A DNA stretch of 64,000 bases from Sphingobium sufflavum (GTDB taxonomy: Bacteria > Pseudomonadota > Alphaproteobacteria > Sphingomonadales > Sphingomonadaceae), in the NCBI RefSeq assembly GCF_021403115.1, contig NZ_JAJSSH010000015.1:1-64000 (forward strand), in the 5' to 3' direction. The notes below the pieces were generated by a model, which worked only from the letters and a program-made list of their open reading frames with translations, made no database searches and was not told the DNA's origin. Numbering within the stretch: the first letter of the stretch is position 1; every line of letters begins with the position of its first letter. Position numbers and translations under genes: made by a program. This document shows positions 1 to 64,000 of the stretch, piece after piece.

Positions 1-127
1 CGCTTGGGGGGCGCGCAGCGCCGGCCGTGGGTCCCTCCTATGGACTACCGGGACAACCGCCTGGCAACCCGAAAAGGGGGTCCCTATTGCACGCCGATAT
101 GGGGTCCCGGTTCGACGCCTATTTACA
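1..127. mobile_element. Probable end of an IS21-like insertion sequence
   Basis: Three GGGTCCC motifs lie at about 29-35, 78-84 and 102-108, and the segment appears to end with ...TTTACA at 121-127. Read on the minus strand it begins TGTAAATAGGCGTCGAACCG. Repeated blocks close to a terminal TG...CA are typical of IS21-family ends. The reading frame of the adjacent TonB-dependent receptor stops resembling its family exactly here and becomes arginine/proline-rich. No transposase is visible because the element would lie outside the window. The family assignment is by recognition only. Confidence 0.5.
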
Positions 128-960
128 ACGGCGGCGGCGCTGCTCGCGTAGCAATCGGTCAGCTTGGGAACCGCACCGTTCGTGTCCGACCGCATATAGG
201 ATGCGACAGTGTAATTTTCGACATCGGGGCTGAGGTCCGCAACCATGCTGAAGCGCGCGGCAACATAATCGGTGTCGGCGAAATCGCGCGGACCGACATC
301 GGTGATGTTGCGCAGATACCCCTCACGGGTCTGGCGATCGACGCCGACGCGTATGCGCAGGCTATCCAGCACGGGCACGTTGAGTACGGCCTGGATACGC
401 CGCATGTCATGATTGCCGGCCGACGCCTCGACATAGCCTTCCAGCTTGCCGGTGGGGCGCTTGGGCACCAGCACGACTGCGCCACCCGTGGTGTTGCGAC
501 CGAACAGCGTGCCCTGCGGCCCCTTGAGAACCTGAACATTCTGAAGGTCGAACAGATTGCCCGGCCCTGCGCCATCGCCGGACGCGGCAAGCGGGGAGGA
601 GCGGGGCACGACGGCATCCGCGAAATAGACGCCGACCGACGTGGTGGTACGCGCTTCCTGCGTAAAGCCACGGATCGCGAAAGAGGCGAAGTCTGCGCCG
701 TTGCGGGTGTTGGCGGTCAGCGAGGGTGTGTAGGTCGCCAGATCCTTCGCGGAAAAGACGTTCTGCCGGTCCAGCGTCTCCTGATTGAAGACCGTGATGG
801 AGACGGGAACGTCCTGCAACCGCTCCTCGATGCGGCGCGCGGTCACAACGATATCGCTGCTGTTGGTTCCGTCCTGTTGCGCATCCTGTGCGAGGGCGGG
901 CATGGCCATGCCGGTTGCCAGAATACTGGTTGTCAAAAGACGAAAAACGGACGCTCTCAT
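128..960 (-). pseudogene. TonB-dependent receptor, 5' part, disrupted
   Basis: This is the N-terminal ~277 residues of an outer-membrane TonB-dependent receptor, which takes up ligands across the outer membrane using TonB energy. A signal peptide (residues 1-24, cleavage after PALA) is followed by a TonB-box-like DIVVTARR (36-43) and a plug domain with the QGTLFGRNTTGG signature (149-160). GGGGAGG lies 6-7 bases before the ATG. The open frame continues to the window edge, but after residue ~277 it reads as IS end rather than receptor, so the barrel is lost or displaced. The next genes on the same strand form a catabolic operon whose substrate the receptor probably imported. The receptor identity is firm; the disruption is inferred from loss of family-like sequence. 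Confidence 0.8.
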
Positions 961-1004
961 TCAAATCCTCCCCATTGGCCTTTGAGGCCTAAACAGGAGT
1001 CTCT

Positions 1005-1066
1005 TTTGAGGTATTATAGTTTTCTGGTCAAATATATTATCGCATTAAAGTCCCTATATTAAATGC
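1005..1066 (-). promoter_or_regulatory. AT-rich promoter region of the TonB receptor gene
   Basis: This AT-rich island sits between the receptor start and the upstream SDR stop. It holds a perfect minus-strand TATAAT (1018-1013) about 55 bases before the ATG. The sequence CCCTATATTAAATG (1052-1065) resembles one in the control region of the GntR-flanked operon at 6285-6304. No good -35 hexamer was found. Confidence 0.4.
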
Positions 1067-1186
1067 TGTCGCTTGACTGGATAGGGTGTGGTTGGGGCAA
1101 CGAAAAGGGCGGGGAATGGCCATCGCCAATCCCCGTTTCCTCTCGTTCCCAGCCGGAAGGCGAAGGCTCGCCCCGCGTACAGCCCG

Positions 1187-2074
1187 TTAGGCGAGGCCGA
1201 ATTTCGCCTTGTCGATCTGCGGTTTGCCGAGGTCGCCGACGTCGAACGCTGCGGCGCGGGCGCGAATGAAATCGTCCGGTGCAGCGGCCATTTCCTTGTA
1301 GGAATCAAAGCCTTCTGGGTGAGTGAGCACCAGAATGCGCCCCTCATTCATCCCGTCGGCCAGCGCGCCCGCCGCTTCGTCCTGCGACTTGAGCCACAAA
1401 TGGCTGCCTGGGCCACGCATCGGCATCTCGCCAGAAAAGCTCTTCATGCTGCCGATGGAGGTGGTCATCACCGGGCCGGGGACGAGGCAACTCACTTTCA
1501 CCCCCTTGGGCTGGAGATAGATGGCCAGATTTTCCGACAGGTTCAGGATCGCGGCTTTCGATGCAGCATAGGGGAGCCTGTTTGCGGCAAAGGGATAGAG
1601 GCCCGCAAAGGAGGCGGTGTTGACGATATGGCCATGACCGCGCGCGATCATCCGGGGCAGGAACACCTCCATCGCGCGCACGATGCCGAACAGGTTGCAG
1701 TCGAACATGCGCTGCCATTCGGCGAGGGGGAAATCCTCAGGGTTGCCATTGTGCAGCAGGCCGGCATTGTTCATAACGATGTCCATTTCGCCCAGTGCTG
1801 CCTCGGCCTCTGCCGATGCCGCTGCGAGGGATGCGGAATCCATCACGTCGACGCGCACGCCCACGGCCTTGCCACCGCGATCCACGATGGCCTGCGCCGT
1901 TTCCTTTGCACCATCCGCATTGATGTCCGCGACCGCAATGGCCGCGCCGCGCCGCGCAAATTCAAAGGCGATGGCCCGACCGATATTTTGGCCGCCACCA
2001 AAGATGATCGCATTCTTGCCGTCGAAAGGGGCCTGCGGGTTGCTGCCCGGTGCGCCCTGATCCATCTCTGCCAT
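1187..2074 (-). CDS. SDR-family oxidoreductase (295 aa)
   Basis: A classical short-chain dehydrogenase/reductase that oxidises or reduces an alcohol/ketone with NAD(P). It has the cofactor loop GGGQNIG (26-32), NNAG (102-105) and the catalytic S155, Y169 and K173 (YAASK). A ~45-residue C-terminal extension makes it longer than the ~250-aa norm. GAGAGG lies 4 bases before the ATG. It is the last gene of the operon starting at 6259 and begins 22 bases after the TIM-barrel gene. The substrate is not predictable; the company of a receptor, sulfotransferase and sulfatase-like gene suggests a step in breakdown of a hydroxylated hydrophobic compound. Confidence 0.9.
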   Translation of the reverse strand: MAEMDQGAPGSNPQAPFDGKNAIIFGGGQNIGRAIAFEFARRGAAIAVADINADGAKETAQAIVDRGGKAVGVRVDVMDSASLAAASAEAEAALGEMDIVMNNAGLLHNGNPEDFPLAEWQRMFDCNLFGIVRAMEVFLPRMIARGHGHIVNTASFAGLYPFAANRLPYAASKAAILNLSENLAIYLQPKGVKVSCLVPGPVMTTSIGSMKSFSGEMPMRGPGSHLWLKSQDEAAGALADGMNEGRILVLTHPEGFDSYKEMAAAPDDFIRARAAAFDVGDLGKPQIDKAKFGLA

Positions 2075-2096
2075 AGTGCCTCTCCCTTTTTCGTCT

Positions 2097-2903
2097 TCAA
2101 ATGCCCATGTCGGTGAGCAGGGCCGATGCAGCCTCTATCCCGCGCCGCAGTTCGTCTTCGTCGCAATCGGCGGAGAAGTCGGCGGCGACCACTTCCAGAT
2201 CGAACACGCCCGTATAGCCTGCGTCCAGCACATCCTGCATCATGCGTCGGAGGGGCAGTTCGCCCTGGCCGATATGCGCGCGTCCGCCGGGTGCGGGGCG
2301 ACCCTGCCCACCGATGACCACATCGTCGATCTGCATAAGGGAGACATGGCGCATGGCCCGCGCGATCGTTTCCCGAAAATCCCGTTCCATCCACACATTG
2401 GCGAAATCGACGACCAGCTTGATTCCGGTCCGCTCCGCCACGTCGATGGCATCGCGCAGCGTGTTGATGAAGGATGCACTGGTCCGCAGTGAAGGCTCGA
2501 TGGAGGCGAGGACGCCTTTCTGCCGGCCATAGGCGACAGTGGGTGCAATGGCCTTGGCCAGTCGGTTGAAGTCCTCCTGCCAGCTTATGGTCGTGGTGCG
2601 GCCCGGCGTGAAATAGATGCTGTGTCCGCCGCACGATGCGACCAGATCGATGGCCTCGCGGTGGGCGACGTGCGTCCTTTCCCAACTGGCCGGGGCGTTG
2701 AGGTCGAAACTTTCCGTGATGAGGGTGCTGACGGCGATGCCCGCGTCGCCCAGTCGCGCGATGCATCGGGCTGGCTCATGAGCGATCTTGGTAATGAGCA
2801 GGCCCGCATGGCGCACGCCCATATCCGTCCACAGCGCCAGATCGCGGTCGAACGACCAGCGGAAACTGCACATGGCATCGACGGAGAGGCGGGGGTGGGT
2901 CAC
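2097..2903 (-). CDS. Sugar-phosphate isomerase/epimerase-like TIM-barrel protein (268 aa)
   Basis: Belongs to the xylose-isomerase-like/AP-endonuclease-2 TIM-barrel superfamily. Such enzymes use a divalent metal bound by Glu, Asp and His for isomerisation or hydrolysis. Candidate ligands are the Glu of ASIEPS, the Asp of VVDFAN, the Asp of MQIDD and the Glu of DLEV in successive strands. The length is normal for the family. Its start overlaps the stop of the upstream metallo-hydrolase gene by 4 bases (ATGA), indicating translational coupling. In sphingomonad catabolic clusters such proteins are usually of unknown substrate; a sugar role is not implied here. Confidence 0.8.
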   Translation of the reverse strand: MTHPRLSVDAMCSFRWSFDRDLALWTDMGVRHAGLLITKIAHEPARCIARLGDAGIAVSTLITESFDLNAPASWERTHVAHREAIDLVASCGGHSIYFTPGRTTTISWQEDFNRLAKAIAPTVAYGRQKGVLASIEPSLRTSASFINTLRDAIDVAERTGIKLVVDFANVWMERDFRETIARAMRHVSLMQIDDVVIGGQGRPAPGGRAHIGQGELPLRRMMQDVLDAGYTGVFDLEVVAADFSADCDEDELRRGIEAASALLTDMGI

Positions 2904-4147
2904 GCTGCATCCCCCAGAACCGCGCGGAGCCGACGGATTTCGCTCTCGATCCAGCGCACTTCACTGAAATTCTCGCGACCGGAGGCTACCAGTATCGCCT
3001 GTTGCGCGCCAAGTTGCACTCGCAAAGCATCGGTCGCATTTTTATCCACGCTCAACGCGGCTTCGGTGAGGTGCAGCGCCTGCAAGGGACGCCCGGCGTC
3101 CAGATGGGCCTGTGCGCGTGCGATCACCGGCGCGGTTCCACCCGCCAGTTCGACCAGATCGGGGGATACGGCCTGCGGTGGCACATTGTAGAGTTCGGTC
3201 GTGGATTCATATCGGAACCAGCCGAGATGCTCTTCCCAGATGGCGCGGACCAGCCAGGGCAGTTTGCCATGTCCCTGCGGAATGTCGAGTTCGGGGGGCA
3301 GGGTGATGCTGCCCATCAAGGTCCACAGGTCCAGCCCGGCGTTCATGCCCTCGAACGTCCTGTCCTTGATATATTGGGCGGCGTCGCGAATCTGGGTCAG
3401 GCGGCGCGCGATTTCCGCTTCGCCCCGAATGGCGTCGCCATGACCGGTCACGAGCATTTCCGGCTTCAGGTCGATGACGCGCTGCACACCCTCGATAAAG
3501 GAGCGGGCGGAGCGGATCTTGTCGCCGCGGACCGTGTAGAGATTGGGCACATGGCCGAACAGCGGTCCGGTCAGGTTGCCGGTGAAGACGACATGTTCGT
3601 CCGGCATCCACACCACCAGCGCGTCCAGCGTCTCACCACCCGGCACCGCATAAAGTTCGAAGCGGCGACCGCCGACCTCGAAGCGGTGGCTGTCATGGAA
3701 GCTGGTGGTGACGACGGGTTCGGGGCGTTTGGTCAACTCCCGTTTCTGGTCCCCGCTCCACAGGCGGCGTGAGCGGCGCGTCATGGTCGGGCCGAGGCCC
3801 CCGTCATCGCGGAAATAGCCACGCACATGGGCGAAGTTCGCCTGCGCTATGGTCTCGACGTCGGGCGCATTAAAGTCGGTCCAGCCGCCGATATGATCCT
3901 CATGACTTTGCGTGAAGACGATCTTGGCCACGCGATTGCCGCTGACCGCCGCGAACCGGCGAAGATTTTCCTCGGCGTTGAAGATCATGCCGGTGTTGAT
4001 CTGCACATCGCCATCGGCTGTCACCACCCGATAGAGGTTGGAGATGTCCTTCGACATCCAGATGCCATGGCCGAGGTCGACGGCGTCCTGCCGCCCTTCA
4101 CCCGCGCCGATGATAAGCGCGTTTTCGGGCTGTTTCACATCGCTCAT
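2900..4147 (-). CDS. Metallo-beta-lactamase-fold hydrolase, alkylsulfatase-like (415 aa)
   Basis: The N-terminal metallo-beta-lactamase fold carries a metal motif TQSHEDHIGGW (79-89). PGGETLDALVVW matches the position where alkylsulfatases of the SdsA1/YjcS type carry PGTEAPAE. The C-terminal third has the alkyl-sulfatase dimerisation pattern (GWFRYESTTELYN, then VELAGG and an alpha-helical repeat). A zinc enzyme cleaving an alkyl sulfate ester is therefore likely, but the first His of HxHxDH is Gln80. It is shorter than SdsA1 and has no signal peptide, so it is cytoplasmic. It overlaps the upstream sulfotransferase by 4 bases and the downstream TIM-barrel gene by 4 bases. Activity on sulfate esters is inferred. 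Confidence 0.8.
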   Translation of the reverse strand: MSDVKQPENALIIGAGEGRQDAVDLGHGIWMSKDISNLYRVVTADGDVQINTGMIFNAEENLRRFAAVSGNRVAKIVFTQSHEDHIGGWTDFNAPDVETIAQANFAHVRGYFRDDGGLGPTMTRRSRRLWSGDQKRELTKRPEPVVTTSFHDSHRFEVGGRRFELYAVPGGETLDALVVWMPDEHVVFTGNLTGPLFGHVPNLYTVRGDKIRSARSFIEGVQRVIDLKPEMLVTGHGDAIRGEAEIARRLTQIRDAAQYIKDRTFEGMNAGLDLWTLMGSITLPPELDIPQGHGKLPWLVRAIWEEHLGWFRYESTTELYNVPPQAVSPDLVELAGGTAPVIARAQAHLDAGRPLQALHLTEAALSVDKNATDALRVQLGAQQAILVASGRENFSEVRWIESEIRRLRAVLGDAA

Positions 4148-5427
4148 GCCGCAACCTCCAGTTTCACCGGGAATATATCCGTATAGAAGCGGAAGCGTTC
4201 GCGAAGAGCGGCACGGTCGAGGTTGAAGTCGCCCGCCAGATCATAGACCACCCGGCCATCCTTGCCGCGCGGATGGGTGTCCATATAATGCTGCATGTCG
4301 GCGATGCTCTGCGGCGAGGAGGGCAGGCCCGCCGCCTCCAGCACGCGCTGTGCCGATCCAATGTCGTCGGCCATGATGTCCTGGAACATCAGGTCGATGC
4401 GACGATCCGCCGGGATCACGTCCATATCGCGCATATAGGCGCGCAGCATCCGTTCGATCCGGTCCACCCAATAGGTGACATGCGCCTGGATGTCCGGCGT
4501 CTTCTGGTTGGCGAGGACGGACAGGCCGCGCATCGTCAGGATCGACTGGAGCAGAGCCAGCGGGTCGCGGTGCGTCTGGATGAAGATCGCGTCCGGGTAC
4601 ACGGTGTTCAGCGCGGGCAATTGCTCGCTATGCTGGTTGCCCTTCATGATCCAGCGGCGATCGCTGGGGAACTGATGGGCGACGGCCTTCAGCATCGTCT
4701 TGCCATAGCGATAATGCGGGGTCTGGTCGTGGCTCAGATAATAGTCGCGCCAGCCGGGCACCTCCGCCATCCACTCCCATTGATAGGTGGCGAAGTCGGG
4801 CATTTGCAGTTCATTCTCGCCGCAAGCATGGTCTGGCGAATGTTCGTGCATCGCGGCCATCAGCGGATTGGCCTTCATCCGGTCCCAATGGGCGGAGGAG
4901 CGGAGCCAGCGCGGGTCTTTGCCGTCCGGTCCCGCTCGCTCGCCCGGTGTTGGCACGGCTTCGGACCCCAGATAGACGGGCAGGTAGCGCAGGCGCCGGT
5001 CGGCCGCGATGAGGTTTTCCAGATGGGTGGTGCCCGAACGGGGCAGGCCGACGATGATAATCGGCCGGTCGATGACAATATCCTCGACCGCCGGGTTGGC
5101 CGCCAGATAGTCCCGGTTGCGCAGTCGGTTTGACGCCGCCTTCACGCAGAATCCGACGAAGGTCTTCTTGGCCGCCTTCCACAGATTGCCGTCGCGCTCG
5201 ACCTCGCCCAGCAGCAACCCAAGCCGTTCCATAAAGTCCATCGGGCCAAAATCGGACAGGCCCGTTGCCGCGCGCGCTGCGGTGAGGACGCCCTCGACGG
5301 ACATGTCCAGCACGTCCGCTTCGCCCGCTTCCAGAGCCAGACGGCGCTCTTCGGGAAGGGTGGGATCCTTGAAGCCATCGACTTTATAGACCTTGGACTG
5401 CGCGGCCTGGGTTGTCTGCGTTGCCAT
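4144..5427 (-). CDS. PAPS-dependent sulfotransferase family protein (427 aa)
   Basis: Transfers sulfate from PAPS to a hydroxyl or amine. The 5'-phosphosulfate-binding loop GLPRSGTTHLENL is at residues 127-139 and the 3'-phosphate site THRDPLALLQS lies in the C-terminal half. The start at 5427 (MATQTTQ) is preferred over an in-frame upstream start because GGGAG/AGGA lies just before it and the longer version would run into the SDR stop. It is 13 bases after the SDR gene and overlaps the metallo-hydrolase by ATGA. A sulfotransferase directly coupled to a sulfatase-like gene is unusual. PAPS would come from cysD/cysNC, encoded 20 kb away. The acceptor is unknown. Confidence 0.88.
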   Translation of the reverse strand: MATQTTQAAQSKVYKVDGFKDPTLPEERRLALEAGEADVLDMSVEGVLTAARAATGLSDFGPMDFMERLGLLLGEVERDGNLWKAAKKTFVGFCVKAASNRLRNRDYLAANPAVEDIVIDRPIIIVGLPRSGTTHLENLIAADRRLRYLPVYLGSEAVPTPGERAGPDGKDPRWLRSSAHWDRMKANPLMAAMHEHSPDHACGENELQMPDFATYQWEWMAEVPGWRDYYLSHDQTPHYRYGKTMLKAVAHQFPSDRRWIMKGNQHSEQLPALNTVYPDAIFIQTHRDPLALLQSILTMRGLSVLANQKTPDIQAHVTYWVDRIERMLRAYMRDMDVIPADRRIDLMFQDIMADDIGSAQRVLEAAGLPSSPQSIADMQHYMDTHPRGKDGRVVYDLAGDFNLDRAALRERFRFYTDIFPVKLEVAA

Positions 5428-5440
5428 ATCCTGCGCTCCC

Positions 5441-6259
5441 TTAACCGCGACGCGCCGTCGCGATGTTGACCTTGCCCGCGTTGGCCATCCAGCCACCGTC
5501 GATCTTCACGAGGTCGCCGGTGTGGTAGGAGGACATGTCGCTCATGAAATAGATGCCGATGCCTTCGAAATCCTCGGCTGTACCGAACCGCTGCATCGGG
5601 TCTCGCTCACGCACCTGCTTGCCCAGCACGGAGTCCGGGCCGCCATCGACCACGGTATCGCTGATCGTATAGCCGGGGCAGACAGTGTTGGCGCGAATCC
5701 CGTAGCGGCCCATGTCGACCGCGATGCCGCGCGCCAGCGACGCCATGGCGCCTTTTGCGCTGTTGTAATGCTGCATACCGATGGAGCCGGTGACGGCCGA
5801 CAGGCTGGCGCAGAACAGGATCGAGCCGCCCGGATCGCCCGCATCATGACGATCCTTCATATGGCGCGCACCCTCGCGCGCAGCATAGAAGGCACCATGC
5901 TGATTGATGGCGAGCAGGCCATGATAATCCTCGCTCGTCATGTTAATAAAGGAGCCTGAATGGCGCATCACGCCTGCGTTGCAGATAACGCCATCGACGC
6001 GGCCCATCTTCTCCACCGCTTCCTTCATGCCGGCGATGACGGCCTGTTCGTCGGAAACATCGACGGCCTGCGCCAGGACCTTGACCCCGAAAGCACGGAT
6101 TTCTTCCGCGGCGGCTTCGTTCTTCTCGGCCCGACGGCCCCAGATCACGATGTCCCCGCCCGCTTTCGCGATGCCGCGTGCAAAGCCGAGGCCAATTCCG
6201 GAATTGCCGCCGGTGATGACGACGACCTTGCCCTTCATATCCCATGGCATATGTGCCAT
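5441..6259 (-). CDS. SDR-family oxidoreductase (272 aa)
   Basis: First gene of the sulfotransferase operon. It is a classical short-chain dehydrogenase with TGGNSGIG (16-23), CNAG (93-96) in place of NNAG, S152/S154, Y165 and K169 (YNSAK). The C-terminal IDGGW motif closes the fold. AGGAGAGG lies 7 bases upstream of the ATG at 6259. The divergent GntR regulator shares its 84-bp AT-rich upstream region and probably controls it. It presumably oxidises a secondary alcohol of the same substrate handled by the sulfotransferase and metallo-hydrolase; the substrate is unknown. Confidence 0.9.
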   Translation of the reverse strand: MAHMPWDMKGKVVVITGGNSGIGLGFARGIAKAGGDIVIWGRRAEKNEAAAEEIRAFGVKVLAQAVDVSDEQAVIAGMKEAVEKMGRVDGVICNAGVMRHSGSFINMTSEDYHGLLAINQHGAFYAAREGARHMKDRHDAGDPGGSILFCASLSAVTGSIGMQHYNSAKGAMASLARGIAVDMGRYGIRANTVCPGYTISDTVVDGGPDSVLGKQVRERDPMQRFGTAEDFEGIGIYFMSDMSSYHTGDLVKIDGGWMANAGKVNIATARRG

Positions 6260-6343
6260 CCGAATCCTCTCCTTCTAAATATGACCCTCTATATGTATTA
6301 AATGGAAAAATTATCAATATTTTTCTAATTAAAGGTCTCTCTG
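6260..6343. promoter_or_regulatory. Divergent control region, SDR operon / gntR
   Basis: A short AT-rich intergenic segment between divergent genes, the usual site for a GntR operator. CCCTCTATATGTATTAAATG at 6285-6304 resembles CCCTATATTAAATG upstream of the TonB receptor at 1052-1065, suggesting shared regulation. No clean dyad of the GntR type (GT-N-TA-N-AC) was recognised. Confidence 0.4.
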
Positions 6344-6373
6344 TTGGTGCGGCCATATCAGGTGGTGCGGGGC

Positions 6374-7171
6374 ATGTCGGCCTGGATGGCGCGGCGCGGG
6401 AGCAAGGCACTGGACGATGGCGTTCGCCTGTGCTTTCAGCGGTGCATGACAAAAGAACCCAGTGAGCCAGCGGTTAATCTCGCGGTTGCCGAACTGCGTA
6501 ACCTTGTGCTGGATGCGGACCCCGGCGCGTTCATGGGGAGCGAGGATAGCCTGCGCGCGCAACTGGGCTGTTCGCGCAACACCTTGCGCCAGGCGGCGCG
6601 GCTGCTCGAACGGGATGGATTCATTCTGGTCCGCCGGGGCATCAACGGTGGCTATTTCGGTGCGCGCCCCACGGTGGCGACGGTGGAAAATTTCGTCAGC
6701 GCCTATCTCGAAACGCTGCAAATGGACCCGGAGGATGTGACGGTGGTGGCGTCCGTCCTGTGGGTGGAGGTTCTCCGCAAGGCGACGACACGGCATAGCG
6801 AGTCCTCGCGCGATTTCGCCGCGAAATATCTCGCCAAACTCAAGAAGATCAAGCCGACGGCGACATTCGCCGAAGTGCGGAATTTCGAGCAGGAAACGCG
6901 CGCCGCCATCTTCCAGCTTGCGCAATGCGCCTATGTCGAATTCATCTTCAACATCAACACGGCCTTCTCGACACGCGGCTTTCCGCGGCGGGAGAATGTG
7001 GACGACACGCCCGAACATCTCGCCTTCGTGCGGGCATGGCGCGATGCAAAGATCATGGAACTGACCGCCATTGCGGAAGGCGACGTCGGGCTGGGCGTTA
7101 TGGCAGCTCGGCACATCCGCAACATCTGGCACAAGCGGCTCTGGCATTTCCGGGAGGGCAACGAGGGATAG
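6374..7171 (+). CDS. GntR-family transcriptional regulator
   Basis: A winged helix-turn-helix occupies about residues 35-95 (recognition region SLRAQLGCSRNTLRQAARLLERDG split over a typical wing RRGINGGYF). An all-helical ligand domain of the FadR/FCD kind follows. It is divergent from the SDR-sulfotransferase operon and probably represses it until an acyl-CoA or acid intermediate binds. The start is uncertain: the frame is open from 6344 (TTG). ATGs at 6374 and 6446 (MTKEPSEP, just before the HTH) are both plausible, with GGTGGTG and GGGG before 6374. It converges on the acyl-CoA ligase gene with 125 bases between. Confidence 0.8.
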   Translation: MSAWMARRGSKALDDGVRLCFQRCMTKEPSEPAVNLAVAELRNLVLDADPGAFMGSEDSLRAQLGCSRNTLRQAARLLERDGFILVRRGINGGYFGARPTVATVENFVSAYLETLQMDPEDVTVVASVLWVEVLRKATTRHSESSRDFAAKYLAKLKKIKPTATFAEVRNFEQETRAAIFQLAQCAYVEFIFNINTAFSTRGFPRRENVDDTPEHLAFVRAWRDAKIMELTAIAEGDVGLGVMAARHIRNIWHKRLWHFREGNEG

Positions 7172-7296
7172 CCCTCTTTGCCTGTGGATCATCCCGGCAG
7201 GATTCTACCGACTTTCGCATTGGCCAATGGCAAAGTCCCCCAGATCGCACGGTATCACGCAGTTTTGCCGAAAGGCCACCACCGGCGCCGGCGCGC

Positions 7297-9000
7297 CTAC
7301 GCGGTTGTGGCGAGGGACCGGGACGCCAGCGCGCGCAAGTCCGCCGTCTTTATCTTGGCGCTACCGGTCATGGATAGGTCATCCTGTGTGAAGAACAGCA
7401 CTCGGCGGGGCACCTTGTAGCTGGCGAGCCATTGCTTTGCGAAGCCCTGCACTGCCGCTTCGTCCAGTTTCGCATCGTCCTGCGGCACGATGCAGGACAC
7501 CACCAGTTCGCCCAGCAGGTCGTCGGGCACGCCAACTGTCTGCGCAATTTTGACGCCGGGACAGGTGCGCAGGACATCGTCGATCTCGATGGGGGAGACA
7601 TTGGCGCCACCGGTCTTGATGATGTCGTTGAGTCGCCCTTCCCAGAACAGCCGCCCGTTCGCGTCGAGATAACCGCCGTCGCCGGTCCGGAAATAGCCGT
7701 CCTCATCCAGCGATTCGTCCAGCGGTATGCCGATATAGCCCAACATCAGCGTCGGCCCCTTGATCGCCAGTTCGCCGCGTTCGCCCAGCGGCATCGCCGT
7801 ACCGGTCAGAGGATCGACGATCTTGAGGATATTGCCGGGCAGGGGCACGCCATGGCTCGCCCCGCCGACCTCGCGCGATGTGTTGGCCGGATAGGCCGTG
7901 CTGAGCGTGAACGTCTCGGTATTGCCATAGCAATGGCGCGGTTCGATCCATTGGGTATGGATCGTCGGCTGCGCGGTGAGCGGGGATTCCGTATCGACAT
8001 GGCGCATGGCGGAGAGGTCAGCGGCCTGCCAGTTGGGCGCCTCCTGCAACTGTGCCCATTGGTGGGGCCAGGCGAAGAGGAAACTGGCCTTCTCCCGTTC
8101 CATCAGGTCGATGGCCTCCGCAGGCTGGAATATGCGCTGGAGGATCAACGAACCGCCGCTGGCCAGCGTTGCACCGACAGCCATCGCGAAGTTCCCCGAC
8201 CAGAAAAAGCCGTTCGCGGTCCATGTCCGCACGCCATCGTCCAGACCCTGCTGCGGCCCCATGCGCCACATCTGGAGGGTGACACCGCGATGCGCGGAGA
8301 GGATGCCCTTGGGCTTGCCGGTGGACCCGGACGAGAAGAACAGCACGCCCGGATCGGCGGGCGTGACCGTCGCAGCGTGGGCGGTGACGCGCTCGATGGG
8401 AATCTCCGCACCGGAGGCAAGAAAATCGGCCCAGCCCCGGACCGCGCCGATCGCTTCCCCCTCTATCGCGGCGATATGGCGCAGGAAGGGAAAACGGTCC
8501 GATACCAATGCGCCCGGCGATGCGGTGTAGATCGCCGGTTCGATGCCGATCAGCATCCGGGCGAAATCCTTCCTGAGCACATGGCGCTCGATCAGAAGGA
8601 TGGAGCAGGCCGAACTGGCGACCAGATGCTCCAGCTCGGCGGGCGTCGAGAAGGTGCTGAGCGTCGCCGCCACGCCGCCCGCCAGCGCCGTGCCGAACGT
8701 CGCGGACAGGAATTCCGCCCGGTTGGTCATCAATATGCCGACCCGCTCACCCTTGCCCAGCCCATGGGCGATAAGCGCCTTTGCGACGTCGGCCGACCGC
8801 TCCCACAGCTCGGCGTAGGACCAGCGTACCGCATGGCCTCCGCTGTCATATTCGACCAGCGCCTCGCGATCCGCGTAACGCTCCGTGACCTGCCGAAGGA
8901 ACCCGGAGAGGGTGAGCTCGCCCAGCCCCGTCTCCTCCGACAGGGGAAGGCCGCGCGAAATGGAGACCGACGGGTCCGCAATGAAGTGATGCGCTGTCAT
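7297..9000 (-). CDS. AMP-forming acyl-CoA synthetase/ligase (567 aa)
   Basis: Class I adenylate-forming enzyme that activates a carboxylic acid via acyl-AMP to acyl-CoA. Visible core motifs are SSGSTGKPKG (A3, ~223-232), YGNTET (A5), GYFRTGDGG (A7), GRLNDIIKTGGANVSP (A8) and a C-terminal catalytic Lys in GSAKIKTADL (A10). The start is placed at 9000, where ATG overlaps the TGA of the MaoC gene (ATGA). A longer in-frame start would lie inside that gene. It is coupled to a dehydratase, so the pair probably activates a carboxylated intermediate of the nearby catabolic pathway. The substrate is unknown. Confidence 0.92.
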   Translation of the reverse strand: MTAHHFIADPSVSISRGLPLSEETGLGELTLSGFLRQVTERYADREALVEYDSGGHAVRWSYAELWERSADVAKALIAHGLGKGERVGILMTNRAEFLSATFGTALAGGVAATLSTFSTPAELEHLVASSACSILLIERHVLRKDFARMLIGIEPAIYTASPGALVSDRFPFLRHIAAIEGEAIGAVRGWADFLASGAEIPIERVTAHAATVTPADPGVLFFSSGSTGKPKGILSAHRGVTLQMWRMGPQQGLDDGVRTWTANGFFWSGNFAMAVGATLASGGSLILQRIFQPAEAIDLMEREKASFLFAWPHQWAQLQEAPNWQAADLSAMRHVDTESPLTAQPTIHTQWIEPRHCYGNTETFTLSTAYPANTSREVGGASHGVPLPGNILKIVDPLTGTAMPLGERGELAIKGPTLMLGYIGIPLDESLDEDGYFRTGDGGYLDANGRLFWEGRLNDIIKTGGANVSPIEIDDVLRTCPGVKIAQTVGVPDDLLGELVVSCIVPQDDAKLDEAAVQGFAKQWLASYKVPRRVLFFTQDDLSMTGSAKIKTADLRALASRSLATTA

Positions 9001-10193
9001 CAATAGGGCAGTTCGACTTCGTTGACGGAGGTGACAATGGTCTTGCCATCCTGGTTGGTCATGCGGACGTTGATGCGGACCAGCGGCACGCCCCATTCCG
9101 ATTTCTCGATCTTCTCGATCACCTCACCCTCGATGTAGGTCACGTCGCCCTCGAACGCGGGGCCGCGAAATTCCGATTTGGCATGACGGACAAGACCGTC
9201 ATGACCCGCCCAGAAAGCCAGATAGTCGGTGTTCCACGCCGCCATGGTCGCGCCATAGCCATAGGCGCGGTGCATGCCGATCTCGCTCGCTTTCGTATCG
9301 TCGATATGGCCGCGCGATGGACCGACATAGAGACCGTCCCGCAGCCGGGGGTCGATCATCGCGCCTTCCTCGTCAAAGCTGAATCCTTCGATCCAGCCCA
9401 TGTCCTGATTGACCCAGCAGTCTTTCACCCCCTCGACCGTCTTCCAGTAGAAGCTGCCCCAGATGTTGAAGATGAAGGCGCGATATTCGGTCGTGAAGCT
9501 GGCGATGCTGTGCGGGCCGACGACGCGGCGGGGCAGCTTGTCGCCAACCTGCACTTCCTCGAAATGGGGTGATTTGCCCTCGCGGTTGGACAGGAACCAG
9601 TCGCGGCGGACCTGCTCTATCTCTATCAGTTCTGCGTTGGTCCAATGTTTCAGCGCACCGGCTGTCGTCTGGTACATGCCGCGCTTCTCCGCCTCCTTGG
9701 CGAGGTAGCGGATGCAGGTGGGCGTGGAGCGAGCGATCAGGTCGCCACGCTGGTTGCGATGGATGGTGTCGCCGCGCTGGAACAGGGTCGGCCCGGCAAA
9801 ACGGGTGTCGGCGACCTTATATCCGGTAAAGATGCGTTCCTGGAACAACTGGTCGCCGGGGCGGACATGGGTGCCGTACCACCACCATTCCTCGCCGCCG
9901 AAGATCATGTGCTGCCCGTCGATCCGCCCCACGCAGGCCTGATTATTGCCATGGCCGTAATCGAGTGCGACTGCGAAGGACTGGGGTGCGATGATGTCGC
10001 CGAACTTGGTGTTCTGCGCGAACCTCTGGTCCCAGTGCAGCGGGTTCACATAGTCGAGCGCCATGACCCAGCGCCGAATGTCCGTCTTGTTGCAAGGCTC
10101 CCACAACTGGCCGCCGCCGACCTGCTGGCCCACGCGCCATTCAATGTCGCTGAGATCGAGTGTGAGGCTTTCGTTGGTGGGATGGTCTGCCAT
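9000..10193 (-). CDS. MaoC/FAS1-like double-hotdog dehydratase (397 aa)
   Basis: A two-hotdog protein: the N-terminal half is FAS1-type dehydratase-like (residues ~15-165) and the C-terminal half MaoC-like (~215-390). In this fold Asp and His hydrate or dehydrate 2-enoyl/3-hydroxyacyl-CoA. Candidate motifs are NPLHWDQRFA with FGDIIAP in the N half and GYGATMAAWNTDYLAFW in the C half. Two ATGs are possible (10199, 10193). GGAGAG sits 8 bases from the second but only 2 from the first, so 10193 is chosen. The stop overlaps the start of the acyl-CoA ligase. It likely acts on the CoA ester that the ligase makes. Confidence 0.82.
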   Translation of the reverse strand: MADHPTNESLTLDLSDIEWRVGQQVGGGQLWEPCNKTDIRRWVMALDYVNPLHWDQRFAQNTKFGDIIAPQSFAVALDYGHGNNQACVGRIDGQHMIFGGEEWWWYGTHVRPGDQLFQERIFTGYKVADTRFAGPTLFQRGDTIHRNQRGDLIARSTPTCIRYLAKEAEKRGMYQTTAGALKHWTNAELIEIEQVRRDWFLSNREGKSPHFEEVQVGDKLPRRVVGPHSIASFTTEYRAFIFNIWGSFYWKTVEGVKDCWVNQDMGWIEGFSFDEEGAMIDPRLRDGLYVGPSRGHIDDTKASEIGMHRAYGYGATMAAWNTDYLAFWAGHDGLVRHAKSEFRGPAFEGDVTYIEGEVIEKIEKSEWGVPLVRINVRMTNQDGKTIVTSVNEVELPY

Positions 10194-10311
10194 GGTCATC
10201 GCTCTCCGGCCTGTTGTCGCGGCGCGTACGCTGCGTTGCTGCCCTTATCTGGGCATGGGGCTGGCCGGAGGGCTTGATGATTCCAGACAAAACGCTGGAC
10301 AGGGGGAGTGA

Positions 10312-11472
10312 TTATCGGCCGCGCCGATCCAGCGCGCGCTCATAGGCGGTCAGTAGGCGGCCGAAATGGGCATCCTCGCTGAAGCGGGTGGTGACGTCGG
10401 CATGGGCGGCGGCACCCAGCTTGCGACACAGTGCAGGATCATCCCACAGCCGTCGCATCTGCTGCGCCAGATCGGTTGGATTGCCGGGTTCGAAATGCAG
10501 GCCGGTCACGCCTTCTCGCACAGTGTCGCGCAGCGCGCCGATGCGGGAGGCGATGACGGGAACGCCATGCGCCATCGCTTCCGCTGCGACGATAGCGAAG
10601 GTTTCGAACCAGAGGCTCGGCACGACCAGTGCGAGGGCGCCGAGATAGACTTCCGCCAGCGCATCGGGGCCGCTGGTGATGGTGGTGGGCACGCCGCGCG
10701 CCAGCAGGGGCGCGGGATCGCTGCCCGCCGGTCCCGCAACATGGATGGGAAGGTTGGCGATGCGCGCCGCCTCCAGCAGGATATCGAGGCCTTTCTCAGG
10801 CACGAACCGCCCGGCAAAGGCGATGTAGCGTCCCTGCGCCGGGTCTACCGGCAGCGACGATGCGTGAATGGCACATTCATTGACGTTGATCCGGTCGGGA
10901 GCGATCCCCGCGCGCTCTTGCAACCATGTCGCGCTGAAATCGGTCAGCACGATGAACTGGTCGACATGGCGGCGGTAGAAGTCGCGCCATCCCGCGACGG
11001 CATGACGCAGGGCGAAGGCGGCGCTTTCCGCATAGCTGTTGCGGCAATCGTTGAGGATCGCCTGATGCGCGCCATGATCGGGGCATCGGGTGCAGACGCC
11101 TGTACCGTCATGATGGGTCGCGATGGGGCAGGTGATGCGAAAATCATAGCAGCTGTGGACGACCGGGACGCCTGCCTGCGCGCAGACCTCGAACAACCAG
11201 GGGCTGATGAGCGGATAAAGTTCGTGGGTGTGGACGATGTCGGGTCTGTCCGCCGCCATGCGCGCGGCAAAGTCGCGCAACGCGCCTGGCGCATAGAGTC
11301 CGTTGGCCAGCGCTGACAGCTTGCCGCCGATGCCGGTTCCCAGCGTTCGGCTGTCCCGTTCGAAACAATCTATAGTGAGGCCCCGTCGTCGCGACAGCGC
11401 GATGGTGGCGTCCCACGCATTGTCCGCTCCGCCGCCGCCCCGATGCCGGTTGTAGACATGGAGAATCTTCAT
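10312..11472 (-). CDS. Glycosyltransferase family 4 (386 aa)
   Basis: A retaining GT-B glycosyltransferase for exopolysaccharide or O-antigen building. An N-terminal Rossmann half starts MKILHVYNRH with a GGGG nucleotide loop. A C-terminal GT4 domain has FAGRFVPEKGLDILLEA and the E-x7-E region PSLWFETFAIVAAEAMAHG. HTHELYPLISP and a Cys-rich insert (CPIATHHDGTGVCTRCPDHG) are typical of this subgroup. The start overlaps the stop of the next glycosyltransferase by 4 bases. It is the last gene of a minus-strand polysaccharide set whose upstream end is truncated, so it may no longer belong to a working pathway. Confidence 0.9.
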   Translation of the reverse strand: MKILHVYNRHRGGGGADNAWDATIALSRRRGLTIDCFERDSRTLGTGIGGKLSALANGLYAPGALRDFAARMAADRPDIVHTHELYPLISPWLFEVCAQAGVPVVHSCYDFRITCPIATHHDGTGVCTRCPDHGAHQAILNDCRNSYAESAAFALRHAVAGWRDFYRRHVDQFIVLTDFSATWLQERAGIAPDRINVNECAIHASSLPVDPAQGRYIAFAGRFVPEKGLDILLEAARIANLPIHVAGPAGSDPAPLLARGVPTTITSGPDALAEVYLGALALVVPSLWFETFAIVAAEAMAHGVPVIASRIGALRDTVREGVTGLHFEPGNPTDLAQQMRRLWDDPALCRKLGAAAHADVTTRFSEDAHFGRLLTAYERALDRRGR

Positions 11473-12704
11473 GCCGCCGATATGGTCCGGTCGGAGGTAG
11501 TCTCTGCGAACCGTTCGGGATGATAAGTTTCGCCGATCAGGTGCGCGTCGGGTGGTTTTCCCGCTGCCTTCAGATCTATGAGGCGCCGGAATAACTGCGC
11601 ATAACCATCGACCACGGCATCCCAGCGAAAGGTAGCGGCGGCATGAGCGTGCGCCCTTTTGCCCAGCGCGATTCGCCGGGCGGCGTCCGCGTCGAGATCG
11701 CGCAGGATAGCGGCGAGGTGGCCGGGCGCCTTGTGGAAATAGGGATTATCCTCACCCACATTTTCCCGGTGGAACACCATGTTGATCGGCACTACCGGGG
11801 CACCCCAGTGCATGGCGCGCAGCAGGCTGGGGTTGGTGCCGCCCACTTCATGCCCATGCAGATAGGCTGCGCAATGGCGATAGAGGGCGTTGAGTTCCGC
11901 GGATGCGAACACACCGCCGACGCAGCGCACCTTCCCGTCATTTTCCGCTGCGATGGCGCGGGCATAGTCGCTCTGATAGGGGACGGACCCGACGACGATC
12001 AGCGGCTTCTCCACGCCGGACGCCCGATATTCGCGGATGATATGGTCGACGTTATTCTCCGGCTCCAACCGGGCGACGACGAGATAATAATTGCCGGGGG
12101 TGACGCCATGTCTGGCGAGCGCAGCGACGTCCGGTTCGTCCCCGACTTCGCCCGAATAGGGAATATAGGTGGAGTCCGCCTGATATTCGTCACGGTAATA
12201 GCGTTGCATGGCGCGCGAGTCCGTCACCAGCCATGTCGCCAGCCGGGCGCTCACCCATTCCGACCATTTATAATAGCGTTGCTGGAGCGGCGACCATTTA
12301 CGCCGCTGCCATCCCAGTCCGTCCGTGTGGATGACGACGGGGATACCGCGAAGCCGAAAGGGCAGGACGAAGGGGCCGTTTCCCGGATCGACAACAAAGG
12401 CAAGGTCGAAATCGCGCAGGGTCGCATCGACTACGGCTAGGTTGCTGTGCACGATGCTCTCGAAACTCTTGCCGCCGGGCGCAGGCAGGTAGCGACAGGT
12501 CACGCCCTTATATTGCGGCGGATGCTCCGCATAATATTGGTTCCGGCAATAGACGGTGACGTCCATACCATGGTCGCACACCAGCCCGACGGCCAGTTCC
12601 TCGACCAATGTGCTGAACCCGCTGTAGCGCGCAGGGATACCTCGATCACCGATCAGGGCGATGCGGAGCGGGCGTTGCGGGAGGGAGGGTGCGCGATCAG
12701 CCAT
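11469..12704 (-). CDS. Glycosyltransferase with DUF1972 N-domain (411 aa)
   Basis: The N-terminal DUF1972-type domain begins RIALIGDRGIPARYSGFSTL (14-33) and is followed by a GT1/GT4-like catalytic half (YLVVARLEPENNVDHII, then HGHEVGGTNPSLLRAMHWG). Such proteins are often annotated as rhamnosyltransferases in exopolysaccharide clusters; the sugar specificity is inferred only from family. The GG of the usual Y-GGFET motif is SG here. It overlaps the methyltransferase by 8 bases upstream and the GT4 gene by 4 bases downstream. No membrane segment is seen, so it is cytoplasmic, working at the inner face of the inner membrane. Confidence 0.88.
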   Translation of the reverse strand: MADRAPSLPQRPLRIALIGDRGIPARYSGFSTLVEELAVGLVCDHGMDVTVYCRNQYYAEHPPQYKGVTCRYLPAPGGKSFESIVHSNLAVVDATLRDFDLAFVVDPGNGPFVLPFRLRGIPVVIHTDGLGWQRRKWSPLQQRYYKWSEWVSARLATWLVTDSRAMQRYYRDEYQADSTYIPYSGEVGDEPDVAALARHGVTPGNYYLVVARLEPENNVDHIIREYRASGVEKPLIVVGSVPYQSDYARAIAAENDGKVRCVGGVFASAELNALYRHCAAYLHGHEVGGTNPSLLRAMHWGAPVVPINMVFHRENVGEDNPYFHKAPGHLAAILRDLDADAARRIALGKRAHAHAAATFRWDAVVDGYAQLFRRLIDLKAAGKPPDAHLIGETYHPERFAETTSDRTISAA

Positions 12705-13512
12705 GGGGCTTGAACCCCAGCCAGACGTCCTGCGTCATGCCTGCATTAGCTCCGGCACGGACCTGCTCCACCCGTTCGAAACCGGCGAGCAAGGTGCCGC
12801 GTACATAGTCGGCGTGGTGGATGGCGAAATACCATTTCTTGCCCTCTTCGAACCGCTTTTGCGTCACCAGGTCACCCCGCTCATAGGAGAGCAGCTCGCT
12901 CTTCTGGGTGAGGAGATAGCGGCAATGCTCGCCATGGGTGGTGGCGATCATCAGGCCGCCGGGTTTCAGCACGCGGTGGAGTTCCTGCGTCCAGGCGGCG
13001 TGCATATCCTCCGACAAGTGTGTGAAGACGGAGAAATTATAGGTCGCGTCGAAGCTGTTGTCCGGGAACGGCAGCGGCGGGGCGAGTCCGTTGAGGGCGA
13101 AGTCGATACCGGGCAGATGCTCCCGGCACCAGTCGATGGTCGCCGGATTATAGTCGGTGCCCACGACATGGGCTGAGCGGTCGGCGAGCAGGCCGGGCAT
13201 GTGCCGGATCAGGCGACCGGGGCCGCAACCCCATTCCAGCACGCGAAAATTGGATGCAACTGGCCGATGCTGCCGGATCAGTTCTGCGAACAGCCGGGCA
13301 TGGCGGATGCCAAGGTCATGATAATCGACCCAGTCGACCTTGTTATAGGCATCAAAGGCGAGGTTGGCGGGTGGCACCGCGAAATCGGGATGGCGCGCGC
13401 GAAAGGCTCGGTTGCCGCGCGCTGTTCGCGCCGTCTTGCGCAGGAAGGTCATACGGTCGAGCACCGGCAACAGGCCGAGCGACCGGGTGGCGCTGATGAT
13501 GTGATATTTCAT
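12697..13512 (-). CDS. SAM-dependent methyltransferase (271 aa)
   Basis: A class I methyltransferase: motif I is VLEWGCGPGRLIRHMP, the post-I acidic residue lies in VVGTDYNP, and motif IV is DATYNFSVFTHLSED. The domain spans about residues 85-200 with a helical N-terminal extension. In this context it probably methylates a sugar residue of the polysaccharide or caps a chain. It ends inside the downstream glycosyltransferase start (8-base overlap) and begins 32 bases after the truncated chain-length gene, so all were one transcription unit. The acceptor is unknown. Confidence 0.87.
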   Translation of the reverse strand: MKYHIISATRSLGLLPVLDRMTFLRKTARTARGNRAFRARHPDFAVPPANLAFDAYNKVDWVDYHDLGIRHARLFAELIRQHRPVASNFRVLEWGCGPGRLIRHMPGLLADRSAHVVGTDYNPATIDWCREHLPGIDFALNGLAPPLPFPDNSFDATYNFSVFTHLSEDMHAAWTQELHRVLKPGGLMIATTHGEHCRYLLTQKSELLSYERGDLVTQKRFEEGKKWYFAIHHADYVRGTLLAGFERVEQVRAGANAGMTQDVWLGFKPHG

Positions 13513-13544
13513 GTCTGCCGCCTTCTGTGGAGGGTGGAATGGTG

Positions 13545-14472
13545 TCAGCGTTGGAACAAGCGCAAGGCAAAGGCCCGGTCCTGCTCCACGATGGCGATGA
13601 GGGGGAATGGGGCATCCGGCTGGGTCAGGCGGAAGCGGTTGGCACGGTCCCGCACCAGATCGAGGGTCACCGCTGCCATGACGCCCGCGCCCAGCCCGAC
13701 GATGATCGCCGCGATGAGCAACAGCTTCGTCTGCGGTGCGATGGGCTTGTCGGGGAGGGATGCCCCCTCCACCACCTGAATGGCGGACGGGGCTGATTGG
13801 GCGGTGGCGGCGGTCACCGCCGCCGTCATCAGCTTGTCCTGAAGCGCCAGATAGGTTTTCTCCAGCGCGTCGTGCGCCCGGCCCAGATCGTGGCTTTCCT
13901 TCATCTTCTGCGGGATGCGGTCGATTTCCTGCCGCTTGGCGCTGACGTCGGCGGAGAGGGTGGCGAGGCCAGCCCTGTCGCCCGCCAGCTTGGCCTCCAG
14001 CGTCGCCTTTGCCGCGCGCAGGGCATCATAGCCGCTGTTGCGGGCAATGCTGGTCTGCTGCACGCCCTGCGGCGCCTGCCCGGCCAGTTGTTTACCGATG
14101 GCCGCGATCTGATCGTCCATGTCGCGTATATCGGGCGAGTCAGGGCGGTAGCGGACCAGCATGGCGTCACGCGCAGCGACCAGTTTCGCCTGATCCTGCT
14201 TCAGCCTGGCGACGACCGGATTGTCCTGCACCAGCCGGGATGCGACGATATCGCGCGCCTCATGGGCCAGTTGGCCGGTGACGGTGGCAAGCTGGCGCTG
14301 CGTTTCCGCGATGGCGGTGCGCTTGGCGTCCAGTTCCCCCTGTTGGCCCAGGAACTGGCCGATCTCGACCTTGTCCTTCTCGAACATCAGCAGCATGTCA
14401 TTTTGCGTATAATAACGCTGCATGCGCTGTTCGAGGGCGCGCAGGTCGTCTCGCGCCCGGTTGGCCTCCGCC
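13545..14472 (-). pseudogene. Chain-length determinant/polysaccharide co-polymerase, N-terminus missing
   Basis: The C-terminal ~310 residues of a Wzz/GumC-type polysaccharide co-polymerase. Long periplasmic coiled coils run from AEANRARDDLRALEQR through PDSPDIRDMDDQIAAIGKQL. The outer hinge SLPDKPIAPQT and the last transmembrane helix (LLLIAAIIVGLGAGVMAAVTL) follow, with no kinase domain behind. The frame stays open to 14732, but everything before about 14472 reads as the antisense of an epimerase tail. The first transmembrane helix and half the periplasmic domain are therefore gone. The fragment is the first member of the minus-strand polysaccharide set and lacks a proper start. Confidence 0.8.
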
Positions 14473-14687
14473 CCGACATAACCCGGGCGCAGGCCGATCT
14501 GGGCTGGGAACCGACGATCCGGCTGCGGGAGGGACTTGCACGGACCATCCTCTATTTCGAGGGATTGCTGAAGGAGAAGGAAAGCCACCGCCTGCGGGGC
14601 AGGGCCGGAATCCCGTCGGCAGTGCTCGGCAATATCATCCTGCCCGCGTCGCAGCAGGGGGCATCGCCGGGGGCATGGACGCCCTGA
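14473..14687 (+). pseudogene. NAD-dependent sugar epimerase/decarboxylase, 3' remnant
   Basis: The plus-strand frame reads RPDITRAQADLGWEPTIRLR followed by EGLARTILYFEGLLKEKE. This is the standard C-terminal tail of UDP-glucuronate decarboxylase/dTDP-glucose-dehydratase-like extended SDRs. Nothing upstream in that frame resembles the family. It meets the truncated co-polymerase head-on at about 14473, so one rearrangement removed the starts of both genes. The stop used here (14687) lies past the usual family end, giving an unlikely ~30-residue extra tail. This is a fossil, not an active enzyme. Confidence 0.7.
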
Positions 14688-14755
14688 CCGCCCTTGGGCC
14701 CCTGTCTGGTGGAGATGGCTGGACAGGGGCAATGGCGTCGGGCTAACCGGCCGCC

Positions 14756-14959
14756 ATGAGTGTCATCGCAACCATTATGAACACGGCCACCGGCCAGCCC
14801 ATCCAGAAAATGACTTTTGGCCGCATGCCAAAACCCTGGGCGTCCTTCAACCTGGAAACCGGCGAACTGGTCACGGCGGACCGTGTGCAGGTGGGCAAGC
14901 CTGCGCCCGGCAAGTTCGTCGCCCCGGTCGAAGTCTGGGTCACGCCCAAGGGGAAATAA
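14756..14959 (+). CDS. Small hypothetical protein (67 aa)
   Basis: An unrecognised 67-residue protein. The C-terminal half (NLETGELVTADRVQVGKPAP and PVEVWVTPKGK) has the polar/beta pattern of a real soluble protein, better than the antisense frame. No ribosome-binding site was seen before the ATG. It stands alone between the polysaccharide rump and the small HTH-like gene. Existence is uncertain. Confidence 0.4.
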   Translation: MSVIATIMNTATGQPIQKMTFGRMPKPWASFNLETGELVTADRVQVGKPAPGKFVAPVEVWVTPKGK

Positions 14960-15015
14960 GGGAGGGGCTGCACGCCAGCGCCGGATTATCTCACCGGCAT
15001 GGCGTCGGGACAGGA

Positions 15016-15312
15016 TCAGCCCCGCCGCATGTCGCCTTGCGCCTCCAGCATGGCGACGCGGGCCTCCAGCCGGCTGAGGACGGACGCGCGCACTGGCATA
15101 CCCGCGATCAGCTTGCGCCAGGTATTATAGCTGATCCCGAACCGTTCGGTCAGGGCGGCGTCGGTGCGGTGCGTCACCATCGCGCGCAACCGGTCGACCA
15201 GATCGGGATCGACGTCGGTGCAGCCCTTGGGATGGGGGCTGAGCGAGGCTGGCCGGGACAGCGCGTGGGCCTGAACGGAAGCTGGGGTCATGGAACTGCT
15301 ATGGTCGTGCAT
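15016..15312 (-). CDS. Small HTH-like conserved hypothetical protein (98 aa)
   Basis: The central segment (DAALTERFGISYNTWRKLIAG, then MPVRASVLSRLEARV) has the spacing of a helix-turn-helix with a following recognition helix, so DNA binding is plausible. Proteins of this form occur widely in sphingomonads without a known role. The first ~35 residues are low-complexity (Ser/Pro/His) and the true start may be further in. It is monocistronic between the small ORF at 14756 and the flavoprotein gene. Function unknown. Confidence 0.6.
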   Translation of the reverse strand: MHDHSSSMTPASVQAHALSRPASLSPHPKGCTDVDPDLVDRLRAMVTHRTDAALTERFGISYNTWRKLIAGMPVRASVLSRLEARVAMLEAQGDMRRG

Positions 15313-15436
15313 GTCGCGGCCCTTCTAATCATGGTGGCGAAGCGCCCGGTCCGTCAGACGGACCGGCCTTCACCGGCTTTCTCCCCCTCCTGTCCGACAT
15401 GGTCGGGCTTGTACCGGCGGACGCCGGATGCCCGCT

Positions 15437-16843
15437 TCATGCCTGAATTGTCTGTACCCCGTTCGTATCCGTTGCCGTTGCCAGGGCGCTGGCGGCGGTG
15501 CGTCCCGCGATCTTGCCAAAGGTGGTGGCGGTCAGCAGGCCGTTGCCCGCCATATAGCCTGACGCTCCCCGGCCGGAGATACCGCGCGCCGCGCCGCCCC
15601 CCGCATAGAGATTGGGAAAAGACGTGCCGTCCTTTTTCATCACCCGCGCATCCCCGTCGATGACGAGGCCGCCCTGCGTATGGAATAGCGCGCCCGTCAC
15701 CTTGGCGGCATGATAGGGCGGCTCCAGCAGGTGGGCGGGAGCGAAGGTCCGCCCGAACGGATCGACCCGTTCGCCTCGTGCGCTTGCCGCCGCCATCGCG
15801 CATGTCTCGACCAGCGCATCGACGGGCAGGCGAATTTTTTCCGCCAGTTCTTCGATACTGTCGGCGCTGACGACCGCGCCCGCGCTCAACGCATCGCGAT
15901 AATCGTCGAAGTCGCTCATCAGCCGGTGCAGCCGTTCGTCGAATATCGACCAGGCGATATGCTCCGGTTGGGCGTTGACCCTGGCCGCCTGTTCCGAATA
16001 GCCCGCCGTCTCGTCGGAAAAGCGTTGCCCGGCCAGATTGACCTGGAAACCGCCCTCCATGATGAGCGGCCACAGGATCGGTATGGCGTGACCGACCGCA
16101 AGGCCGCCATGCCCCTGATAGGCGCCCATGTCGGCTACGGCCGCGCCCATGTCCTCGCCCCAGCGGATTGCGTCGCCCTTGTTGCCGGGATGGCCGTGAA
16201 AGGTCGCAGCCGCCATTTCCGGGATGAAGCGCGCGACCATCGCCGCGTCGCCCGCAAAGCCGGAACAGGCAAGGATCAGCGCGTCGCAGCCGATTTCCTC
16301 CTCCGCGCCATCGGGGCGGCGATAGCGCAGACCCGTCACCCGGTCGCCGTCGTGCAGAACGCTATCCACCGTCGCGTTGGTCAGCACCATGACCCCGGCG
16401 TTAGCGCAGGCGCTTTCCAGTGCGGCCATCAGTTCGCCGCCGGTGCGGTTGGGCGTCCCATACATGCGCCGGACGCTGTGGCCGGGGTAGAGGAAGCCGT
16501 CGATGAGTTCGAGTGGCACGCCATGGCTGTCGCGCAGCCAGGCGATGGTGTCCGCCGATTCCTGCGCGACGCGAAAGGCGATGAAGGGATCGACCTCACC
16601 CTTGGTCTTGGCCGCAATGTCGGCGGCGAACAGTTCAGGCGTGTCGACGATGCCCGCAGCCGCCTGTTCCGGCGTACCGCTGGCGGGGATCAGCCCGGTG
16701 GACATGGCGGTCGAGCCGAGCGGCGTCGCGTCCCGCTCGATCACCAGCACATCGACGCCCGCATCGCTGGCGGCCAGCGCGGCGGTCAGGCCCGTGCCGC
16801 CCGCGCCGACGATGACGATGGGGAAATGCAGGTTGTCGGTCAT
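15437..16843 (-). CDS. FAD-dependent oxidoreductase, fumarate reductase/succinate dehydrogenase flavoprotein-like (468 aa)
   Basis: FAD_binding_2 family: the dinucleotide fold is FPIVIVGAGGTGLTAALAAS (6-25) with ERDATPLGSTAMSTG behind it. The C-terminal FAD clamp is NLYAGGGAARGISGRGASGY. Relatives include fumarate reductases, 3-ketosteroid dehydrogenases and tricarballylate dehydrogenases, all working on a C-C bond next to a carbonyl or carboxylate. The start at 16843 overlaps the LeuD-like stop (ATGA); a longer frame has no support. It is last of four coupled genes (CoA transferase, LeuC-like, LeuD-like, flavoprotein). It could desaturate or reduce a succinate-type dicarboxylate in that pathway. 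Confidence 0.88.
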   Translation of the reverse strand: MTDNLHFPIVIVGAGGTGLTAALAASDAGVDVLVIERDATPLGSTAMSTGLIPASGTPEQAAAGIVDTPELFAADIAAKTKGEVDPFIAFRVAQESADTIAWLRDSHGVPLELIDGFLYPGHSVRRMYGTPNRTGGELMAALESACANAGVMVLTNATVDSVLHDGDRVTGLRYRRPDGAEEEIGCDALILACSGFAGDAAMVARFIPEMAAATFHGHPGNKGDAIRWGEDMGAAVADMGAYQGHGGLAVGHAIPILWPLIMEGGFQVNLAGQRFSDETAGYSEQAARVNAQPEHIAWSIFDERLHRLMSDFDDYRDALSAGAVVSADSIEELAEKIRLPVDALVETCAMAAASARGERVDPFGRTFAPAHLLEPPYHAAKVTGALFHTQGGLVIDGDARVMKKDGTSFPNLYAGGGAARGISGRGASGYMAGNGLLTATTFGKIAGRTAASALATATDTNGVQTIQA

Positions 16844-17454
16844 TGGGAGTTTCCAGTCACATCCAGATAGTGCCACGGGTGCATGCCCCGGTCCTTGTCG
16901 CGAAACGCCCGAATCCTTGCGCGCAGTTCCAGCGTCAGGTCGATGGGGTCGAGGCCCTCCAGCAGCATGCGCTTGGGTTCCGCCTCCATGGCAAAACGGG
17001 TGGTGACGCCGTCAGGGGTGGTGATGGTCTGGCTGGTCAGGTCCACCGCCAGCGGACCGTCCACCGCCGCCAGCGGCTGCGGGTCGGCCTCGATCGGCAG
17101 GATGCCGTTGCGGATGCAGTTGCCACGAAAGATAGGGTTGAAGCTGGGCGCGACGATCGCGCGAAAGCCATATTCGGCGAGCGCCCAGACGGCATGCTCC
17201 CGGCTCGACCCGCAGCCGAAATTGGGGCCGCCCAACAGGATGGTCGCGCCCTGATAGAGTGGATCGTTCAGTACGAAGTCGGGGTTTGGTTCCCGTCCGC
17301 CGATAGCGGTATAGCGCCATCCCGCGAACAAACCATCCGACAGGCCAGCCTTGGCCACCGATTTCATTTCCCGTGAGGGAATGATCGCATCCGTGTCGAT
17401 ATTGTCCCGAATGAGCGGCACCGCACGAGAGAGGAGAGAGGTGAAGGGAGTCAT
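16840..17454 (-). CDS. LeuD-like aconitase-family small subunit (204 aa)
   Basis: The small swivel-domain subunit of an isopropylmalate-dehydratase-type hydro-lyase. DNIDTDAIIP (18-27) and GGPNFGCGSSREHAVWAL (75-92) are the hallmark substrate-binding loops. It partners the LeuC-like protein encoded just upstream, overlapping by ATGA at 17451-17454, and overlaps the flavoprotein start by 3 bases. The context lacks leuA/leuB and holds CoA transferase, lyase and amidase genes. A catabolic dicarboxylate hydratase such as dimethylmaleate or citraconate hydratase is therefore more likely than leucine synthesis. Confidence 0.88.
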   Translation of the reverse strand: MTPFTSLLSRAVPLIRDNIDTDAIIPSREMKSVAKAGLSDGLFAGWRYTAIGGREPNPDFVLNDPLYQGATILLGGPNFGCGSSREHAVWALAEYGFRAIVAPSFNPIFRGNCIRNGILPIEADPQPLAAVDGPLAVDLTSQTITTPDGVTTRFAMEAEPKRMLLEGLDPIDLTLELRARIRAFRDKDRGMHPWHYLDVTGNSQ

Positions 17455-18869
17455 ATCCCGGCCTCCAGATCGGCTGGCGCTGTTATGCGGCCCGTGACGG
17501 CAGATGCTGCCACTGTTTCGGGCGATGCCAGATGAGATCGCGTGCGCGGCCCTTGGCGGCTTTCGAAATTGCGGTTGGTGGAGGTGACGACCCGTTCCTC
17601 CGGCCCAAAGCTTTCTCCGCCCGCAAAGAAGCACATGGAGCAGCCCGCCTCCCGCCATTCGAACCCCGCGTCGAGGAAGATGCGGTCCAGCCCCTCGGCC
17701 TCCGCCGCGGCTTTGACGGCGGTGGAGCCGGGGACGCAGATGGCGCGGACCCCCTGCGCCACATGCCGTCCGCGCAAGATTGCGGCGGCGCGGCGCAGGT
17801 CGGACAGGCGGCTGTTCGTGCAACTGCCGATGAAGGCCGCGTCGATGGGTAGGTCGCCGAGCCTCTGGCCGGGGGGCAGGCCCATATAGGCCAGCGCCCG
17901 CTGGTGGGCGTCTTCGGTCGAAAGCCGCTGGTCCGGGTCGAACGCCGGGACGACCTCGCCCAGCGGCACCGCCTGCTGCGGGCTGGTGCCCCAGCTCACC
18001 ATCGGGCGGACCTGCGTGGCGTCCACCACCTCCTCCCGGTCGAAGGTCGCGTCCGTGTCGGTGGCCAGCGTCCGCCAATAGGCGAGGGCGTGCGCGCGAT
18101 CCTCGCCCTTGGGCGCGAGGCGGCGACCGGCCAGATAGGCCGCTGTCTTGTCGTCCGGCGCAATGATCGCGGAAAAGGCCGACAATTCCGTCGCCATGTT
18201 GCACAGGGTCAGCCGCGCCTCGATCTCCAGCGCGGCGATGGCGGGACCGGCATATTCCACCATATGCCCATGCGCGCCCGACGATCCGATCCGGCGCAGG
18301 ATATGGAGGGCCAGGTCCTTGGCCGTGGTGCCGGGCGGCAATATGCCCGTGACCATGATCCGCATCTGCCGGGGTTTTTGCATCCGCAGGGTGGAGGTCG
18401 CCAGCGCATGCTCCGCCTCCGACGATCCGATCCCCCACGCCAGCCCGCCCAGCGCCCCCTGCGAGCAGGTGTGGCTGTCCGGGCAGACGAGGGTCAGGCC
18501 GGGCAGGATGATGCCCTGTTCCGGCGAGATGACATGGACGATCCCCTGACCCGGATCGCCGAGGTCGAAGAGGGTGAGGCCGGCCCGCCGGGCGGCGTCG
18601 CGGGTCGCCGTGATGAACTGCGTGCCGGTCGGCATGATCGTGGCGTCGGTGCGGCCGGGCAGGGTATCGACGACATGGTCCATGGTCACGAACACCTGCG
18701 CCGGGTCGTTCACCCGGCGCCCCTGTTCCTCCAGACTCTTGAGCGCGATGCCGCCGGTGCGTTCGTGCAGCAGGATGCGGTCGATCAGGATCAGGTCGCT
18801 GTCCTCGCCCAGCGTGGCGATGCGGTGGGCGTCCCACAGCTTGTCGAAGAGGGTGCGGGGCGCCGTCAT
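17451..18869 (-). CDS. LeuC-like aconitase-family large subunit (472 aa)
   Basis: Large subunit of a 4Fe-4S hydro-lyase of the LeuC type. Cluster cysteines are C350 (GSCTNSR) and C410/C413 (GCSMC). Substrate contacts lie in MDHVVDT and PDSHTCSQGALG, the latter reading PDSHTC where biosynthetic LeuC usually has GDSHTST. It adds water across a C=C of a dicarboxylate together with the LeuD-like subunit. Known catabolic relatives include dimethylmaleate hydratase. It overlaps both the CoA transferase (18866-18869) and the LeuD-like gene by 4 bases. The paralogue status is inferred from context and the altered loop. Confidence 0.88.
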   Translation of the reverse strand: MTAPRTLFDKLWDAHRIATLGEDSDLILIDRILLHERTGGIALKSLEEQGRRVNDPAQVFVTMDHVVDTLPGRTDATIMPTGTQFITATRDAARRAGLTLFDLGDPGQGIVHVISPEQGIILPGLTLVCPDSHTCSQGALGGLAWGIGSSEAEHALATSTLRMQKPRQMRIMVTGILPPGTTAKDLALHILRRIGSSGAHGHMVEYAGPAIAALEIEARLTLCNMATELSAFSAIIAPDDKTAAYLAGRRLAPKGEDRAHALAYWRTLATDTDATFDREEVVDATQVRPMVSWGTSPQQAVPLGEVVPAFDPDQRLSTEDAHQRALAYMGLPPGQRLGDLPIDAAFIGSCTNSRLSDLRRAAAILRGRHVAQGVRAICVPGSTAVKAAAEAEGLDRIFLDAGFEWREAGCSMCFFAGGESFGPEERVVTSTNRNFESRQGPRTRSHLASPETVAASAVTGRITAPADLEAGI

Positions 18870-20014
18870 TTCAGGGTCGCCCGGATGGCGTCCCCGTCCG
18901 CGTCTGGTTCCGGAAGGGGGCGGCGCAGGGTGGCGCGCCAGCCGTCGATCTCCAGCGGCAGGTTGGGCAGCTTGTGCGTGCCCTTGCCGGGGATCGGGAT
19001 GTCGAGCAGACCGCCGTCGGCCAGCAAATGCGGGTCATCCGACAGTTCGTCGGGGCGCAGGATGGGGGCGAACGGGAGGCCGATCGTCTCCAGCCGTGCG
19101 ACGAGGTTGGCGCGCGTCATGGTGCCGAACAATTCGCGCACGACGGGAAGGATGCGATCGCGCGCCTCGACCCGCTGGTTGTTGAGCGCGAACTCCGGAT
19201 TATTGCCGAGGTCTTCGAGGCCGAACGCCTTGCAGAAGCTGCTCCACTGGCCATCGCTGACGACCCCGACGAAAAGCTGTTCATCCGGCATAGCCGTCTC
19301 GAACACGTCATAGATGGCCCAGGCGGAGATGCGGACCGGCATGGGCTGCGCGGCCTTTCCGGTCACCGCCTTCTGCGCCATATGCTGCCCGACCAGATAG
19401 GCGGTCGTCTCGTACAACGAGCAGGTGACATGCCCGCCGGTGCCGGTGCGGTGCCGCCGTTCCAGCGCCGCGAGGATGCCGATCACGCCGAACATGGCCC
19501 CGGTGATGTCGATGACGGAGGAGCCCGCGCGCAGCGGCCGTCCGGGCGGGCCGGTCATATAGGCCAGGCCGCCCATCATCTGCGTCACCTCGTCCAGCGC
19601 GGTGCGCTTTTCATAGGGACCGGACAGGAAGCCCTTAGCCGAGCAATAAAGCAGGCCGGGATTGACCGCCTTCAGCGCCTCATAGCCCAGCCCCAGCCGA
19701 TCCAGCGTGCCGGGCCGGAAATTCTCGATCACGATGTCCGCATCCGCGCACAGCGCCTGCGCTGTAGCGAGGCCGTCCGCGCTCTTGAGGTCGAGGCAGA
19801 TGCTCTGCTTGTTGCGGTTGAACATGGGGAAATAGCCCGCGCCGGAGCCGAGGAGGTTGCGCGTCTGGTCGCCGCCGATCGGTTCGACCTTGATGACCTC
19901 CGCCCCCAGATCGGCCAGGATAACGCCGACCGCCGGACCCATGACCATATGGGAAAATTCCACCACGCGCAGGTTGGCGAGGGGAAGCTGGTCGGTGGCG
20001 GCGGCGTCTGACAT
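18866..20014 (-). CDS. CaiB/BaiF class III CoA transferase (382 aa)
   Basis: Family III CoA transferase that moves CoA between carboxylic acids through an aspartyl-CoA mixed anhydride. Visible motifs are RVVEFSHMVMGPAVGVILAD near the N-terminus, GGDQTRN, IENFRPGTLDRLGLGYEAL, and the catalytic Asp in the RTALDEVTQMMGGLAYMTG segment. The length is typical. It is first of the four coupled minus-strand genes and faces the HMG-CoA-lyase-like gene across 180 bases. A plausible job is charging a malate-type acid from the LeuCD-like hydratase so that the lyase can cleave it. Formyl-CoA- or succinyl-CoA-type donors cannot be told apart here. Confidence 0.9.
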   Translation of the reverse strand: MSDAAATDQLPLANLRVVEFSHMVMGPAVGVILADLGAEVIKVEPIGGDQTRNLLGSGAGYFPMFNRNKQSICLDLKSADGLATAQALCADADIVIENFRPGTLDRLGLGYEALKAVNPGLLYCSAKGFLSGPYEKRTALDEVTQMMGGLAYMTGPPGRPLRAGSSVIDITGAMFGVIGILAALERRHRTGTGGHVTCSLYETTAYLVGQHMAQKAVTGKAAQPMPVRISAWAIYDVFETAMPDEQLFVGVVSDGQWSSFCKAFGLEDLGNNPEFALNNQRVEARDRILPVVRELFGTMTRANLVARLETIGLPFAPILRPDELSDDPHLLADGGLLDIPIPGKGTHKLPNLPLEIDGWRATLRRPLPEPDADGDAIRATLK

Positions 20015-20194
20015 GGGGCACTCGTCGGTTAAGGGGGCGGGCGGTTGGCAGCGATTGCCGACCCACCCATCTGTCCCCGCCAGACATACAAATCATGGGG
20101 GGCGTTTCCTCCGGTACCGGTCCTCTTGTTCACCAGGCGGATAAAGCGGCCCTGCTCAATCGACCGGCGGCGGCGGCGGGGCCAGTCTGGGACC
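20015..20194. promoter_or_regulatory. Divergent promoter region of the imide-type catabolic cluster
   Basis: This 180-bp spacer drives both arms of the eight-gene cluster. It holds a 10-bp palindrome CCGGTACCGG (20111-20120) and an imperfect dyad GGTTGGCA...TGCCGACC near 20042-20063. Either could be an operator. No regulator gene is encoded in the cluster, so control must come from elsewhere. No clear -35/-10 pair was found. Confidence 0.35.
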
Positions 20195-21157
20195 ATGAGT
20201 GAAGCGACCCGAACAACCGATATATTGGTGAGCGAAGTGGGACCGCGCGACGGCCTGCAAAGCGTCGCCAGCATCATGCCGCTGGACGCCAAGAAAGCGT
20301 GGATCGCCGCCGAGGCCGCGGCGGGCGTGACGGAGATAGAGGTGGGCAGTTTCGTGCCGGCCCGCGTCCTGCCGCAACTGGCGGACACGGCGGAGGTGGT
20401 CGCCTTTGCCCGCACCATCCCCGGCCTGACGGTCGCGGTGCTGGTGCCGAACCTCAAGGGCGCGCAGGCGGCCATCGCGGCGGGCGCGCACAAGATCACC
20501 CTGCCGCTGTCCGTCTCCGAAACACACAGCCTGGCCAACTTGCGCCGCACCCATGCGCAGGTGCTGGAGGAAGCGGCGCAGATCGCGGCGGCCATTGCGG
20601 CCCTGCCCGTCGCGGACCGCCCGCATTTCGAGGGTAGCCTGTCGACCGTGTTCGGCTGCACGCTGGAAGGGGCGATCCCCGACGCGCAGGTCGCGCGGCT
20701 GGCCGAAGGGCTGATGGCGGCGGGATGCGACGAGATCGGCCTGTCCGACACGACCGGCTATGCCGATCCGCGCGCTGTGCGGCACATCATCCGGCTGGTG
20801 CGCGGCGTGGTGGGGGCGGGCGCCGTGACCGGCATCCACCTGCACAACACGCGCGGGCTGGGCCTCGCCAATGTGCTGGCCGGGCTGGAGGAGGGGCTGA
20901 CGACGTTCGACGCCTCGCTGGGCGGGCTGGGCGGCTGTCCCTTCGCGCCCGGGGCCAGCGGCAATATCGTGACGGAGGATCTGGTGTTCATGCTGGAGGC
21001 GATGGGGCTGAGCACCGGCATCGACCTCGACCGGCTCAACGCGGTGCGGGACATTGTGATGGCAGCGATCCCGGATGAGGACATGTATGGCTTTGTGCCG
21101 GCGGCGGGGCTGCCGCTCGGCTTCATCCCCGCGACCCGCAAGGACAGGACCGTATGA
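20195..21157 (+). CDS. HMG-CoA-lyase-like aldol lyase (320 aa)
   Basis: HMGL-like TIM barrel that cleaves a 3-hydroxy-3-substituted acyl-CoA to an acyl-CoA and a keto acid. Seen are the N-terminal VGPRDGLQ (16-22), IGLSDTTGYA (181-190), the metal-binding HLHNTRG (215-221) and the signature GGLGGCPFAPGASGN with catalytic C248. The ATG at 20195 is used; upstream codons in frame read non-coding. It overlaps the amidohydrolase by 4 bases. Amino-acid breakdown genes that usually accompany leucine-pathway HMG-CoA lyase are absent. A (citra/dimethyl)malyl-CoA-type substrate is a reasonable alternative, but inferred. Confidence 0.88.
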   Translation: MSEATRTTDILVSEVGPRDGLQSVASIMPLDAKKAWIAAEAAAGVTEIEVGSFVPARVLPQLADTAEVVAFARTIPGLTVAVLVPNLKGAQAAIAAGAHKITLPLSVSETHSLANLRRTHAQVLEEAAQIAAAIAALPVADRPHFEGSLSTVFGCTLEGAIPDAQVARLAEGLMAAGCDEIGLSDTTGYADPRAVRHIIRLVRGVVGAGAVTGIHLHNTRGLGLANVLAGLEEGLTTFDASLGGLGGCPFAPGASGNIVTEDLVFMLEAMGLSTGIDLDRLNAVRDIVMAAIPDEDMYGFVPAAGLPLGFIPATRKDRTV

Positions 21158-21834
21158 CCATCATCGGCACGCGCATGGTGCGCGAGGACAGGACCGCCCG
21201 TCAGATATTCGAGGAGGTGATGGCCAATCCGGCCCGTGCAAAGTTCGGCTTTGGCGAGAAGCTGGCCATCGTGAACATTGATTTCCAGAACGCCTATACG
21301 CGGATCGACCGATATAAGACCGCCTATGAGACGGACCCGCGCCAGATCGAATATGTGAACACCCTCTCCGCGCTGGCCCGTGCGAAGGGGATGCCGGTGG
21401 TGTGGACCCATGTCGCCTATGCCGAGGATGGCAGCGACGCGGGCGTGTGGGGCACGCGGACGGACACGCCGGACAGTTTGCAGAACATTAAATATGACAG
21501 CGACCGCCACGCCTTTGACGAGCGGTGCGAGATCGGTCGCCGCGACACCGTCTATACCAAGCGCATGCCTTCCCCCTTCTTCGAGACGCCGTTGCAAAGC
21601 CTGCTGGTGTGGCATGGCGTGGATACGGTGGTCATCACCGGCGGCTCCACGTCCGGCTGCGTGCGCGCGGCGGCGGTGGACAGCCTGTCGCGCGGATACC
21701 GCACCATCGTCCCCATCGAAACCTGCGCGGACAAGCATGAAAGCTATCATTTCGCCAATCTGACCGACCTCCAGCTCAAATATGCCGATGTGGAGCCGGT
21801 GCAGACGGTGATCGACTGGCTGGAGGCGCGGTGA
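21154..21834 (+). CDS. Isochorismatase-fold cysteine hydrolase, amidase type (226 aa)
   Basis: Cysteine hydrolase of the N-carbamoylsarcosine amidase/maleamate amidohydrolase/nicotinamidase group. The triad is visible as D43 (IDFQN), K136 (YTKRMPSPF) and C169 (GGSTSGCVRAAAVDS) after the usual cis-peptide. It removes ammonia from an acyclic amide or carbamoyl group. It overlaps the lyase by ATGA and the first PuuE-like gene by one base (TGATG). Next to two cyclic-amidase-like genes it fits a half-amidase that deamidates the ring-opened product; the exact substrate is not determined. Confidence 0.88.
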   Translation: MTIIGTRMVREDRTARQIFEEVMANPARAKFGFGEKLAIVNIDFQNAYTRIDRYKTAYETDPRQIEYVNTLSALARAKGMPVVWTHVAYAEDGSDAGVWGTRTDTPDSLQNIKYDSDRHAFDERCEIGRRDTVYTKRMPSPFFETPLQSLLVWHGVDTVVITGGSTSGCVRAAAVDSLSRGYRTIVPIETCADKHESYHFANLTDLQLKYADVEPVQTVIDWLEAR

Positions 21835-22778
21835 TGGCAGAGGTTATGGCGGGGGGGATGCGCGAGGGCGAGAAAGACCCCGGCCTCTATGACTTCCGGC
21901 CCTATCGCGACCGTCCGCCCATCGCGTGGCCAGAGGGCAAGAGGGTCGCCGTGTGGGTGTCCCCCAACCTGGAATATTATGAGCTGGACCCGCCCGCCAG
22001 CCCGCACCGCAAGAGCTGGCCGATGCCGCATCCCGATGTGGTGGGGTACAGCCACCGCGACTATGCCAATCGCGTCGGCCACTGGCGCATGGCGGAGGTG
22101 ATGACGAAGCATGGTTTCCCCGGCTCCGTGTCGCTGTCCGTCGCTTTGTGCCAGCATGTGCCGGAGGTGGTGGCCGATGCGAACGCGCGGGGGTGGGAGT
22201 TCTTCTCCCACGGCATCTACAACACCCGATACAGTTACGGCATGGACGAGGCGCAGGAGCGGCGCATCATCGAGGACAGCATCCGCACGGTGCGGGAGGC
22301 GACCGGGCAGACGATCCGGGGCTGGCTCGCCCCCGCGCTGACCCATACGCCGCGCACGCTGGACCTGATCGCGGACTATGGCCTCAGCTACACCTGCGAC
22401 CTCTATCATGACGACCAGCCCGCGCCGGTGCATACGAAGAGCGGCAAGCTGATCTCCATGCCCTACAGCCTGGAGGTGAACGACCATTATGGCTTCTTCA
22501 TCTACAACATGTCGCCGCGGGACTATGCCGACACGCTGATCCGCCAATATGAGCGGCTGGCAGAGGAGGGGGGGACGGTGATGTGCATCCCGCTCCACAG
22601 CTATCTGATCGGCCAGCCCCACCGCATCGGCGCGTTCGAGGCGGTGCTGCGCCATATCGCCGCTGATGGGCGGGCGTGGATCACGCGCAGCGGCGACATT
22701 GCCGACCATTTCCTGAACGGCGGCGGCTATGACGCGGTGGCGGCCGATGCGGCGCGCCATCGGGGGGAGGGCGTATGA
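21834..22778 (+). CDS. PuuE-like polysaccharide-deacetylase-fold hydrolase, copy 1 (314 aa)
   Basis: NodB/polysaccharide-deacetylase superfamily, but of the PuuE (allantoinase) and cyclic-imide-hydrolase branch. Features are an N-terminal PPIAWPEGKRVAVWVSPNLE, a WEFFSHGIYNTRY block, RTVREATGQTIRGWLAP, and no signal peptide. PuuE-type members open cyclic amides in the cytoplasm rather than deacetylate glycans. The ATG at 21834 overlaps the preceding TGA by one base; a GTG three bases earlier is less likely. It overlaps copy 2 by 4 bases. The two copies are clearly diverged, so they may form a heteromer or act on different rings. Confidence 0.82.
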   Translation: MAEVMAGGMREGEKDPGLYDFRPYRDRPPIAWPEGKRVAVWVSPNLEYYELDPPASPHRKSWPMPHPDVVGYSHRDYANRVGHWRMAEVMTKHGFPGSVSLSVALCQHVPEVVADANARGWEFFSHGIYNTRYSYGMDEAQERRIIEDSIRTVREATGQTIRGWLAPALTHTPRTLDLIADYGLSYTCDLYHDDQPAPVHTKSGKLISMPYSLEVNDHYGFFIYNMSPRDYADTLIRQYERLAEEGGTVMCIPLHSYLIGQPHRIGAFEAVLRHIAADGRAWITRSGDIADHFLNGGGYDAVAADAARHRGEGV

Positions 22779-23692
22779 CCCTCGACCCCGCCTATCTGGA
22801 CTATCCGCGCCGCCAGCGGGGCATGGACCATGGCCTCTACACATGGTCCAGCATCTTCGACCGGCCGCAGGTCGCATGGCCGGGAGGGCGGAAACTGGCG
22901 GTGGCGCTGGTCGTGTCGCTGGAGTGGTTCCCGATCATCGCGGAGGGCGTGTTCAAGGCGCCCGGCCATATGCAGACCGCCTATCCCGACTATCGCCATT
23001 ATACGGCGCGCGAATATGGCACACGGGTCGGCTTCTACCGCTTCCTCGACGCCTTTGCGAAGGCGGGGGTGGTGGCGAGCGTGGCGGTCAATGCGGCGAT
23101 CGCGGACCGCTACCCCGGTATCATCCGCGACATCATGGCGGCGGGGCATGAGATCGTCGCCCACTCGACCGACATGAACGGCACCATCGCGTCCGGCCTG
23201 CCGGAAGAGGCGGAGCGGGCGCTGATCGTGACGGCGCTCGACACGCTGGAGCGGGTGAGCGGGACGCGGCCACGGGGGTGGATGTCCATCGCCCGGTCGC
23301 AGAGCTTCGCGACCCCGCGCCTGCTGGTGGAGGCGGGGATCGGCTATGCCTGCGACTGGGTGAACGACGACCTGCCCTATGTCATGACCACGCCCGCCGG
23401 GCCTCTGGTCAATGTGCCGGTCAACCATGAACTGTCCGACCGGCAGATCATCACCGTGCAGCAGCAGTCGGCGGACAGTTACCGGCAACAGATGAACGAC
23501 GCGGCCGACTGGCTGGCGGGGGAGGCGGGCGGGCGGATGCTCGCGCTGCACCTCACCCCCTATATCATGGGCCTGCCCTATCGCATTGCCGTTCTGGAGG
23601 GGTTGCTGGCCGATCTGGCCGCGCGACCGGATACGGCGTTTCTGCGCGTTGGTGATGTCGCACAGCCCTGGCTCGGGTCGCACCAGCCATAA
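22775..23692 (+). CDS. PuuE-like polysaccharide-deacetylase-fold hydrolase, copy 2 (305 aa)
   Basis: Second member of the same branch: VAWPGGRKLAVALVVSLEWF, HEIVAHSTDMNG (aligned with the FFSHGIYNTRY block of copy 1), and a DTLERVSGTRPRGWMS helix. It keeps the His but has a different pocket (Thr-Asp-Met-Asn in place of Ile-Tyr-Asn-Thr). It is last of four coupled plus-strand genes, followed within 7 bases by a strong hairpin terminator. A second ring-opening hydrolase or the non-catalytic partner of copy 1 are both possible. Confidence 0.82.
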   Translation: MTLDPAYLDYPRRQRGMDHGLYTWSSIFDRPQVAWPGGRKLAVALVVSLEWFPIIAEGVFKAPGHMQTAYPDYRHYTAREYGTRVGFYRFLDAFAKAGVVASVAVNAAIADRYPGIIRDIMAAGHEIVAHSTDMNGTIASGLPEEAERALIVTALDTLERVSGTRPRGWMSIARSQSFATPRLLVEAGIGYACDWVNDDLPYVMTTPAGPLVNVPVNHELSDRQIITVQQQSADSYRQQMNDAADWLAGEAGGRMLALHLTPYIMGLPYRIAVLEGLLADLAARPDTAFLRVGDVAQPWLGSHQP

Positions 23693-23698
23693 GGCGCT

Positions 23699-23736
23699 CC
23701 GCCTCTCCCCGCGCATCATGGTGCGGGGAGAGGCGG
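23699..23736 (+). terminator. Hairpin terminator after the PuuE-like genes
   Basis: A perfect 14-bp stem (CCGCCTCTCCCCGC with its complement) and a 10-base loop lie directly after the stop at 23692. There is no clean T-run, so it may mainly protect the 3' end. Confidence 0.75.
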
Positions 23737-23750
23737 ATAGAGCGACCAAC

Positions 23751-23785
23751 AAAAAAGCCGCCGCGGATGGTCCCGCGACGGCCTT
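23751..23785 (-). terminator. Terminator of the cysD-cysNC-cysQ transcript
   Basis: On the minus strand GGCCGTCGCGGGACCATCCG folds with CGGCGGC and runs into TTTTTT. The stem has one mismatch. It lies 20 bases past the cysQ stop and may also act on plus-strand transcripts (CCTTTT on the other side). Confidence 0.75.
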
Positions 23786-23805
23786 TTCACCCTGCGTCGA
23801 GGGGC

Positions 23806-24564
23806 TTATTTCAGCGCGTCGAACACGATCTGGGCGTGCTCCTTCCGGCAGATCAGCAGGTCGGGCATATAGACGTCCGCCTGATTGTAGATCAGCGGCG
23901 ACCCGTCCACCCGGCTGGCGTGCAGACCATGGGCCAGCGCGACGGCGGCGGGGGCGCAGCTATCCCACTCATATTGCCCGCCGGTGTGCAGGTAGATGTC
24001 GGCATCGCCCAGCACGATGGCCATCGCCTTCGCACCCGCCGACCCCATGGGCACCAGTTCCGCGCCCAGCTTCTCCGCTACATCGACCGCTTCCTTGGCG
24101 GGGCGGGTGCGGCTGACCACCATGCGCAGCTTTTCGGGTGCGGGCGGCACCACCACGGGCGCATCCGTCCGCAGCACCAGGTCGAGGCCCGGCAACGCCA
24201 CCGCGCCAATGGTCGGCACGCCGTCGATGGCCAGCGCGACATGCACCGCCCAGTCGGCCCGCGCCTCGCCATATTCGCGGGTGCCGTCGACCGGGTCGAC
24301 GATCCACACACGCTTCTGGCTCAGCCGGTCGGCATTGTCCTTTTCCTCCTCCGACAACAGGCCGTCGTCGGGCCGCTGCTCGCGCAGGGCGTGGACGAGG
24401 AACTGGTTGGCGGTCTGGTCGCCCGCCTTGCCCAGCGACTTGCCGCTGAACAGGCCGGAGTCGCGGACCTGGAGCAGGATCTTGCCTGCCTGATCCGCGA
24501 GGTGGGCGGCGAGGTCGGCGTCGCTCAGGACGCCGACCGTGGTGGTTGTCGCACCTTCGCTCAT
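23806..24564 (-). CDS. cysQ: 3'(2'),5'-bisphosphate nucleotidase CysQ (252 aa)
   Basis: Inositol-monophosphatase-family enzyme that hydrolyses PAP/PAPS, removing the by-product of PAPS use in sulfate reduction and sulfotransfer. Metal-binding motifs are SEEEKD (71-76), [14 protein letters not shown] (87-100) and [13 protein letters not shown] towards the C-terminus, as expected for this Mg-dependent phosphatase. The length fits. It overlaps the cysNC stop by 4 bases, confirming its role in sulfate assimilation. It would also keep PAP low for the sulfotransferase encoded at 4144-5427. Confidence 0.93.
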
Positions 24565-26471
24565 GGAATGAGCTTCCGCACGATTTCCTCGGCCGCTTCT
24601 TCGGCGGACAGGGCCGTCGTGTCGATGCGGATTTCGGGGTCTTCGGGCGGCTCATAGGGGCTGTCGATACCGGTAAAGTTCTTCAGGTCGCCGGCCCGCG
24701 CCTTCTTGTACAGGCCCTTGACGTCGCGCTTCTCCGCATCGGCCAATGGCGTGTCGATGTGGATTTCGAAGAACTCGCCCGGATTGACCATGTGCCGCAC
24801 CATGTCCCGCTCCGCCCGGAAGGGGGAGATGAACGCAGTGATCACGATCAGGCCCGCGTCGGTCATCAGCTTGGCGACCTCGCCCACGCGGCGGATATTC
24901 TCCACCCGGTCGGCATCGGTGAAGCCCAGATCCTTGTTCAGGCCATGCCGCACATTGTCGCCGTCCAGCAGGAAGGTGTGGCGATTCATGCGCGCCAGCT
25001 TCTGCTCGACGAGGTTGGCGATGGTCGACTTGCCCGCACCCGACAGGCCGGTCAGCCACAGCACGGCCGGCTTCTGGTTCTTGGCCGACGCATGATGCTC
25101 GCGCGTCACGTCGGTCGCCTGCCAGTGGACATTGTCCGCACGGCGCAGCGAGAAGTTGATCATGCCCGCCGCGACGGTGGCGTTGGTCATCTTGTCGATC
25201 AGGATGAACCCGCCGAGGTCGCGATTCTGCACATAGGGTTCGAACGGGATCGGACGGTCGGTCGAGATATTGGCGACGCCGATGGCATTGAGGTCCAGCG
25301 TCTTCGCCGCCAGATGCTCCATGGTGTTGACGTTGACCTGATATTTCGGTGCGGCCACGCTGACTGTCACCAGTTGCGTGCCGATCTTCATCCAGTAGGG
25401 GCGTCCGGGCAACAGTTCCTGCTCGTCCATCCACACGATGGTCGTCTCGAACTGGTCCGCCGCCAGCACCGGATTTTCGGCGATGGAGATGACGTCGCCG
25501 CGCGAACAGTCGATCTCATCCTCGAAGCACAGGGTCACGGACTGACCGGCCACCGCCTTGTCGAGGTCGCCGTCGAAGGTGACGATGCGGCTGATCGTGC
25601 TGTTCTTGCCCGATGGCAGCACGCGGATCTTGTCGCCGGGGCGAACGGTGCCGGTCGCGATCTGGCCGGAGAAGCCGCGGAAGTCGAGGTTGGGGCGGTT
25701 GACCCACTGCACCGGCAGGCGGAACGGCTTGGCGGCGTCCGTCGTGCTGTCGACCTCGACAGACTCCAGATGCTCCATCAGCGCCGGACCCTTGTACCAG
25801 GGCGTATTCTCCGACGGGCCGGTGATATTGTCGCCCTTGAAGCCCGAAATCGGGATGGCGGTGAACACCTTGATGCCGATGGAGTTGGCGAACTCCGTAT
25901 AGTCCTTCACGATGGCGTCGAACACGGCCTGGTCATAGCCGACCAGATCCATCTTGTTCACTGTCAGCACGATGTTCTTGATGCCGATGAGATGCGCCAG
26001 ATAGCTGTGGCGGCGCGTCTGGACCAGCACGCCCTTGCGCGCGTCGATCAGGATGCAGGCGAGGTCGGCGGTGGAGGCGCCCGTCACCATGTTGCGGGTG
26101 TACTGCTCGTGACCGGGCGTGTCCGCGACGATGAACTTGCGCTTTTCGGTGGCGAAGAAGCGATAGGCGACGTCGATGGTGATGCCCTGCTCCCGCTCGG
26201 CGGCGAGGCCGTCGACCAGAAGGGCGAAGTCGATCTCCTGACCCTGCGTGCCGACCCGCTTGGAGTCCGCCTCCAGCGCGGCCAGCTGATCCTCGAAGAT
26301 CATCTTGGAGTCATACAGAAGACGGCCGATCAGCGTCGACTTGCCGTCGTCCACCGACCCGCAGGTGATGAAGCGCAGCATGGTCTTGTGCTGATGGACT
26401 TCGAGATATTTGTCGATGTCCTCGGCAATGAGGGCGTCGGTTTTGTAGATGGGATCTGCGGTCTGAGTCAT
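24561..26471 (-). CDS. cysN: Bifunctional sulfate adenylyltransferase subunit 1/APS kinase CysNC (636 aa)
   Basis: A fusion of the GTPase subunit of ATP sulfurylase with APS kinase. The G domain has GSVDDGKST (38-46), DTPGHE (117-122) and NKMD. Two beta-barrel domains follow, and from about residue 460 APS kinase with P-loop GLSGAGKST (~475) and the [11 protein letters not shown] motif. With CysD it makes APS; its C-domain then makes PAPS. It is the middle gene of a cysD-cysNC-cysQ operon, 113 bases after cysD with an inverted repeat between, and overlaps cysQ by ATGA. Confidence 0.96.
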
Positions 26472-26486
26472 GTCATGATCTCTCGT

Positions 26487-26564
26487 CCGTTCGGGCTGAG
26501 CTTGTCGAAGCCCCGCCCTTAATTCTCAAGAAGTACAGCCCTTCGACAAGCTCAGGGCGAACGG
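26487..26564. repeat. REP-like inverted repeat between cysD and cysNC
   Basis: Arms at 26487-26510 and 26541-26564 are complementary at 22 of 24 positions and contain CTTCGACAAGCTCAGG, a dispersed sphingomonad repeat core. In an RNA it would form a long intercistronic hairpin that may stabilise cysD mRNA or set the cysD:cysN ratio. A related single hairpin is at 59186-59218. Confidence 0.8.
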
Positions 26565-26584
26565 TGGAAAAGGCGCGAAGGGGG

Positions 26585-27541
26585 TTAGAAATACCCCTCC
26601 TGCTTCTTCTTCTCCATGCTGGCGTCGCCGCCATCCTTGTCGATCACGCGGCCCTGGCGCTCGCTGGTGGTGGTCAGCAGCATTTCCTGGATGACCTCCG
26701 GCAGCGTCGCGGCCTCGGACTCGACGGCGCCGGTCAGCGGCCAGCAGCCAAGGGTGCGGAAACGGACCGAACGTGTCGTGATTTCCGGCATCTTGTCCTT
26801 GCCGACGACCTTCTCCAGACGCTCGATGTCATCGACCATGAACAGTTGGCCGTCCTGAACATAGGTCGGGCGCGGCGCGCTGAAATACAGCGGCACGATG
26901 TCGATGTTTTCGAGGTGCAGATACTGCCAGATGTCCAGCTCGGTCCAGTTGGAGATCGGGAACACGCGCATCGACTCGCCCTTCGCCTTGCGGGCGTTGT
27001 AGAGGTGCCAGAGTTCCGGGCGCTGCGCCTTGGGATCCCAGCGGTGCGAGGCGGTGCGGAAGGAGAAGATGCGCTCCTTGGCGCGGCTCTTTTCCTCGTC
27101 GCGGCGCGCGCCACCAAAGGCAGCATCGAAACCATAATGATCGAGCGCCTGCTTCAACCCTTCCGTCTTCCACATGTCGGTGTGGAGCGGGCCATGGGTG
27201 AAGGGGTTGATGCCCTTCTCCTCCGCTTCGGGGTTGTGATAGACGAGCAGGTCCATGCCCGCATCCTTCGCGGCCTTGTCGCGCAGGTCGTACATCGCCT
27301 TGAACTTCCAGGTCGTGTCGACGTGGAGCAGGGGGAAGGGCGGCGGCGAGGGGTAGAAGGCCTTCTTGGCGAGATGCAGCATCACCGCCGAGTCCTTGCC
27401 GACCGAATAGAGCATCACCGGCTTTTCAGCCTCGGCGACGACTTCGCGCATGATATGGATGCTCTCGGCCTCCAGCCTTTGCAGGTGGGTCAGGCGCTCT
27501 TCTGTCAGAGGGGCCGCATCCAGTTGTCCGGTAGCTGTCAT
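26585..27541 (-). CDS. cysD: Sulfate adenylyltransferase subunit 2 CysD (318 aa)
   Basis: Catalytic ATP sulfurylase subunit with the PP-loop SVGKDS (46-51), the [10 protein letters not shown] strand, [20 protein letters not shown], and [16 protein letters not shown]. It adenylates sulfate to APS when activated by the CysN GTPase. The start at 27541 is set by AGGGAGAG about 10 bases upstream; the same frame is open much further but reads as antisense of the neighbouring regulator. It is first of the cysD-cysNC-cysQ operon and divergent from a LuxR-type gene. Confidence 0.95.
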
Positions 27542-27615
27542 AAGCTGACTTCTCTCCCTTCGCTTACTCATTGCTTGGTGTGCATCCTCATTTAGGCGCT
27601 TGGCGAACGGGCGAA

Positions 27616-27631
27616 CCTCCCATATGGGAGG
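27616..27631. promoter_or_regulatory. Perfect 16-bp palindrome overlapping a ribosome-binding site
   Basis: CCTCCCATATGGGAGG is a perfect palindrome whose right half (GGGAGG) is the Shine-Dalgarno sequence of the LuxR-type gene starting at 27638. It could be an operator, also reaching the cysD promoter, or an RNA hairpin hiding the ribosome site. Confidence 0.6.
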
Positions 27632-27637
27632 TGTCCT

Positions 27638-28672
27638 ATGGTTCTGACCCGAACGGATGAAAATGAGCTGCTGACCGCGCTCTATGCCGGGCAGTTTCAG
27701 GAGTTGCCGTGGCGGCTGTTCCTGACCCGCCTGCGCGCCCGGACGGAATCGGACATGTGCCGCCTGTTGGTGCGCCCGACCGGGGAGGGGGCGTGGCGAC
27801 CCGCCGACAGCGTGGAGGGGCGGGCGGCGGCGGCCGAGTCGTTTCCGTTCGATCCGGCCGCCTTCGACGACCTGCGCAGTGGCCGCGTCTATGCGGAGGA
27901 TGAACTGGGCGCAAAGACGGCGGGCTATGGCCGGCATATTCGCGTGGCATGGCCGGACGGCGGCGACCTGCTGCTTTCCATCCTGCGCGCGAAGGGGAGT
28001 TTCCGGGCGCGCGACTCCTCGCTGGTGGCCAGCCTTGCGCCGCACCTGACCATCGCGCTGCGGGCGCGGATGGAGCTGGAGGGGGAGCGCCGCCGCGCCG
28101 CCATCGCGGGGCAGGCGCTCTCCAGTTTCTCGGAAGGATGGATGCTGCTCGACGCGCGCGGGCGGGTGCTGGACGCGGACAGAGGAGCGGCGCGGCTGCT
28201 CGACGGCGTCATCGTGCGGCGCGGGGCGGAGGGGCGGGTGCGCTTCCTCTATGCGGAGGCAGAGACGCTGCTGGAGGAGGTGCTGGCCTGCCGCACCATG
28301 CCTGACGAACCGCGCAGCGCCTGGCTGGCCATCGACCCGCCGATCCAGATGCTGGCGATGCGCCCGCCGCCCGGTGGGGATGGCACGTTGCCCGCGGCGC
28401 ATTGCCTGATCCTGATGCGGCGGATGACGGTGAACCGGCCCGCCGACGGCCGCTTCCTCCCGCAACTCTTCCGCCTGACCCGCAGCGAGGCCGCGCTGGC
28501 CGAACGGATCGCGGGCGGCGAGAGCCTGACGGAAGCGGCGGAGGCGCTGGGCCTTACCATCGAGACGGCGCGCAATTATTCCAAGCGCATCTTTGTGAAG
28601 ACCGGCGCGCGGGGGCAGGTCGATCTGGTGCGGATCGTGCTGGAGGGCGTGCGGGTGTTGCGGGAGGGGTAG
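27638..28672 (+). CDS. LuxR-type helix-turn-helix regulator (344 aa)
   Basis: The C-terminal ~65 residues form a LuxR/GerE DNA-binding domain ([20 protein letters not shown], then [20 protein letters not shown] with the expected helix spacing, ~278-335). Residues 1-270 are a sensory region with PAS/GAF-like stretches and no phosphoreceiver signature or membrane helix. The ligand is unknown. Divergence from cysD with a palindrome at its own start suggests autoregulation and possibly a role in sulfur genes. It is high-GC like the chromosome and ends 85 bases before the integrated element. Confidence 0.82.
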
Positions 28673-28705
28673 GGGCTGGGTGCCGTCCGCCGTCCACAAA
28701 CACGA

Positions 28706-28728
28706 AAACGGGCAGCTTTCGCCACCCG
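28706..28728 (-). terminator. Original downstream terminator of tRNA-Pro (attL side)
   Basis: On the minus strand CGGGTGGC-GAAA-GCTGCCCG (28728-28709) pairs over 8 positions with two G-T wobbles and runs into TTTTCGTGTTT. A 17-base match to the terminator at 36954-36978 lies the same distance from the tRNA 3' end. It was presumably the tRNA terminator before integration. Confidence 0.65.
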
Positions 28729-28757
28729 CTCAGCAACCGCCAATGTTGGGGAATTTC

Positions 28758-28805
28758 TTTGGTCGGGACGAGAGGATTCGAACCTCCGACCCCCACACCC
28801 CCAGT
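28758..28805. repeat. attL, 48-bp direct repeat (3' half of tRNA-Pro)
   Basis: 48 bases identical to 37002-37049: the tRNA-Pro 3' end with CCA, the T arm and the anticodon arm through the loop. There is no 5' half, so this copy is not a tRNA gene. It marks the left end of the integrated element, 148 bases before the integrase ATG. Confidence 0.93.
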
Positions 28806-28952
28806 ATGGGACACATGAATACTTAGCTGCACGTCGTAGCACGCAGACACCTGCAAAAGCCTTTTAGTTCAATGGCTTGAAGTCCTTGCAAGGTCGCAGC
28901 AACTCGTCGTAACCCGTTCTTCCGTGCTAGATATGTGCTAGAGGAATTGGGA

Positions 28953-30212
28953 ATGGCGAAGATCACGAAAGCATTCATTGACCGGGTCAAAGCACCGGAG
29001 ACTGAATATGACAATCAATGGGATGAATCGGTTAGGGGCTATGGGGTCCGCGTTACTTCGGGCGGCAAGAAGGTGTTCTTCGTGCAGGGGCGTGTGAGGG
29101 GTAAAGCTGTCCAGTTCACGCTCGGTCCCTACGGCGTGCTGACCGAGGATGCCGCGCGCAAGAAGGCGCAGAGCGTGCTCCAGCAAATGCGCGAGGGGAT
29201 CGACCCGCGTGACGCGCAAAAGGAAGATGCCGCTGCCAAGGTGACGCTCCGCGAGGTTGCCAACGCCTATCTGTATGAGCGCCCGGGCATGTTGCGGGAA
29301 GCAACGGTCGTTGAGAAGAACCGCCATATTGAGACGGTGTTCGGCGCGTGGAAGGACAAGCCCATCGCGTCCATCACCGAGGCGGACGTGCGCAAGCGTT
29401 ATACCGAGATGGCGACGAAGGGGCTGCGCGGCACCCCAGCGCCAGGGCAAGCCCAGATCGCTATGACCACGCTGTCCGTTCTCATCAATTTCGCCATGCG
29501 GCGCTACAAGCGGGCAGACGGAACGCCCCTCATCGCGCACAACCCGGTCGCCGCCATGAAAGGTGACTGGCCCGGTTTCAAACCCCGCACCCGCGACATT
29601 GACGAGAAGCATGTCGGCGCGACGTGGAACCTGCTCACGGAAATGCGCGCCCATCCGAAGAATCAGGATGCACTTGCCGGTATCGACCTTGTGCGCTTCC
29701 TCATGCTCACGGGTTGTCGCCGGTCGGAAGCGGCGAGCCTTGAGTGGCGCACCGTCAATCTGGACGAGGCATGGTTCCACCTCGCCAACACCAAGAACGG
29801 CAATCCGGTTTGGCTCCCGTTGTCGTCGCTTGCGGTAGCGCTGCTCAAGGCGCGCAAGCCCAAGGACGATGACAAGGACGCCAGCCTTTATTGCTTCCCG
29901 TCGCGTGCCAAGGGTGGCTTCGTTACCGACACGCGCGCCCCGCTGGAGCGCATCGCCAAGCTGATCGACCAGCCCATTTCGGCGCATGACCTGCGGCGCA
30001 CGTTCGTATCAACGGGCGTGGCAACGCTTGGCATCGACCTCTACAAAATGGAGTTGCTGACCAATCACGTGCCACAGGGGGTCACGGCGAAGCACTACCT
30101 GCGCACCCAGCGCCTCCAATATCTCCTACCCGAAGCCCAGCTCATTTCGGACTGGATTGAACAGCAGGCAGCGAAGGCGAGCGGTGCCAATGTGGTGGCT
30201 CTCCGCGCTTGA
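28953..30212 (+). CDS. Tyrosine site-specific recombinase (integrase), P4/DUF4102 type (419 aa)
   Basis: Integrates and excises the element at tRNA-Pro. An N-terminal arm-binding DUF4102-type domain (MAKITKAF, then YGVRVTSGGKKVFFVQGR) is followed by the core-binding SAM-like domain (~95-185) and a C-terminal catalytic domain. The latter has R256 (LTGCRRSEAASLEW), H345-x-x-R348 (SAHDLRRTF), H372 and nucleophile Y382 (HYLRTQ). The start at 28953 has GAGGA 7 bases upstream. The direct repeat GTGCTAG-N3-GTGCTAG just upstream (~28926-28941) may be arm-type sites. A strong terminator follows at 30323. Confidence 0.95.
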   Translation: MAKITKAFIDRVKAPETEYDNQWDESVRGYGVRVTSGGKKVFFVQGRVRGKAVQFTLGPYGVLTEDAARKKAQSVLQQMREGIDPRDAQKEDAAAKVTLREVANAYLYERPGMLREATVVEKNRHIETVFGAWKDKPIASITEADVRKRYTEMATKGLRGTPAPGQAQIAMTTLSVLINFAMRRYKRADGTPLIAHNPVAAMKGDWPGFKPRTRDIDEKHVGATWNLLTEMRAHPKNQDALAGIDLVRFLMLTGCRRSEAASLEWRTVNLDEAWFHLANTKNGNPVWLPLSSLAVALLKARKPKDDDKDASLYCFPSRAKGGFVTDTRAPLERIAKLIDQPISAHDLRRTFVSTGVATLGIDLYKMELLTNHVPQGVTAKHYLRTQRLQYLLPEAQLISDWIEQQAAKASGANVVALRA

Positions 30213-30322
30213 CGCACGGCGGGGAGCGCACAGCCTCGCGAACAGCGGCGAGCGGGTAGCGCTGCCGGGGTAGGGGCGACAGCGCGGCGATCGTGCCCCA
30301 CGCCGCCTTACAGCGAAGGTCC

Positions 30323-30353
30323 AAAAGGGACAGGTGCTTAGCCTGTCCCTTTT
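30323..30353 (+). terminator. Rho-independent terminator after the integrase gene
   Basis: Perfect 12-bp stem AAAAGGGACAGG / CCTGTCCCTTTT with a 7-base loop. The symmetrical A and T ends make it work in both directions. It separates the integrase from the regulatory region that follows. Confidence 0.88.
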
Positions 30354-30359
30354 CGTGAC

Positions 30360-30598
30360 AGGCCGGGCAACAATCGCCGCATTAAGGGGCTTGCACGACT
30401 TACTGCGAGCCGTTTAAGGTAACTGCCGTTGCCTACGGGTGACCGCGGCCCGGCTCGCGCCCACGAGGGAAGACCCGGAAACGACCCCGGACATGCGGGA
30501 GGGTGAAAGTCCCTCTTAGTCCCCCGGGCACTCTGCCGGAGGGGGTTCCTTTGGCGCTGGTGACCACAGCTCATCTCATTCGAGTTGAAGGTCACGCC
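30360..30598 (+). other. Structured non-coding region before the HTH gene
   Basis: 239 bases without a convincing ORF. A promoter-like TTGCAC with TTTAAG 16 bases on (30391-30417) starts a GC-rich stretch with several hairpins. These are GAGGG-TGAAAGT-CCCTC (~30501-30517) and CCCCC...GGGGG around GGCA/TGCC (~30522-30545), the latter followed by TTCCTTT. The order resembles an attenuated leader or small regulatory RNA ahead of the replication operon. P4-like satellites use such an RNA for immunity, but no sequence match is claimed. Confidence 0.45.
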
Positions 30599-30799
30599 AT
30601 GAATCCCGATCACATGAGCTTCGAGCAGCTTTGCGAGCTGTTCAACTACGCGCCCAAGGGGCGTCCCCTCGATCCCAAAGAAGCTGCCGAACTGCTCGGT
30701 CTCTCCGTCGATACGTTGGAGGGCTACCGCACGCGCGGCGTGCTGGGATGGCTGGCGGTCGGTGCCCGCTACAGCACCAGCGAGCAGGTCGCCGCCTGA
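30599..30799 (+). CDS. Small helix-turn-helix protein, AlpA/excisionase-like (66 aa)
   Basis: A 66-residue protein with an MerR/AlpA-type helix-turn-helix (LDPKEAAELLGLSVDTLEGY, then RTRGVLGWLAVGARYSTSEQ). Such proteins in integrated elements act as excisionase or activator of the integrase. The start (MNPDHMSF) follows GAAGG; the frame is open further upstream without support. It lies between the structured region and the DUF3987 gene, in the position of alpA/xis in P4-like islands. Confidence 0.75.
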   Translation: MNPDHMSFEQLCELFNYAPKGRPLDPKEAAELLGLSVDTLEGYRTRGVLGWLAVGARYSTSEQVAA

Positions 30800-30855
30800 C
30801 CCATTCCCTCACGAATGGAGGCAGGGCGCGACCCCTGCCTCCGAAAGGTATCAAC

Positions 30856-31020
30856 GTGAACACCGCTACATTAACCGATCTCGCGGAGAGGTCGCAAACA
30901 TCGACATGCCCCGAACATTTTACGAAATATGTTGCGCCGCGTAAAAATTCGCCGAGTGCGGATGGCGATGCGCGCAGATTGACTACCGGCCCGACAGGCT
31001 CGGAGGTTCATCATGGCTGA
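30856..31020 (+). CDS. Possible small protein overlapping the DUF3987 start (54 aa)
   Basis: A GTG-initiated frame (VNTATLTDLAERSQTSTC, later FTKYVAPRKN) with AAGG upstream that ends 8 bases inside the next gene. This arrangement suggests translational coupling. No family is recognised and the end of the frame is low-complexity. It may be a leader peptide or chance. Confidence 0.35.
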   Translation: MNTATLTDLAERSQTSTCPEHFTKYVAPRKNSPSADGDARRLTTGPTGSEVHHG

Positions 31021-32464
31021 TCTGAATGAACTGGTCCCGGTTCCGGGCAGCGACCTCCCTATGTCATCAGACGAGTGGGCTAACGTCATATCTGGCATGG
31101 AGCGTATGCGTGGCGTAGATGATCTGCCTAAGCCAAGCCGCAAGCGTAAAGGTCAGCAACAGGACGAAGGGGAGTTCAGCGACTATGTTCTAAGCCGCCC
31201 AGAACTCCACAATGTTGCGCTATATGGCGTTCTCCGCGACATGGTGGATGCGGCGTGTGCCAATTCCGAAGCCGTGCGACCCACTGTCGCGATCCATATC
31301 CTCGCGCGCTTCGCTGCCACTATTGGCCGCAGCGCCTATATCCAGATTGGCGATCAGCGACGGCATCTTCGGATGAATGCGCTTATCGTCGGCCCGACTG
31401 CGAAGGGTCGGAAGGGCACCAGCGCCGAAATGCCCAACGAGTTGTTTCGTCAGGCAGAGAACCTGCTGATCGGATGTTGGCCGCTTCGGAAGCTGACTGC
31501 ATTGGCCACAGGTGAGGGGCTGATCTACATGGTCCGAGACCCTGTATATGCAGATGACGGGAAGGAAGTGGACGCTGGCGTGCCCGACAAGCGCTTGCTG
31601 TTTGACGTCAGTGAATTTGCCGGGGTGCTGGCACAAGCGCGGCGCGAGGCGGCCACCATCAGCACCGTGCTGCGGGACGCCTTCGATGGCGTTAAGCTGG
31701 TCACGCCGACCAAGACCTCCTTCTGTGAAGCGTCCGATACCCATATCGTCGTTATCGGATCGGTCCCTGAGACGGAGATTGTGAAGACGCTCACCAGCAC
31801 GGATATAACGAACGGCCTCGCGAACCGCTTTCCTATGTTCTACTCTGTACGGACCAAGATCGTGCCGATGCCCAAGGCGACCGACGCCAAGCTCATGCAG
31901 GGCTTCGCTGAGCACATTTGTTGGGCGATCTATGAGGCGACCAAGCGGTTAGAGGTTTCTCTTGATGCTGATGCATTGGACTACTGGTATGACGTCTATC
32001 ACCGGCTGGAGGAAAAGACGCATCCGCCAGCAGTGGCCGCTCTCCTTGCCCGCCAAAGCACCTATACGTTGATCTTCGCTGCCCTGCTGGCTCTACTGAA
32101 CCGGCAGACGGCCATTACCAGCGACCACCTCGACGCCGCGCTGGCATGGGTTCAGTATTGGGAAGACACGACGCTCTTCGTGTTTTCCAACGGAGAGCAG
32201 AATGAACAGGCCATTCGTATGAAGGGTCTAAAGGATGAGATTGTAGTGGCGATCACCACGCTGGGCGGTGTGAAGGTGAAGCACAGCGACGTGGCGGACA
32301 AGGTGACGAACAAATACCAAAAAGCATGGCCGCTCGCGAAGGATGTGAAGCTCGCAATGGAACTTCTGGAGCGAGAGTCCCCGCCGCGCATCTATTCTGA
32401 AATGTTAGCCACAGGTGGGCGACCCAAAAACCTGTATAGCTTGACACCGCAGGGCGACGAGTAA
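31013..32464 (+). CDS. DUF3987-type ATPase/primase-helicase-like protein (483 aa)
   Basis: Resembles the DUF3987 family of element- and phage-borne replication proteins. After a charged N-terminus, an ATP-binding loop GPTAKGRKGTS lies at 127-137. A Walker-B-like DVSEF and VIGSVPETEIVKTL with TNGLANRFP (sensor-like) follow. The C-terminus may be winged-helix (VKVKHSDVADKVTNKYQKAW). It probably unwinds or primes the element for replication after excision. GGAGG precedes the ATG. It is the largest gene of the island. Helicase activity is inferred from family. Confidence 0.8.
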   Translation: MADLNELVPVPGSDLPMSSDEWANVISGMERMRGVDDLPKPSRKRKGQQQDEGEFSDYVLSRPELHNVALYGVLRDMVDAACANSEAVRPTVAIHILARFAATIGRSAYIQIGDQRRHLRMNALIVGPTAKGRKGTSAEMPNELFRQAENLLIGCWPLRKLTALATGEGLIYMVRDPVYADDGKEVDAGVPDKRLLFDVSEFAGVLAQARREAATISTVLRDAFDGVKLVTPTKTSFCEASDTHIVVIGSVPETEIVKTLTSTDITNGLANRFPMFYSVRTKIVPMPKATDAKLMQGFAEHICWAIYEATKRLEVSLDADALDYWYDVYHRLEEKTHPPAVAALLARQSTYTLIFAALLALLNRQTAITSDHLDAALAWVQYWEDTTLFVFSNGEQNEQAIRMKGLKDEIVVAITTLGGVKVKHSDVADKVTNKYQKAWPLAKDVKLAMELLERESPPRIYSEMLATGGRPKNLYSLTPQGDE

Positions 32465-32693
32465 CGCGCAGGGGGATAAGTGAATCGACGTGAAGCCCTG
32501 CGCCGTCGCTTATTCCCCCTTGCCCCCGAACTTGGCTCCCTCGGAGCGGGGCAAGGAAGCTATTGTAAAATAGCTTTTCCCCCTTTTTCCCCTTTCCTTT
32601 TCTCTATTACCATTTCTCCGCCTCTTTCACCCCTGTCCCGCACATATAGAGGGTGGCCGGGGGTAAAAAGGGAAATGGGGGTTAAGCGGCTCG

Positions 32694-33539
32694 TCAGCCT
32701 GCTCCTGCATGGTCTTGAGGATTGCGACGAGCCAGCGCCAGTTGCCACTTCACATAATTCTTATGGCGACAGGTGTGGCAAGAGAATGTTCCATGCTCGT
32801 CATACTTCATTTCCCAGAAGAACCTCCAAGGAATGCAGTTTGTCGCGCCGCAGTTATCGCAATCGATATCGGCGGTCACAGATTCGAATACAGTTTCTTC
32901 CCCCTCCTTCGTGACCTTCCAAGTCGCCTTACAGTCCGGGCTGATACAATGGATATGCTGCCCCTCGCGCAGAAGCTTTTCCCGCCGCTTGTTCTTGGTT
33001 CCACATGAACAATCGAATGAAACCTCCATGCCGATACCGGAAAAGGTCATTGTGCCTTTCGCAAGTCTTTCCAGTTCAGCAACGACCTCTAGTACCTTTG
33101 CACGGGTTTCCGCCTTGTCTCCGTAGTCGGGTATGTGGTCGTTCTTATCCTTCGGTAGGCGGACATGCAGCGCCAAACGAGCTACCGCATTCCACATCTT
33201 GACGATTTTCTTTGCGTCGAAGCCAACCTCGGTTCCGATCTCGACGTAATCCTCGTCTTCCGGTTTTACGTCATCGCTGGCGGGGGTCTTGCTCATGCTG
33301 AGCGTCATCGTCTCGGTTAGGTGAGCATCAACGTCGCTGATCAGGGTATTAATGACCCCGCCGGGCTGCCACTTCCGAAGCTGGTCATGAGAAATGTAAT
33401 CATGTCGCTGTCGAAGCCTGTCGTAACAAACCTTCTCCAACGCCAATCGTGCTTCCAGCGCGGCATAAGTTATGCTGGCCTCGGTATCTTCTTCCAGCAA
33501 GGCCTTGATGCGGTCGATGGTTGGCTGAAGCTTTATCAT
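32694..33539 (-). CDS. Hypothetical protein with two zinc-ribbon-like Cys sets (281 aa)
   Basis: No family recognised. Residues 1-165 are mainly helical. The C-terminus has two Cys clusters: C177/C179 with C198/C203 (CSCG...CISPDC), and C227/C230 with C254/C257 (CDNC...CHTC). Each fits a zinc ribbon or rubredoxin-like knuckle, as in DNA- or RNA-binding adaptors. It is the only minus-strand gene of the element, divergent from 33854 across a large inverted repeat and convergent with the DUF3987 gene. The start at 33539 (MIKLQPTID) is preferred; the longer frame crosses the inverted repeat. Confidence 0.6.
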   Translation of the reverse strand: MIKLQPTIDRIKALLEEDTEASITYAALEARLALEKVCYDRLRQRHDYISHDQLRKWQPGGVINTLISDVDAHLTETMTLSMSKTPASDDVKPEDEDYVEIGTEVGFDAKKIVKMWNAVARLALHVRLPKDKNDHIPDYGDKAETRAKVLEVVAELERLAKGTMTFSGIGMEVSFDCSCGTKNKRREKLLREGQHIHCISPDCKATWKVTKEGEETVFESVTADIDCDNCGATNCIPWRFFWEMKYDEHGTFSCHTCRHKNYVKWQLALARRNPQDHAGAG

Positions 33540-33597
33540 TGGGCGATTGTGGCACAGGTTGCTGTCGTGGTCACCACATGCAGCCAGCAGCGCCGGG

Positions 33598-33688
33598 CAC
33601 AGGGGCACGAAAGCTGCACCGTCGCTAGCAGGGGTAGGGCAACCCCCTGCCACCGCTACAGCGCCAGCACAGCTTTCGTGCCCCTGTG
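33598..33688. repeat. 19-bp perfect inverted repeat with nested hairpin
   Basis: CACAGGGGCACGAAAGCTG (33598-33616) and its exact complement (33670-33688) enclose 53 bases that contain a second hairpin (GCAGGGG 33628-33634 / CCCCTGC 33644-33650). It lies in the 314-bp gap between divergent genes of the element and could be a replication or transfer origin, cruciform operator or structured RNA. Confidence 0.85.
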
Positions 33689-33780
33689 GTCATCAGGCCC
33701 AAAGCCTCGGCCCACAAATATGCTATGTGACAGCCGCTCGCGCCTGAACTGACCTAAGTAACTGTTATTACAATTAAATC

Positions 33781-33853
33781 GCTTGCACGACTTTCACCGG
33801 TCTCCCTAGCTTGTAGCCAATGTCTAGCCGTATCCAGCTTGGGAGTTCGATAA
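33781..33853 (+). promoter_or_regulatory. Promoter-like region upstream of the 250-aa gene
   Basis: Contains GCTTGCACGACTT (33781-33793), identical to 30389-30401 before the HTH gene. The shared TTGCAC may be a -35 element or the binding site of an element-encoded activator. GGGAG precedes the ATG at 33854. Confidence 0.45.
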
Positions 33854-34606
33854 ATGTCCGATGATACCGACACCCGTATTTCGCCCACGCTCCACCCCGG
33901 CATCGCAGGCGAGATTGCAGATTACGACGACGAGACGCGCCCGCTACTTGGCCAGACCGAGACGGCGGTGAGCGAAGCCTTCAAGGCGTTGCAGTCCATC
34001 CATAACGCCAAAGAGGGCGCGAAGCTCAACCCCACGCTCAACGACTTTGAACAGCTTGTCGCAGTGGACGATCACGCCATCAAGGTCATGAAGCGGGTGG
34101 AGGGCATTTGGGACCGAGCGATCGACACGCTGAACAACAACGTCTTCGCCATGGAGAAGGACCTTTACGCGCCGGTCGAGCAGCGCGCGACCGCTACCAT
34201 GGCTTCGGAAATTCGGCGGCACTTCGCCAGCCTCGAACAGGGGCCGCGCATGAATGCGCTGCGGAAGGCGATTGAAGCGGGTGATGCGGTGACGGCGACC
34301 GCCGTGTTGGGCGCGCCCAGCTACCTGTCGGGGTTCGAGCCAGACCTTCACGCTGAATATCTCATCGACTGGCACAACGCCCAGCGCCCGCTCGAAGCAA
34401 AGAAGATCAGGGCCATGAAGGCCGCCGCCGACATGCTCAACAACCGTTTCAAGCTCCTGACCAGTGCGGTCGAGAAGGCGGTCGGCGTTCATGAGGAATA
34501 TCATGAGGACCGGCAGGGTCGCCGCACCCTCGCTCGGACGTGGACGGCCGGGGAGATACGCAATCGCGTAAAAGCGTCAAATGAACGCTTCGCCGTGCCG
34601 GTCTGA
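33854..34606 (+). CDS. Hypothetical protein of the integrative element (250 aa)
   Basis: Not recognised. Acidic N-terminus (MSDDTDTRISPTLHPG), then a mostly helical protein. A moderately conserved-looking segment (LGAPSYLSGFEPDLHAEYLI, followed by DWHNAQRPLEAKKIRAMKAA) and a basic C-terminus (RTWTAGEIRNRVKASNE) come next. No membrane segment or Cys motif. It starts a co-directional run of small genes reaching the att site. Phage-type accessory function is possible but unproven. Confidence 0.65.
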   Translation: MSDDTDTRISPTLHPGIAGEIADYDDETRPLLGQTETAVSEAFKALQSIHNAKEGAKLNPTLNDFEQLVAVDDHAIKVMKRVEGIWDRAIDTLNNNVFAMEKDLYAPVEQRATATMASEIRRHFASLEQGPRMNALRKAIEAGDAVTATAVLGAPSYLSGFEPDLHAEYLIDWHNAQRPLEAKKIRAMKAAADMLNNRFKLLTSAVEKAVGVHEEYHEDRQGRRTLARTWTAGEIRNRVKASNERFAVPV

Positions 34607-34639
34607 TCGGCTCCTGTTCTTTACAGTTCGAGGCATCTC

Positions 34640-35134
34640 ATGACCGAACAGATTGCACCGCCTTGGGGGACAGACTGGAAGCCTGCATCCCCGCCAGTGC
34701 CGGTTGAAGCGGACGGCGGCAAGGCATGGCAGTTCCAGCCCGGCCAGAGTGGCAACCCCCGTGGGCGTCCGCCGGGGCGACCGGATCGGCGGTTATTGGC
34801 CACACAGCAGATGCTCGACGAGATGCGGAACATCATCGCCGTGCTGGTCGGTAAGGCGCTGGAGGGCGACACGAACGCGGCAAGCATCGTCTTGGCGAAA
34901 ATCCTGCCCTCGGTGAAGGCGCAGGCGGAGAAGGTCAGCTTCGAGTTCGATGCTGCCGCGCCGATCAGCGAGCAGGTTGCCCAGGTGCTGGACGCCGTTG
35001 CCGCTGGCGCGGTTGCCCCTGATGTGGGGCGGCTCATCATCGACAGCATCAAATCGCTCTCGGACGTGCGGGCGACCGAGGAGCTGGCCGCTCGGATCGA
35101 GGCGCTTGAGGAGGCTTCCGATGCCCGGCGCTGA
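34640..35134 (+). CDS. DUF5681-containing phage-type protein (164 aa)
   Basis: The N-terminal FQPGQSGNPRGRPPGRPDRR (about residues 32-51) is the DUF5681 signature, seen in many phage and prophage proteins often near terminases. The rest is helical (VGKALEGDTNAASIVLAKIL) and ends in a charged coil. It supports a phage or phage-satellite origin of the element. It lies 33 bases after the 250-aa gene with GAGG before its start. Function unknown. Confidence 0.72.
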   Translation: MTEQIAPPWGTDWKPASPPVPVEADGGKAWQFQPGQSGNPRGRPPGRPDRRLLATQQMLDEMRNIIAVLVGKALEGDTNAASIVLAKILPSVKAQAEKVSFEFDAAAPISEQVAQVLDAVAAGAVAPDVGRLIIDSIKSLSDVRATEELAARIEALEEASDARR

Positions 35135-35204
35135 AATGGAATTATTTGCACATCGGTTGCGAAAGTCGGCGATGCGACCGGCCTTCGCCCAGATTGACAC
35201 ATAG
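35121..35204 (+). CDS. Possible 27-aa peptide
   Basis: ATG at 35121 lies within the end of the DUF5681 gene, after GAGGAGG. The peptide starts MPGAEMELFAHRLRKSAM and stops 12 bases before the next gene. It could be a coupling peptide that keeps ribosomes moving; no family is known. Confidence 0.25.
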   Translation: MPGAEMELFAHRLRKSAMRPAFAQIDT

Positions 35205-35216
35205 GGGCACCGGCTC

Positions 35217-35636
35217 ATGACGACGATAACCACACAGCGGAACAGGGTCGTAACCGACCAGCCCGAACCAGACGACGTAATGGTCTATATCGGCTGGACA
35301 GGTCCCACCGATGAACCGGGCGTGCGCCGCACCCTCTCAACCCGCTACATGCCCATCGCTTCCTATCAGGAGTGCTTGGATTGGGCGGTGGGCATCGCGG
35401 ATCAGATGACGCACCCGCTCTACGTCGTCCCGCTCAACCATAACGACATTCTCCGCACCGACCGCTGGACGCCGTTTGCCGGCCTGCTCGCCACCCTGAC
35501 GGATCAGGAGCGCGGGGCGCTGCGCCGAGATGTGGTCAACAGCATGTGCGAGATCATGCGCGACTGCGACGACTGGCACGTCCGTGCCGATGCCCACGAC
35601 ATTCTTACTCAACTGAAAGTGATACATCATGACTGA
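35217..35636 (+). CDS. Hypothetical protein of the integrative element (139 aa)
   Basis: Not recognised. MTTITTQRNRVVTDQPEPDD opens an acidic protein with VYIGWTGPTDEP and a C-terminal helical part (RGALRRDVVNSMCEIMRDCDDW). GGGG lies before the ATG. The stop overlaps the next small gene by 8 bases, so the run is probably one transcript. Confidence 0.6.
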   Translation: MTTITTQRNRVVTDQPEPDDVMVYIGWTGPTDEPGVRRTLSTRYMPIASYQECLDWAVGIADQMTHPLYVVPLNHNDILRTDRWTPFAGLLATLTDQERGALRRDVVNSMCEIMRDCDDWHVRADAHDILTQLKVIHHD

Positions 35637-35781
35637 CAAAACCGAAGAACTGAAAGCTGACATTTCCCTTGAGGAGCGCCAGCGCATTGACCGCGAGAAG
35701 CAGAAGGAAATCCGCGAGGGCCTTCGCAACCGGCACTTGAACTTGCCCACCGAGGCATGTGCTGTGGATCGTCGCGGCTGA
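35629..35781 (+). CDS. Small charged hypothetical protein (50 aa)
   Basis: MTDKTEELKADISLEERQRI and the following helix are extremely rich in Glu/Lys/Arg, consistent with one long coiled helix. It overlaps the preceding stop by 8 bases and ends 4 bases before the next ATG. Unknown function. Confidence 0.5.
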   Translation: MTDKTEELKADISLEERQRIDREKQKEIREGLRNRHLNLPTEACAVDRRG

Positions 35782-35785
35782 CCAC

Positions 35786-35992
35786 ATGAGCCTCCGTGCC
35801 CTCCAACGTCGCGTGAAGCGGATTGAGGAGGGCCGGAAGCCGCGACCGTCGCCCATCGTCATATGGTTCGGCTCATGGGATGCCTTCGTTGACGGGGCGT
35901 ATGCGGCGGTGAGTGCGGGCGCGCTGGACGCGGAATTCCTCGACGTGGTGGACGCTCTCCGCGCTTGGGAGGCCAGCGGGGTTTGGCAGTAA
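35786..35992 (+). CDS. Small hypothetical protein (68 aa)
   Basis: MSLRALQRRVKRIEEGRKPR is a basic helical N-terminus, followed by a more ordered PIVIWFGSWDAFVDGAYAAV segment. An in-frame ATG at 35759 inside the preceding gene is a weaker start. It is part of the small-gene run before the membrane protein. No family recognised. Confidence 0.5.
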   Translation: MSLRALQRRVKRIEEGRKPRPSPIVIWFGSWDAFVDGAYAAVSAGALDAEFLDVVDALRAWEASGVWQ

Positions 35993-36057
35993 AGCCCTTA
36001 AACTGCATTGCGTTTCTGCATCAGCTATTGCTAGCTGTCGCTCCAGGGGGCGATTAA

Positions 36058-36924
36058 ATGCAGTCGATATTGGTTTTTTTATCCGAACCGTTGGTCGGAA
36101 CCGTGCTTGGATTCATCGGTGTAGCACTGGCGGTATATTTCTACTTCAAATCAAAGCAGGTTGCGCGTCTTGCTTTGCAGTCAGAGGAAATTGCAGTTGT
36201 TGGAAGCGCGACGTCCGCATTCGACCAGCATCTGGAAATTCGCTTTGGAGGCGAAATTGTCCAGCGCGTAACTAAGACGCGGGCGATTATATGGAACTCA
36301 GGTAACACGACGATAGAGGGCAGCCGAATAGCTGATGCGGACCCCTTGCGTGCGGTTGTTGGTGAGGGAAGCCAAATCCTAAAGGTCGAATTGGTTCGGC
36401 AGTCTCGGCCTGTGAATGATGTAAAGTTCACCATTGATAGGCGCCAGGTCTTTTTCAATTTTGACTTTCTAGATCAGAATGATGGATTCGTTGTCGAGTT
36501 CATACACTCTGGCATGAGGCGAGAGCTCGAATGGTTTGGTACACTTCGGGGCATTCCAGAGGGCCTGAGCACGTTCAATTCACGGAACCCTATTGAGCGT
36601 TTGGCTCTCCACCTGCCGAAGAAGGTGCTTCGGACCGTTGGCGTTGCAGCCCCTCTCATCGCTGCGCTGGCGGGAGCCCTAATGGCTGCGGGAGGGCTTT
36701 TCAGCGATCATCTCGGGAAATTAGCACCAGCGTTTTACTGGCCATTAGAGGCAAAACCTGGACCGCAATGGTCTATGGTTTTAGGTGGCCTGCTTTATGC
36801 GTCGCTTCCGCTGGCGATGTTGTGGATGAGGCGTCGTCGCTTTCCAGCTGCTTTAGAAGTGCGAGCGAAGCCGCAGAGCGAACAAGAGGAAGCCTCTAAC
36901 GGCACAAAGGAGTTAACCAGCTAG
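36058..36924 (+). CDS. Membrane-anchored hypothetical cargo protein (288 aa)
   Basis: Not recognised. One N-terminal transmembrane helix (13-30), a ~160-residue beta-rich soluble domain (EIRFGGEIVQRVTKTRAIIW, then NSGNTTIEGSRIADADPL), and two C-terminal transmembrane helices (193-213, 239-257) with a charged tail. GGGGG precedes the ATG. It is noticeably lower in GC than the rest of the window, stands next to attR with no partner gene, and looks like recently acquired cargo. That is the position where satellites and islands often carry defence or exclusion genes. Confidence 0.7.
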   Translation: MQSILVFLSEPLVGTVLGFIGVALAVYFYFKSKQVARLALQSEEIAVVGSATSAFDQHLEIRFGGEIVQRVTKTRAIIWNSGNTTIEGSRIADADPLRAVVGEGSQILKVELVRQSRPVNDVKFTIDRRQVFFNFDFLDQNDGFVVEFIHSGMRRELEWFGTLRGIPEGLSTFNSRNPIERLALHLPKKVLRTVGVAAPLIAALAGALMAAGGLFSDHLGKLAPAFYWPLEAKPGPQWSMVLGGLLYASLPLAMLWMRRRRFPAALEVRAKPQSEQEEASNGTKELTS

Positions 36925-36953
36925 AAATACGCTAGATGAGAGCGGGCAAACAG

Positions 36954-36978
36954 AAACGGGCAGCTTTCGCTGCCCGTT
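36954..36978 (-). terminator. Element-borne terminator of tRNA-Pro (attR side)
   Basis: Stem AACGGGCAGC / GCTGCCCGTT (10 bp) with a GAAA loop on the minus strand, 26 bases beyond the tRNA CCA and followed by TCTGTTTG. It resembles the attL-side copy at 28706, so the element supplies a replacement terminator when integrated. Confidence 0.75.
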
Positions 36979-37001
36979 AAGTGCTTGTTAAAGCTGGTAA
37001 A

Positions 37002-37049
37002 TTTGGTCGGGACGAGAGGATTCGAACCTCCGACCCCCACACCCCCAGT
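37002..37049. repeat. attR, 48-bp direct repeat inside tRNA-Pro
   Basis: Exact copy of 28758-28805 forming the 3' half of the functional tRNA gene. Identity ends just inside the anticodon stem, typical for tyrosine-integrase targets in tRNA genes. Confidence 0.93.
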
Positions 37050-37080
37050 GTGATGCGCTACCAGGCTGCGCTACGTCCCG
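37004..37080 (-). tRNA. tRNA-Pro (anticodon GGG)
   Basis: 77 bases including encoded CCA. Acceptor CGGGACG pairs with CGTCCCG, the D arm is GCGCAGCCTGGTAGCGC, and the anticodon loop CTGGGGG gives anticodon GGG. The T loop is TTCGAAT. Half of the gene is supplied by the integrated element, which keeps it intact. Confidence 0.96.
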
Positions 37081-37337
37081 ACCGGAGCGGCGCATTTAGG
37101 CGGAAGTTTTCGAATTGGCAAGCGCCCATTGGCAGCTTTTCGTCGACAGGGGGTATGGGCGGTCCGGACAGCGCCCCGCGCGCCGACGCCGTTGCCCGGC
37201 GGAGAGGGGGCGCCGCCGTCCGCAGGGCGAACGCGGTTGCGTGGGCGCGGCCCATGTGATAGCCGCCCGCCTTCGGCAGGCACGGGCCTTTTGGCCCCTC
37301 CGACAGCCTGCCCCCAAGAGAAGAAAAGCCGCAACCC
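37081..37337. other. Intergenic region between tRNA-Pro and yajC
   Basis: 257 bases of chromosomal spacer that should hold promoters for tRNA-Pro (minus) and yajC-secDF (plus). No confident hexamers, repeats or small ORFs were seen. Confidence 0.5.
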
Positions 37338-37676
37338 ATGCTCATCACGCCTGCTTTCGCTCAGACCTCGACTGCTGCCGCTGGCGGCACCGGCGCCCTG
37401 ATCGCCCAGATCGCGCCGCTGGTCCTGATTTTCGCCGTCTTCTATTTCCTGCTGATCCGTCCGCAGCAAAAGCGGATGAAGGAGCATAAGGCCAAGCTGG
37501 AAGCCGTGAAGAAGGGCGATCAGGTCATCACCGGCGGCGGACTGGTCGGCAAGGTGGTGCGCGTCGACGAAGTCTATGTCGATGTCGAACTGGGCCAGGG
37601 CCTGAAGGTCAAGGCCGTCAAGTCGACACTGAGCGACGTGCTGACGCCGGGCGCTCTGCCCGCCGCGAACGACTGA
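37338..37676 (+). CDS. yajC: Preprotein translocase subunit YajC (112 aa)
   Basis: Small inner-membrane accessory of SecDF. A transmembrane helix (~24-42, QIAPLVLIFAVFYFLLIRPQ) ends in the diagnostic RPQQKRMKEHK. A KVNDVVITGGG-like segment (KKGDQVITGGGLVGKVVRVD) and the YVDVELGQG beta-rich tail follow. Length is normal. It lies 9 bases before secD, and yajC-secD-secF is the standard order. It is the first core-genome gene after the integrated element. Confidence 0.96.
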   Translation: MLITPAFAQTSTAAAGGTGALIAQIAPLVLIFAVFYFLLIRPQQKRMKEHKAKLEAVKKGDQVITGGGLVGKVVRVDEVYVDVELGQGLKVKAVKSTLSDVLTPGALPAAND

Positions 37677-37685
37677 TCGGACCCC

Positions 37686-39287
37686 ATGCTCGATTTCCCA
37701 CGATGGAAGGTCTCGCTCATCTGGGCGGCGCTGATCCTCGGCATGCTCTGTGCCGTCCCCAGCTTCCTGCCTGAGCGCCTGCTTGCCCCGCTGCCCGGTT
37801 TCCTGAAGCCGCGCGTCAACCTGGGTCTCGACCTGTCCGGCGGCAGCCACCTGCTGCTGGAGGCCGATCCGGCCGAGGTCGCGAAGCTGAAGCTGACCAC
37901 GATGGAAGAGCAGATCCGCACGGAGCTGCGCCGGGGCGACCCGAAGATCGCGATTGGCGACATCAGCGCAACGGGCGGGCAACTCTCCTTCATGGTTCGC
38001 GATCCGCAGCAGGTCGATGCCGCCGTGGAGCGCATCCGTCCCATGACGCAGGGCGCGGGCATGACCGGCCAGCGCGATTTCGACGTGACCGTGAAGGATG
38101 GCAACACCATCACCGTCGCCCCGACGCAGGCCGGCCTCGACGCCGCGGTTAAGAGCGCGATGGAAGTCGCGACCGAGATCATTCGCAAGCGCATCGACGA
38201 AATGGGCACGCGCGAGCCGACCATCCAGCAGCAGGGCAGCACCCGCATCCTGGTGCAGGTGCCCGGCGTGCAAGACCCGACGGCGCTGAAAGCGTTGCTG
38301 GGCCAGACCGCCAAGCTGGAATTCAAGCTGGTCGACGCGACCGCCAATCCCGCCGAAGTGGCGCAGGGCCGCGCGCCCATCGGCAGCGAAGTTCTGCCCT
38401 ATCCCGAAAATCCCAGCGGCATCCCTTTCATCGCGGTGAAGCGGCAGGTGATGGTGTCGGGCGACGAACTGTCCGACGCTTCGCAGGGCTATGACCAGCA
38501 GTCGAGCGCCCCGGTCGTCAATATCAAGTTCAACGGATCGGGCGGCCGCAAGTTCGGCCGCGTGACGCAGGAGAATGTGAACAAGCCGTTCGCGATCATC
38601 CTGGACGGCAAAGTCCTGTCTGCGCCCAACATCAATGAGCCGATCCTGGGCGGTTCCGCGCAGATCAGCGGCAATTTCTCCGTCGACAGCGCGAACCAGC
38701 TCGCCATCTCGCTGCGCTCCGGCAAGCTGCCGGTGAAGCTGAACGTGGTGGACGAGCGGACGGTCGGGCCGCAACTGGGCGCCGATTCGATCCGCGCGGG
38801 CATCATCGCTTCCATCGTCGCGGTGGCGGCGGTCATCATCTTCATGTTCGTCAGCTATGGCCGGTTCGGCATGTATGCGAACTTTGCCGTGGTCATCAAC
38901 GTGCTGGTCATCGTGGGGGTCATGGGCATCCTCAACGCCACGCTGACCCTGCCGGGCATCGCCGGTTTCGTGCTGACCATCGGCACGGCGGTCGACGCCA
39001 ACGTGCTGGTCTATGAGCGTATCCGCGAGGAACGCCGCCGGGGCCGGGGCGTGGTGCAGTCGGTCGAGTTCGGCTATAAGGAAGCCAGTCGCACCATTTT
39101 CGAGGCGAACGTGACGCACGCCATCGCGGGCGGCATCATGCTGGCGCTGGGCAGTGGCCCGGTGAAGGGCTTCGCCATCGTCCTGCTGATCGGCATCGCG
39201 ACATCGGTGTTCACCGCCGTGGTGTTCACGCGCATGCTGGCGGCCCGGTGGCTGCGCCATGCGCGGCCCACGGACATTGTGATCTGA
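37686..39287 (+). CDS. secD: Protein translocase subunit SecD (533 aa)
   Basis: RND-family membrane protein that uses the proton gradient to pull exported proteins through SecYEG. An N-terminal helix is followed by the P1 domain opening with GLDLSGGSHLLLEAD and a large periplasmic region. Five C-terminal helices carry TVGPQLGADSIRAG and VDANVLVYERIREE. Length is typical for alphaproteobacteria. It is between yajC and secF (16 bases to secF), clearly one operon. Confidence 0.97.
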   Translation: MLDFPRWKVSLIWAALILGMLCAVPSFLPERLLAPLPGFLKPRVNLGLDLSGGSHLLLEADPAEVAKLKLTTMEEQIRTELRRGDPKIAIGDISATGGQLSFMVRDPQQVDAAVERIRPMTQGAGMTGQRDFDVTVKDGNTITVAPTQAGLDAAVKSAMEVATEIIRKRIDEMGTREPTIQQQGSTRILVQVPGVQDPTALKALLGQTAKLEFKLVDATANPAEVAQGRAPIGSEVLPYPENPSGIPFIAVKRQVMVSGDELSDASQGYDQQSSAPVVNIKFNGSGGRKFGRVTQENVNKPFAIILDGKVLSAPNINEPILGGSAQISGNFSVDSANQLAISLRSGKLPVKLNVVDERTVGPQLGADSIRAGIIASIVAVAAVIIFMFVSYGRFGMYANFAVVINVLVIVGVMGILNATLTLPGIAGFVLTIGTAVDANVLVYERIREERRRGRGVVQSVEFGYKEASRTIFEANVTHAIAGGIMLALGSGPVKGFAIVLLIGIATSVFTAVVFTRMLAARWLRHARPTDIVI

Positions 39288-39303
39288 GGGGCGGAGACAC
39301 CAC

Positions 39304-40275
39304 ATGAAACTGCTCAAATTCGTCCCCGACAATACGAACATCAAGTTCGTCGCCGTCCGTCACTGGGCCTTTGCGATCACGGCGTTGCTGACGGTCTTGG
39401 CGGTCGCGGTCACGGTCCATCGCGGCCTCAACCTCGGCGTCGATTTCGTCGGCGGCCTGATGATCGAGGAAAGCTTCCCGACGCCGCCGGACCTGGACAA
39501 GGTGCGATCGACCGTCGACGCGCTGGGCGTGGGGGAAAGCGCGCTGCAACAGTTCGGCGATCCCAAGACCGTCTCCATCCGCTTGCCCGCGCCGCAGACG
39601 GACGACGAAGGCGCGACCAACGCCATCGTGACCAAGGTGCAGACCGCTCTGCGCACCGAATTCCCCGGCGCGAAGTTCAGCCGCTATGATGCGGTGTCGG
39701 GCAAGGTGTCGGGCGAGCTGGTGCAGAATGGCGTGCTGGCGGTCGTGCTGGCCATCGTCGGCATCGCGATCTTCAGCTGGTTCCGCTACGAATGGCAGTT
39801 CGGCGTCTCCACCTTTGTCGCCATCGTCCATGACGTGCTGCTGACGCTGGGCTTCTTTGCGATCACCCGGATGGAGTTCGACCTCAACATCGTCGCCGCC
39901 ATCCTGACCATCGTCGGCTATTCGATCAACGACAAGATGGTGATCGACGACCGTATCCGCGAAAATATGCGCAAATATCGCAAGATGGAGATGAAAGACC
40001 TCATCGACCTGTCCGTCAACGAGACGTTGCCGCGCACGGTCATGACCTCGCTCACCATCCTGCTGGCGCTGACCGCGCTGTTGCTGCTGGGCGGTCATGT
40101 GCTGCGCGGCTTCACGGCGGCGATGATGCTGGGCATCATCATCGGCACCTATTCGTCGGTCTATGTGTCCTCCTCGCTGCTCATCACGCTGGGCCTGACC
40201 CCGCAGGCGGTCGACCGCAAGCCCCAGTCCGGGCCGGTGGGCGATGCGGAGCGCGTCAGCAAGCGCCAGCCCTGA
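39304..40275 (+). CDS. secF: Protein translocase subunit SecF (323 aa)
   Basis: Partner of SecD with six transmembrane helices. GLNLGVDFVGGLMIEESF is near the N-terminus, TVHDVLLTLGFF-like AIVHDVLLTLGFFAITRMEF in the middle, and YSINDKMVIDDRIREN and NETLPRTVMTSLT after it. GGAG lies 8 bases before the ATG. The Mth938-like gene begins 19 bases after its stop and is probably cotranscribed. Confidence 0.97.
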   Translation: MKLLKFVPDNTNIKFVAVRHWAFAITALLTVLAVAVTVHRGLNLGVDFVGGLMIEESFPTPPDLDKVRSTVDALGVGESALQQFGDPKTVSIRLPAPQTDDEGATNAIVTKVQTALRTEFPGAKFSRYDAVSGKVSGELVQNGVLAVVLAIVGIAIFSWFRYEWQFGVSTFVAIVHDVLLTLGFFAITRMEFDLNIVAAILTIVGYSINDKMVIDDRIRENMRKYRKMEMKDLIDLSVNETLPRTVMTSLTILLALTALLLLGGHVLRGFTAAMMLGIIIGTYSSVYVSSSLLITLGLTPQAVDRKPQSGPVGDAERVSKRQP

Positions 40276-40294
40276 ACCGGACAGGCCCCGACTG

Positions 40295-40675
40295 ATGGAA
40301 TTCCGCAGGGAAGGGCCGGTCGCCGGGCCGGTCGTCCGGGGCTTTTCGGGCCATGGCTTTCGCGTTGGCGAGACCCTGTTCGCACAGGGCGTGATGCTCG
40401 ATCCGGAACGCGCGGTCGAATGGGCCGCGCCGGATGGCGTCGCGCGACTGGTGCCGGCGATGATCGAAGGGCTGCTGGCGCTCGACCCGCTTCCCGAATT
40501 CCTGCTGCTGGGCACCGGCGCTTCGCTGGAACAGCCGCCCCGCGCTTTCGTCGCCGCCGTCGAAGCGCGCGGGATCGGCGTGGAGGCAATGGACAGCCGC
40601 GCGGCGGCCCGCGCCTGGGGCGTGCTGCGGCAGGAAGAACGGTGGATCGTCGCGGCGCTGATGCCGCTGGGCTGA
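40295..40675 (+). CDS. Mth938-like (DUF498) domain protein (126 aa)
   Basis: Small cytoplasmic protein of the Mth938/NDUFAF3-like family: FRREGPVAGPVVRGFSGHGF, then LLGTGASLEQPPRAFVAAVE, and AARAWGVLRQEERWIVAALM. In alphaproteobacteria it regularly follows secF. Family relatives in mitochondria help complex I assembly; the bacterial role is unsettled. The ATG at 40295 is chosen because earlier codons overlap the secF stop without an RBS. Confidence 0.85.
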   Translation: MEFRREGPVAGPVVRGFSGHGFRVGETLFAQGVMLDPERAVEWAAPDGVARLVPAMIEGLLALDPLPEFLLLGTGASLEQPPRAFVAAVEARGIGVEAMDSRAAARAWGVLRQEERWIVAALMPLG

Positions 40676-40838
40676 ACGGGGCTGGGGCATGGCCGCCGCT
40701 ATCCGTTTCCTGGGGCCTGATCCGGGGTTCATAGCTGTTAGAAAAGCGGGATCGCGGAAGAGGTCCGGGATGACGACACGGATTTTCTGAGACTGTCGAA
40801 CGCGGTCTGGGGCTTGCTCCAATCCCCGCAGGGCTGCG

Positions 40839-42038
40839 TTACCCCGGTCGAGTCGCGCAGGCGCGCAGATGCGCCTCCAGCGCCTCCCCATTCGCATCCC
40901 ATGTAAAGCGCAGTGCGGGTGCACGGACGGCTTGCGCCGCAGGAGGATTGGCGCGCAGCTCGGACAGGGCGGCGGCGATGGCTTGCGGCGTCCGCTCCAC
41001 GATGCGGCCCGCCGCCGGGCTGTCCAGCAATTCGCGCGCGCCGCCGACATCGCTGATGACGATGGGCGTGCCGCTGGCCAGCGCCTCCACCCACGCATTG
41101 GCGAGACCTTCGGAGGCGGAGGGCAGACACATCGCATCCGACGCGGCCAGCCAGCCGGGCAGCTCGCCATGGGGCACGGAGCCGAGAAAGCGGACCCGCC
41201 CGGCAAGGCCGTGGCGCTGGACCTGCGCCATCAGGGCCGCCTTGTCCGGTCCCTCACCGATCAGCAGCAGGGTGGCGTCGGGCAGGGCGTGCAGGGCGTC
41301 GATCACCAGCGCCTGGCCCTTGCGCGGGATCAGCGCGCCGACGCAGGCGATGGTAAAGCCTGCAAGGCCGCGCGCCGCCTTTGCCGCGGTCCGGTCGCCG
41401 GGTGTGAAGCGGTCGAGGTCGACACCGGTATAATGGACGCGGATGCGCTCCCCCGGCATATCCAGCGCGATCATCGACTCGCGCATCGCGCCCGACACGG
41501 CCAGCATCCCCGCCGCCCGCTGCCCGGCCTCCCGCACGGCGGTGCGGGTCGCGGGGGCCGTGCCCCAATGATGGATGTCCGCCCCGCGCGCTTTCACCGA
41601 ATAGGGAACGCCGAGCAGTGCGGACAGGCGCATCGCGACGGGACCGTCGGGGAAGAAGAAGCTGGCGTCGATCACATCGAAGGGTCGCTCGGCGTGCAGC
41701 CTGCGGACCAGCGGCGCGATGGCGCGGGCCATCAGCGCGGCGGTCCAGCGGCCGCCAGTGCCGGGAATGACCGGAAAGCGGGGGCGGTGGACGGTCAGGC
41801 CGTTGCGCTCCTCCCGCACCGGCAATGCGCGCCTGCGGGCATAATGGGGGGCGAGGCGAAGCGGGAAGGGCGGCAGGCCGATCGGCGCGATCACGGTCAC
41901 TTCCACGCCCGCGCGGGCGGCGAGGGCGCGCGTCTGCCGCTCAACGAAAATGCCGAAATTGGGCTGCGGTCCGCTAGGGAACAGCGTGGAGAGCGTCAGG
42001 ACGTGGAGGGGCGCGGAAGCTGGCATGGCGCAGGGCAT
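40839..42038 (-). CDS. Glycosyltransferase family 4 (399 aa)
   Basis: GT-B enzyme of family 4. The N-terminal half is HVLTLSTLFPSGPQPNFGIF with VERQTRALA. The C-terminal half has CVGALIPRKGQALVIDAL, LIGEGPDKAALM, and PSASEGLANAWVEALASGTP with the EG...E catalytic region. It probably transfers a sugar onto a surface polysaccharide or glycolipid. It stands alone, 163 bases from the Mth938-like gene (convergent) and divergent from a GNAT gene. The start may be the ATG at 42026 rather than 42038; neither has a strong RBS. Confidence 0.9.
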   Translation of the reverse strand: MPCAMPASAPLHVLTLSTLFPSGPQPNFGIFVERQTRALAARAGVEVTVIAPIGLPPFPLRLAPHYARRRALPVREERNGLTVHRPRFPVIPGTGGRWTAALMARAIAPLVRRLHAERPFDVIDASFFFPDGPVAMRLSALLGVPYSVKARGADIHHWGTAPATRTAVREAGQRAAGMLAVSGAMRESMIALDMPGERIRVHYTGVDLDRFTPGDRTAAKAARGLAGFTIACVGALIPRKGQALVIDALHALPDATLLLIGEGPDKAALMAQVQRHGLAGRVRFLGSVPHGELPGWLAASDAMCLPSASEGLANAWVEALASGTPIVISDVGGARELLDSPAAGRIVERTPQAIAAALSELRANPPAAQAVRAPALRFTWDANGEALEAHLRACATRPG

Positions 42039-42172
42039 AGCGCAACGGAGGCTAAGGGATCGCTAAATCGACGCGCGGAACGGTGCGGATCGTTCGGCGG
42101 GAGAGGGCTTGACCGGCCCACGGCCCGCTGATAGCCAGATGAGAACATTGTTCTCAAAATAAGGGGGCGGGT

Positions 42173-42814
42173 ATGGAGAGGGTTGACGCGGGGATGGGGC
42201 AGGCGGTCGGACCGGGGATGAATGCGCCTGTGATGCGTCCTGCCACGCGGCGTGACCGGGGCGGGATGACCGCCTCGCTTTGCGCGGCCTTTGCCGATGA
42301 TCCGGGCCTGCGCTGGATATGGCCCGACCGGGACGACCGGCTGGCGCGACTGCCATATTTCTTCCAGGCGATCCTGGCCGGCACGATGGCGCAGGGCGTC
42401 GCGCTCTGTTCCGGGGAGCGGGCGGCGGTGTCGCTCTGGCGGCAGCCGGGGCGCATCCATCCGGGCCGTTGGGAGACACTGCGCGGCCTGCGCGACATGG
42501 CGCGGGCCTTTCGCAGCGGGCGCGAGCGGTCGCAACTGTTGAGCCAGACGCTGAAGGCGCACCAGCCGCGCGATGGCGACTGGTGGTATCTCCAGTTCAT
42601 CGGCGTTCGACCGGACGCGCAGGGGCGCGGGCTGGGCGGCGCGGCGATCCGCGCGGGGCTGACGCGCGCGGGTGCGGCGGGCCGGCCCGTCTATGTCGAG
42701 GTCATGAACCCCGACAATCTCGGCTATTACCGGCATGTCGGATTCAGGACGGTGGCCGAGTTCGACATCCCGGACGACGGGCCGCATGTGTGGGGGATGC
42801 TCTGGCATGGCTGA
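42173..42814 (+). CDS. GNAT-family N-acetyltransferase (213 aa)
   Basis: Acetyl-CoA-binding motif A is seen as QFIGVRPDAQGRGLGGAAIR (about 141-160). Motif B follows as PVYVEVMNPDNLGYYRHVGF. The N-terminal half (AFADDPGLRWIWPDRDDRLA) matches the GNAT group that includes puromycin-type acetyltransferases. The acceptor is unknown. It is followed after 31 bases by the NTF2-like gene, which has its own GAGGAGA site. Confidence 0.85.
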   Translation: MERVDAGMGQAVGPGMNAPVMRPATRRDRGGMTASLCAAFADDPGLRWIWPDRDDRLARLPYFFQAILAGTMAQGVALCSGERAAVSLWRQPGRIHPGRWETLRGLRDMARAFRSGRERSQLLSQTLKAHQPRDGDWWYLQFIGVRPDAQGRGLGGAAIRAGLTRAGAAGRPVYVEVMNPDNLGYYRHVGFRTVAEFDIPDDGPHVWGMLWHG

Positions 42815-42845
42815 GGCGGGGCAGGATCATCGCGAGGAGAGCATC

Positions 42846-43211
42846 ATGACGGACCATGCCACCATCGTTGCCGCCATCCACCGCTATTGCCGGGTCCAGT
42901 GCGAAAAGGACCGGGAGGGCTGGGCGTCGCTCTTTGCGGAGGATGTGGTGCAGGAAGACCCGGTGGGCTTGAGCCGGACGCAGGGCCGGGCGCAGGTCAC
43001 TGGCCCATTTTGGGACAATATCGTGCGGAACGATGTGCAAATCTGGCTGACCGACGAGATCATCGTGTGCGGGCGGGAGGCGGTGGCGATCATGGCCTGC
43101 GACATTGGCCCTGCGGACCGGCGGCGACGGCTGGCGCCAGTGGTGGACCAGTTCGTCTTCGACGCGGAAGGCCGCATCGCCGTCGTCCGGGGATTTTATA
43201 ACCTCGGCTGA
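42846..43211 (+). CDS. SnoaL/NTF2-like small cone-barrel protein (121 aa)
   Basis: A ketosteroid-isomerase/SnoaL-like fold: MTDHATIVAAIHRYCRVQCE, CEKDREGWASLFAEDVVQED, then a beta-rich half with VVDQFVFDAEGRIAVVRGFY. Such proteins isomerise or hydrolyse small ligands or bind them. The ATG at 42846 has GAGGAGA 8 bases before it; the longer frame overlaps the GNAT gene without an RBS. It converges on the XRE regulator with 8 bases between stops. Confidence 0.82.
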   Translation: MTDHATIVAAIHRYCRVQCEKDREGWASLFAEDVVQEDPVGLSRTQGRAQVTGPFWDNIVRNDVQIWLTDEIIVCGREAVAIMACDIGPADRRRRLAPVVDQFVFDAEGRIAVVRGFYNLG

Positions 43212-43219
43212 GGGCGCGT

Positions 43220-43783
43220 TCAGAGGCCCCGGATCAGCCGTACCGGAACCGCGATCCATGGCGCGCGGGTGATGACCACCTGCCGCTGGCCCGCGCCGGG
43301 GGGCAGGATGCGCAGCGTATCGCCGTCCTGCTCGATCAGGCGGCCGAACATGAAGCGCCCGCCGGGTCGCGGGGCCACGATGTCGCGGTTGAGCGCGCGG
43401 GCGAAGCGGTCGGGGCCGACCTGCTCGCACCAGAGTTCGTCACCCGCGCGATAATCGCCCAGCGTCGCCTGCACCCGGATGCCAAGCGCCCCGGCGGGCA
43501 CCGGCGGCGGGACCAGTGTCATGGGTCGGGTCGGCGCGGCGGCCCCGTCCAGCGTCAGCAGCGCGACGACCGGCACGCTGGCGCTGTCGGGCAGGTCGAC
43601 GAGGTCCGCCGCCGCCACGTCCAGCGCGGCGGCAAGGCGATTGAGCCATTTGACCGACACGGTGCGGGTGCCGGTTTCCAGCCGCCCGATGGTCTGCGCC
43701 GTCGTCGGTGGGACGCACCGCGCCGCCACCTCCTCAAGGGTCAGTCCTTTGGCCTTCCGCACATCGCGAATTCGCGTAATCAT
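43220..43783 (-). CDS. XRE-family transcriptional regulator (187 aa)
   Basis: An N-terminal Cro/C1 helix-turn-helix (residues ~1-62: RIRDVRKAKGLTLEEVAARC, TIGRLETGTRTVSVKWLNRL). A C-terminal half with peptidase-S24-like beta strands (LGIRVQATLGDYRAGDELWC) follows. The serine/lysine dyad of LexA/CI is not evident, so autocleavage is unlikely. Divergent from the DUF6456 gene across ~90 bases. Probably a local repressor with a small-molecule or peptide sensor domain; targets unknown. Confidence 0.85.
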   Translation of the reverse strand: MITRIRDVRKAKGLTLEEVAARCVPPTTAQTIGRLETGTRTVSVKWLNRLAAALDVAAADLVDLPDSASVPVVALLTLDGAAAPTRPMTLVPPPVPAGALGIRVQATLGDYRAGDELWCEQVGPDRFARALNRDIVAPRPGGRFMFGRLIEQDGDTLRILPPGAGQRQVVITRAPWIAVPVRLIRGL

Positions 43784-43873
43784 TTCGGGTCCAGTACAAT
43801 CGCGCGGTTAGTGCTGTCCTACAGCCGCGACCGTCAGGCAAGGGAAAAAATCCAGCAACATGGAGGAGATAAC

Positions 43874-44365
43874 ATGGCACGGGCGGTCAGGGCGGCGGCG
43901 CGCATGGTGGAACGGCTGGTGGAGGATGCGGATGGCGTCGCGCGGCGGGTGCAGGTCAATCTGGCGGAATCGCCGCTGAGCTGGTTGCAGGCGCGTGGCC
44001 TCGTCACCCGGCGGCAGTATGAGGCGGGGGAGGTTCTGCGCCGCGACTGGGAAATGGCAGGCATGGGCGCGCGGGTGACGATGTGCTGGGACGTGGGCGC
44101 ATTGGCGAGCGGCGGCGCCAGAGGCGGGCGGCGCGGCGCACCGGGTCCGGTGGAGCCGGGACTGGCGGGCATGGCCGCGCGCGACCGGCTGCGCGGCGCC
44201 CTGGACGCGGCGGGTCCGGGGTTGAAGGATGTGCTGTGGCGCGTGGTCTGCGCGTGCGAGGGACTGGCGGCGGCGGAGAGCGCGCTGGGCTGGCCCGCGC
44301 GGGCGGGGAAGCTGGTGCTGGGCTTCGGGCTGGACAGGGTGGCGGATTACTATCGTATCGGCTGA
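43874..44365 (+). CDS. DUF6456-containing protein (163 aa)
   Basis: Conserved alphaproteobacterial protein: NLAESPLSWLQARGLVTRRQ, then YEAGEVLRRDWEMAGM, and ALDAAGPGLKDVLWRVVCAC followed by a helical ending WPARAGKLVLGFGLDRVADY. Related proteins are associated with DNA-binding regulators; this one has only the DUF6456 part. GGAGGAG lies 6 bases before the ATG at 43874; the frame is open to 43811 without an RBS. Divergent from the XRE regulator, so the two may be functionally linked. Confidence 0.8.
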   Translation: MARAVRAAARMVERLVEDADGVARRVQVNLAESPLSWLQARGLVTRRQYEAGEVLRRDWEMAGMGARVTMCWDVGALASGGARGGRRGAPGPVEPGLAGMAARDRLRGALDAAGPGLKDVLWRVVCACEGLAAAESALGWPARAGKLVLGFGLDRVADYYRIG

Positions 44366-44504
44366 TGTCGCTGCGGGTGCCCCGACGGCCATTTTCGTCA
44401 TGCTCAGGCTCGACAAAATGCCGGGCGAGGGAACGCCTCAATCCGGCGATGTTCCGGCCTGCCGGTATGACCCGATCCACTCAATCCGACATTCGCAGGC
44501 GTTA

Positions 44505-44592
44505 CCGTCATCCCGGACCGGATCCGGCTTCCCGCTTTTCTTCAAACCATGGTCAAAGGAAGCGAGAACCCGGATCCGGTCCGGGGTGACGG
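44505..44592. repeat. REP-like inverted repeat (GTCACCCCGGA type)
   Basis: Arms 44505-44527 and 44570-44592 match at 22 of 23 positions. They share the CCGTCA(C/T)CCCGGA core with copies at 47134-47239 and 49501-49590. It fills most of the 258-bp gap between the DUF6456 gene and the 81-aa gene. Confidence 0.8.
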
Positions 44593-44623
44593 AAGCTATG
44601 CGCTGAATAGGGAACGCGGAACC

Positions 44624-44869
44624 CTAGTTCTGGAGCGCGCGCAACTGATCGGCCCATGCGGCGATCTCGTTGGGGTTCAGCAGCCAGGTGCGCGTCTTCT
44701 GCCCTTCGCGATGCACGGGATAGGTCAGCAGGATGCGGGCCTCTTCCCGATGCACGGCCTTCAGCGCGCTGAAATGGCGGACACATTCCTGGATCGTGGA
44801 AATCAGCGGTGCCTTGCCCGCCAGGTCGATCAGGGTGGCGGGCTGATCCCATTCTATCGGCTTCGTCAT
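44624..44869 (-). CDS. Small conserved hypothetical protein (81 aa)
   Basis: MTKPIEWDQPATLIDLAGKA, then FSALKAVHREEARILLTYPV and TWLLNPNEIAAWADQLRALQ. A strong AGGAGGA site precedes the ATG. The conserved-looking core suggests a real small protein common in the family; function unknown. Followed (minus strand) by REP-like repeats. Confidence 0.6.
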   Translation of the reverse strand: MTKPIEWDQPATLIDLAGKAPLISTIQECVRHFSALKAVHREEARILLTYPVHREGQKTRTWLLNPNEIAAWADQLRALQN

Positions 44870-44940
44870 GGCAGTCCTCCTGTGCGCGGGGTGGGGCGCT
44901 ATGTAGGGTGGGGATGGGGAAAAGGCGAGGGGGCGACCGC

Positions 44941-45213
44941 TTACCCCTCCGGCGGCCCGTATGTCTCGACCAGTTCGACGATATCGACATCATAACGTGT
45001 CCAGCCGCGCATGGCGGCCGCCTCGACCGTCGCGGTCCGCTTCTTGCGGGCCTCGACGGCGGACTTGGTATGGCCCCAGAACACCTCCGTCTTGCCATTG
45101 GCCAGCACCGCGACGATCCGCCAATAATGGGTGAAGCCGGACGCCGTGGGACCGATGGTCTTCACATAGCCGTCGGGCAGGGTCGCGGTGAGATAGACTT
45201 TCTTGCGGGCCAT
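44941..45213 (-). CDS. Small conserved hypothetical protein (90 aa)
   Basis: MARKKVYLTATLPDGYVKTI opens a beta-rich basic protein with FTHYWRIVAVLANGKTEVFW and a helical end VDIVELVETYGPPEG. GGAGGAG lies 6 bases before the ATG. It starts 36 bases after the ABC-F stop and may be cotranscribed with it. Not assigned to a family. Confidence 0.6.
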   Translation of the reverse strand: MARKKVYLTATLPDGYVKTIGPTASGFTHYWRIVAVLANGKTEVFWGHTKSAVEARKKRTATVEAAAMRGWTRYDVDIVELVETYGPPEG

Positions 45214-45249
45214 GGCGGCTCCTCCGGCGCGGGGACGGGTGGGGGCGTT

Positions 45250-47037
45250 TCAGCCCAGCCCCTCGACCCGCTCCGCCAGTTCCAGCCAGCGTTCTTCCGC
45301 CGCATCCTTTTCCGCCCGTGCCGCGTCAACGGCCTTGGTCAGCGCATCGAACTTCGCACGGTTCTTCGTATAGAGATCGCCGTCGGACAGCAGCGCCTCG
45401 TCGCGCGCGATGGCCGCCTCTATCTCCGTGATGCGCGTCGGCAGCAGGTCATAGTCACGCTGGTCCTTATAGGTCAGCTTGGTGGTGCTCTTGGGCGGTG
45501 GCGGGGGCGTGGGCGCGCTCTTCACGGCCTTGGGCGCGGTCTTCGCCTTGCGCTTGGCCTCCCAGTCGGCATAGCCGCCCGCGATCACATCCACCAGACC
45601 GGACCCGTCGAGGCCCAAAGTGACCGTTACCGTGCGGTCGAGGAAGTCACGGTCATGGCTGACGATCAGCACCGTGCCCTCATAGTCGGAGATCACCTCC
45701 TGAAGGAGGTCGAGCGTTTCGAGGTCGAGGTCGTTGGTCGGCTCGTCCAGCACCAGCAGGTTGGATTCGCGCGCAAATTCCCGCGCGAACAGCAGGCGGG
45801 ACCGCTCGCCGCCCGACAGCGTGCCGATCTTCGCCTCGGCAAGGCTGGGGTCGAAGAGAAATTCCTTCAGATAGCCATGCACATGCTTGCGCACCCCGCG
45901 CACGTCGATCCAGTCGCCCCCCTCGGCCAGCACGTCGCGCACGGTTTTTTCCGGCGCCATCAGGCTGCGCTGCTGGTCGATGAAGATCATGTCCAGCGTC
46001 TTGGCCTGCCGCACCTGCCCCTCGTCGGGCTGCAATTCTCCGGTCAGCAGTTTCAGCAGCGTCGTCTTGCCCGCGCCATTGCCGCCAACCAGGCCGATAC
46101 GGTCGCCGCGCTGCACGCGCAGGGAAAAATCCTTGATGATCGTGCGCTTATTCTCGCCGGTCCCGAACGCCTTTGTCGCATGTTCGGCGTGGATCACGCT
46201 CTTGGTCTTGCTGTCGTCGGATGCGACCGCCAGCTTTGCCGTGCCCTGCGGCCCGATCATCGCCGCGCGCTGCGCCCGCATTTCGTGCAGCTTTTCGAGG
46301 CGGCCCATGTTGCGCTTGCGCCGCGCGGTGACGCCGCGATGCAGCCAATGCTCCTCGATCTTCAACTTGGCGTCCAGCCGCTCGGCATTGCGCGCCTCGT
46401 CGGCATAGGCTTTTTCCATCCACGCCTCGAACCCGCCGAAACCGATCTCCTGCCGGCGCAGCGTGCCCCGGTCGAGCCAGATGGTCGATTTGGTCAGCCG
46501 CGTCAGGAAGGTCCGGTCATGGCTGATGGTGATGAACGCGCCATTATAGCGGCTGAGCCAGCTTTCCAGAAAGTCGATGGCGCTGATGTCGAGATGGTTG
46601 GTCGGCTCGTCCAGCAGCAGCAGGTCCGGCTCGGACGCCAGCGCGCGGCAGATGGCGGCGCGGCGACGCTCGCCACCCGACGCGGATTTCGCCTCGCGCG
46701 ACAGGTCGATGCCGATCTGGTCCGCGATGGCCTCTATCTCGTAACTCGGCGGTGCATTGTCGCCCGCGCAGGCGAAATCATGCAGCGTGGCATAGGCGGA
46801 CACGTCCGGATCCTGCTCCAGCATCACGACATTGATGCCGGGGCGGACGGAGCGGATGCCCTCGTCCGGTTCGATGACGCCGCCGATCAGTTTCAGCAAC
46901 GTCGTCTTGCCCGCGCCGTTGCGCCCGATCAGCGCCAGCCGGTCGCGTTCCTGCACATGCAGGTCGAGGCCGCGAAAGAGCCATTGCACGCCCTGGTTGA
47001 GGCCGAGATTTTCATAGGAGAGGATAGGGGCTGCCAT
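45250..47037 (-). CDS. ABC-F family ATPase, Uup-like (595 aa)
   Basis: Soluble duplicated ATPase: first Walker A IGRNGAGKTTLLKLIGG with signature SGGERRRAA, an inter-domain linker, second Walker A VGGNGAGKTTLLKLLTGELQ with signature LSGGERSRLLFAR, and both Walker B regions (LLDEPTNHLD, LVLDEPTNDLDLETL). A C-terminal coiled coil (YDLLPTRITEIEAAIARDEA) marks the Uup branch, which acts on ribosomes or branched DNA rather than in transport. The start at 47037 (MAAPILSYENLG) is used; the upstream frame lacks an RBS. Confidence 0.93.
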   Translation of the reverse strand: MAAPILSYENLGLNQGVQWLFRGLDLHVQERDRLALIGRNGAGKTTLLKLIGGVIEPDEGIRSVRPGINVVMLEQDPDVSAYATLHDFACAGDNAPPSYEIEAIADQIGIDLSREAKSASGGERRRAAICRALASEPDLLLLDEPTNHLDISAIDFLESWLSRYNGAFITISHDRTFLTRLTKSTIWLDRGTLRRQEIGFGGFEAWMEKAYADEARNAERLDAKLKIEEHWLHRGVTARRKRNMGRLEKLHEMRAQRAAMIGPQGTAKLAVASDDSKTKSVIHAEHATKAFGTGENKRTIIKDFSLRVQRGDRIGLVGGNGAGKTTLLKLLTGELQPDEGQVRQAKTLDMIFIDQQRSLMAPEKTVRDVLAEGGDWIDVRGVRKHVHGYLKEFLFDPSLAEAKIGTLSGGERSRLLFAREFARESNLLVLDEPTNDLDLETLDLLQEVISDYEGTVLIVSHDRDFLDRTVTVTLGLDGSGLVDVIAGGYADWEAKRKAKTAPKAVKSAPTPPPPPKSTTKLTYKDQRDYDLLPTRITEIEAAIARDEALLSDGDLYTKNRAKFDALTKAVDAARAEKDAAEERWLELAERVEGLG

Positions 47038-47434
47038 GCTGGGTCCGCTACCGGGTTGCAGGCCGGGGGGCAAGGGCGGAGGACGGGGTTGCCACCATGG
47101 CGGACGATATGCGGTTGCGGAATATTCCCCCTGCCGTCACCCCGGACTTGATCCGGAGTTCCGCTCTCTTCTGTTGCTTGCCGCCCCCGCTATGCTCGCT
47201 CCAAAGCAGCCTCACTCCCGATCACGTTCGGGGTGACGACTGTTGGACGGCGGTCATTAGCGGGCAAGCGACCCGTGCGATCACCTTTGGCGACTTCCGC
47301 CATCCTCACCTGAACGTCAGCCAACATCCAACTCACAACCCGTTCATGTCCCGGTCGATACATGGGCGGAACAGTATGCAGGCCTGCCGCGTTGGCGGGC
47401 CACGCAGAAACGACGGTTACAGGAAGGACCATCT
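47038..47434. repeat. Intergenic region with REP-like inverted repeat
   Basis: 397 bases between divergent genes. It contains an inverted repeat of the GTCACCCCGGA type (arms 47134-47156 and 47218-47239) and otherwise no convincing ORF. Promoters for the ABC-F gene (minus) and the SIMPL gene (plus) must lie here. AGGAAGG before 47435 is the only clear signal. Confidence 0.7.
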
Positions 47435-48160
47435 ATGAAGGCCGCTCTCCCCCTCATGCTCATGACCGCCGCCGCCTTGCCCGCCGCGGCGATGGCGCAG
47501 TCGGCGCCCTCCGTCGTGCCCGTCACCGGGCCGGTCGTGAACCTGTCCGTCACCGAAAGCGTGGACAGCGCGCCCGACCTCGCCACTGTCGGCACGGGGG
47601 TGCAGACCCGCGCGCTGACCGCGAAGGAGGCGATGAGCGCCAACGCCGCCGCCGTGGACAAGCTGATCGCCGCCATCCTGAAGGCGGGGATCGACCGCAA
47701 GGATGTGCAGACCAGCGGCATCAACCTGAACCCGCAATATGACTATAACAACCGGACGGATGGGCAGGGGCCGAAGTTCATCGGCTATGAGGCGTCCAAC
47801 CAGTTGACCGTGAAGATCCGCAAGATCGCAGCGGCGGGCGATGTGATCGACCGGATGGTGGGCGCGGGCGCGACCAACATCAACGGTCCCACCTTCGGCA
47901 TCGCGGACGATACGGCTGTGCTGGAAAAGGCGCGGACCAAGGCGATCGCGGCGTCGAAGGCGCGGGCGGAATATTATGCGCGCCAGAGCGGATACCGTTC
48001 CGTGCGGCTGCTCTCCATCTCCGAAGGGGGCGAGACGGGCCGGGTCTTTCCCGCGCCCATGATGGTTCGCGCGGACTCGGCGGCGAAGGGCACATCGGTC
48101 GAACCGGGGCAGTTGTCCACGTCGGTCACGCTGTCCGTGCAATATGTGCTGGAGAAATAA
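47435..48160 (+). CDS. SIMPL (DUF541) domain periplasmic protein (241 aa)
   Basis: A signal peptide (1-22, ending AMAQ) is followed by the SIMPL/DUF541 domain: LSVTESVDSAPDLATVGTGV, then VDKLIAAILKAGIDRKDVQT, YDYNNRTDGQGPKFIGYEAS, and a C-terminal beta sandwich ending VTLSVQYVLEK. Relatives (YggE) are periplasmic and linked to oxidative stress tolerance. AGGAAGG precedes the ATG. It is followed by a terminator-like hairpin before asd. Confidence 0.88.
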   Translation: MKAALPLMLMTAAALPAAAMAQSAPSVVPVTGPVVNLSVTESVDSAPDLATVGTGVQTRALTAKEAMSANAAAVDKLIAAILKAGIDRKDVQTSGINLNPQYDYNNRTDGQGPKFIGYEASNQLTVKIRKIAAAGDVIDRMVGAGATNINGPTFGIADDTAVLEKARTKAIAASKARAEYYARQSGYRSVRLLSISEGGETGRVFPAPMMVRADSAAKGTSVEPGQLSTSVTLSVQYVLEK

Positions 48161-48301
48161 GGGGCTTTACGGATGGGGCGTGCATCGTTAAAGGCGCGCC
48201 CCATGTCCAAGGCTATTTTCACGCCGATTACCATTAAACCGTTCCCCGGTGGGGCGCGGTCGGGTAGTCACGCGGGATAATCCGCGAGGATACTGGACCA
48301 A

Positions 48302-48331
48302 GCCCCGCCGAGCGCGGGGCGACTTGTTTTT
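48302..48331 (+). terminator. Hairpin terminator upstream of asd
   Basis: GCCCCGC (48302-48308) pairs with GCGGGGC (48314-48320), followed by TTGTTTTT. It ends the SIMPL transcript; its place 50 bases before asd leaves room for an attenuator role, but no leader peptide is seen. Confidence 0.7.
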
Positions 48332-48378
48332 GAACAGGTCACTATCCCCCGCGCCTCCGCAGATTGAAGGAGACGTAG

Positions 48379-49440
<1,062 letters not shown>

Positions 49441-49500
49441 TTATGGACGGGGGCGGTGGGCAATGGCCGACCGCCCCGGTTCCATCGGTCCATAAATCTC

Positions 49501-49590
49501 CGTCACCCCGGACTTGATCCGGTGTGACACTATTTTTCAGAGTGTAGCATCACCGGGAAAGCGGGATCCCGGATCAGGTCCGGGGTGACG
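49501..49590. repeat. REP-like inverted repeat after asd
   Basis: Arms 49501-49522 and 49568-49590 are nearly exact complements, of the same GTCACCCCGGA family as 44505-44592 and 47134-47239. Between convergent genes, so it may also act as a bidirectional terminator. Confidence 0.8.
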
Positions 49591-49602
49591 GACGCAAAAC
49601 CC

Positions 49603-50415
49603 TCACCCCTCGCTCTGCACCGCCTGCGCTATAGGCTTCTTCACGGGCCGAACGTTCTTCCCCCAGCCTTCGCCATTGTCCAGCGTCCCGAACATCCAGT
49701 CGTACAGCAGCGAGATGGTCGCATAATTGCCGCCGGTGAAGCGGGCATGATGATGGTGGTGCATCCGCGACGCATAGGCGAGGTAGCGGAACGGAAAGCC
49801 CTCCGCCTCCCACAGCGCATGATTGTGCAGGTTGATCTGGGAAAAGGCGACGAAGGTGATGACGATCGTCACCACATGGAAATCCCCCATGAAGCGCGAC
49901 AGCACAAAGATGCTGGCGGCATAGAGGCCCAGCCCGATCGCCACCTCCAGCGGATGGATATAGCTGGAATCGCGCAGGCACGGGTTATGCTGGCGGTGAT
50001 GGACCGCATGCATCCACTTCAACGGCCCGCCCAGCGCGCCATTGTCATGGAACAGGAAGCGGTGGGTGAGATAATAGAAGAAGTCGTAGAACATCAGGAT
50101 GACGACGATATCCAGCGGCACACGCCACCACGGCATGGGCGCCGCCGTCAGGCAAAAGGGCAGGATCAGGCCAAAGATCGCCACGAAATACAGGCCCGAC
50201 CACTTGTTGTTCCACGCATGGTTGGCGGCATAGCTGGGCCGTTCCATCTTGTGTCGGAACGTCTCCTGATTGCGCTGCCGCGCGGCCCGGAAGGTGGGGA
50301 CCAGCCCGGCCACCTGCCGCCCCAGCAGGCTGAGCGCCGCGATGCCCACCACGGCATAGATCGACAATTGCCACTGATAGTCGGCCAGGAGGGAGGCGGG
50401 GAGGGATATGGTCAT
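49603..50415 (-). CDS. Sterol-desaturase/fatty-acid-hydroxylase family membrane protein (270 aa)
   Basis: Di-iron integral membrane oxygenase. Histidine boxes are H118/H123 (HRFLFH), H136/H139/H140 (HAVHH) and H197/H199 with H219-H223 (LHNHA...HHHHH), set between four or so transmembrane helices (16-36, 75-95, 98-116, 165-192). It uses O2 to hydroxylate or desaturate a lipid; in sphingomonads carotenoid, hopanoid or sphingolipid modification are all possible. No RBS is clear upstream. It converges with asd and is divergent from the SDR. Confidence 0.9.
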   Translation of the reverse strand: MTISLPASLLADYQWQLSIYAVVGIAALSLLGRQVAGLVPTFRAARQRNQETFRHKMERPSYAANHAWNNKWSGLYFVAIFGLILPFCLTAAPMPWWRVPLDIVVILMFYDFFYYLTHRFLFHDNGALGGPLKWMHAVHHRQHNPCLRDSSYIHPLEVAIGLGLYAASIFVLSRFMGDFHVVTIVITFVAFSQINLHNHALWEAEGFPFRYLAYASRMHHHHHARFTGGNYATISLLYDWMFGTLDNGEGWGKNVRPVKKPIAQAVQSEG

Positions 50416-50644
50416 GGCAGGCGCGCGAACCCTTCATAATGGCCCATGATCGGGTGCCTTATTATTTCCCTCCTCCCGCCGCGCCGCAAGAGCGCAGATG
50501 AGAGGCTTGTCCCGCAGGCGCCCGCGCGCCTGTTCTTGCTCCCCGCCCGGCGCGCGCAAAGCCTCTTGCCCATGGCGCGCGCGGCCATGCTATGAGGATG
50601 CGCCGCCGCCCGATCCGGCGTGGCGGGCAGGGGAGGAGAGGCGC

Positions 50645-51409
50645 ATGGGATCGCTCGCCAACAAGGTTGCGCTCGTCACGGGGGCATCGCGGGGCATCGG
50701 CCGCGCCATCGCCCTGAAACTGGGGGCGGAGGGCGCTTTCGTCATCGTCCATTATGCCGCCGCGCGGGACAGGGCGGAGGCGGTCGTCGCGGACATCGTG
50801 GCGGCGGGCGGTGCGGGCTGCATCGCGGGCGCTGACCTGACGGCGACGGACGGCGTCGAGACGCTGTTCGCGGCCATCGCGGCGCAGCTTGAGCCGCGCG
50901 GCGATCCGCCCATCGACATCCTCGTCAACAATGCCGGCATCGGCATGGGCCGCGACCTCCTGTCCATCTCCCCGGCGGAGTATGACGCGGTGTTCGCGCT
51001 CAACGTCCGCGCACCGCTGTTCGTGGCGCAGGCGGCGGCGCAGCGGATGCCGGAAGGCGGGCGGATCATCAACATCTCGTCGGTGGTCGGCCATATGGCC
51101 TTCGGCGGCGGTTTCGTGGCCTATGGCGCGACCAAGGCGGCGCTGGACTATATGAGCCGGTCGATGGCGGCGACGCTGGGGCCGCGCGGCATCACCGTGA
51201 ACAGCGTCGCCCCCGGCGCGACCGCCACCGATTTCCTGGGCGACGCGATGCAGAGCGAGGCGTTCGTCGCCAGCATGGCGGCCACCACCGCGCTGCGGGC
51301 GGTGGGTCAGCCGGGCGACATTGCCGACGTGGTCGCCTTCCTCGCCTCGCCCGCCGCGCGCTGGGTCACGGGCACGCGGGTCGTTGCGAGTGGCGGGACA
51401 TTATTATAG
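50645..51409 (+). CDS. SDR-family oxidoreductase (254 aa)
   Basis: Classical short-chain dehydrogenase: TGASRGIG (12-19), NNAGIGMG, ISSVVGHMAFGGGFVAYGAT with the YxxxK catalytic pair, and a C-terminal VASGGTLL. Resembles FabG-like 3-oxoacyl reductases but stands outside a fatty-acid cluster. GGAGGAG lies 6 bases before the ATG. Substrate unknown. Confidence 0.9.
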   Translation: MGSLANKVALVTGASRGIGRAIALKLGAEGAFVIVHYAAARDRAEAVVADIVAAGGAGCIAGADLTATDGVETLFAAIAAQLEPRGDPPIDILVNNAGIGMGRDLLSISPAEYDAVFALNVRAPLFVAQAAAQRMPEGGRIINISSVVGHMAFGGGFVAYGATKAALDYMSRSMAATLGPRGITVNSVAPGATATDFLGDAMQSEAFVASMAATTALRAVGQPGDIADVVAFLASPAARWVTGTRVVASGGTLL

Positions 51410-51487
51410 CGTGGTTCTACATTATAAGGCGGTTCTACCGTGTGGCGAATGGCCGCGGGTGGTGGGGGCAGGGGCAAGCCGGTCCCG

Positions 51488-52318
51488 TCAGATCTCGACC
51501 GCCTTTCCCGCCACCCATTTGCTCTCGAACACGGCTGCATATTTCTTCATGATTCCGTGGCTGTCGTTGAATATCTCGAAGGCGGGCATGGTCTGGGAGT
51601 TGAAGCCGCCGATATAGGGGATCATGAACCCAGAAATGCCCTTGCTGCTCTGGTCGAAGATATAGACGCGCAGGTTCGGGATCTCGTCCACGAACACCAG
51701 TTCGATCTTGCGAGAGGCGTCCGCCTTGGCCGCGCATCGGTTGACGGATCGGATGCGTGCGATCGTGCTTTCCACCAGCGTCCGGGAGTTTTCCACATCG
51801 TCCCCGGCGGATGTGACGGCCTGTTCGAAAGTGGCGCCTTGGGGATCGGGCATGATGATGCGGAATCTGACGCCCCGTTTCAGCGCGTCGCACACTTCCC
51901 CGCCGAACGTGTCCAGCGTGATGTGAAAGGACAGGCCATACATGGCCACGTCTTCATGGACCTGCTTGATATGGGCGCCGATGCTGTCGGCCTTGCTGTC
52001 CGCCAATATGTCGTTGGCGGACCCGATGACGTTGAGGCCGCTGGTCATGGCTGTCGTCGCCGGGATGTTCGCCTTGCTCTTGCCGACGGGGCGCATCACC
52101 GCAAAGACGGTGAGTGACGCCAGCACCAGCACGATAATATGGTGCGAGCGGATGACCCGGTTTATCCATTCCCGGCACACCAGCACCAGGGTCGTTATCA
52201 ATATGATGGCGCTGATCTTGGCGATGGTTACATCGTCAAAGCTCAGCGCCTTCAGCCCGATGCCGACCAATGTCGCCGGACCGCCCAATATCCCAACTAT
52301 CTCCAGTGCTTTCCACAT
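51488..52318 (-). CDS. Two-helix membrane protein with PLD-like domain (276 aa)
   Basis: Two N-terminal transmembrane helices (~32-48, 60-76), then a domain with LSFHITLDTFGGEVCDALKR followed by GVRFRIIMPDPQG and, near the end, IPNLRVYIFDQSSKGISGFM. The GVRFRIIMPDP strand is like that of phospholipase-D-fold proteins, but no HKD motif is present. It may be a non-catalytic sensor or a membrane effector. The start at 52318 has AAGGGGGA upstream; the 326-aa version lacks one. Function unknown. Confidence 0.7.
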   Translation of the reverse strand: MWKALEIVGILGGPATLVGIGLKALSFDDVTIAKISAIILITTLVLVCREWINRVIRSHHIIVLVLASLTVFAVMRPVGKSKANIPATTAMTSGLNVIGSANDILADSKADSIGAHIKQVHEDVAMYGLSFHITLDTFGGEVCDALKRGVRFRIIMPDPQGATFEQAVTSAGDDVENSRTLVESTIARIRSVNRCAAKADASRKIELVFVDEIPNLRVYIFDQSSKGISGFMIPYIGGFNSQTMPAFEIFNDSHGIMKKYAAVFESKWVAGKAVEI

Positions 52319-52549
52319 CGGCGTCCCCCTTCGCGTCAGTCGGCAAAGCAGTATTCCATGGAATATGCTGAAAGGAAAGGGAGGGATATTATAGCCGGTA
52401 GGGCGGGGTATTTGGGCTGCGCCGCGCAGCGGGACGGCTCCACGATTGTCCGTCGCCCGGCACGGCAAAGTCCTTGCGGGGGTCAGGCACCATGCGCGGA
52501 TAGGGCATGTACCGTCCTGCGCCGCCAGTCCCGCGCGTTGGCGCCCCGC
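52319..52549. other. Spacer between the PLD-like gene and chorismate mutase
   Basis: 231 bases that should carry the promoter of the PLD-like gene and the 3' end of the chorismate mutase transcript. No structured element, repeat or small ORF was convincing. Confidence 0.4.
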
Positions 52550-52828
52550 TCAGGCGTCCCGCAGCCGCTCATGATGCCGGATCACCTCGTCGATGATGAA
52601 GCGCAGGAATTTCTCCGTGAAATCCGGGTCGAGTTGCGCATCCTCCGCCAGTTGGCGCAGCCGCGAGACCTGCGCGACCTCGCGGCCGGGGTCGGCAGGG
52701 GGCAGGGCGTTCTTCGCCTTATGCTCACCCACGGCCTGGGTTATCTTGAACCGCTCGGCCAGCATGAAGACCAGCGCGGCGTCGATATTGTCTATGCTCT
52801 GGCGGTAGCGTTGCAGGATGTCGTCCAA
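52550..52828 (-). CDS. Chorismate mutase, AroQ type (92 aa)
   Basis: All-helical AroQ-class domain that converts chorismate to prephenate. Typical features are DNIDAALVFMLAERFKITQA near the N-terminus, VGEHKAKNALPPADPGREVA with the active-site Lys/Arg, and a last helix FLRFIIDEVIRHHE. The frame starts with TTG at 52828 with GGAG upstream; no ATG start is better placed. Monofunctional, 92 aa is the usual size. Divergent from the prenyl synthase. Confidence 0.9.
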   Translation of the reverse strand: MDDILQRYRQSIDNIDAALVFMLAERFKITQAVGEHKAKNALPPADPGREVAQVSRLRQLAEDAQLDPDFTEKFLRFIIDEVIRHHERLRDA

Positions 52829-52947
52829 GGCCTGTTCTCCGGTCGGTGGGCGTGCGAAGGGGATTTCCGGCGACGCTTACCCATTTTTGGGCAGGTCCGA
52901 ACGCCAAATCGCTTGCCAATCCGCGCCGCCATTGCCATCGCGCGGGG

Positions 52948-53961
52948 ATGAGCGCAACGATTCACCGTCTCGACCGGAAAAGCGCGCCGTCGCTCGATCC
53001 CATGATCGCGCTGGTCGCGGACGACATGAACGCCGTGAACGCGGTGATCCTCAACCGGATGCAGTCGCGCATCCCCCTGATCCCGGAACTGGCGGGCCAT
53101 CTGATCGCCAGCGGCGGCAAGCGGCTGCGCCCGATGCTGACCCTCGCCTGCGCCCGGCTGCTCGACTATTCGGGGACGCGGCATCACAAGCTGTCCGCCG
53201 CCGTGGAGTTCATCCACACCGCCACCCTGCTGCATGACGATGTGGTGGACGGCAGCGGTTTGCGCCGGGGCAAGACGACCGCCAACATGATCTGGGGCAA
53301 CAGCGCCTCCGTGCTGGTCGGTGATTTCCTGTTCAGCCGCTCGTTCGAGCTGATGGTCGAGGACGGCTCGCTCAAGGTGCTGAAGATCCTCTCCAACGCC
53401 TCCGCCGTGATCGCGGAGGGTGAGGTGAACCAGCTCACCGCGCAGCGCCGCATCGACACGGACGAGGCCAATTACCTCGACATCATCGCGTCCAAGACGG
53501 CGGCGCTTTTCGCCGCCGCCTGCCGCATCGCCGCCGTGGTGGCGGAGCGGGACACGGACTGCGAGATGGCGCTGGACGCCTATGGCCGCAATCTGGGCAT
53601 CGCGTTCCAGCTGGTGGACGACGCCATCGACTATGTGTCGGACGGCGCGACCATGGGCAAGGATGCGGGAGACGACTTCCGCGATGGCAAGGTGACGCTG
53701 CCGGTCATCCTGGCCCATGCGCGCGGCAATGCTGTGCAGCGGCAATTCTGGAAGGACGCGATGAGCGGCCTGCGCGCCAGCGACGACGATCTGGCGGAGG
53801 CGCAGACCTATCTGGCGGAGACGAACGCCATTGCGGACACCTTTGTCCGCGCCCGCCTTTATGGCCAGCGCGCCATCGACGCGATCGGCGGCTTTCCCAA
53901 GGGCGTGGCGCATGACGCGCTGGTCGAGGGCGTCGAGTTCGCCATCGCACGGGCGTATTAG
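52948..53961 (+). CDS. Polyprenyl (octaprenyl/decaprenyl) diphosphate synthase (337 aa)
   Basis: Trans-prenyltransferase that extends FPP for the ubiquinone side chain. First Asp motif DDVVD (97-101) with SGLRRGKTTAN behind it, second Asp motif DDAID (224-228), GGKRLRP substrate loop (57-62), helical throughout. Length and the small residues before the first Asp motif fit long-chain (C40-C50) products; sphingomonads use Q-10. The start at 52948 is chosen; upstream codons lack an RBS. Confidence 0.92.
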   Translation: MSATIHRLDRKSAPSLDPMIALVADDMNAVNAVILNRMQSRIPLIPELAGHLIASGGKRLRPMLTLACARLLDYSGTRHHKLSAAVEFIHTATLLHDDVVDGSGLRRGKTTANMIWGNSASVLVGDFLFSRSFELMVEDGSLKVLKILSNASAVIAEGEVNQLTAQRRIDTDEANYLDIIASKTAALFAAACRIAAVVAERDTDCEMALDAYGRNLGIAFQLVDDAIDYVSDGATMGKDAGDDFRDGKVTLPVILAHARGNAVQRQFWKDAMSGLRASDDDLAEAQTYLAETNAIADTFVRARLYGQRAIDAIGGFPKGVAHDALVEGVEFAIARAY

Positions 53962-54070
53962 AGGATAGGGCGAGGCGGGCCGGAGGGGGCTGCGCCTAGG
54001 GAACCGGGCGAGATGGCCTCGCAGGGCCTTTGCCGGTGACGCATGGAAGCGGCCGAGCCCTCCGCCTGAT

Positions 54071-54424
54071 CTACCGCTTTTTCTTCTCGTGCTGGTCGAT
54101 CAGCACCGCCTGTTGCCATTTGCCGGGCGCCTTGTCAGTGCGATGGATGCACCCCGCCTAGCAGCAGGGGCGTTTCTTTCCCTCCAGCAGTTCCTCGCGG
54201 GTTCGCTCGATGCGGCGCTGGCGCGTTTGGGGCTGTTTCGCGTCATCCACCCAGCAGATGAACTCGTTCCGGCCCAGCGGCGTCAGCTTTTCCCACAGCG
54301 CCAGAATGGCGGGGTCCGCCTGCAAGGCTGTCCGCAGGTCGTCGCCAGCCTCATGCACTGTGCCTTGTGGAAAAGCGTTCGCCACGAAATCTCCTTGCCC
54401 CCTGACAGGGTGCCGGTCGGTCAT
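54071..54424 (-). pseudogene. YdeI/OmpD-associated family protein with internal amber codon
   Basis: The frame MTDRHPVRGQGDFVANAFPQ continues with AILALWEKLTPLGRNEFICW and RRIERTREELLEGKKRPCC, reaches TAG at 54158-54160, and resumes without shift as AGCIHRTDKAPGKWQQAVL to a stop at 54071. Family members read ...CCW-GCIHRTDK... there, so the amber replaces a Trp codon (TGG to TAG). The 88-residue N-terminal part could still be made. The gene is either decayed or read through; a base error is the simplest alternative. Confidence 0.7.
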
Positions 54425-54708
54425 CGCCCTCTGGAATGACAGGTGGGCGAGCCTGATCGTTCGGTGACAAAATGTCCATGGCGGGACGATCCTGCCTCTC
54501 CGCCACACCCCCTCACACTGACTATGTTTAGCATCCGCCTCTTGACTGGACAGCCCTGTTGGATACGAGGCGAGAGGAGAGCAGCTTTGCCGCTCCATCG
54601 TCGGGACGATAATCGCGCTGTCGCCAGGATAGTGAGGATTTCCGGTTGTCCTGTGGCGGGGGAACGGTAGGCAGGCGGCTCGCCGCGAAGTTCTGGAGAG
54701 AGCGACCC
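54425..54708. other. Intergenic region before the E1 alpha gene
   Basis: 284 bases between the YdeI-like gene and the E1 operon. GGAGAGAG at its right end is the RBS of the E1 alpha gene. No repeats or RNA elements were recognised. Confidence 0.4.
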
Positions 54709-55689
54709 ATGACGATCCCCAATGGCCCCGACGGCCCCACGCAAGTCGAGATTTTCCGCCGCATGGCCCTGCTGAAGGCCAATGACGACTATACGCGCAA
54801 GATGGTGACGGGCGGCAAGCTCTTCATCCCTTATTACAGCTATCGCGGGCAGGAGGTCATTCCGGCCGCCGCCTTCGTGAACCTGACCGATCAGGATTAT
54901 CTGTGCACCATCTATCGCGGCATCCATGACCTTCTGTCGAAGGGCCTGCCGCTGAAGGATCTGTGGGCGGAAATCGCGGGTCGCAAGACCGGCAGCTGCG
55001 GCGGCAAGGGCGGCCCGATGCATCTCACCTACCCTGAAAAGGGCGTGATGGTGACGACGGGCATCGTGGGTTCGTCCATGCCCATCGCCAACGGTCTGGC
55101 CTGGGGCGCGCAGCTTTCGGGCGATGGCCGCGTCGCGGTCGCGACCTTCGGTGACGCCGCGTCCAACATCGGCGCCTTCCACGAATCGCTGAACATGGCG
55201 TCGGTGTGGAAGCTGCCCGTGATCTTCCTGTGCCAGAACAACACTTTTGGCGAGCATACGCCTTATGCAAAGGCGACGTCGGTCGAGAAGATCGCGGACC
55301 GCGCCATCGCCTATGGCATGCCCGGCATCCATGTCGACGGCAACGACCCCATCGCCATGTATAATGCGATGGCCGAAGCGGTCGCCCGCGCCCGTGCCGG
55401 CGAAGGCCCGACCCTGATCGAGGCGATGACCTATCGCTTCCACGGCCATGTCTTTGGCGACAAGGACGAATATATGGACAAGGACGTCAAGAAGCAGGCG
55501 ATCGCGGACGATCCGTACCCGCGCTTCCGGGCCAAGCTGATCGCGGACGGCACCGCCACCGAGGACGCGCTGGCCAAGATCGAGGCCGACATCCAGGCCG
55601 AGATCGAAGAGGCCGCCAACGCCGCCTGGGAAGCCGAATTCCCGGATGTCGCCGAACTGACCACCGATGTTTATGGAGAAGTCGCATGA
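54709..55689 (+). CDS. Thiamine-diphosphate 2-oxoacid/acetoin dehydrogenase E1, alpha subunit (326 aa)
   Basis: E1-alpha of the pyruvate/acetoin dehydrogenase type. The ThDP motif reads GDAASNIGAFHESLNMASVW ending in CQNN. The phosphorylation-loop-like region is YRFHGHVFGDKDEYMDK, and KGGPMHL is typical for the family. It decarboxylates a 2-oxoacid or acetoin and loads the acyl group on a lipoyl domain. The ATG at 54709 has GGAGAGAG upstream and the stop overlaps the beta-subunit gene by 4 bases (ATGA). No E2 catalytic or E3 gene follows. Confidence 0.93.
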   Translation: MTIPNGPDGPTQVEIFRRMALLKANDDYTRKMVTGGKLFIPYYSYRGQEVIPAAAFVNLTDQDYLCTIYRGIHDLLSKGLPLKDLWAEIAGRKTGSCGGKGGPMHLTYPEKGVMVTTGIVGSSMPIANGLAWGAQLSGDGRVAVATFGDAASNIGAFHESLNMASVWKLPVIFLCQNNTFGEHTPYAKATSVEKIADRAIAYGMPGIHVDGNDPIAMYNAMAEAVARARAGEGPTLIEAMTYRFHGHVFGDKDEYMDKDVKKQAIADDPYPRFRAKLIADGTATEDALAKIEADIQAEIEEAANAAWEAEFPDVAELTTDVYGEVA

Positions 55690-56690
55690 GCGATACCGAC
55701 ACTGCCGTGAAGCCGGTGATGGTCGTTGCGGCCATCAATCAGGCGCTGGCCGACGCGATGGCCGATGACGAGAAAGTGCTGATTCTGGGCGAGGACGTGG
55801 CCGACCCGGAAGGCGGCGGCGTGTCCGGCGTGACCAAGGGCCTGTCGAGCCGTTTCGGCGACAATCGCGTGAAGTCCACCCCGATCTCCGAACAGGCGAT
55901 CATCGGTGCGGCCATCGGTGCGTCGCTGGTCGGCTACAAGCCGGTCGCCGAGATCATGATGATGAACTTCACCACGGTCGCGATGGACATGATCGTCAAC
56001 CATGCGGCGAAGCTTCGCTACATGTCGGGCGGCCACACCAATGTCCCCATCGTGATCCGCTGCATGACCGGCGCGGGTTTCGGCACCGGCGGCCAGCATT
56101 CGGACTTCTGGGAGGCATGGTTCAGCCATGTCGCGGGCATGAAGGTGGTTCTGCCATCCTGTTCGGAAGACGCCTATGGCTTGATGCGTTCGGCCATCGA
56201 CGATCCCGATCCCGTGCTGTTCATCGAGGCGATGCCCAATTACTGGACGCCGTTCCCGCCCGCCGAGACCGGCCATCGCGTGCCGCTGGGCAAGGCGCGG
56301 GTCCGTCAGGAAGGCACTGACGTCACCATCGTGACCTATTCCCGCATGGTGAACGAGGCGCTGACCGCCGCCAAGACGCTGGCCGAGGCTGGCATCAGCG
56401 CGGAGGTCGTCGACCTGCGCACCGTGCAGCCGTGGGATGAGGAAACCGTCCTGGCCTCCGTCGCCAAGACCGGCCGCCTGATCGTCACGCATGAGGCGGT
56501 GACGCCGTTCGGCGTCGGCGCGGAAATCGCGGCGGTGGTTCAGGAGAAGCTGTTCGGCAAGCTGAAAGGCCCCGTCGTGCGCGTCGGCGCGGCTTTCACG
56601 CCCGTCCCCTTTTCCAAGCCGCTGGAATCGGCTTATCTGCCCGACGCGGCCAAGATCGCGGATGCGGCCACGAAACTCGTCAAAGGATAA
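55686..56690 (+). CDS. 2-oxoacid/acetoin dehydrogenase E1, beta subunit (334 aa)
   Basis: Transketolase-like beta subunit completing the ThDP site: VLILGEDVADPEGGGVSGVT, then STPISEQAIIGAAIGASLVG with the catalytic Glu, FGTGGQHSDFWEAWFSHVAG, and C-terminal VVDLRTVQPWDEETVLASV. Forms a 2:2 tetramer with the preceding alpha subunit. It ends 6 bases before a stand-alone lipoyl gene. The natural substrate (pyruvate, acetoin, branched 2-oxoacid) cannot be told from sequence alone. Confidence 0.93.
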   Translation: MSDTDTAVKPVMVVAAINQALADAMADDEKVLILGEDVADPEGGGVSGVTKGLSSRFGDNRVKSTPISEQAIIGAAIGASLVGYKPVAEIMMMNFTTVAMDMIVNHAAKLRYMSGGHTNVPIVIRCMTGAGFGTGGQHSDFWEAWFSHVAGMKVVLPSCSEDAYGLMRSAIDDPDPVLFIEAMPNYWTPFPPAETGHRVPLGKARVRQEGTDVTIVTYSRMVNEALTAAKTLAEAGISAEVVDLRTVQPWDEETVLASVAKTGRLIVTHEAVTPFGVGAEIAAVVQEKLFGKLKGPVVRVGAAFTPVPFSKPLESAYLPDAAKIADAATKLVKG

Positions 56691-56696
56691 TCAGCA

Positions 56697-56927
56697 ATGG
56701 CAACCGAAATCATTCTGCCGAAGATCGGCTTTTCGATGAACGAGGGCACGCTGGCCGAGTGGCTGGTGGCCGACGGCGCGACCGTGACCGAGGGGCAGGC
56801 GCTGTTCCTGCTGGAGGCGGACAAGTCCTCCAACGAGGTCGAGTCGCCTGCTGCGGGCACGCTGCGTATCAGCGCGGAAGCCGGCGGCACCTACGAAGTC
56901 GGCACCGTCCTCGGTACGATCGAGTAA
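56697..56927 (+). CDS. Stand-alone lipoyl-domain protein (76 aa)
   Basis: Complete lipoyl/biotinyl hammerhead: ITLPKIGFSMNEGTLAEWLV-like start, lipoylated Lys K43 in LLEADKSSNEVESPAAG, and EVGTVLGTIE at the end. It stops exactly after the domain, where an E2 would continue with a linker and the acyltransferase core. It is the third gene of the E1 operon (6-base gap). It could shuttle the acyl group from E1 to an E2 encoded elsewhere or to another acceptor. Confidence 0.9.
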   Translation: MATEIILPKIGFSMNEGTLAEWLVADGATVTEGQALFLLEADKSSNEVESPAAGTLRISAEAGGTYEVGTVLGTIE

Positions 56928-57134
56928 TCTGCATCGCAGCATCGGCATGATGACAGGCGGGCGGGGGATCATCCTCCGCCCGTTGGTTTATGCGGCCTAT
57001 CCGGTGGCGGGGGATTTGTCCCGTCATCCCGGATCATGTTCGGGGCGGCGAACTATGGGCAGCCGCACTCCCAGGAAAACAGCCGCGCCCGCACAGCATA
57101 GCTACGCATTTTCGCACCACGGGAAGAGGAAGCC
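56928..57134. other. Spacer with half of a REP-like element
   Basis: 207 bases after the lipoyl gene. CCCGTCATCCCGGATCATGT (around 57019-57038) is a half-site of the GTCACCCCGGA repeat family without its partner arm. AAGAGGAA before 57135 is the RBS of the Gfo/Idh gene. Confidence 0.5.
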
Positions 57135-58238
57135 ATGACGCTCAAGGTCGGTATCATCAGCGCCAACTGGGGCGCCTTTGCCCATCTCCCCGCCTGGCGT
57201 TCGCTGCCGGGGGTCGAGGTGACGGGCATCTGCACGTCCCGGCAGGAAACGGCGGAGGCGGCGGCGGAGAAGTTCGGCATCGCGCGCCCTTTCTGGAGCG
57301 CGGAGGCGATGGCCGCCGACCCGGACATCCATATCGTCGATTGCGGCACGCGCCCCTCGCTGCGCCACAAGATGGTGCAGGACTGTTTTGCGGGCGGCAA
57401 GCATGTCTATAACGGCATCCCCTTCGCCGCGAATATCGACGACGCCCGCGACCTGCACCGGGCCTGGCAGGCCAGCGGCAAGGTGGGCGTGGTCGACGCC
57501 CTGTCGCAATGGGTGCCCGCCATCCGCCTGATGAAGGAGATGGTGGACGCGGGCGATCTGGGCCAGCCGTTCGGCGGCACGCTCCATTTCAACATGGCGC
57601 TGTTCAACCCGCTGATCCTGCAATTCCCGTACAACTGGTTCGCGCAAGGGGGGCTGGGCGTCTCGGCCGTGCGCAATCTCGGCAGCCATGCGCTGCACGT
57701 CCTCCTCCACATCTTCGGCCCCGTCGCGGAACTGGTGGCGGACGATCGGCAATTGCTGGACGTCTGGACCGCGCCGACGGGGGAGACGATCGTGCCGGAG
57801 ACGAACGATTTCGCCAACGCCCTGATCCGCTTCGAAAGCGGGCTGACCCTCCAGTTCCAGATCAGCTGGAACGCGACGCTGGGCGAGGGCTGGCTGCTTG
57901 ACGTGTTCGGGTCGAAGGGCCGGGTCGTGACGACCGCGCCCAGTTTCCCCACGCCGCGCGACACGCGGATCAGCGCGGGTCGGGTCGGCGGCGCGCTGGA
58001 AGAGGTGGCCATCCCGGACCGGCTGAAGAGCGCCGAGGGCATCGGGCTGGACTGGACCGCGCCGGTTCCGCCTTCCTATCCCATGGCGCTGGCGATGCGC
58101 TCCATGGTCGACGCGATAGAGGGCAAGGGCCGGGCCGCCCCGGACTTTCAGCAGGCATGGGATGTCGAGCGCGTGCAGGAGGCGATCCGCCTGTCCAGCG
58201 CGGATCGGCGCTGGGTCGCGCTGGCGGACATCGCCTGA
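57135..58238 (+). CDS. Gfo/Idh/MocA-family oxidoreductase (367 aa)
   Basis: NAD(P)-dependent dehydrogenase family acting on sugars or inositols. The N-terminal Rossmann fold (VGIISANWGAFAHLPAWRSL) carries a divergent dinucleotide loop in place of GxGxxG. The EKP-like catalytic Lys motif reads GIPFAANIDDARDL where EKP usually stands, so the usual lysine is missing. The C-terminal alpha/beta domain (FALIRFESGLTLQFQISWNA) is intact. A sugar role is assumed from family only; the altered active site may mean another reaction. It stands between the E1 operon and an ABM gene 38 bases on. Confidence 0.85.
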   Translation: MTLKVGIISANWGAFAHLPAWRSLPGVEVTGICTSRQETAEAAAEKFGIARPFWSAEAMAADPDIHIVDCGTRPSLRHKMVQDCFAGGKHVYNGIPFAANIDDARDLHRAWQASGKVGVVDALSQWVPAIRLMKEMVDAGDLGQPFGGTLHFNMALFNPLILQFPYNWFAQGGLGVSAVRNLGSHALHVLLHIFGPVAELVADDRQLLDVWTAPTGETIVPETNDFANALIRFESGLTLQFQISWNATLGEGWLLDVFGSKGRVVTTAPSFPTPRDTRISAGRVGGALEEVAIPDRLKSAEGIGLDWTAPVPPSYPMALAMRSMVDAIEGKGRAAPDFQQAWDVERVQEAIRLSSADRRWVALADIA

Positions 58239-58276
58239 CCGCGCATCGCGACGAACAGGATAGGAAAGGCACGGAT

Positions 58277-58564
58277 ATGCTGGTCGAACGGTCGGATTTC
58301 ACCATCAGGGCGGGATCGGAAGAGGGGTTTCAGGACGCTATGGCGACGCGCGGCGTGCCGCTGTTGCAGGGCGTGCCGGGCGTGCTCTCCGTCCAGTGCG
58401 GTCGCGGCGTGGAGCGTCCCGACGCCTTCATGCTGCTCGTCGCATGGGAGTCGATGGACGCGCACAAGGCCTATAATCTGATGCCCGAATGTCAGGAACT
58501 GCGCGCGCTGATCGGCGGCTTCGCGACCGGCGGGTCGATGGAGCATTTTGAGATGCCCGGCTGA
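58277..58564 (+). CDS. Antibiotic biosynthesis monooxygenase (ABM) domain protein (95 aa)
   Basis: Small ferredoxin-like ABM domain: MLVERSDFTIRAGSEEGFQD, then GVPGVLSVQCGRGVERPDAF, MLLVAWESMDAHKAYNLMPE. Relatives are cofactor-free monooxygenases or quinone-type metabolite binders. It begins 38 bases after the Gfo/Idh gene; GGATAT is the only RBS-like signal, so coupling is likely. Function not assigned. Confidence 0.75.
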   Translation: MLVERSDFTIRAGSEEGFQDAMATRGVPLLQGVPGVLSVQCGRGVERPDAFMLLVAWESMDAHKAYNLMPECQELRALIGGFATGGSMEHFEMPG

Positions 58565-58597
58565 CCCGACCGCCGGCCGCGCAGGGCGTCAGGCCGC

Positions 58598-59021
58598 CTA
58601 TGGACGCAGCGCGATCAGCCCGTGGCGCAGCGCCAGCGGATAGAGGCAGTCATTCTCCATCCGCATATAGTCGCGCAGGCGGCCCATGATCCACCGGGTC
58701 GCCTTCGCAAAGCTCCCCCAGTCCTCGCGGATATTCTTCTCGCTCCATTCGGAGAGATAGAGGCCCCATTCCTGCACCAAGTCGGTGAAGCGGCCGTCCT
58801 GTTCGGCGGCGACGCGGGCGAACGCCCGGCGGCCCGTCACATCTTCCCCGTCGAGGAACAGTTTTTTCGGCGGCGAGATGGGCGTTGAGCGCGTGGCGAA
58901 AGCTGTTGAGCGCGTCATAGGCCGCGTCGGGCCGGGGCGCTGCCGCCACCAGATCGCACAGGGCGTGCGCGCCGCTGTCGAGATGATTATGCTCGTCGAT
59001 CAATCCGAAAATATGCTGCAT
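58598..59021 (-). pseudogene. Hemerythrin-like domain protein, frameshifted
   Basis: Two overlapping frames form one protein. The N-terminus is MQHIFGLIDEHNHLDSGAHA ... FRHALNAHLAAEK, and the rest is KLFLDGEDVTGRRAF ... YMRMENDCLYPLALRHGLI, giving ~141 residues with the His/Glu pattern of a hemerythrin four-helix bundle. The break is a run of six A on the minus strand (around 58860-58865): five A would restore the frame (E-K-L-F-L-D). A decayed gene, an assembly error or slippage on the A-run are all possible. Confidence 0.7.
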
Positions 59022-59355
59022 CCCGCGACCCTCGCCTGTTTCTGGCCGCCATCCGCTTCCGGGGCAGGGCGACAGGGTTCAGAAGAGTTGATCGCGATTT
59101 TCAGGTTCGTCGCCAGAACTGCCGATTTTAGTCCAAGGTTCGCGCTATGGTGGAGGCGGCAATGGCGGCGGCCGATTCTCAGCCTCCGTTCGTCCTTCGA
59201 CACGCTCAGGACGAACGGGCTGGGCAGGAACGGCAGAGAACAGTCGCTTTCGCCGTCAGCCCCTCCAATCCCCGTTGAAGCATATTGTCCCTTGGATCGT
59301 CATGGCTTCGCTCCACGCGCAAGGACGAGGTGGGTCAATCTGACGTCAGCAGGCT
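59022..59355. repeat. Intergenic region with a REP-like hairpin
   Basis: 334 bases between two minus-strand genes. It contains the hairpin CCGTTCGTCCT / AGGACGAACGG (59186-59218, 11-bp perfect stem), a shortened form of the repeat between cysD and cysNC. The rest shows no gene. Confidence 0.75.
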
Positions 59356-60438
59356 CTAATGCGCCGTGCGGAACCGCTGCGGCGTCACCCCGGTCCAGCG
59401 TTTGAACGCGCGCCCGAAACTGGTCTGCTCGCCATAGCCCAGCCGCTCGGCAATCTCCTCAAGGCTCATGGACGGGGTCTGGAGATAGATGCGCGCCAGC
59501 CGCTCCCGCTCGCCCTCGACCAGGTCGGAGAATTTCACGTCATGCGCGGCCAGCCGCCCTTGCAGGGTGCGGACGGAAAAGCCCAGCTTCTGCGCGCAGC
59601 GTTCGATGGAGCAGCTTCCGGTGGGCAGGGCGCCACGGATATAGCTGCCCACGCGCGCGGCGATGGTCGCGCTGTTCGCCTGCTTCAACCGGGCCAGATA
59701 GCCGCCCAGCAGGCGGAACAGCAGCCGGTTGGCGCTGGCGATGGGCCGGTCGAGCGCCTGCACGGGAAAGCCGATGGCGTTGATCCCCGCGCGGGCGTGC
59801 ACGCGGCAGGCGGCGATCTGCTCGATCTCCTCCATGTCACGGGCGCGCGTCTCCACGGTCAGCTTCGCATAGCTGGGGTCGAACCCCGGCCCGCCGACCA
59901 TGCGGAGCAGTTTCAGGTTGAGGACCAGCGCCTGCAAATGCGCCTGATCGTTGAGGCCGAGGTCGATGTTCGCGCCCCAGCGCAGTTCCGCGACCTGTGG
60001 CCCCTCGATCAGTTCCACCGACGCTTCGGGCGAGTGGACCACGGGCAGATAATCGACGACGCAGGCCATGGCGTCGCGCATCGTCGGTGCGGACCGGCAC
60101 AGCGCGGCGACGCAGCCAAACACGTCGGCATCCTGCGCCTGCCCCAGATGCAGGCCGAACAGCGGATCGTCGAACAGGGTGCTGCAATATTCGAACGTGT
60201 CGGCGATGGACTGGCAGGGGACATGGCTTTCCGGGTCGCCGATCACGCGCGGTTCGATGCCATGCCGTTCGAGGATGCGACGGGCGTCGCGCCCCTGCGC
60301 ACTGGCATAATCCTGCAACCCGGTGAAGTTGGCGGCGCGGCACTGGCCATGGCCCGGAACCGCGTCCAGCGGACCGTTCAGCCCGAAGAAGAGTTCACCC
60401 TCCTGCATCCCGGTTCCCTGCATCCCCGCCTCCTGCAT
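59356..60438 (-). CDS. AraC-family transcriptional regulator with AraC-type N-domain (361 aa)
   Basis: The C-terminal ~100 residues form the two-HTH AraC domain (CSIERCAQKLGFSVRTLQGR, then MSLEEIAERLGYGEQTSFGR). The N-terminal part (ILERHGIEPRVIGDPESHVP, TLFDDPLFGLHLGQAQDADV) is the Arabinose_bd_2 type found in sphingomonad catabolic regulators such as OruR. The start at 60438 has AGGGGAAGG 6 bases before it; the frame is open further. Divergent from the crotonase gene, which is its likely target. Confidence 0.87.
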   Translation of the reverse strand: MQEAGMQGTGMQEGELFFGLNGPLDAVPGHGQCRAANFTGLQDYASAQGRDARRILERHGIEPRVIGDPESHVPCQSIADTFEYCSTLFDDPLFGLHLGQAQDADVFGCVAALCRSAPTMRDAMACVVDYLPVVHSPEASVELIEGPQVAELRWGANIDLGLNDQAHLQALVLNLKLLRMVGGPGFDPSYAKLTVETRARDMEEIEQIAACRVHARAGINAIGFPVQALDRPIASANRLLFRLLGGYLARLKQANSATIAARVGSYIRGALPTGSCSIERCAQKLGFSVRTLQGRLAAHDVKFSDLVEGERERLARIYLQTPSMSLEEIAERLGYGEQTSFGRAFKRWTGVTPQRFRTAH

Positions 60439-60623
60439 CTGCGGCCTTCCCCTGTCGCCCCGGCGTGGTGCCCGGTCCGTTGGAAGTGTCCGTACAGCAT
60501 GAGAGGCTATCAGCGAATGGCCGCCGCGTCCAATGTCGAAACCCATGCATGAAATGCCAATACGGGGCGGCGACCCCTATGGCAGCGTCCCCGCATCAGA
60601 CCAGACAGACGGGACAGGATCGC

Positions 60624-61595
60624 ATGACGACGGCAGCAGAACATCGGGCGGCGGCGCGCCAGTTCATCCGGTACGAGAAGGACAAGGCGACCAAGATCGC
60701 GACCCTGACCTTCGACCGGCCGGGCAAGGCGAACACGGCGACCATCGGCATGCGGATGCTGTTCGCGGATTATGTCCACATGGCCAACATCGACAATGAT
60801 GTGAAGGTGCTGGTGATCCGGGGCGAGGGGGAGGATCTGGGCACGGGCGGCGACCTGCCGGAGCATGGCGACCTCTATCTCAACCCCAATGAGGACAGCA
60901 ATTTCCTGCCCGATCTGGAGATTGACGACCCGGACGTCCAATATCCGCCGCACACCTCCTTTCGCTACCTCCACGGCTTGACCGACTATTATGCGAAGGC
61001 GCGGTCGGGCAATCGCCCGCTTCAGGAATTCAAGAAGATCAGCATCATAGAGGCCAAGGGCTATTGCTATGGCTGGCATTTCTATCAATGCGCGGATGCG
61101 GACATGATTATCTCATCGGACGATGCGCTCTTCGGCCATCCGGCGTTCCGCTATGCGGGCTGGGGACCGCGCTTGTGGCAATGGGCGGAGATGATGGGCA
61201 TCCGCAAGTTCAGCGAAATGCTGTTCACCGGGCGGCCCTTCACCGCAAAGGAAATGGCCGACTGCAATTTCGTGAACAGCGTGGTGCCGCGCGACCATCT
61301 GGAGGCGGAAACGGCCAAATATGCGAAGGCTTGCTCACTGACCCGCCCGCTCGACGTGGTGGTGGTGCAGAAGACGTTCCTGGAACTCTACAAGCAGCAC
61401 AAGGGCGAATATATGGGCAGCTTGCTGACCGGCTTTGTCGAGGGCGTGCTGCCGTCGATGACGGACGATGTGGCGGAGGATCTGAACCTGGGCAATGGCG
61501 TGTTCGATCAGGGCATCAACAATGTCGTGAAGGCGCGCGATCAGGCCTATCCGCCCGAATGGCGCCTCAGCCGCAAGGGCCGCGCCCAGCCCTGA
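60624..61595 (+). CDS. Enoyl-CoA hydratase/isomerase (crotonase) family protein (323 aa)
   Basis: Crotonase-fold CoA enzyme: TLTFDRPGKANTATIGMRML near the N-terminus, VIRGEGEDLGTGGDLPEHGD as the oxyanion-hole region, and IEAKGYCYGWHFYQCADADM where the catalytic Glu normally sits. It is longer than the ~260-aa norm because of an insert around residues 85-125. Hydration, isomerisation or C-C cleavage of an acyl-CoA are possible. GGACAGG precedes the ATG. Controlled probably by the divergent AraC regulator. Confidence 0.85.
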   Translation: MTTAAEHRAAARQFIRYEKDKATKIATLTFDRPGKANTATIGMRMLFADYVHMANIDNDVKVLVIRGEGEDLGTGGDLPEHGDLYLNPNEDSNFLPDLEIDDPDVQYPPHTSFRYLHGLTDYYAKARSGNRPLQEFKKISIIEAKGYCYGWHFYQCADADMIISSDDALFGHPAFRYAGWGPRLWQWAEMMGIRKFSEMLFTGRPFTAKEMADCNFVNSVVPRDHLEAETAKYAKACSLTRPLDVVVVQKTFLELYKQHKGEYMGSLLTGFVEGVLPSMTDDVAEDLNLGNGVFDQGINNVVKARDQAYPPEWRLSRKGRAQP

Positions 61596-61729
61596 TGCGG
61601 CCGGCCGGTCGGGGCCTTGGGGAGCACGTCAAACCCCAAGGCTCGTCAGGCCGACGACGATCCGCACCCCTTCACCCCCTGCCAGAGGGCATGGTGCGGG
61701 TGTCACCGCAAAGCGCCAAGGCTCCCGCT

Positions 61730-62056
61730 TTATCCCCCGACCGTCCATCCCGTCCGTCCCTGTATCAGCACGATGCGGGACCAGCGGTGGGCGATGCCGC
61801 CCTGCTCATAGGACAGGGTCAGCCTGCATCCGCGCTGCACCGCGCTCACGAACCGGCTGCGCGGCAGGGCGGGGCGGGTGAGGGCGTCCGTCGCCTGAAA
61901 CGGCTCTCCCTTTTCCGCCATGGTCATGCCCATCGCCGCCACCGCGCCCGGCGGCACTTGCTTGAGGCGGAGGAAACGCCGCTCCGGCCCATGGGTGCAG
62001 GCGGGCAGGGGAACGGGCGCCGCCGCCGCCAGCGCGATCAGAGTGAGGACGGGCAT
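61730..62056 (-). CDS. Small secreted hypothetical protein (108 aa)
   Basis: Signal-peptide-like start (MPVLTLIALAAAAPVPLPAC) whose final Cys could be a lipobox, then RRFLRLKQVPPGAVAAMGMT and AVQRGCRLTLSYEQGGIAHR. GAAAGGAA lies before the ATG at 62056; the frame runs further up without support. Envelope-located protein of unknown function; divergent from the AraC gene at 62274. Confidence 0.6.
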   Translation of the reverse strand: MPVLTLIALAAAAPVPLPACTHGPERRFLRLKQVPPGAVAAMGMTMAEKGEPFQATDALTRPALPRSRFVSAVQRGCRLTLSYEQGGIAHRWSRIVLIQGRTGWTVGG

Positions 62057-62273
62057 TGCGGGTTCCTTTCGCCGTTCCGCCACAGGATATCGCGCGCGCC
62101 GCCATCCTGTCCAAGCGCAAATACACCCCCGCTTTTGACGCTGGCAGCAAATGCCGATGGCCCTGCGCCTGCTGCACATCCCTCCGCCCGGAAGCGCGTA
62201 AATTGACTGTACGGGAAACGCCACCGGACGCGTGGCCGCAAGCATCCTTGTTTGCCCGGCTGGAGAGACAGAC

Positions 62274-63293
62274 ATGGCTGAAACATTGTTTTGCCTGGAC
62301 ACGAAAAACTACCGGGACGGACAGGCGCTCTTTCGCGGGGAGCGCAACCAGGAATATTATTGCGGCGACTTCTGGATCGAGGATGGCTCGGCCATCGACG
62401 TGCGGGCGGAGCGCCGGGCGGTGGGACCATGCTCCATCATCCTGCTCAAATCCTCCGCGCGGCAATTCTTTCGCCGCACCCGCCGCCATATCCGCGACGA
62501 CGCGACCGACCTGTCGGTGCTGTGGTTCGTCAAGCGCGGTCGCCTCGTCTTTTCGGATCAGGCGGGCAGCCGCACGGCGGCGCCGGGCGATTTCATCGTC
62601 ACCCGCTCCATGTCGCCCTTCCTGATCGAGTGCCAGCCGGATGCGGAGGCGATGCATGAGGTGCTGCATGTCACCGTGCCCACCCATATCCTGCGCGGTT
62701 TCCTGGCCACCGACATCGCCAGCGCCCTGTTCCTGCCCGGCGACCGGCGCGAGGTGGCGATCGCGCAGAAGATCCTCACCAGCGTCTTTCGCGACGAGGA
62801 GCTGCTGAGCGATGCCTCGGCCCGCACGCTGGTCGATGCGGCGCTGACCATCGTCGGCCATGCGATCCGCGCGGAGGAGGCGGGCGCGCCTGCGCGCCAG
62901 ACGGTCGCCGACCGGCGGCTGGTCGACGTGCTGCGCTTTATCGAGGTGCATCTGTCCGACCCCAATCTCTCCACCAGCATGGTGGCGAAGGGATGCGGCA
63001 TTTCGCCCCGTTACCTGTCCTTCCTGCTGCGGCTCAGGGGCACCAGCTTCTCCGAACTGGTTTGGGAGCAGAGGCTGGAGAAGGCCCGGCTGTGGCTGTC
63101 ATCCTCCCAACCGCGCGACATTTCGATCAGCGAGATCGCCTATGGCGTCGGTTTCAAAAGTCCCGCTCATTTCAGCCGCATGTTCAAGCGCGTCTTCGCC
63201 GTGAACCCGCGCGAATTCCGCACCTGCGCGCCGGAGGATGCGGTGCAGCAGGATTATGCCCGCTACACCAGCGAGGGGCAGTTGCTGCAATAA
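62274..63293 (+). CDS. AraC-family transcriptional regulator, AraC_binding_2 type (339 aa)
   Basis: The C-terminal two-HTH DNA-binding domain (STSMVAKGCGISPRYLSFLL, then DISISEIAYGVGFKSPAHFS followed by RMFKRVFAVNPREFR) is standard. The N-terminal half (LSVLWFVKRGRLVFSDQAGS, GDFIVTRSMSPFLIECQPDA) is a cupin-like sensor of the AraC_binding_2/feaR type. CTGGAGAGA lies 8 bases before the ATG at 62274. It ends directly in a run of 13 G. Targets probably include the divergent or convergent neighbours; ligand unknown. Confidence 0.86.
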   Translation: MAETLFCLDTKNYRDGQALFRGERNQEYYCGDFWIEDGSAIDVRAERRAVGPCSIILLKSSARQFFRRTRRHIRDDATDLSVLWFVKRGRLVFSDQAGSRTAAPGDFIVTRSMSPFLIECQPDAEAMHEVLHVTVPTHILRGFLATDIASALFLPGDRREVAIAQKILTSVFRDEELLSDASARTLVDAALTIVGHAIRAEEAGAPARQTVADRRLVDVLRFIEVHLSDPNLSTSMVAKGCGISPRYLSFLLRLRGTSFSELVWEQRLEKARLWLSSSQPRDISISEIAYGVGFKSPAHFSRMFKRVFAVNPREFRTCAPEDAVQQDYARYTSEGQLLQ

Positions 63294-63306
63294 GGGGGGG
63301 GGGGGG
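63294..63306. repeat. 13-base G homopolymer after the AraC gene
   Basis: The stop TAA of the AraC gene is followed immediately by 13 G. Such runs change length by slippage; here it lies outside coding sequence and its length may also be a sequencing uncertainty. Confidence 0.85.
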
Positions 63307-63455
63307 CGGGCGGCGGGCCATCACCACAACGCCGCCCTTGCCGAAGTGCGCCCCTCAAACACCGATAGGTCATCCCGGCGAAGGCTGGGATCGTTTGCGG
63401 TCGAGTGCACCCTGCCGACGGACATCCCGGCCTGCGCCGGAATGACGCGCAGCGC

Positions 63456-64000
63456 CTAGCCCAGTTGCGCGATCACCTGCGGCAGGTCCACCGTCGTGCG
63501 GATGCCGGCAGGAGCCTCGCACACATAGCGGATCATGTTCACCGGCCGATGCGCGGTCAGGCCGGGGGTCATGGCGGCATAATCGTCCGGCGCGACGGGG
63601 AAGACGATGTCGATCTTCATCGGGCAATCGCCCTCCACCACCACGCGCCAGCCGGATTCGCGAAACTCCCACTCTTCCCCGTCGGTCGTGTCCACGTCGG
63701 AGGAGACGGACCAGTTGGCGACCATACGCAGCAACGGCTTGCCGTCCCGCATCCCCTCGATGGTCGTCTTGGTCGCCGCCACCGTCCCCTGGGGCACCGT
63801 GCCCGCGATGATATGCACATCGTTGCGGGCGATGCCCAGCGCCCCCGTCGCGCGTATCTCGTCCAGCGGCAGGCCGATGGCGTCCGCGATCAGGCTCAGC
63901 GTGCCCGAAAAAGTCTCCCGCTTGAAATCGAGGATCGCCCGGTTCGGCCCGTCCGGCTTCGATCCGAAGCCCATATAGCCGAACAGCATCTCCGGCGAAT
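63456..64000 (-). CDS. Dihydrodipicolinate-reductase-like NAD(P)-dependent dehydrogenase, C-terminal part
   Basis: The frame is open to the window edge, so only the last ~180 residues are seen. SPEMLFGYMGFGSKPDGPNR and DFKRETFSGTLSLIADAIGL, then GIARNDVHIIAGTVPQGTVA and YVCEAPAGIRTTVDLPQVIA, match the C-terminal part of DapB-fold amine/diaminopentanoate-dehydrogenase-like proteins common in sphingomonads. The dinucleotide-binding half lies outside. Substrate unknown; not the biosynthetic DapB by context. Confidence 0.78.
   Translation of the reverse strand, partial: SPEMLFGYMGFGSKPDGPNRAILDFKRETFSGTLSLIADAIGLPLDEIRATGALGIARNDVHIIAGTVPQGTVAATKTTIEGMRDGKPLLRMVANWSVSSDVDTTDGEEWEFRESGWRVVVEGDCPMKIDIVFPVAPDDYAAMTPGLTAHRPVNMIRYVCEAPAGIRTTVDLPQVIAQLG

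What the first reader, a model, noticed from the sequence alone, without database searches (positions are those of the whole stretch)
28758..37049. Compact 8.2-kb tRNA-Pro element without structural or transfer genes
Integrase, AlpA-like HTH, DUF3987 ATPase and DUF5681 protein but no capsid, terminase large subunit or relaxase. The layout matches a helper-dependent satellite or mobilisable island in a sphingomonad, with most gene products of unknown family.
Basis: partly seen in the sequence, partly recalled or inferred. Interest (0 to 1): 0.65.

Follow-up and report, generated by a model that had tools for sequence, protein, structure and literature searches.

The report
Small phage-satellite-like island in Sphingobium
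An 8.2-kb piece of DNA inserted in a proline tRNA gene of a Sphingobium-like bacterium belongs to a family of small mobile elements that, from their genes and their fairly constant length, look like parasites that borrow phage particles to travel.

Summary
Window 28758-37049 is an integrative element with a 48-nt perfect att repeat in tRNA-Pro(GGG), a tyrosine integrase, an AlpA-like HTH, a DUF3987 protein and a DUF5681 protein. No capsid, large terminase or relaxase was recognised.

It is one of a family. The signature gene (p250, 33854-34606) or its relative occurs in 19 of 94 genomes of its genus and 4 of 385 sampled across the class; the window's p250 has no tblastn match in 50,697 phage or 72,556 plasmid records. 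Eighteen relatives with both att sites, at tRNA-Pro, Lys or Ser, share one layout and measure 8.13-9.96 kb; 12 of 18 lie within 211 bp. Of 36 p250 loci laid out, 29 carry DUF5681 and no TerL, 6 carry their own TerS-TerL and no DUF5681, 1 carries neither. Two p250-TerS-TerL viral contigs are circular. In viral contigs DUF5681-type genes often sit beside the large terminase gene. Two variable slots often carry defence-type genes.

Best reading: a candidate new family of helper-dependent phage satellites. Its int-AlpA-DUF3987 half resembles PICMIs; its other half differs. No transfer has been shown, p250's function is unknown, and this copy's HTH lacks its wing, so it may be immobile.

The parts
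28758..28805 (.). attL: 48-nt copy of the 3' part of tRNA-Pro
   Evidence: perfect repeat of 37002-37049
28953..30212 (+). tyrosine integrase, 419 aa
   Evidence: Pfam Arm-DNA-bind_3 and Phage_integrase; PHROG 1 integrase 3e-39
30381..30401 (+). promoter-like repeat upstream of the HTH gene, shared with the region upstream of p250
   Evidence: direct repeat D11; CTTGCACGACTT at 30390 and 33782
30599..30799 (+). AlpA-like HTH protein, 66 aa; lacks about 20 residues of the wing that the 11 aligned relatives have
   Evidence: HTH_17 1.7e-5, below cut-off; in-frame 60-nt gap against L224; protein alignment
31013..32464 (+). DUF3987 primase/helicase-like protein, 483 aa (replication, inferred)
   Evidence: Pfam DUF3987 1.7e-8; PHROG helicase/primase profiles 6e-7 and 2e-6
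32694..33539 (-). zinc-ribbon-like protein, 281 aa, in the variable cargo slot
   Evidence: no confident family; homologues in the same slot of L033 (56%) and L043 (59%); Cys pairs seen by reading the sequence
33598..33688 (.). 29-nt inverted repeat, 86% complementary, between the cargo gene and p250
   Evidence: I1
33715..33853 (+). promoter region of the p250 operon
   Evidence: aligned with 15 relatives; TTGC[GT]GACC at the corresponding place in 10 of the 16 aligned
33854..34606 (+). p250: signature protein of the family, 250 aa, mostly helical model, function unknown
   Evidence: model pLDDT 87.8
34640..35134 (+). DUF5681 protein, 164 aa, TerS-like by gene context
   Evidence: Pfam DUF5681 3.8e-12; context in viral contigs
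35217..35636 (+). p139, found in many of the relatives, function unknown
35629..35781 (+). p50, found in part of the family
35786..35992 (+). p68, found in many of the relatives
36058..36924 (+). 288-aa protein with hydrophobic stretches (membrane, by inspection), right-hand cargo slot
   Evidence: no family above cut-off
36954..36980 (.). hairpin just inside attR, possibly a terminator for the tRNA gene (by inspection)
   Evidence: similar sequence lies just outside attL at 28706-28756 (D2)
37002..37049 (.). attR
37004..37080 (-). tRNA-Pro(GGG), complete after integration
   Evidence: ARAGORN; Rfam tRNA 60.2 bits

Best explanation
The element is a helper-dependent phage satellite, one of a family of 8-10 kb integrative elements of sphingomonads. 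Shown by comparison: insertion at a tRNA 3' end between att repeats, a kept layout, swap of two cargo slots, an unusually narrow range of total length, and kinship (through p250) with elements that carry their own TerS-TerL. Inferred: on infection or induction by a helper phage the element excises with the help of its AlpA-like protein, replicates with the DUF3987 protein, and expresses the p250-DUF5681-p139-p50-p68 operon. DUF5681 acts as a small terminase that makes the helper's large terminase load satellite DNA into helper heads, and p250 is a packaging accessory needed whichever terminase is used. Packaging of integer multimers would explain the lower length limit near 8.1 kb. Cargo genes protect the host or satellite against other phages. 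The copy in the window has lost the wing of its AlpA-like protein and may no longer excise well.
For: att pair in a tRNA, unoccupied sites and other occupied tRNA-Pro sites. Same layout in relatives. 18 W-type elements (p250 without TerL) with both att sites: 8,126-9,959 bp, 12 of 18 within 211 bp; re-pairing left and right halves gave on average 5.5 in the best 215-bp window and never 12 in 20,000 shuffles; left and right lengths r = -0.84. Of 36 p250 loci, 29 have DUF5681 and no TerL of this family, 6 have TerL and no DUF5681, 1 has neither (four of the six built the TerL model). TerL of the sister type: Terminase_6N 1.5e-10, Terminase_3 7e-7. Two TerS-TerL-p250 viral contigs have end overlaps of 123 nt (100%) and 120 nt (99%), so are circular, about 7.7 and 8.5 kb. 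DUF5681 in viral contigs: 54 of 80 kept loci have a large ORF just downstream; of the 54, 34 match PHROG 2 TerL and 32 PHROG 38 TerL. In 15 others the large ORF is upstream, TerL in 5; L058 is a sixth such case. No tblastn match of the window's p250 in 50,697 phages or 72,556 plasmids. Cargo: TIR, DndB, AbiV, HEPN, restriction-modification, methyltransferases. Three of five W-type viral contigs (L042, L043, L044) hold a tRNA-Lys fragment at the element's end; phage genes follow it in L042 and L043.
Against: No excision, helper or particle was observed. Of the 12 viral-contig relatives that match DUF5681 nearly full-length outside the family, none has a TerL just downstream; 6 have it just upstream and 6 have no recognised TerL neighbour. 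Profile comparison of DUF5681 with the sister TerS: probability 8%. Neither model found a significant fold match. With one element per p250 cluster the length-window test is weak (median P 0.06 for 9 clusters, 0.24 for 7), though r stays -0.86 and -0.89. Six of 18 elements are 8.6-10 kb, and a circular sister contig has 7.7 kb, so length is not fixed. Satellites beside prophages are over-sampled in a viral collection. The window's HTH is truncated and its two cargo genes have no PADLOC match.
Confidence: 0.7

Rival explanations
1. An integrative mobilisable element moved by conjugation: a helper conjugative element acts on an unseen oriT, and p250, DUF5681 and the rest are unrelated to phages.
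For: No relaxase is needed if an oriT is present; an 88% identical 209-nt stretch covering p68 occurs on two Sphingobium plasmids, one typed conjugative and one mobilisable.
Against: No relaxase or coupling protein in 10 scanned proteins. p250 lies beside TerS-TerL in sister elements and the window's p250 has no match on 72,556 plasmids. The narrow length range and circular TerS-TerL viral contigs are not explained.
Confidence: 0.12
2. A PICMI-type satellite in a broad sense: int, AlpA and DUF3987 suffice, packaging uses only a cos/pac site on helper terms, and the p250-DUF5681 operon serves interference or capsid remodelling rather than terminase redirection.
For: The same three core genes are part of the PICMI definition (passages of PMC10803314), and PICMI mobilisation seems to depend only on a DNA motif (passage of PMC11389934). 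Multimer packaging in full-size heads is known there and fits a length limit. Fold and profile comparisons did not confirm DUF5681 as a TerS.
Against: Not inserted at fis; the operon is kept across the family; DUF5681 and TerS-TerL replace each other among p250 loci; DUF5681-type genes lie beside TerL in many viral contigs.
Confidence: 0.2
3. A decayed prophage remnant that lost its head and tail genes and is no longer mobile.
For: HTH of this copy lacks its wing; some relatives have interrupted p250 genes (L022; G044 and G057:C1).
Against: The same compact gene set recurs in 18 elements with att pairs at several tRNAs; the window's p250 has no match in 50,697 phage records, so no phage ancestor with this gene was found.
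Confidence: 0.07

Closest known systems
PICMI (phage-inducible chromosomal minimalist islands, Vibrionaceae; PMC10803314, abstract start and passages)
   Same: Small, int + AlpA (PF12728 among its models) + DUF3987 primase among its models, no capsid-remodelling genes; multimer packaging would fit the length data.
   Different: PICMI115 is 6.1 kb, the search model requires fis, and the word terminase does not occur in the held main text; here 8.1-10 kb, tRNA sites, and a p250-DUF5681 operon.
PICI / SaPI (recalled, plus listings and passages)
   Same: Integrase, AlpA-type regulator, replication protein, a TerS-like gene without TerL, cargo slots, helper dependence (inferred here).
   Different: About half the size recalled for PICIs; TerS-like gene is DUF5681; no known capsid-remodelling gene recognised; p250 has no known counterpart that I could find.
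P4-like satellites (PMC8628076, PMC9122126: starts of abstracts; the rest recalled)
   Same: Integration at tRNA genes (recalled), AlpA-like regulator (recalled), variable defence slot, helper phage.
   Different: No match to P4 proteins in Pfam or PHROGs among the 10 proteins scanned.
VEIMEs, tycheposons and other proposed marine or soil satellites (named in PMC11389934, passages)
   Same: Named there as further proposed satellite families; small integrative elements (recalled).
   Different: Not compared gene by gene; those papers were not read.

Membership tests
Phage satellite (general) | Integrative element without its own capsid and tail genes | tested here: met
   att pair in tRNA-Pro; no structural gene among 10 proteins
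Phage satellite (general) | Genes or signals that favour packaging in phage particles | tested here: inconclusive
   DUF5681 is TerS-like by context; fold and profile comparison did not confirm
Phage satellite (general) | Mobilised by a helper phage | not testable with these tools
   needs infection or induction
PICMI | Integrase + AlpA + DUF3987/DUF5906 primase | tested here: met
   the HTH_17 match is below its cut-off in the window copy
PICMI | Insertion at fis | tested here: not met
   tRNA-Pro; Lys, Ser or Pro in relatives
PICI | TerS-like gene without TerL, with int, AlpA-type regulator and replication gene (definition recalled) | tested here: inconclusive
   int, HTH and DUF3987 present, TerS assignment by context only
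P4-like | P4 alpha, Psu, Delta, Sid proteins (recalled) | tested here: inconclusive
   no Pfam or PHROG match to them; distant folds not excluded
cfPICI | Own capsid, portal and terminase genes (recalled) | tested here: not met
   none among 10 proteins
Integrative mobilisable element | Relaxase gene | tested here: not met
   no relaxase family among 10 proteins; an oriT-only element is not excluded

The most novel reading that the evidence does not exclude
A new alphaproteobacterial satellite family built around one signature protein (p250) that works with either of two packaging modules: a hijacking DUF5681 small terminase that uses the helper's motor, or the satellite's own TerS-TerL with no capsid gene. 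Element length is held at or just above about 8.1 kb in the first type, whatever the cargo, because integer multimers must fill helper heads.
Probability: 0.4. Interest if true: 0.75.

Novelty: new variant of a known kind. Interest (0 to 1): 0.6.

Why it matters
No satellite of sphingomonads turned up in the paper searches made here, though the library lacks most subscription journals. About one in five genomes of this genus carries p250 or its TerL-type relative (19 of 94), and one genome can hold several such elements. If they are satellites, they are a reservoir of defence genes in a group known for degrading pollutants. p250 and the exchange of DUF5681 for TerS-TerL make a clean test of how a satellite redirects packaging. 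The two cargo slots point to untested defence candidates, among them the zinc-ribbon protein and the 288-aa protein of this window.

Tried and rejected
Relatives of the window's DUF3987 protein: only the own copy in 150 genomes; in phages only about 25% matches in 3 records; none in viral contigs. DUF3987 proteins are present in some relatives but divergent, so p250 was used as bait. A single-protein p250 search of viral contigs found nothing; the family alignment was too divergent for pattern search, closer subsets worked.

Rfam: apart from the tRNA only weak matches below gathering scores; the miRNA-like hits are the inverted repeat 33598-33688 and were taken as chance.

Fold searches: DUF5681 model (pLDDT 75.8) and p250 model (pLDDT 87.8): no match at E <= 0.001 in PDB; p250 none in BFVD either (the DUF5681 model was not searched in BFVD). 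VIA-align gave helical bundles at Z about 10 at best, which its note calls common for such models; the pore-forming toxin rows among them were taken as generic long helices. No P4 Sid row among the 50 shown.

I first took the full-length DUF5681 relatives as lacking a TerL neighbour, from the downstream side and from Pfam. A later check together shows TerL just upstream in 6 of those 12. I therefore raised my odds that DUF5681 is a TerS from 0.55 to 0.65 and lowered the second rival from 0.25 to 0.2.

A lambda-type helper in the own genome: no PHROG 15 TerL. A separate prophage (L269) and a gene-transfer-agent-like cluster (L270) were found instead; neither is shown to be a helper.

att matches dropped before counting: L022 and L025 (17 nt, 88%) as chance. 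Ten further W-type loci had no pair found, some because the contig ends there. L260's pair is weak (40 nt, 77.5%). L251 and L252 come from the same contigs as L020 and L021 (equal contig lengths) and were left out. L024 was left out of the promoter alignment because its upstream region looked unlike the rest.
Full report
What is there. Window 28758-37049 is bounded by a 48-nt perfect direct repeat, the right copy being the 3' part of an intact tRNA-Pro(GGG) on the minus strand. Inside are, left to right, a tyrosine integrase, an AlpA-like HTH protein, a DUF3987 protein, a 281-aa protein on the opposite strand, then an operon of p250, a DUF5681 protein, p139, p50 and p68, and a 288-aa protein. 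No capsid, large terminase or relaxase was recognised in the 10 proteins scanned.

It is a family. A p250 search hit 16 of 298 genomes sampled in its taxonomic family, some of them weak matches up to E 9e-4. Profile searches hit 19 of 94 genomes of the genus and 4 of 385 in the class, two of them outside the family. Five more loci came from a pattern scan of 84,980 species genomes, including Sphingobium sp. YR768 and two Sphingomonas. One same-genus handle has a contig of exactly the YR768 contig's length, so the genus is taken to be Sphingobium (inference). The window's p250 has no tblastn match in 50,697 phage records or 72,556 plasmids; the window's DUF5681 protein has none in the phages either.

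Layout. In relatives the order int, HTH, replication gene, variable slot, p250, DUF5681, p139, p50, p68, variable slot, tRNA is largely kept, with HTH, p50, p139 or p68 not recognised in some. The replication gene varies: DUF3987 or AAA_25 ATPase types. Of the 30 p250 loci without TerL that I laid out, 18 had a credible att pair: Pro 5, Lys 8, Ser(TGA) 4, Ser(GCT) 1. In the same tRNA-Pro, three same-genus genomes carry such an element and four inspected ones have a single att copy in the stretch seen. L222 has a second p68-like gene outside its attL, which suggests tandem insertions.

Length. The 18 elements measure 8,126 to 9,959 bp. Twelve lie between 8,126 and 8,337 although their cargo differs. 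The distance attL to p250 and the distance p250 to attR compensate (r = -0.84). Re-pairing the two halves at random gave on average 5.5 elements in the best 215-bp window and never 12 in 20,000 shuffles. Elements are related, so I repeated it with one element per p250 cluster: r stayed at -0.86 (9 clusters) and -0.89 (7), but the window statistic was no longer compelling (median P 0.06 and 0.24). A lower limit close to 8.1 kb is what packaging of integer multimers would ask for; PICMI115 is packaged as about 8 copies in a full-size head (passages of PMC10803314). This step is inference. The sister type below does not share the limit: 10.6-11.8 kb when integrated, about 7.7 and 8.5 kb as circular contigs.

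Two packaging modules. Weak p250 hits led to a second element type, including one in the window's own genome (L035: att 2763-2814 and 14585-14636, 11.8 kb, tRNA-Lys): integrase, HTH, primase, TerS, TerL, p250-like protein, small genes, no capsid recognised. Of 36 p250 loci laid out, 29 have DUF5681 and no TerL of this family, 6 have TerL and no DUF5681, 1 has neither (L262, partial p250). The TerL model was built from four of those six, and a TerL of another family would be missed. Viral contigs L131 and L132 have the second layout with end overlaps of 123 nt (100%) and 120 nt (99%), so they are circular molecules of about 7.7 and 8.5 kb. A class-level relative (L124) also has TerL beside p250.

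DUF5681 as a TerS. Among 140 viral-contig relatives, 80 were kept (not dereplicated). In 54 of 80 a large ORF starts just downstream; of the 54, Pfam gives Terminase_6C in 29, Terminase_6N in 20 and Terminase_3 in 14, and PHROGs give TerL families in 34 (phrog_2) and 32 (phrog_38), with no named function other than terminase among the 25 families shown. In 15 further loci the large neighbour is upstream; 5 of the 15 match phrog_2 TerL, and the same number (L051, L052, L053, L057, L062) match the TerL set by phmmer, as does L058. Pfam had missed these. In 11 of 80 no such neighbour was assigned. The 12 relatives that match nearly full-length outside the family (L045-L053, L057, L058, L062) include these 6; the other 6 have no recognised TerL neighbour (L046 has a DnaB-type helicase). 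Against: a profile comparison with the sister TerS gave 8%, although the family HMM did pick out the TerS of L132 (E 7e-5 in that contig), and the fold search found nothing. I put the TerS assignment at about 0.65.

p250. The model is a confident, mostly helical bundle (pLDDT 87.8) without a significant match in PDB or BFVD. Its only clue is context: next to DUF5681 in one element type and to TerL in the other. The region upstream of p250 is conserved, with TTGC[GT]GACC at the corresponding place in 10 of the 16 aligned; the window has a variant that also stands before the HTH gene (30390 and 33782), which suggests joint control (inference).

Cargo. Slots hold TIR (L025, L033), DndB (L023), AbiV (L253), a HEPN protein just at its cut-off (L255), a type II methyltransferase with restriction enzyme (L223), DNA methyltransferases (L028, L044), and DUF4145, DUF6680 and sub-threshold DUF4365 proteins. 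Of 10 cargo proteins that I chose for PADLOC, 7 matched and 3 did not; the window's own two cargo proteins match nothing there. Many satellites encode defence systems (passage of PMC11389934; start of abstract of PMC9122126). The window's zinc-ribbon protein has homologues in the same slot of otherwise distant elements (L033, L043), so it seems to be exchanged as a unit.

Neighbours. L042 and L043 are viral contigs in which the element ends in a tRNA-Lys fragment and phage genes follow: endolysin and tail fibre in L042, primase, TerS, TerL and portal in L043. L044 has the fragment too, but what follows was not shown to be phage. L129 has an intact tRNA-Ser and an endolysin-like gene beyond it, the latter by inspection. 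A viral collection over-samples such neighbours. The window's genome holds a prophage with TerS, TerL, portal and major head protein (L269) that could serve as helper, and a cluster with TerL, portal and capsid genes (L270) that looks like a gene transfer agent (label recalled).

State of this copy. Its HTH protein lacks about 20 residues that the 11 aligned relatives have, an in-frame 60-nt gap against L224, whose integrase is 86% identical. AlpA is needed for excision in PICMI115 (passage), so this copy may be locked in place.

Known or new. The left half equals the PICMI core; the fis site is not met and no terminase is mentioned in the held text of that paper. DUF5681 occurs in one paper of the library, about a Salmonella phage (search listing). 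Searches for satellites in Alphaproteobacteria, Sphingomonas, Sphingobium or related taxa listed no description of such a family (and 116, where 15 of 2,833 papers were listed); most subscription journals are not in the library. I file it as a new variant of a known kind, a candidate satellite family.

Noticed in passing
30599-30799: The AlpA-like HTH of this copy lacks the wing region present in 11 of 11 aligned relatives (in-frame gap of 60 nt against L224).
   Followed up: yes
L035 (own genome, C23:483600-503500): A second element in the same genome, 11.8 kb at tRNA-Lys, with its own TerS and TerL and a p250-like gene but no capsid recognised.
   Followed up: partly
L131 and L132: Circular viral contigs of about 7.7 and 8.5 kb with integrase, HTH, primase, TerS, TerL and p250-like gene, 44% and 51% GC, so probably from hosts other than sphingomonads.
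   Followed up: partly
L269 (own genome, C1:119000-138500) and L270 (C9:1-19500): A prophage with TerS, TerL, large portal and major head protein, and a gene-transfer-agent-like cluster, both in the window's genome.
   Followed up: partly
33598-33688: A strong 29-nt inverted repeat between the cargo gene and p250; terminator, origin or regulatory site is open.
   Followed up: no
35778-35986: The p68 region is 88% identical to stretches on two Sphingobium plasmids (NZ_CP084402, NZ_CP084410) with no listed gene there.
   Followed up: no
L022: A p250 element on an 8.8-kb contig labelled Nguyenibacter (an acetic acid bacterium); p250 is interrupted and the contig may be a sphingomonad contaminant.
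   Followed up: no
L044, L028, L041: The same pair of genes (a 303-311-aa DNA methyltransferase and a 281-aa partner) sits in the right-hand slot of three elements.
   Followed up: partly
L051, L052, L053, L057, L058, L062: Viral contigs in which the order is TerL then DUF5681, the reverse of the commoner DUF5681 then TerL.
   Followed up: partly
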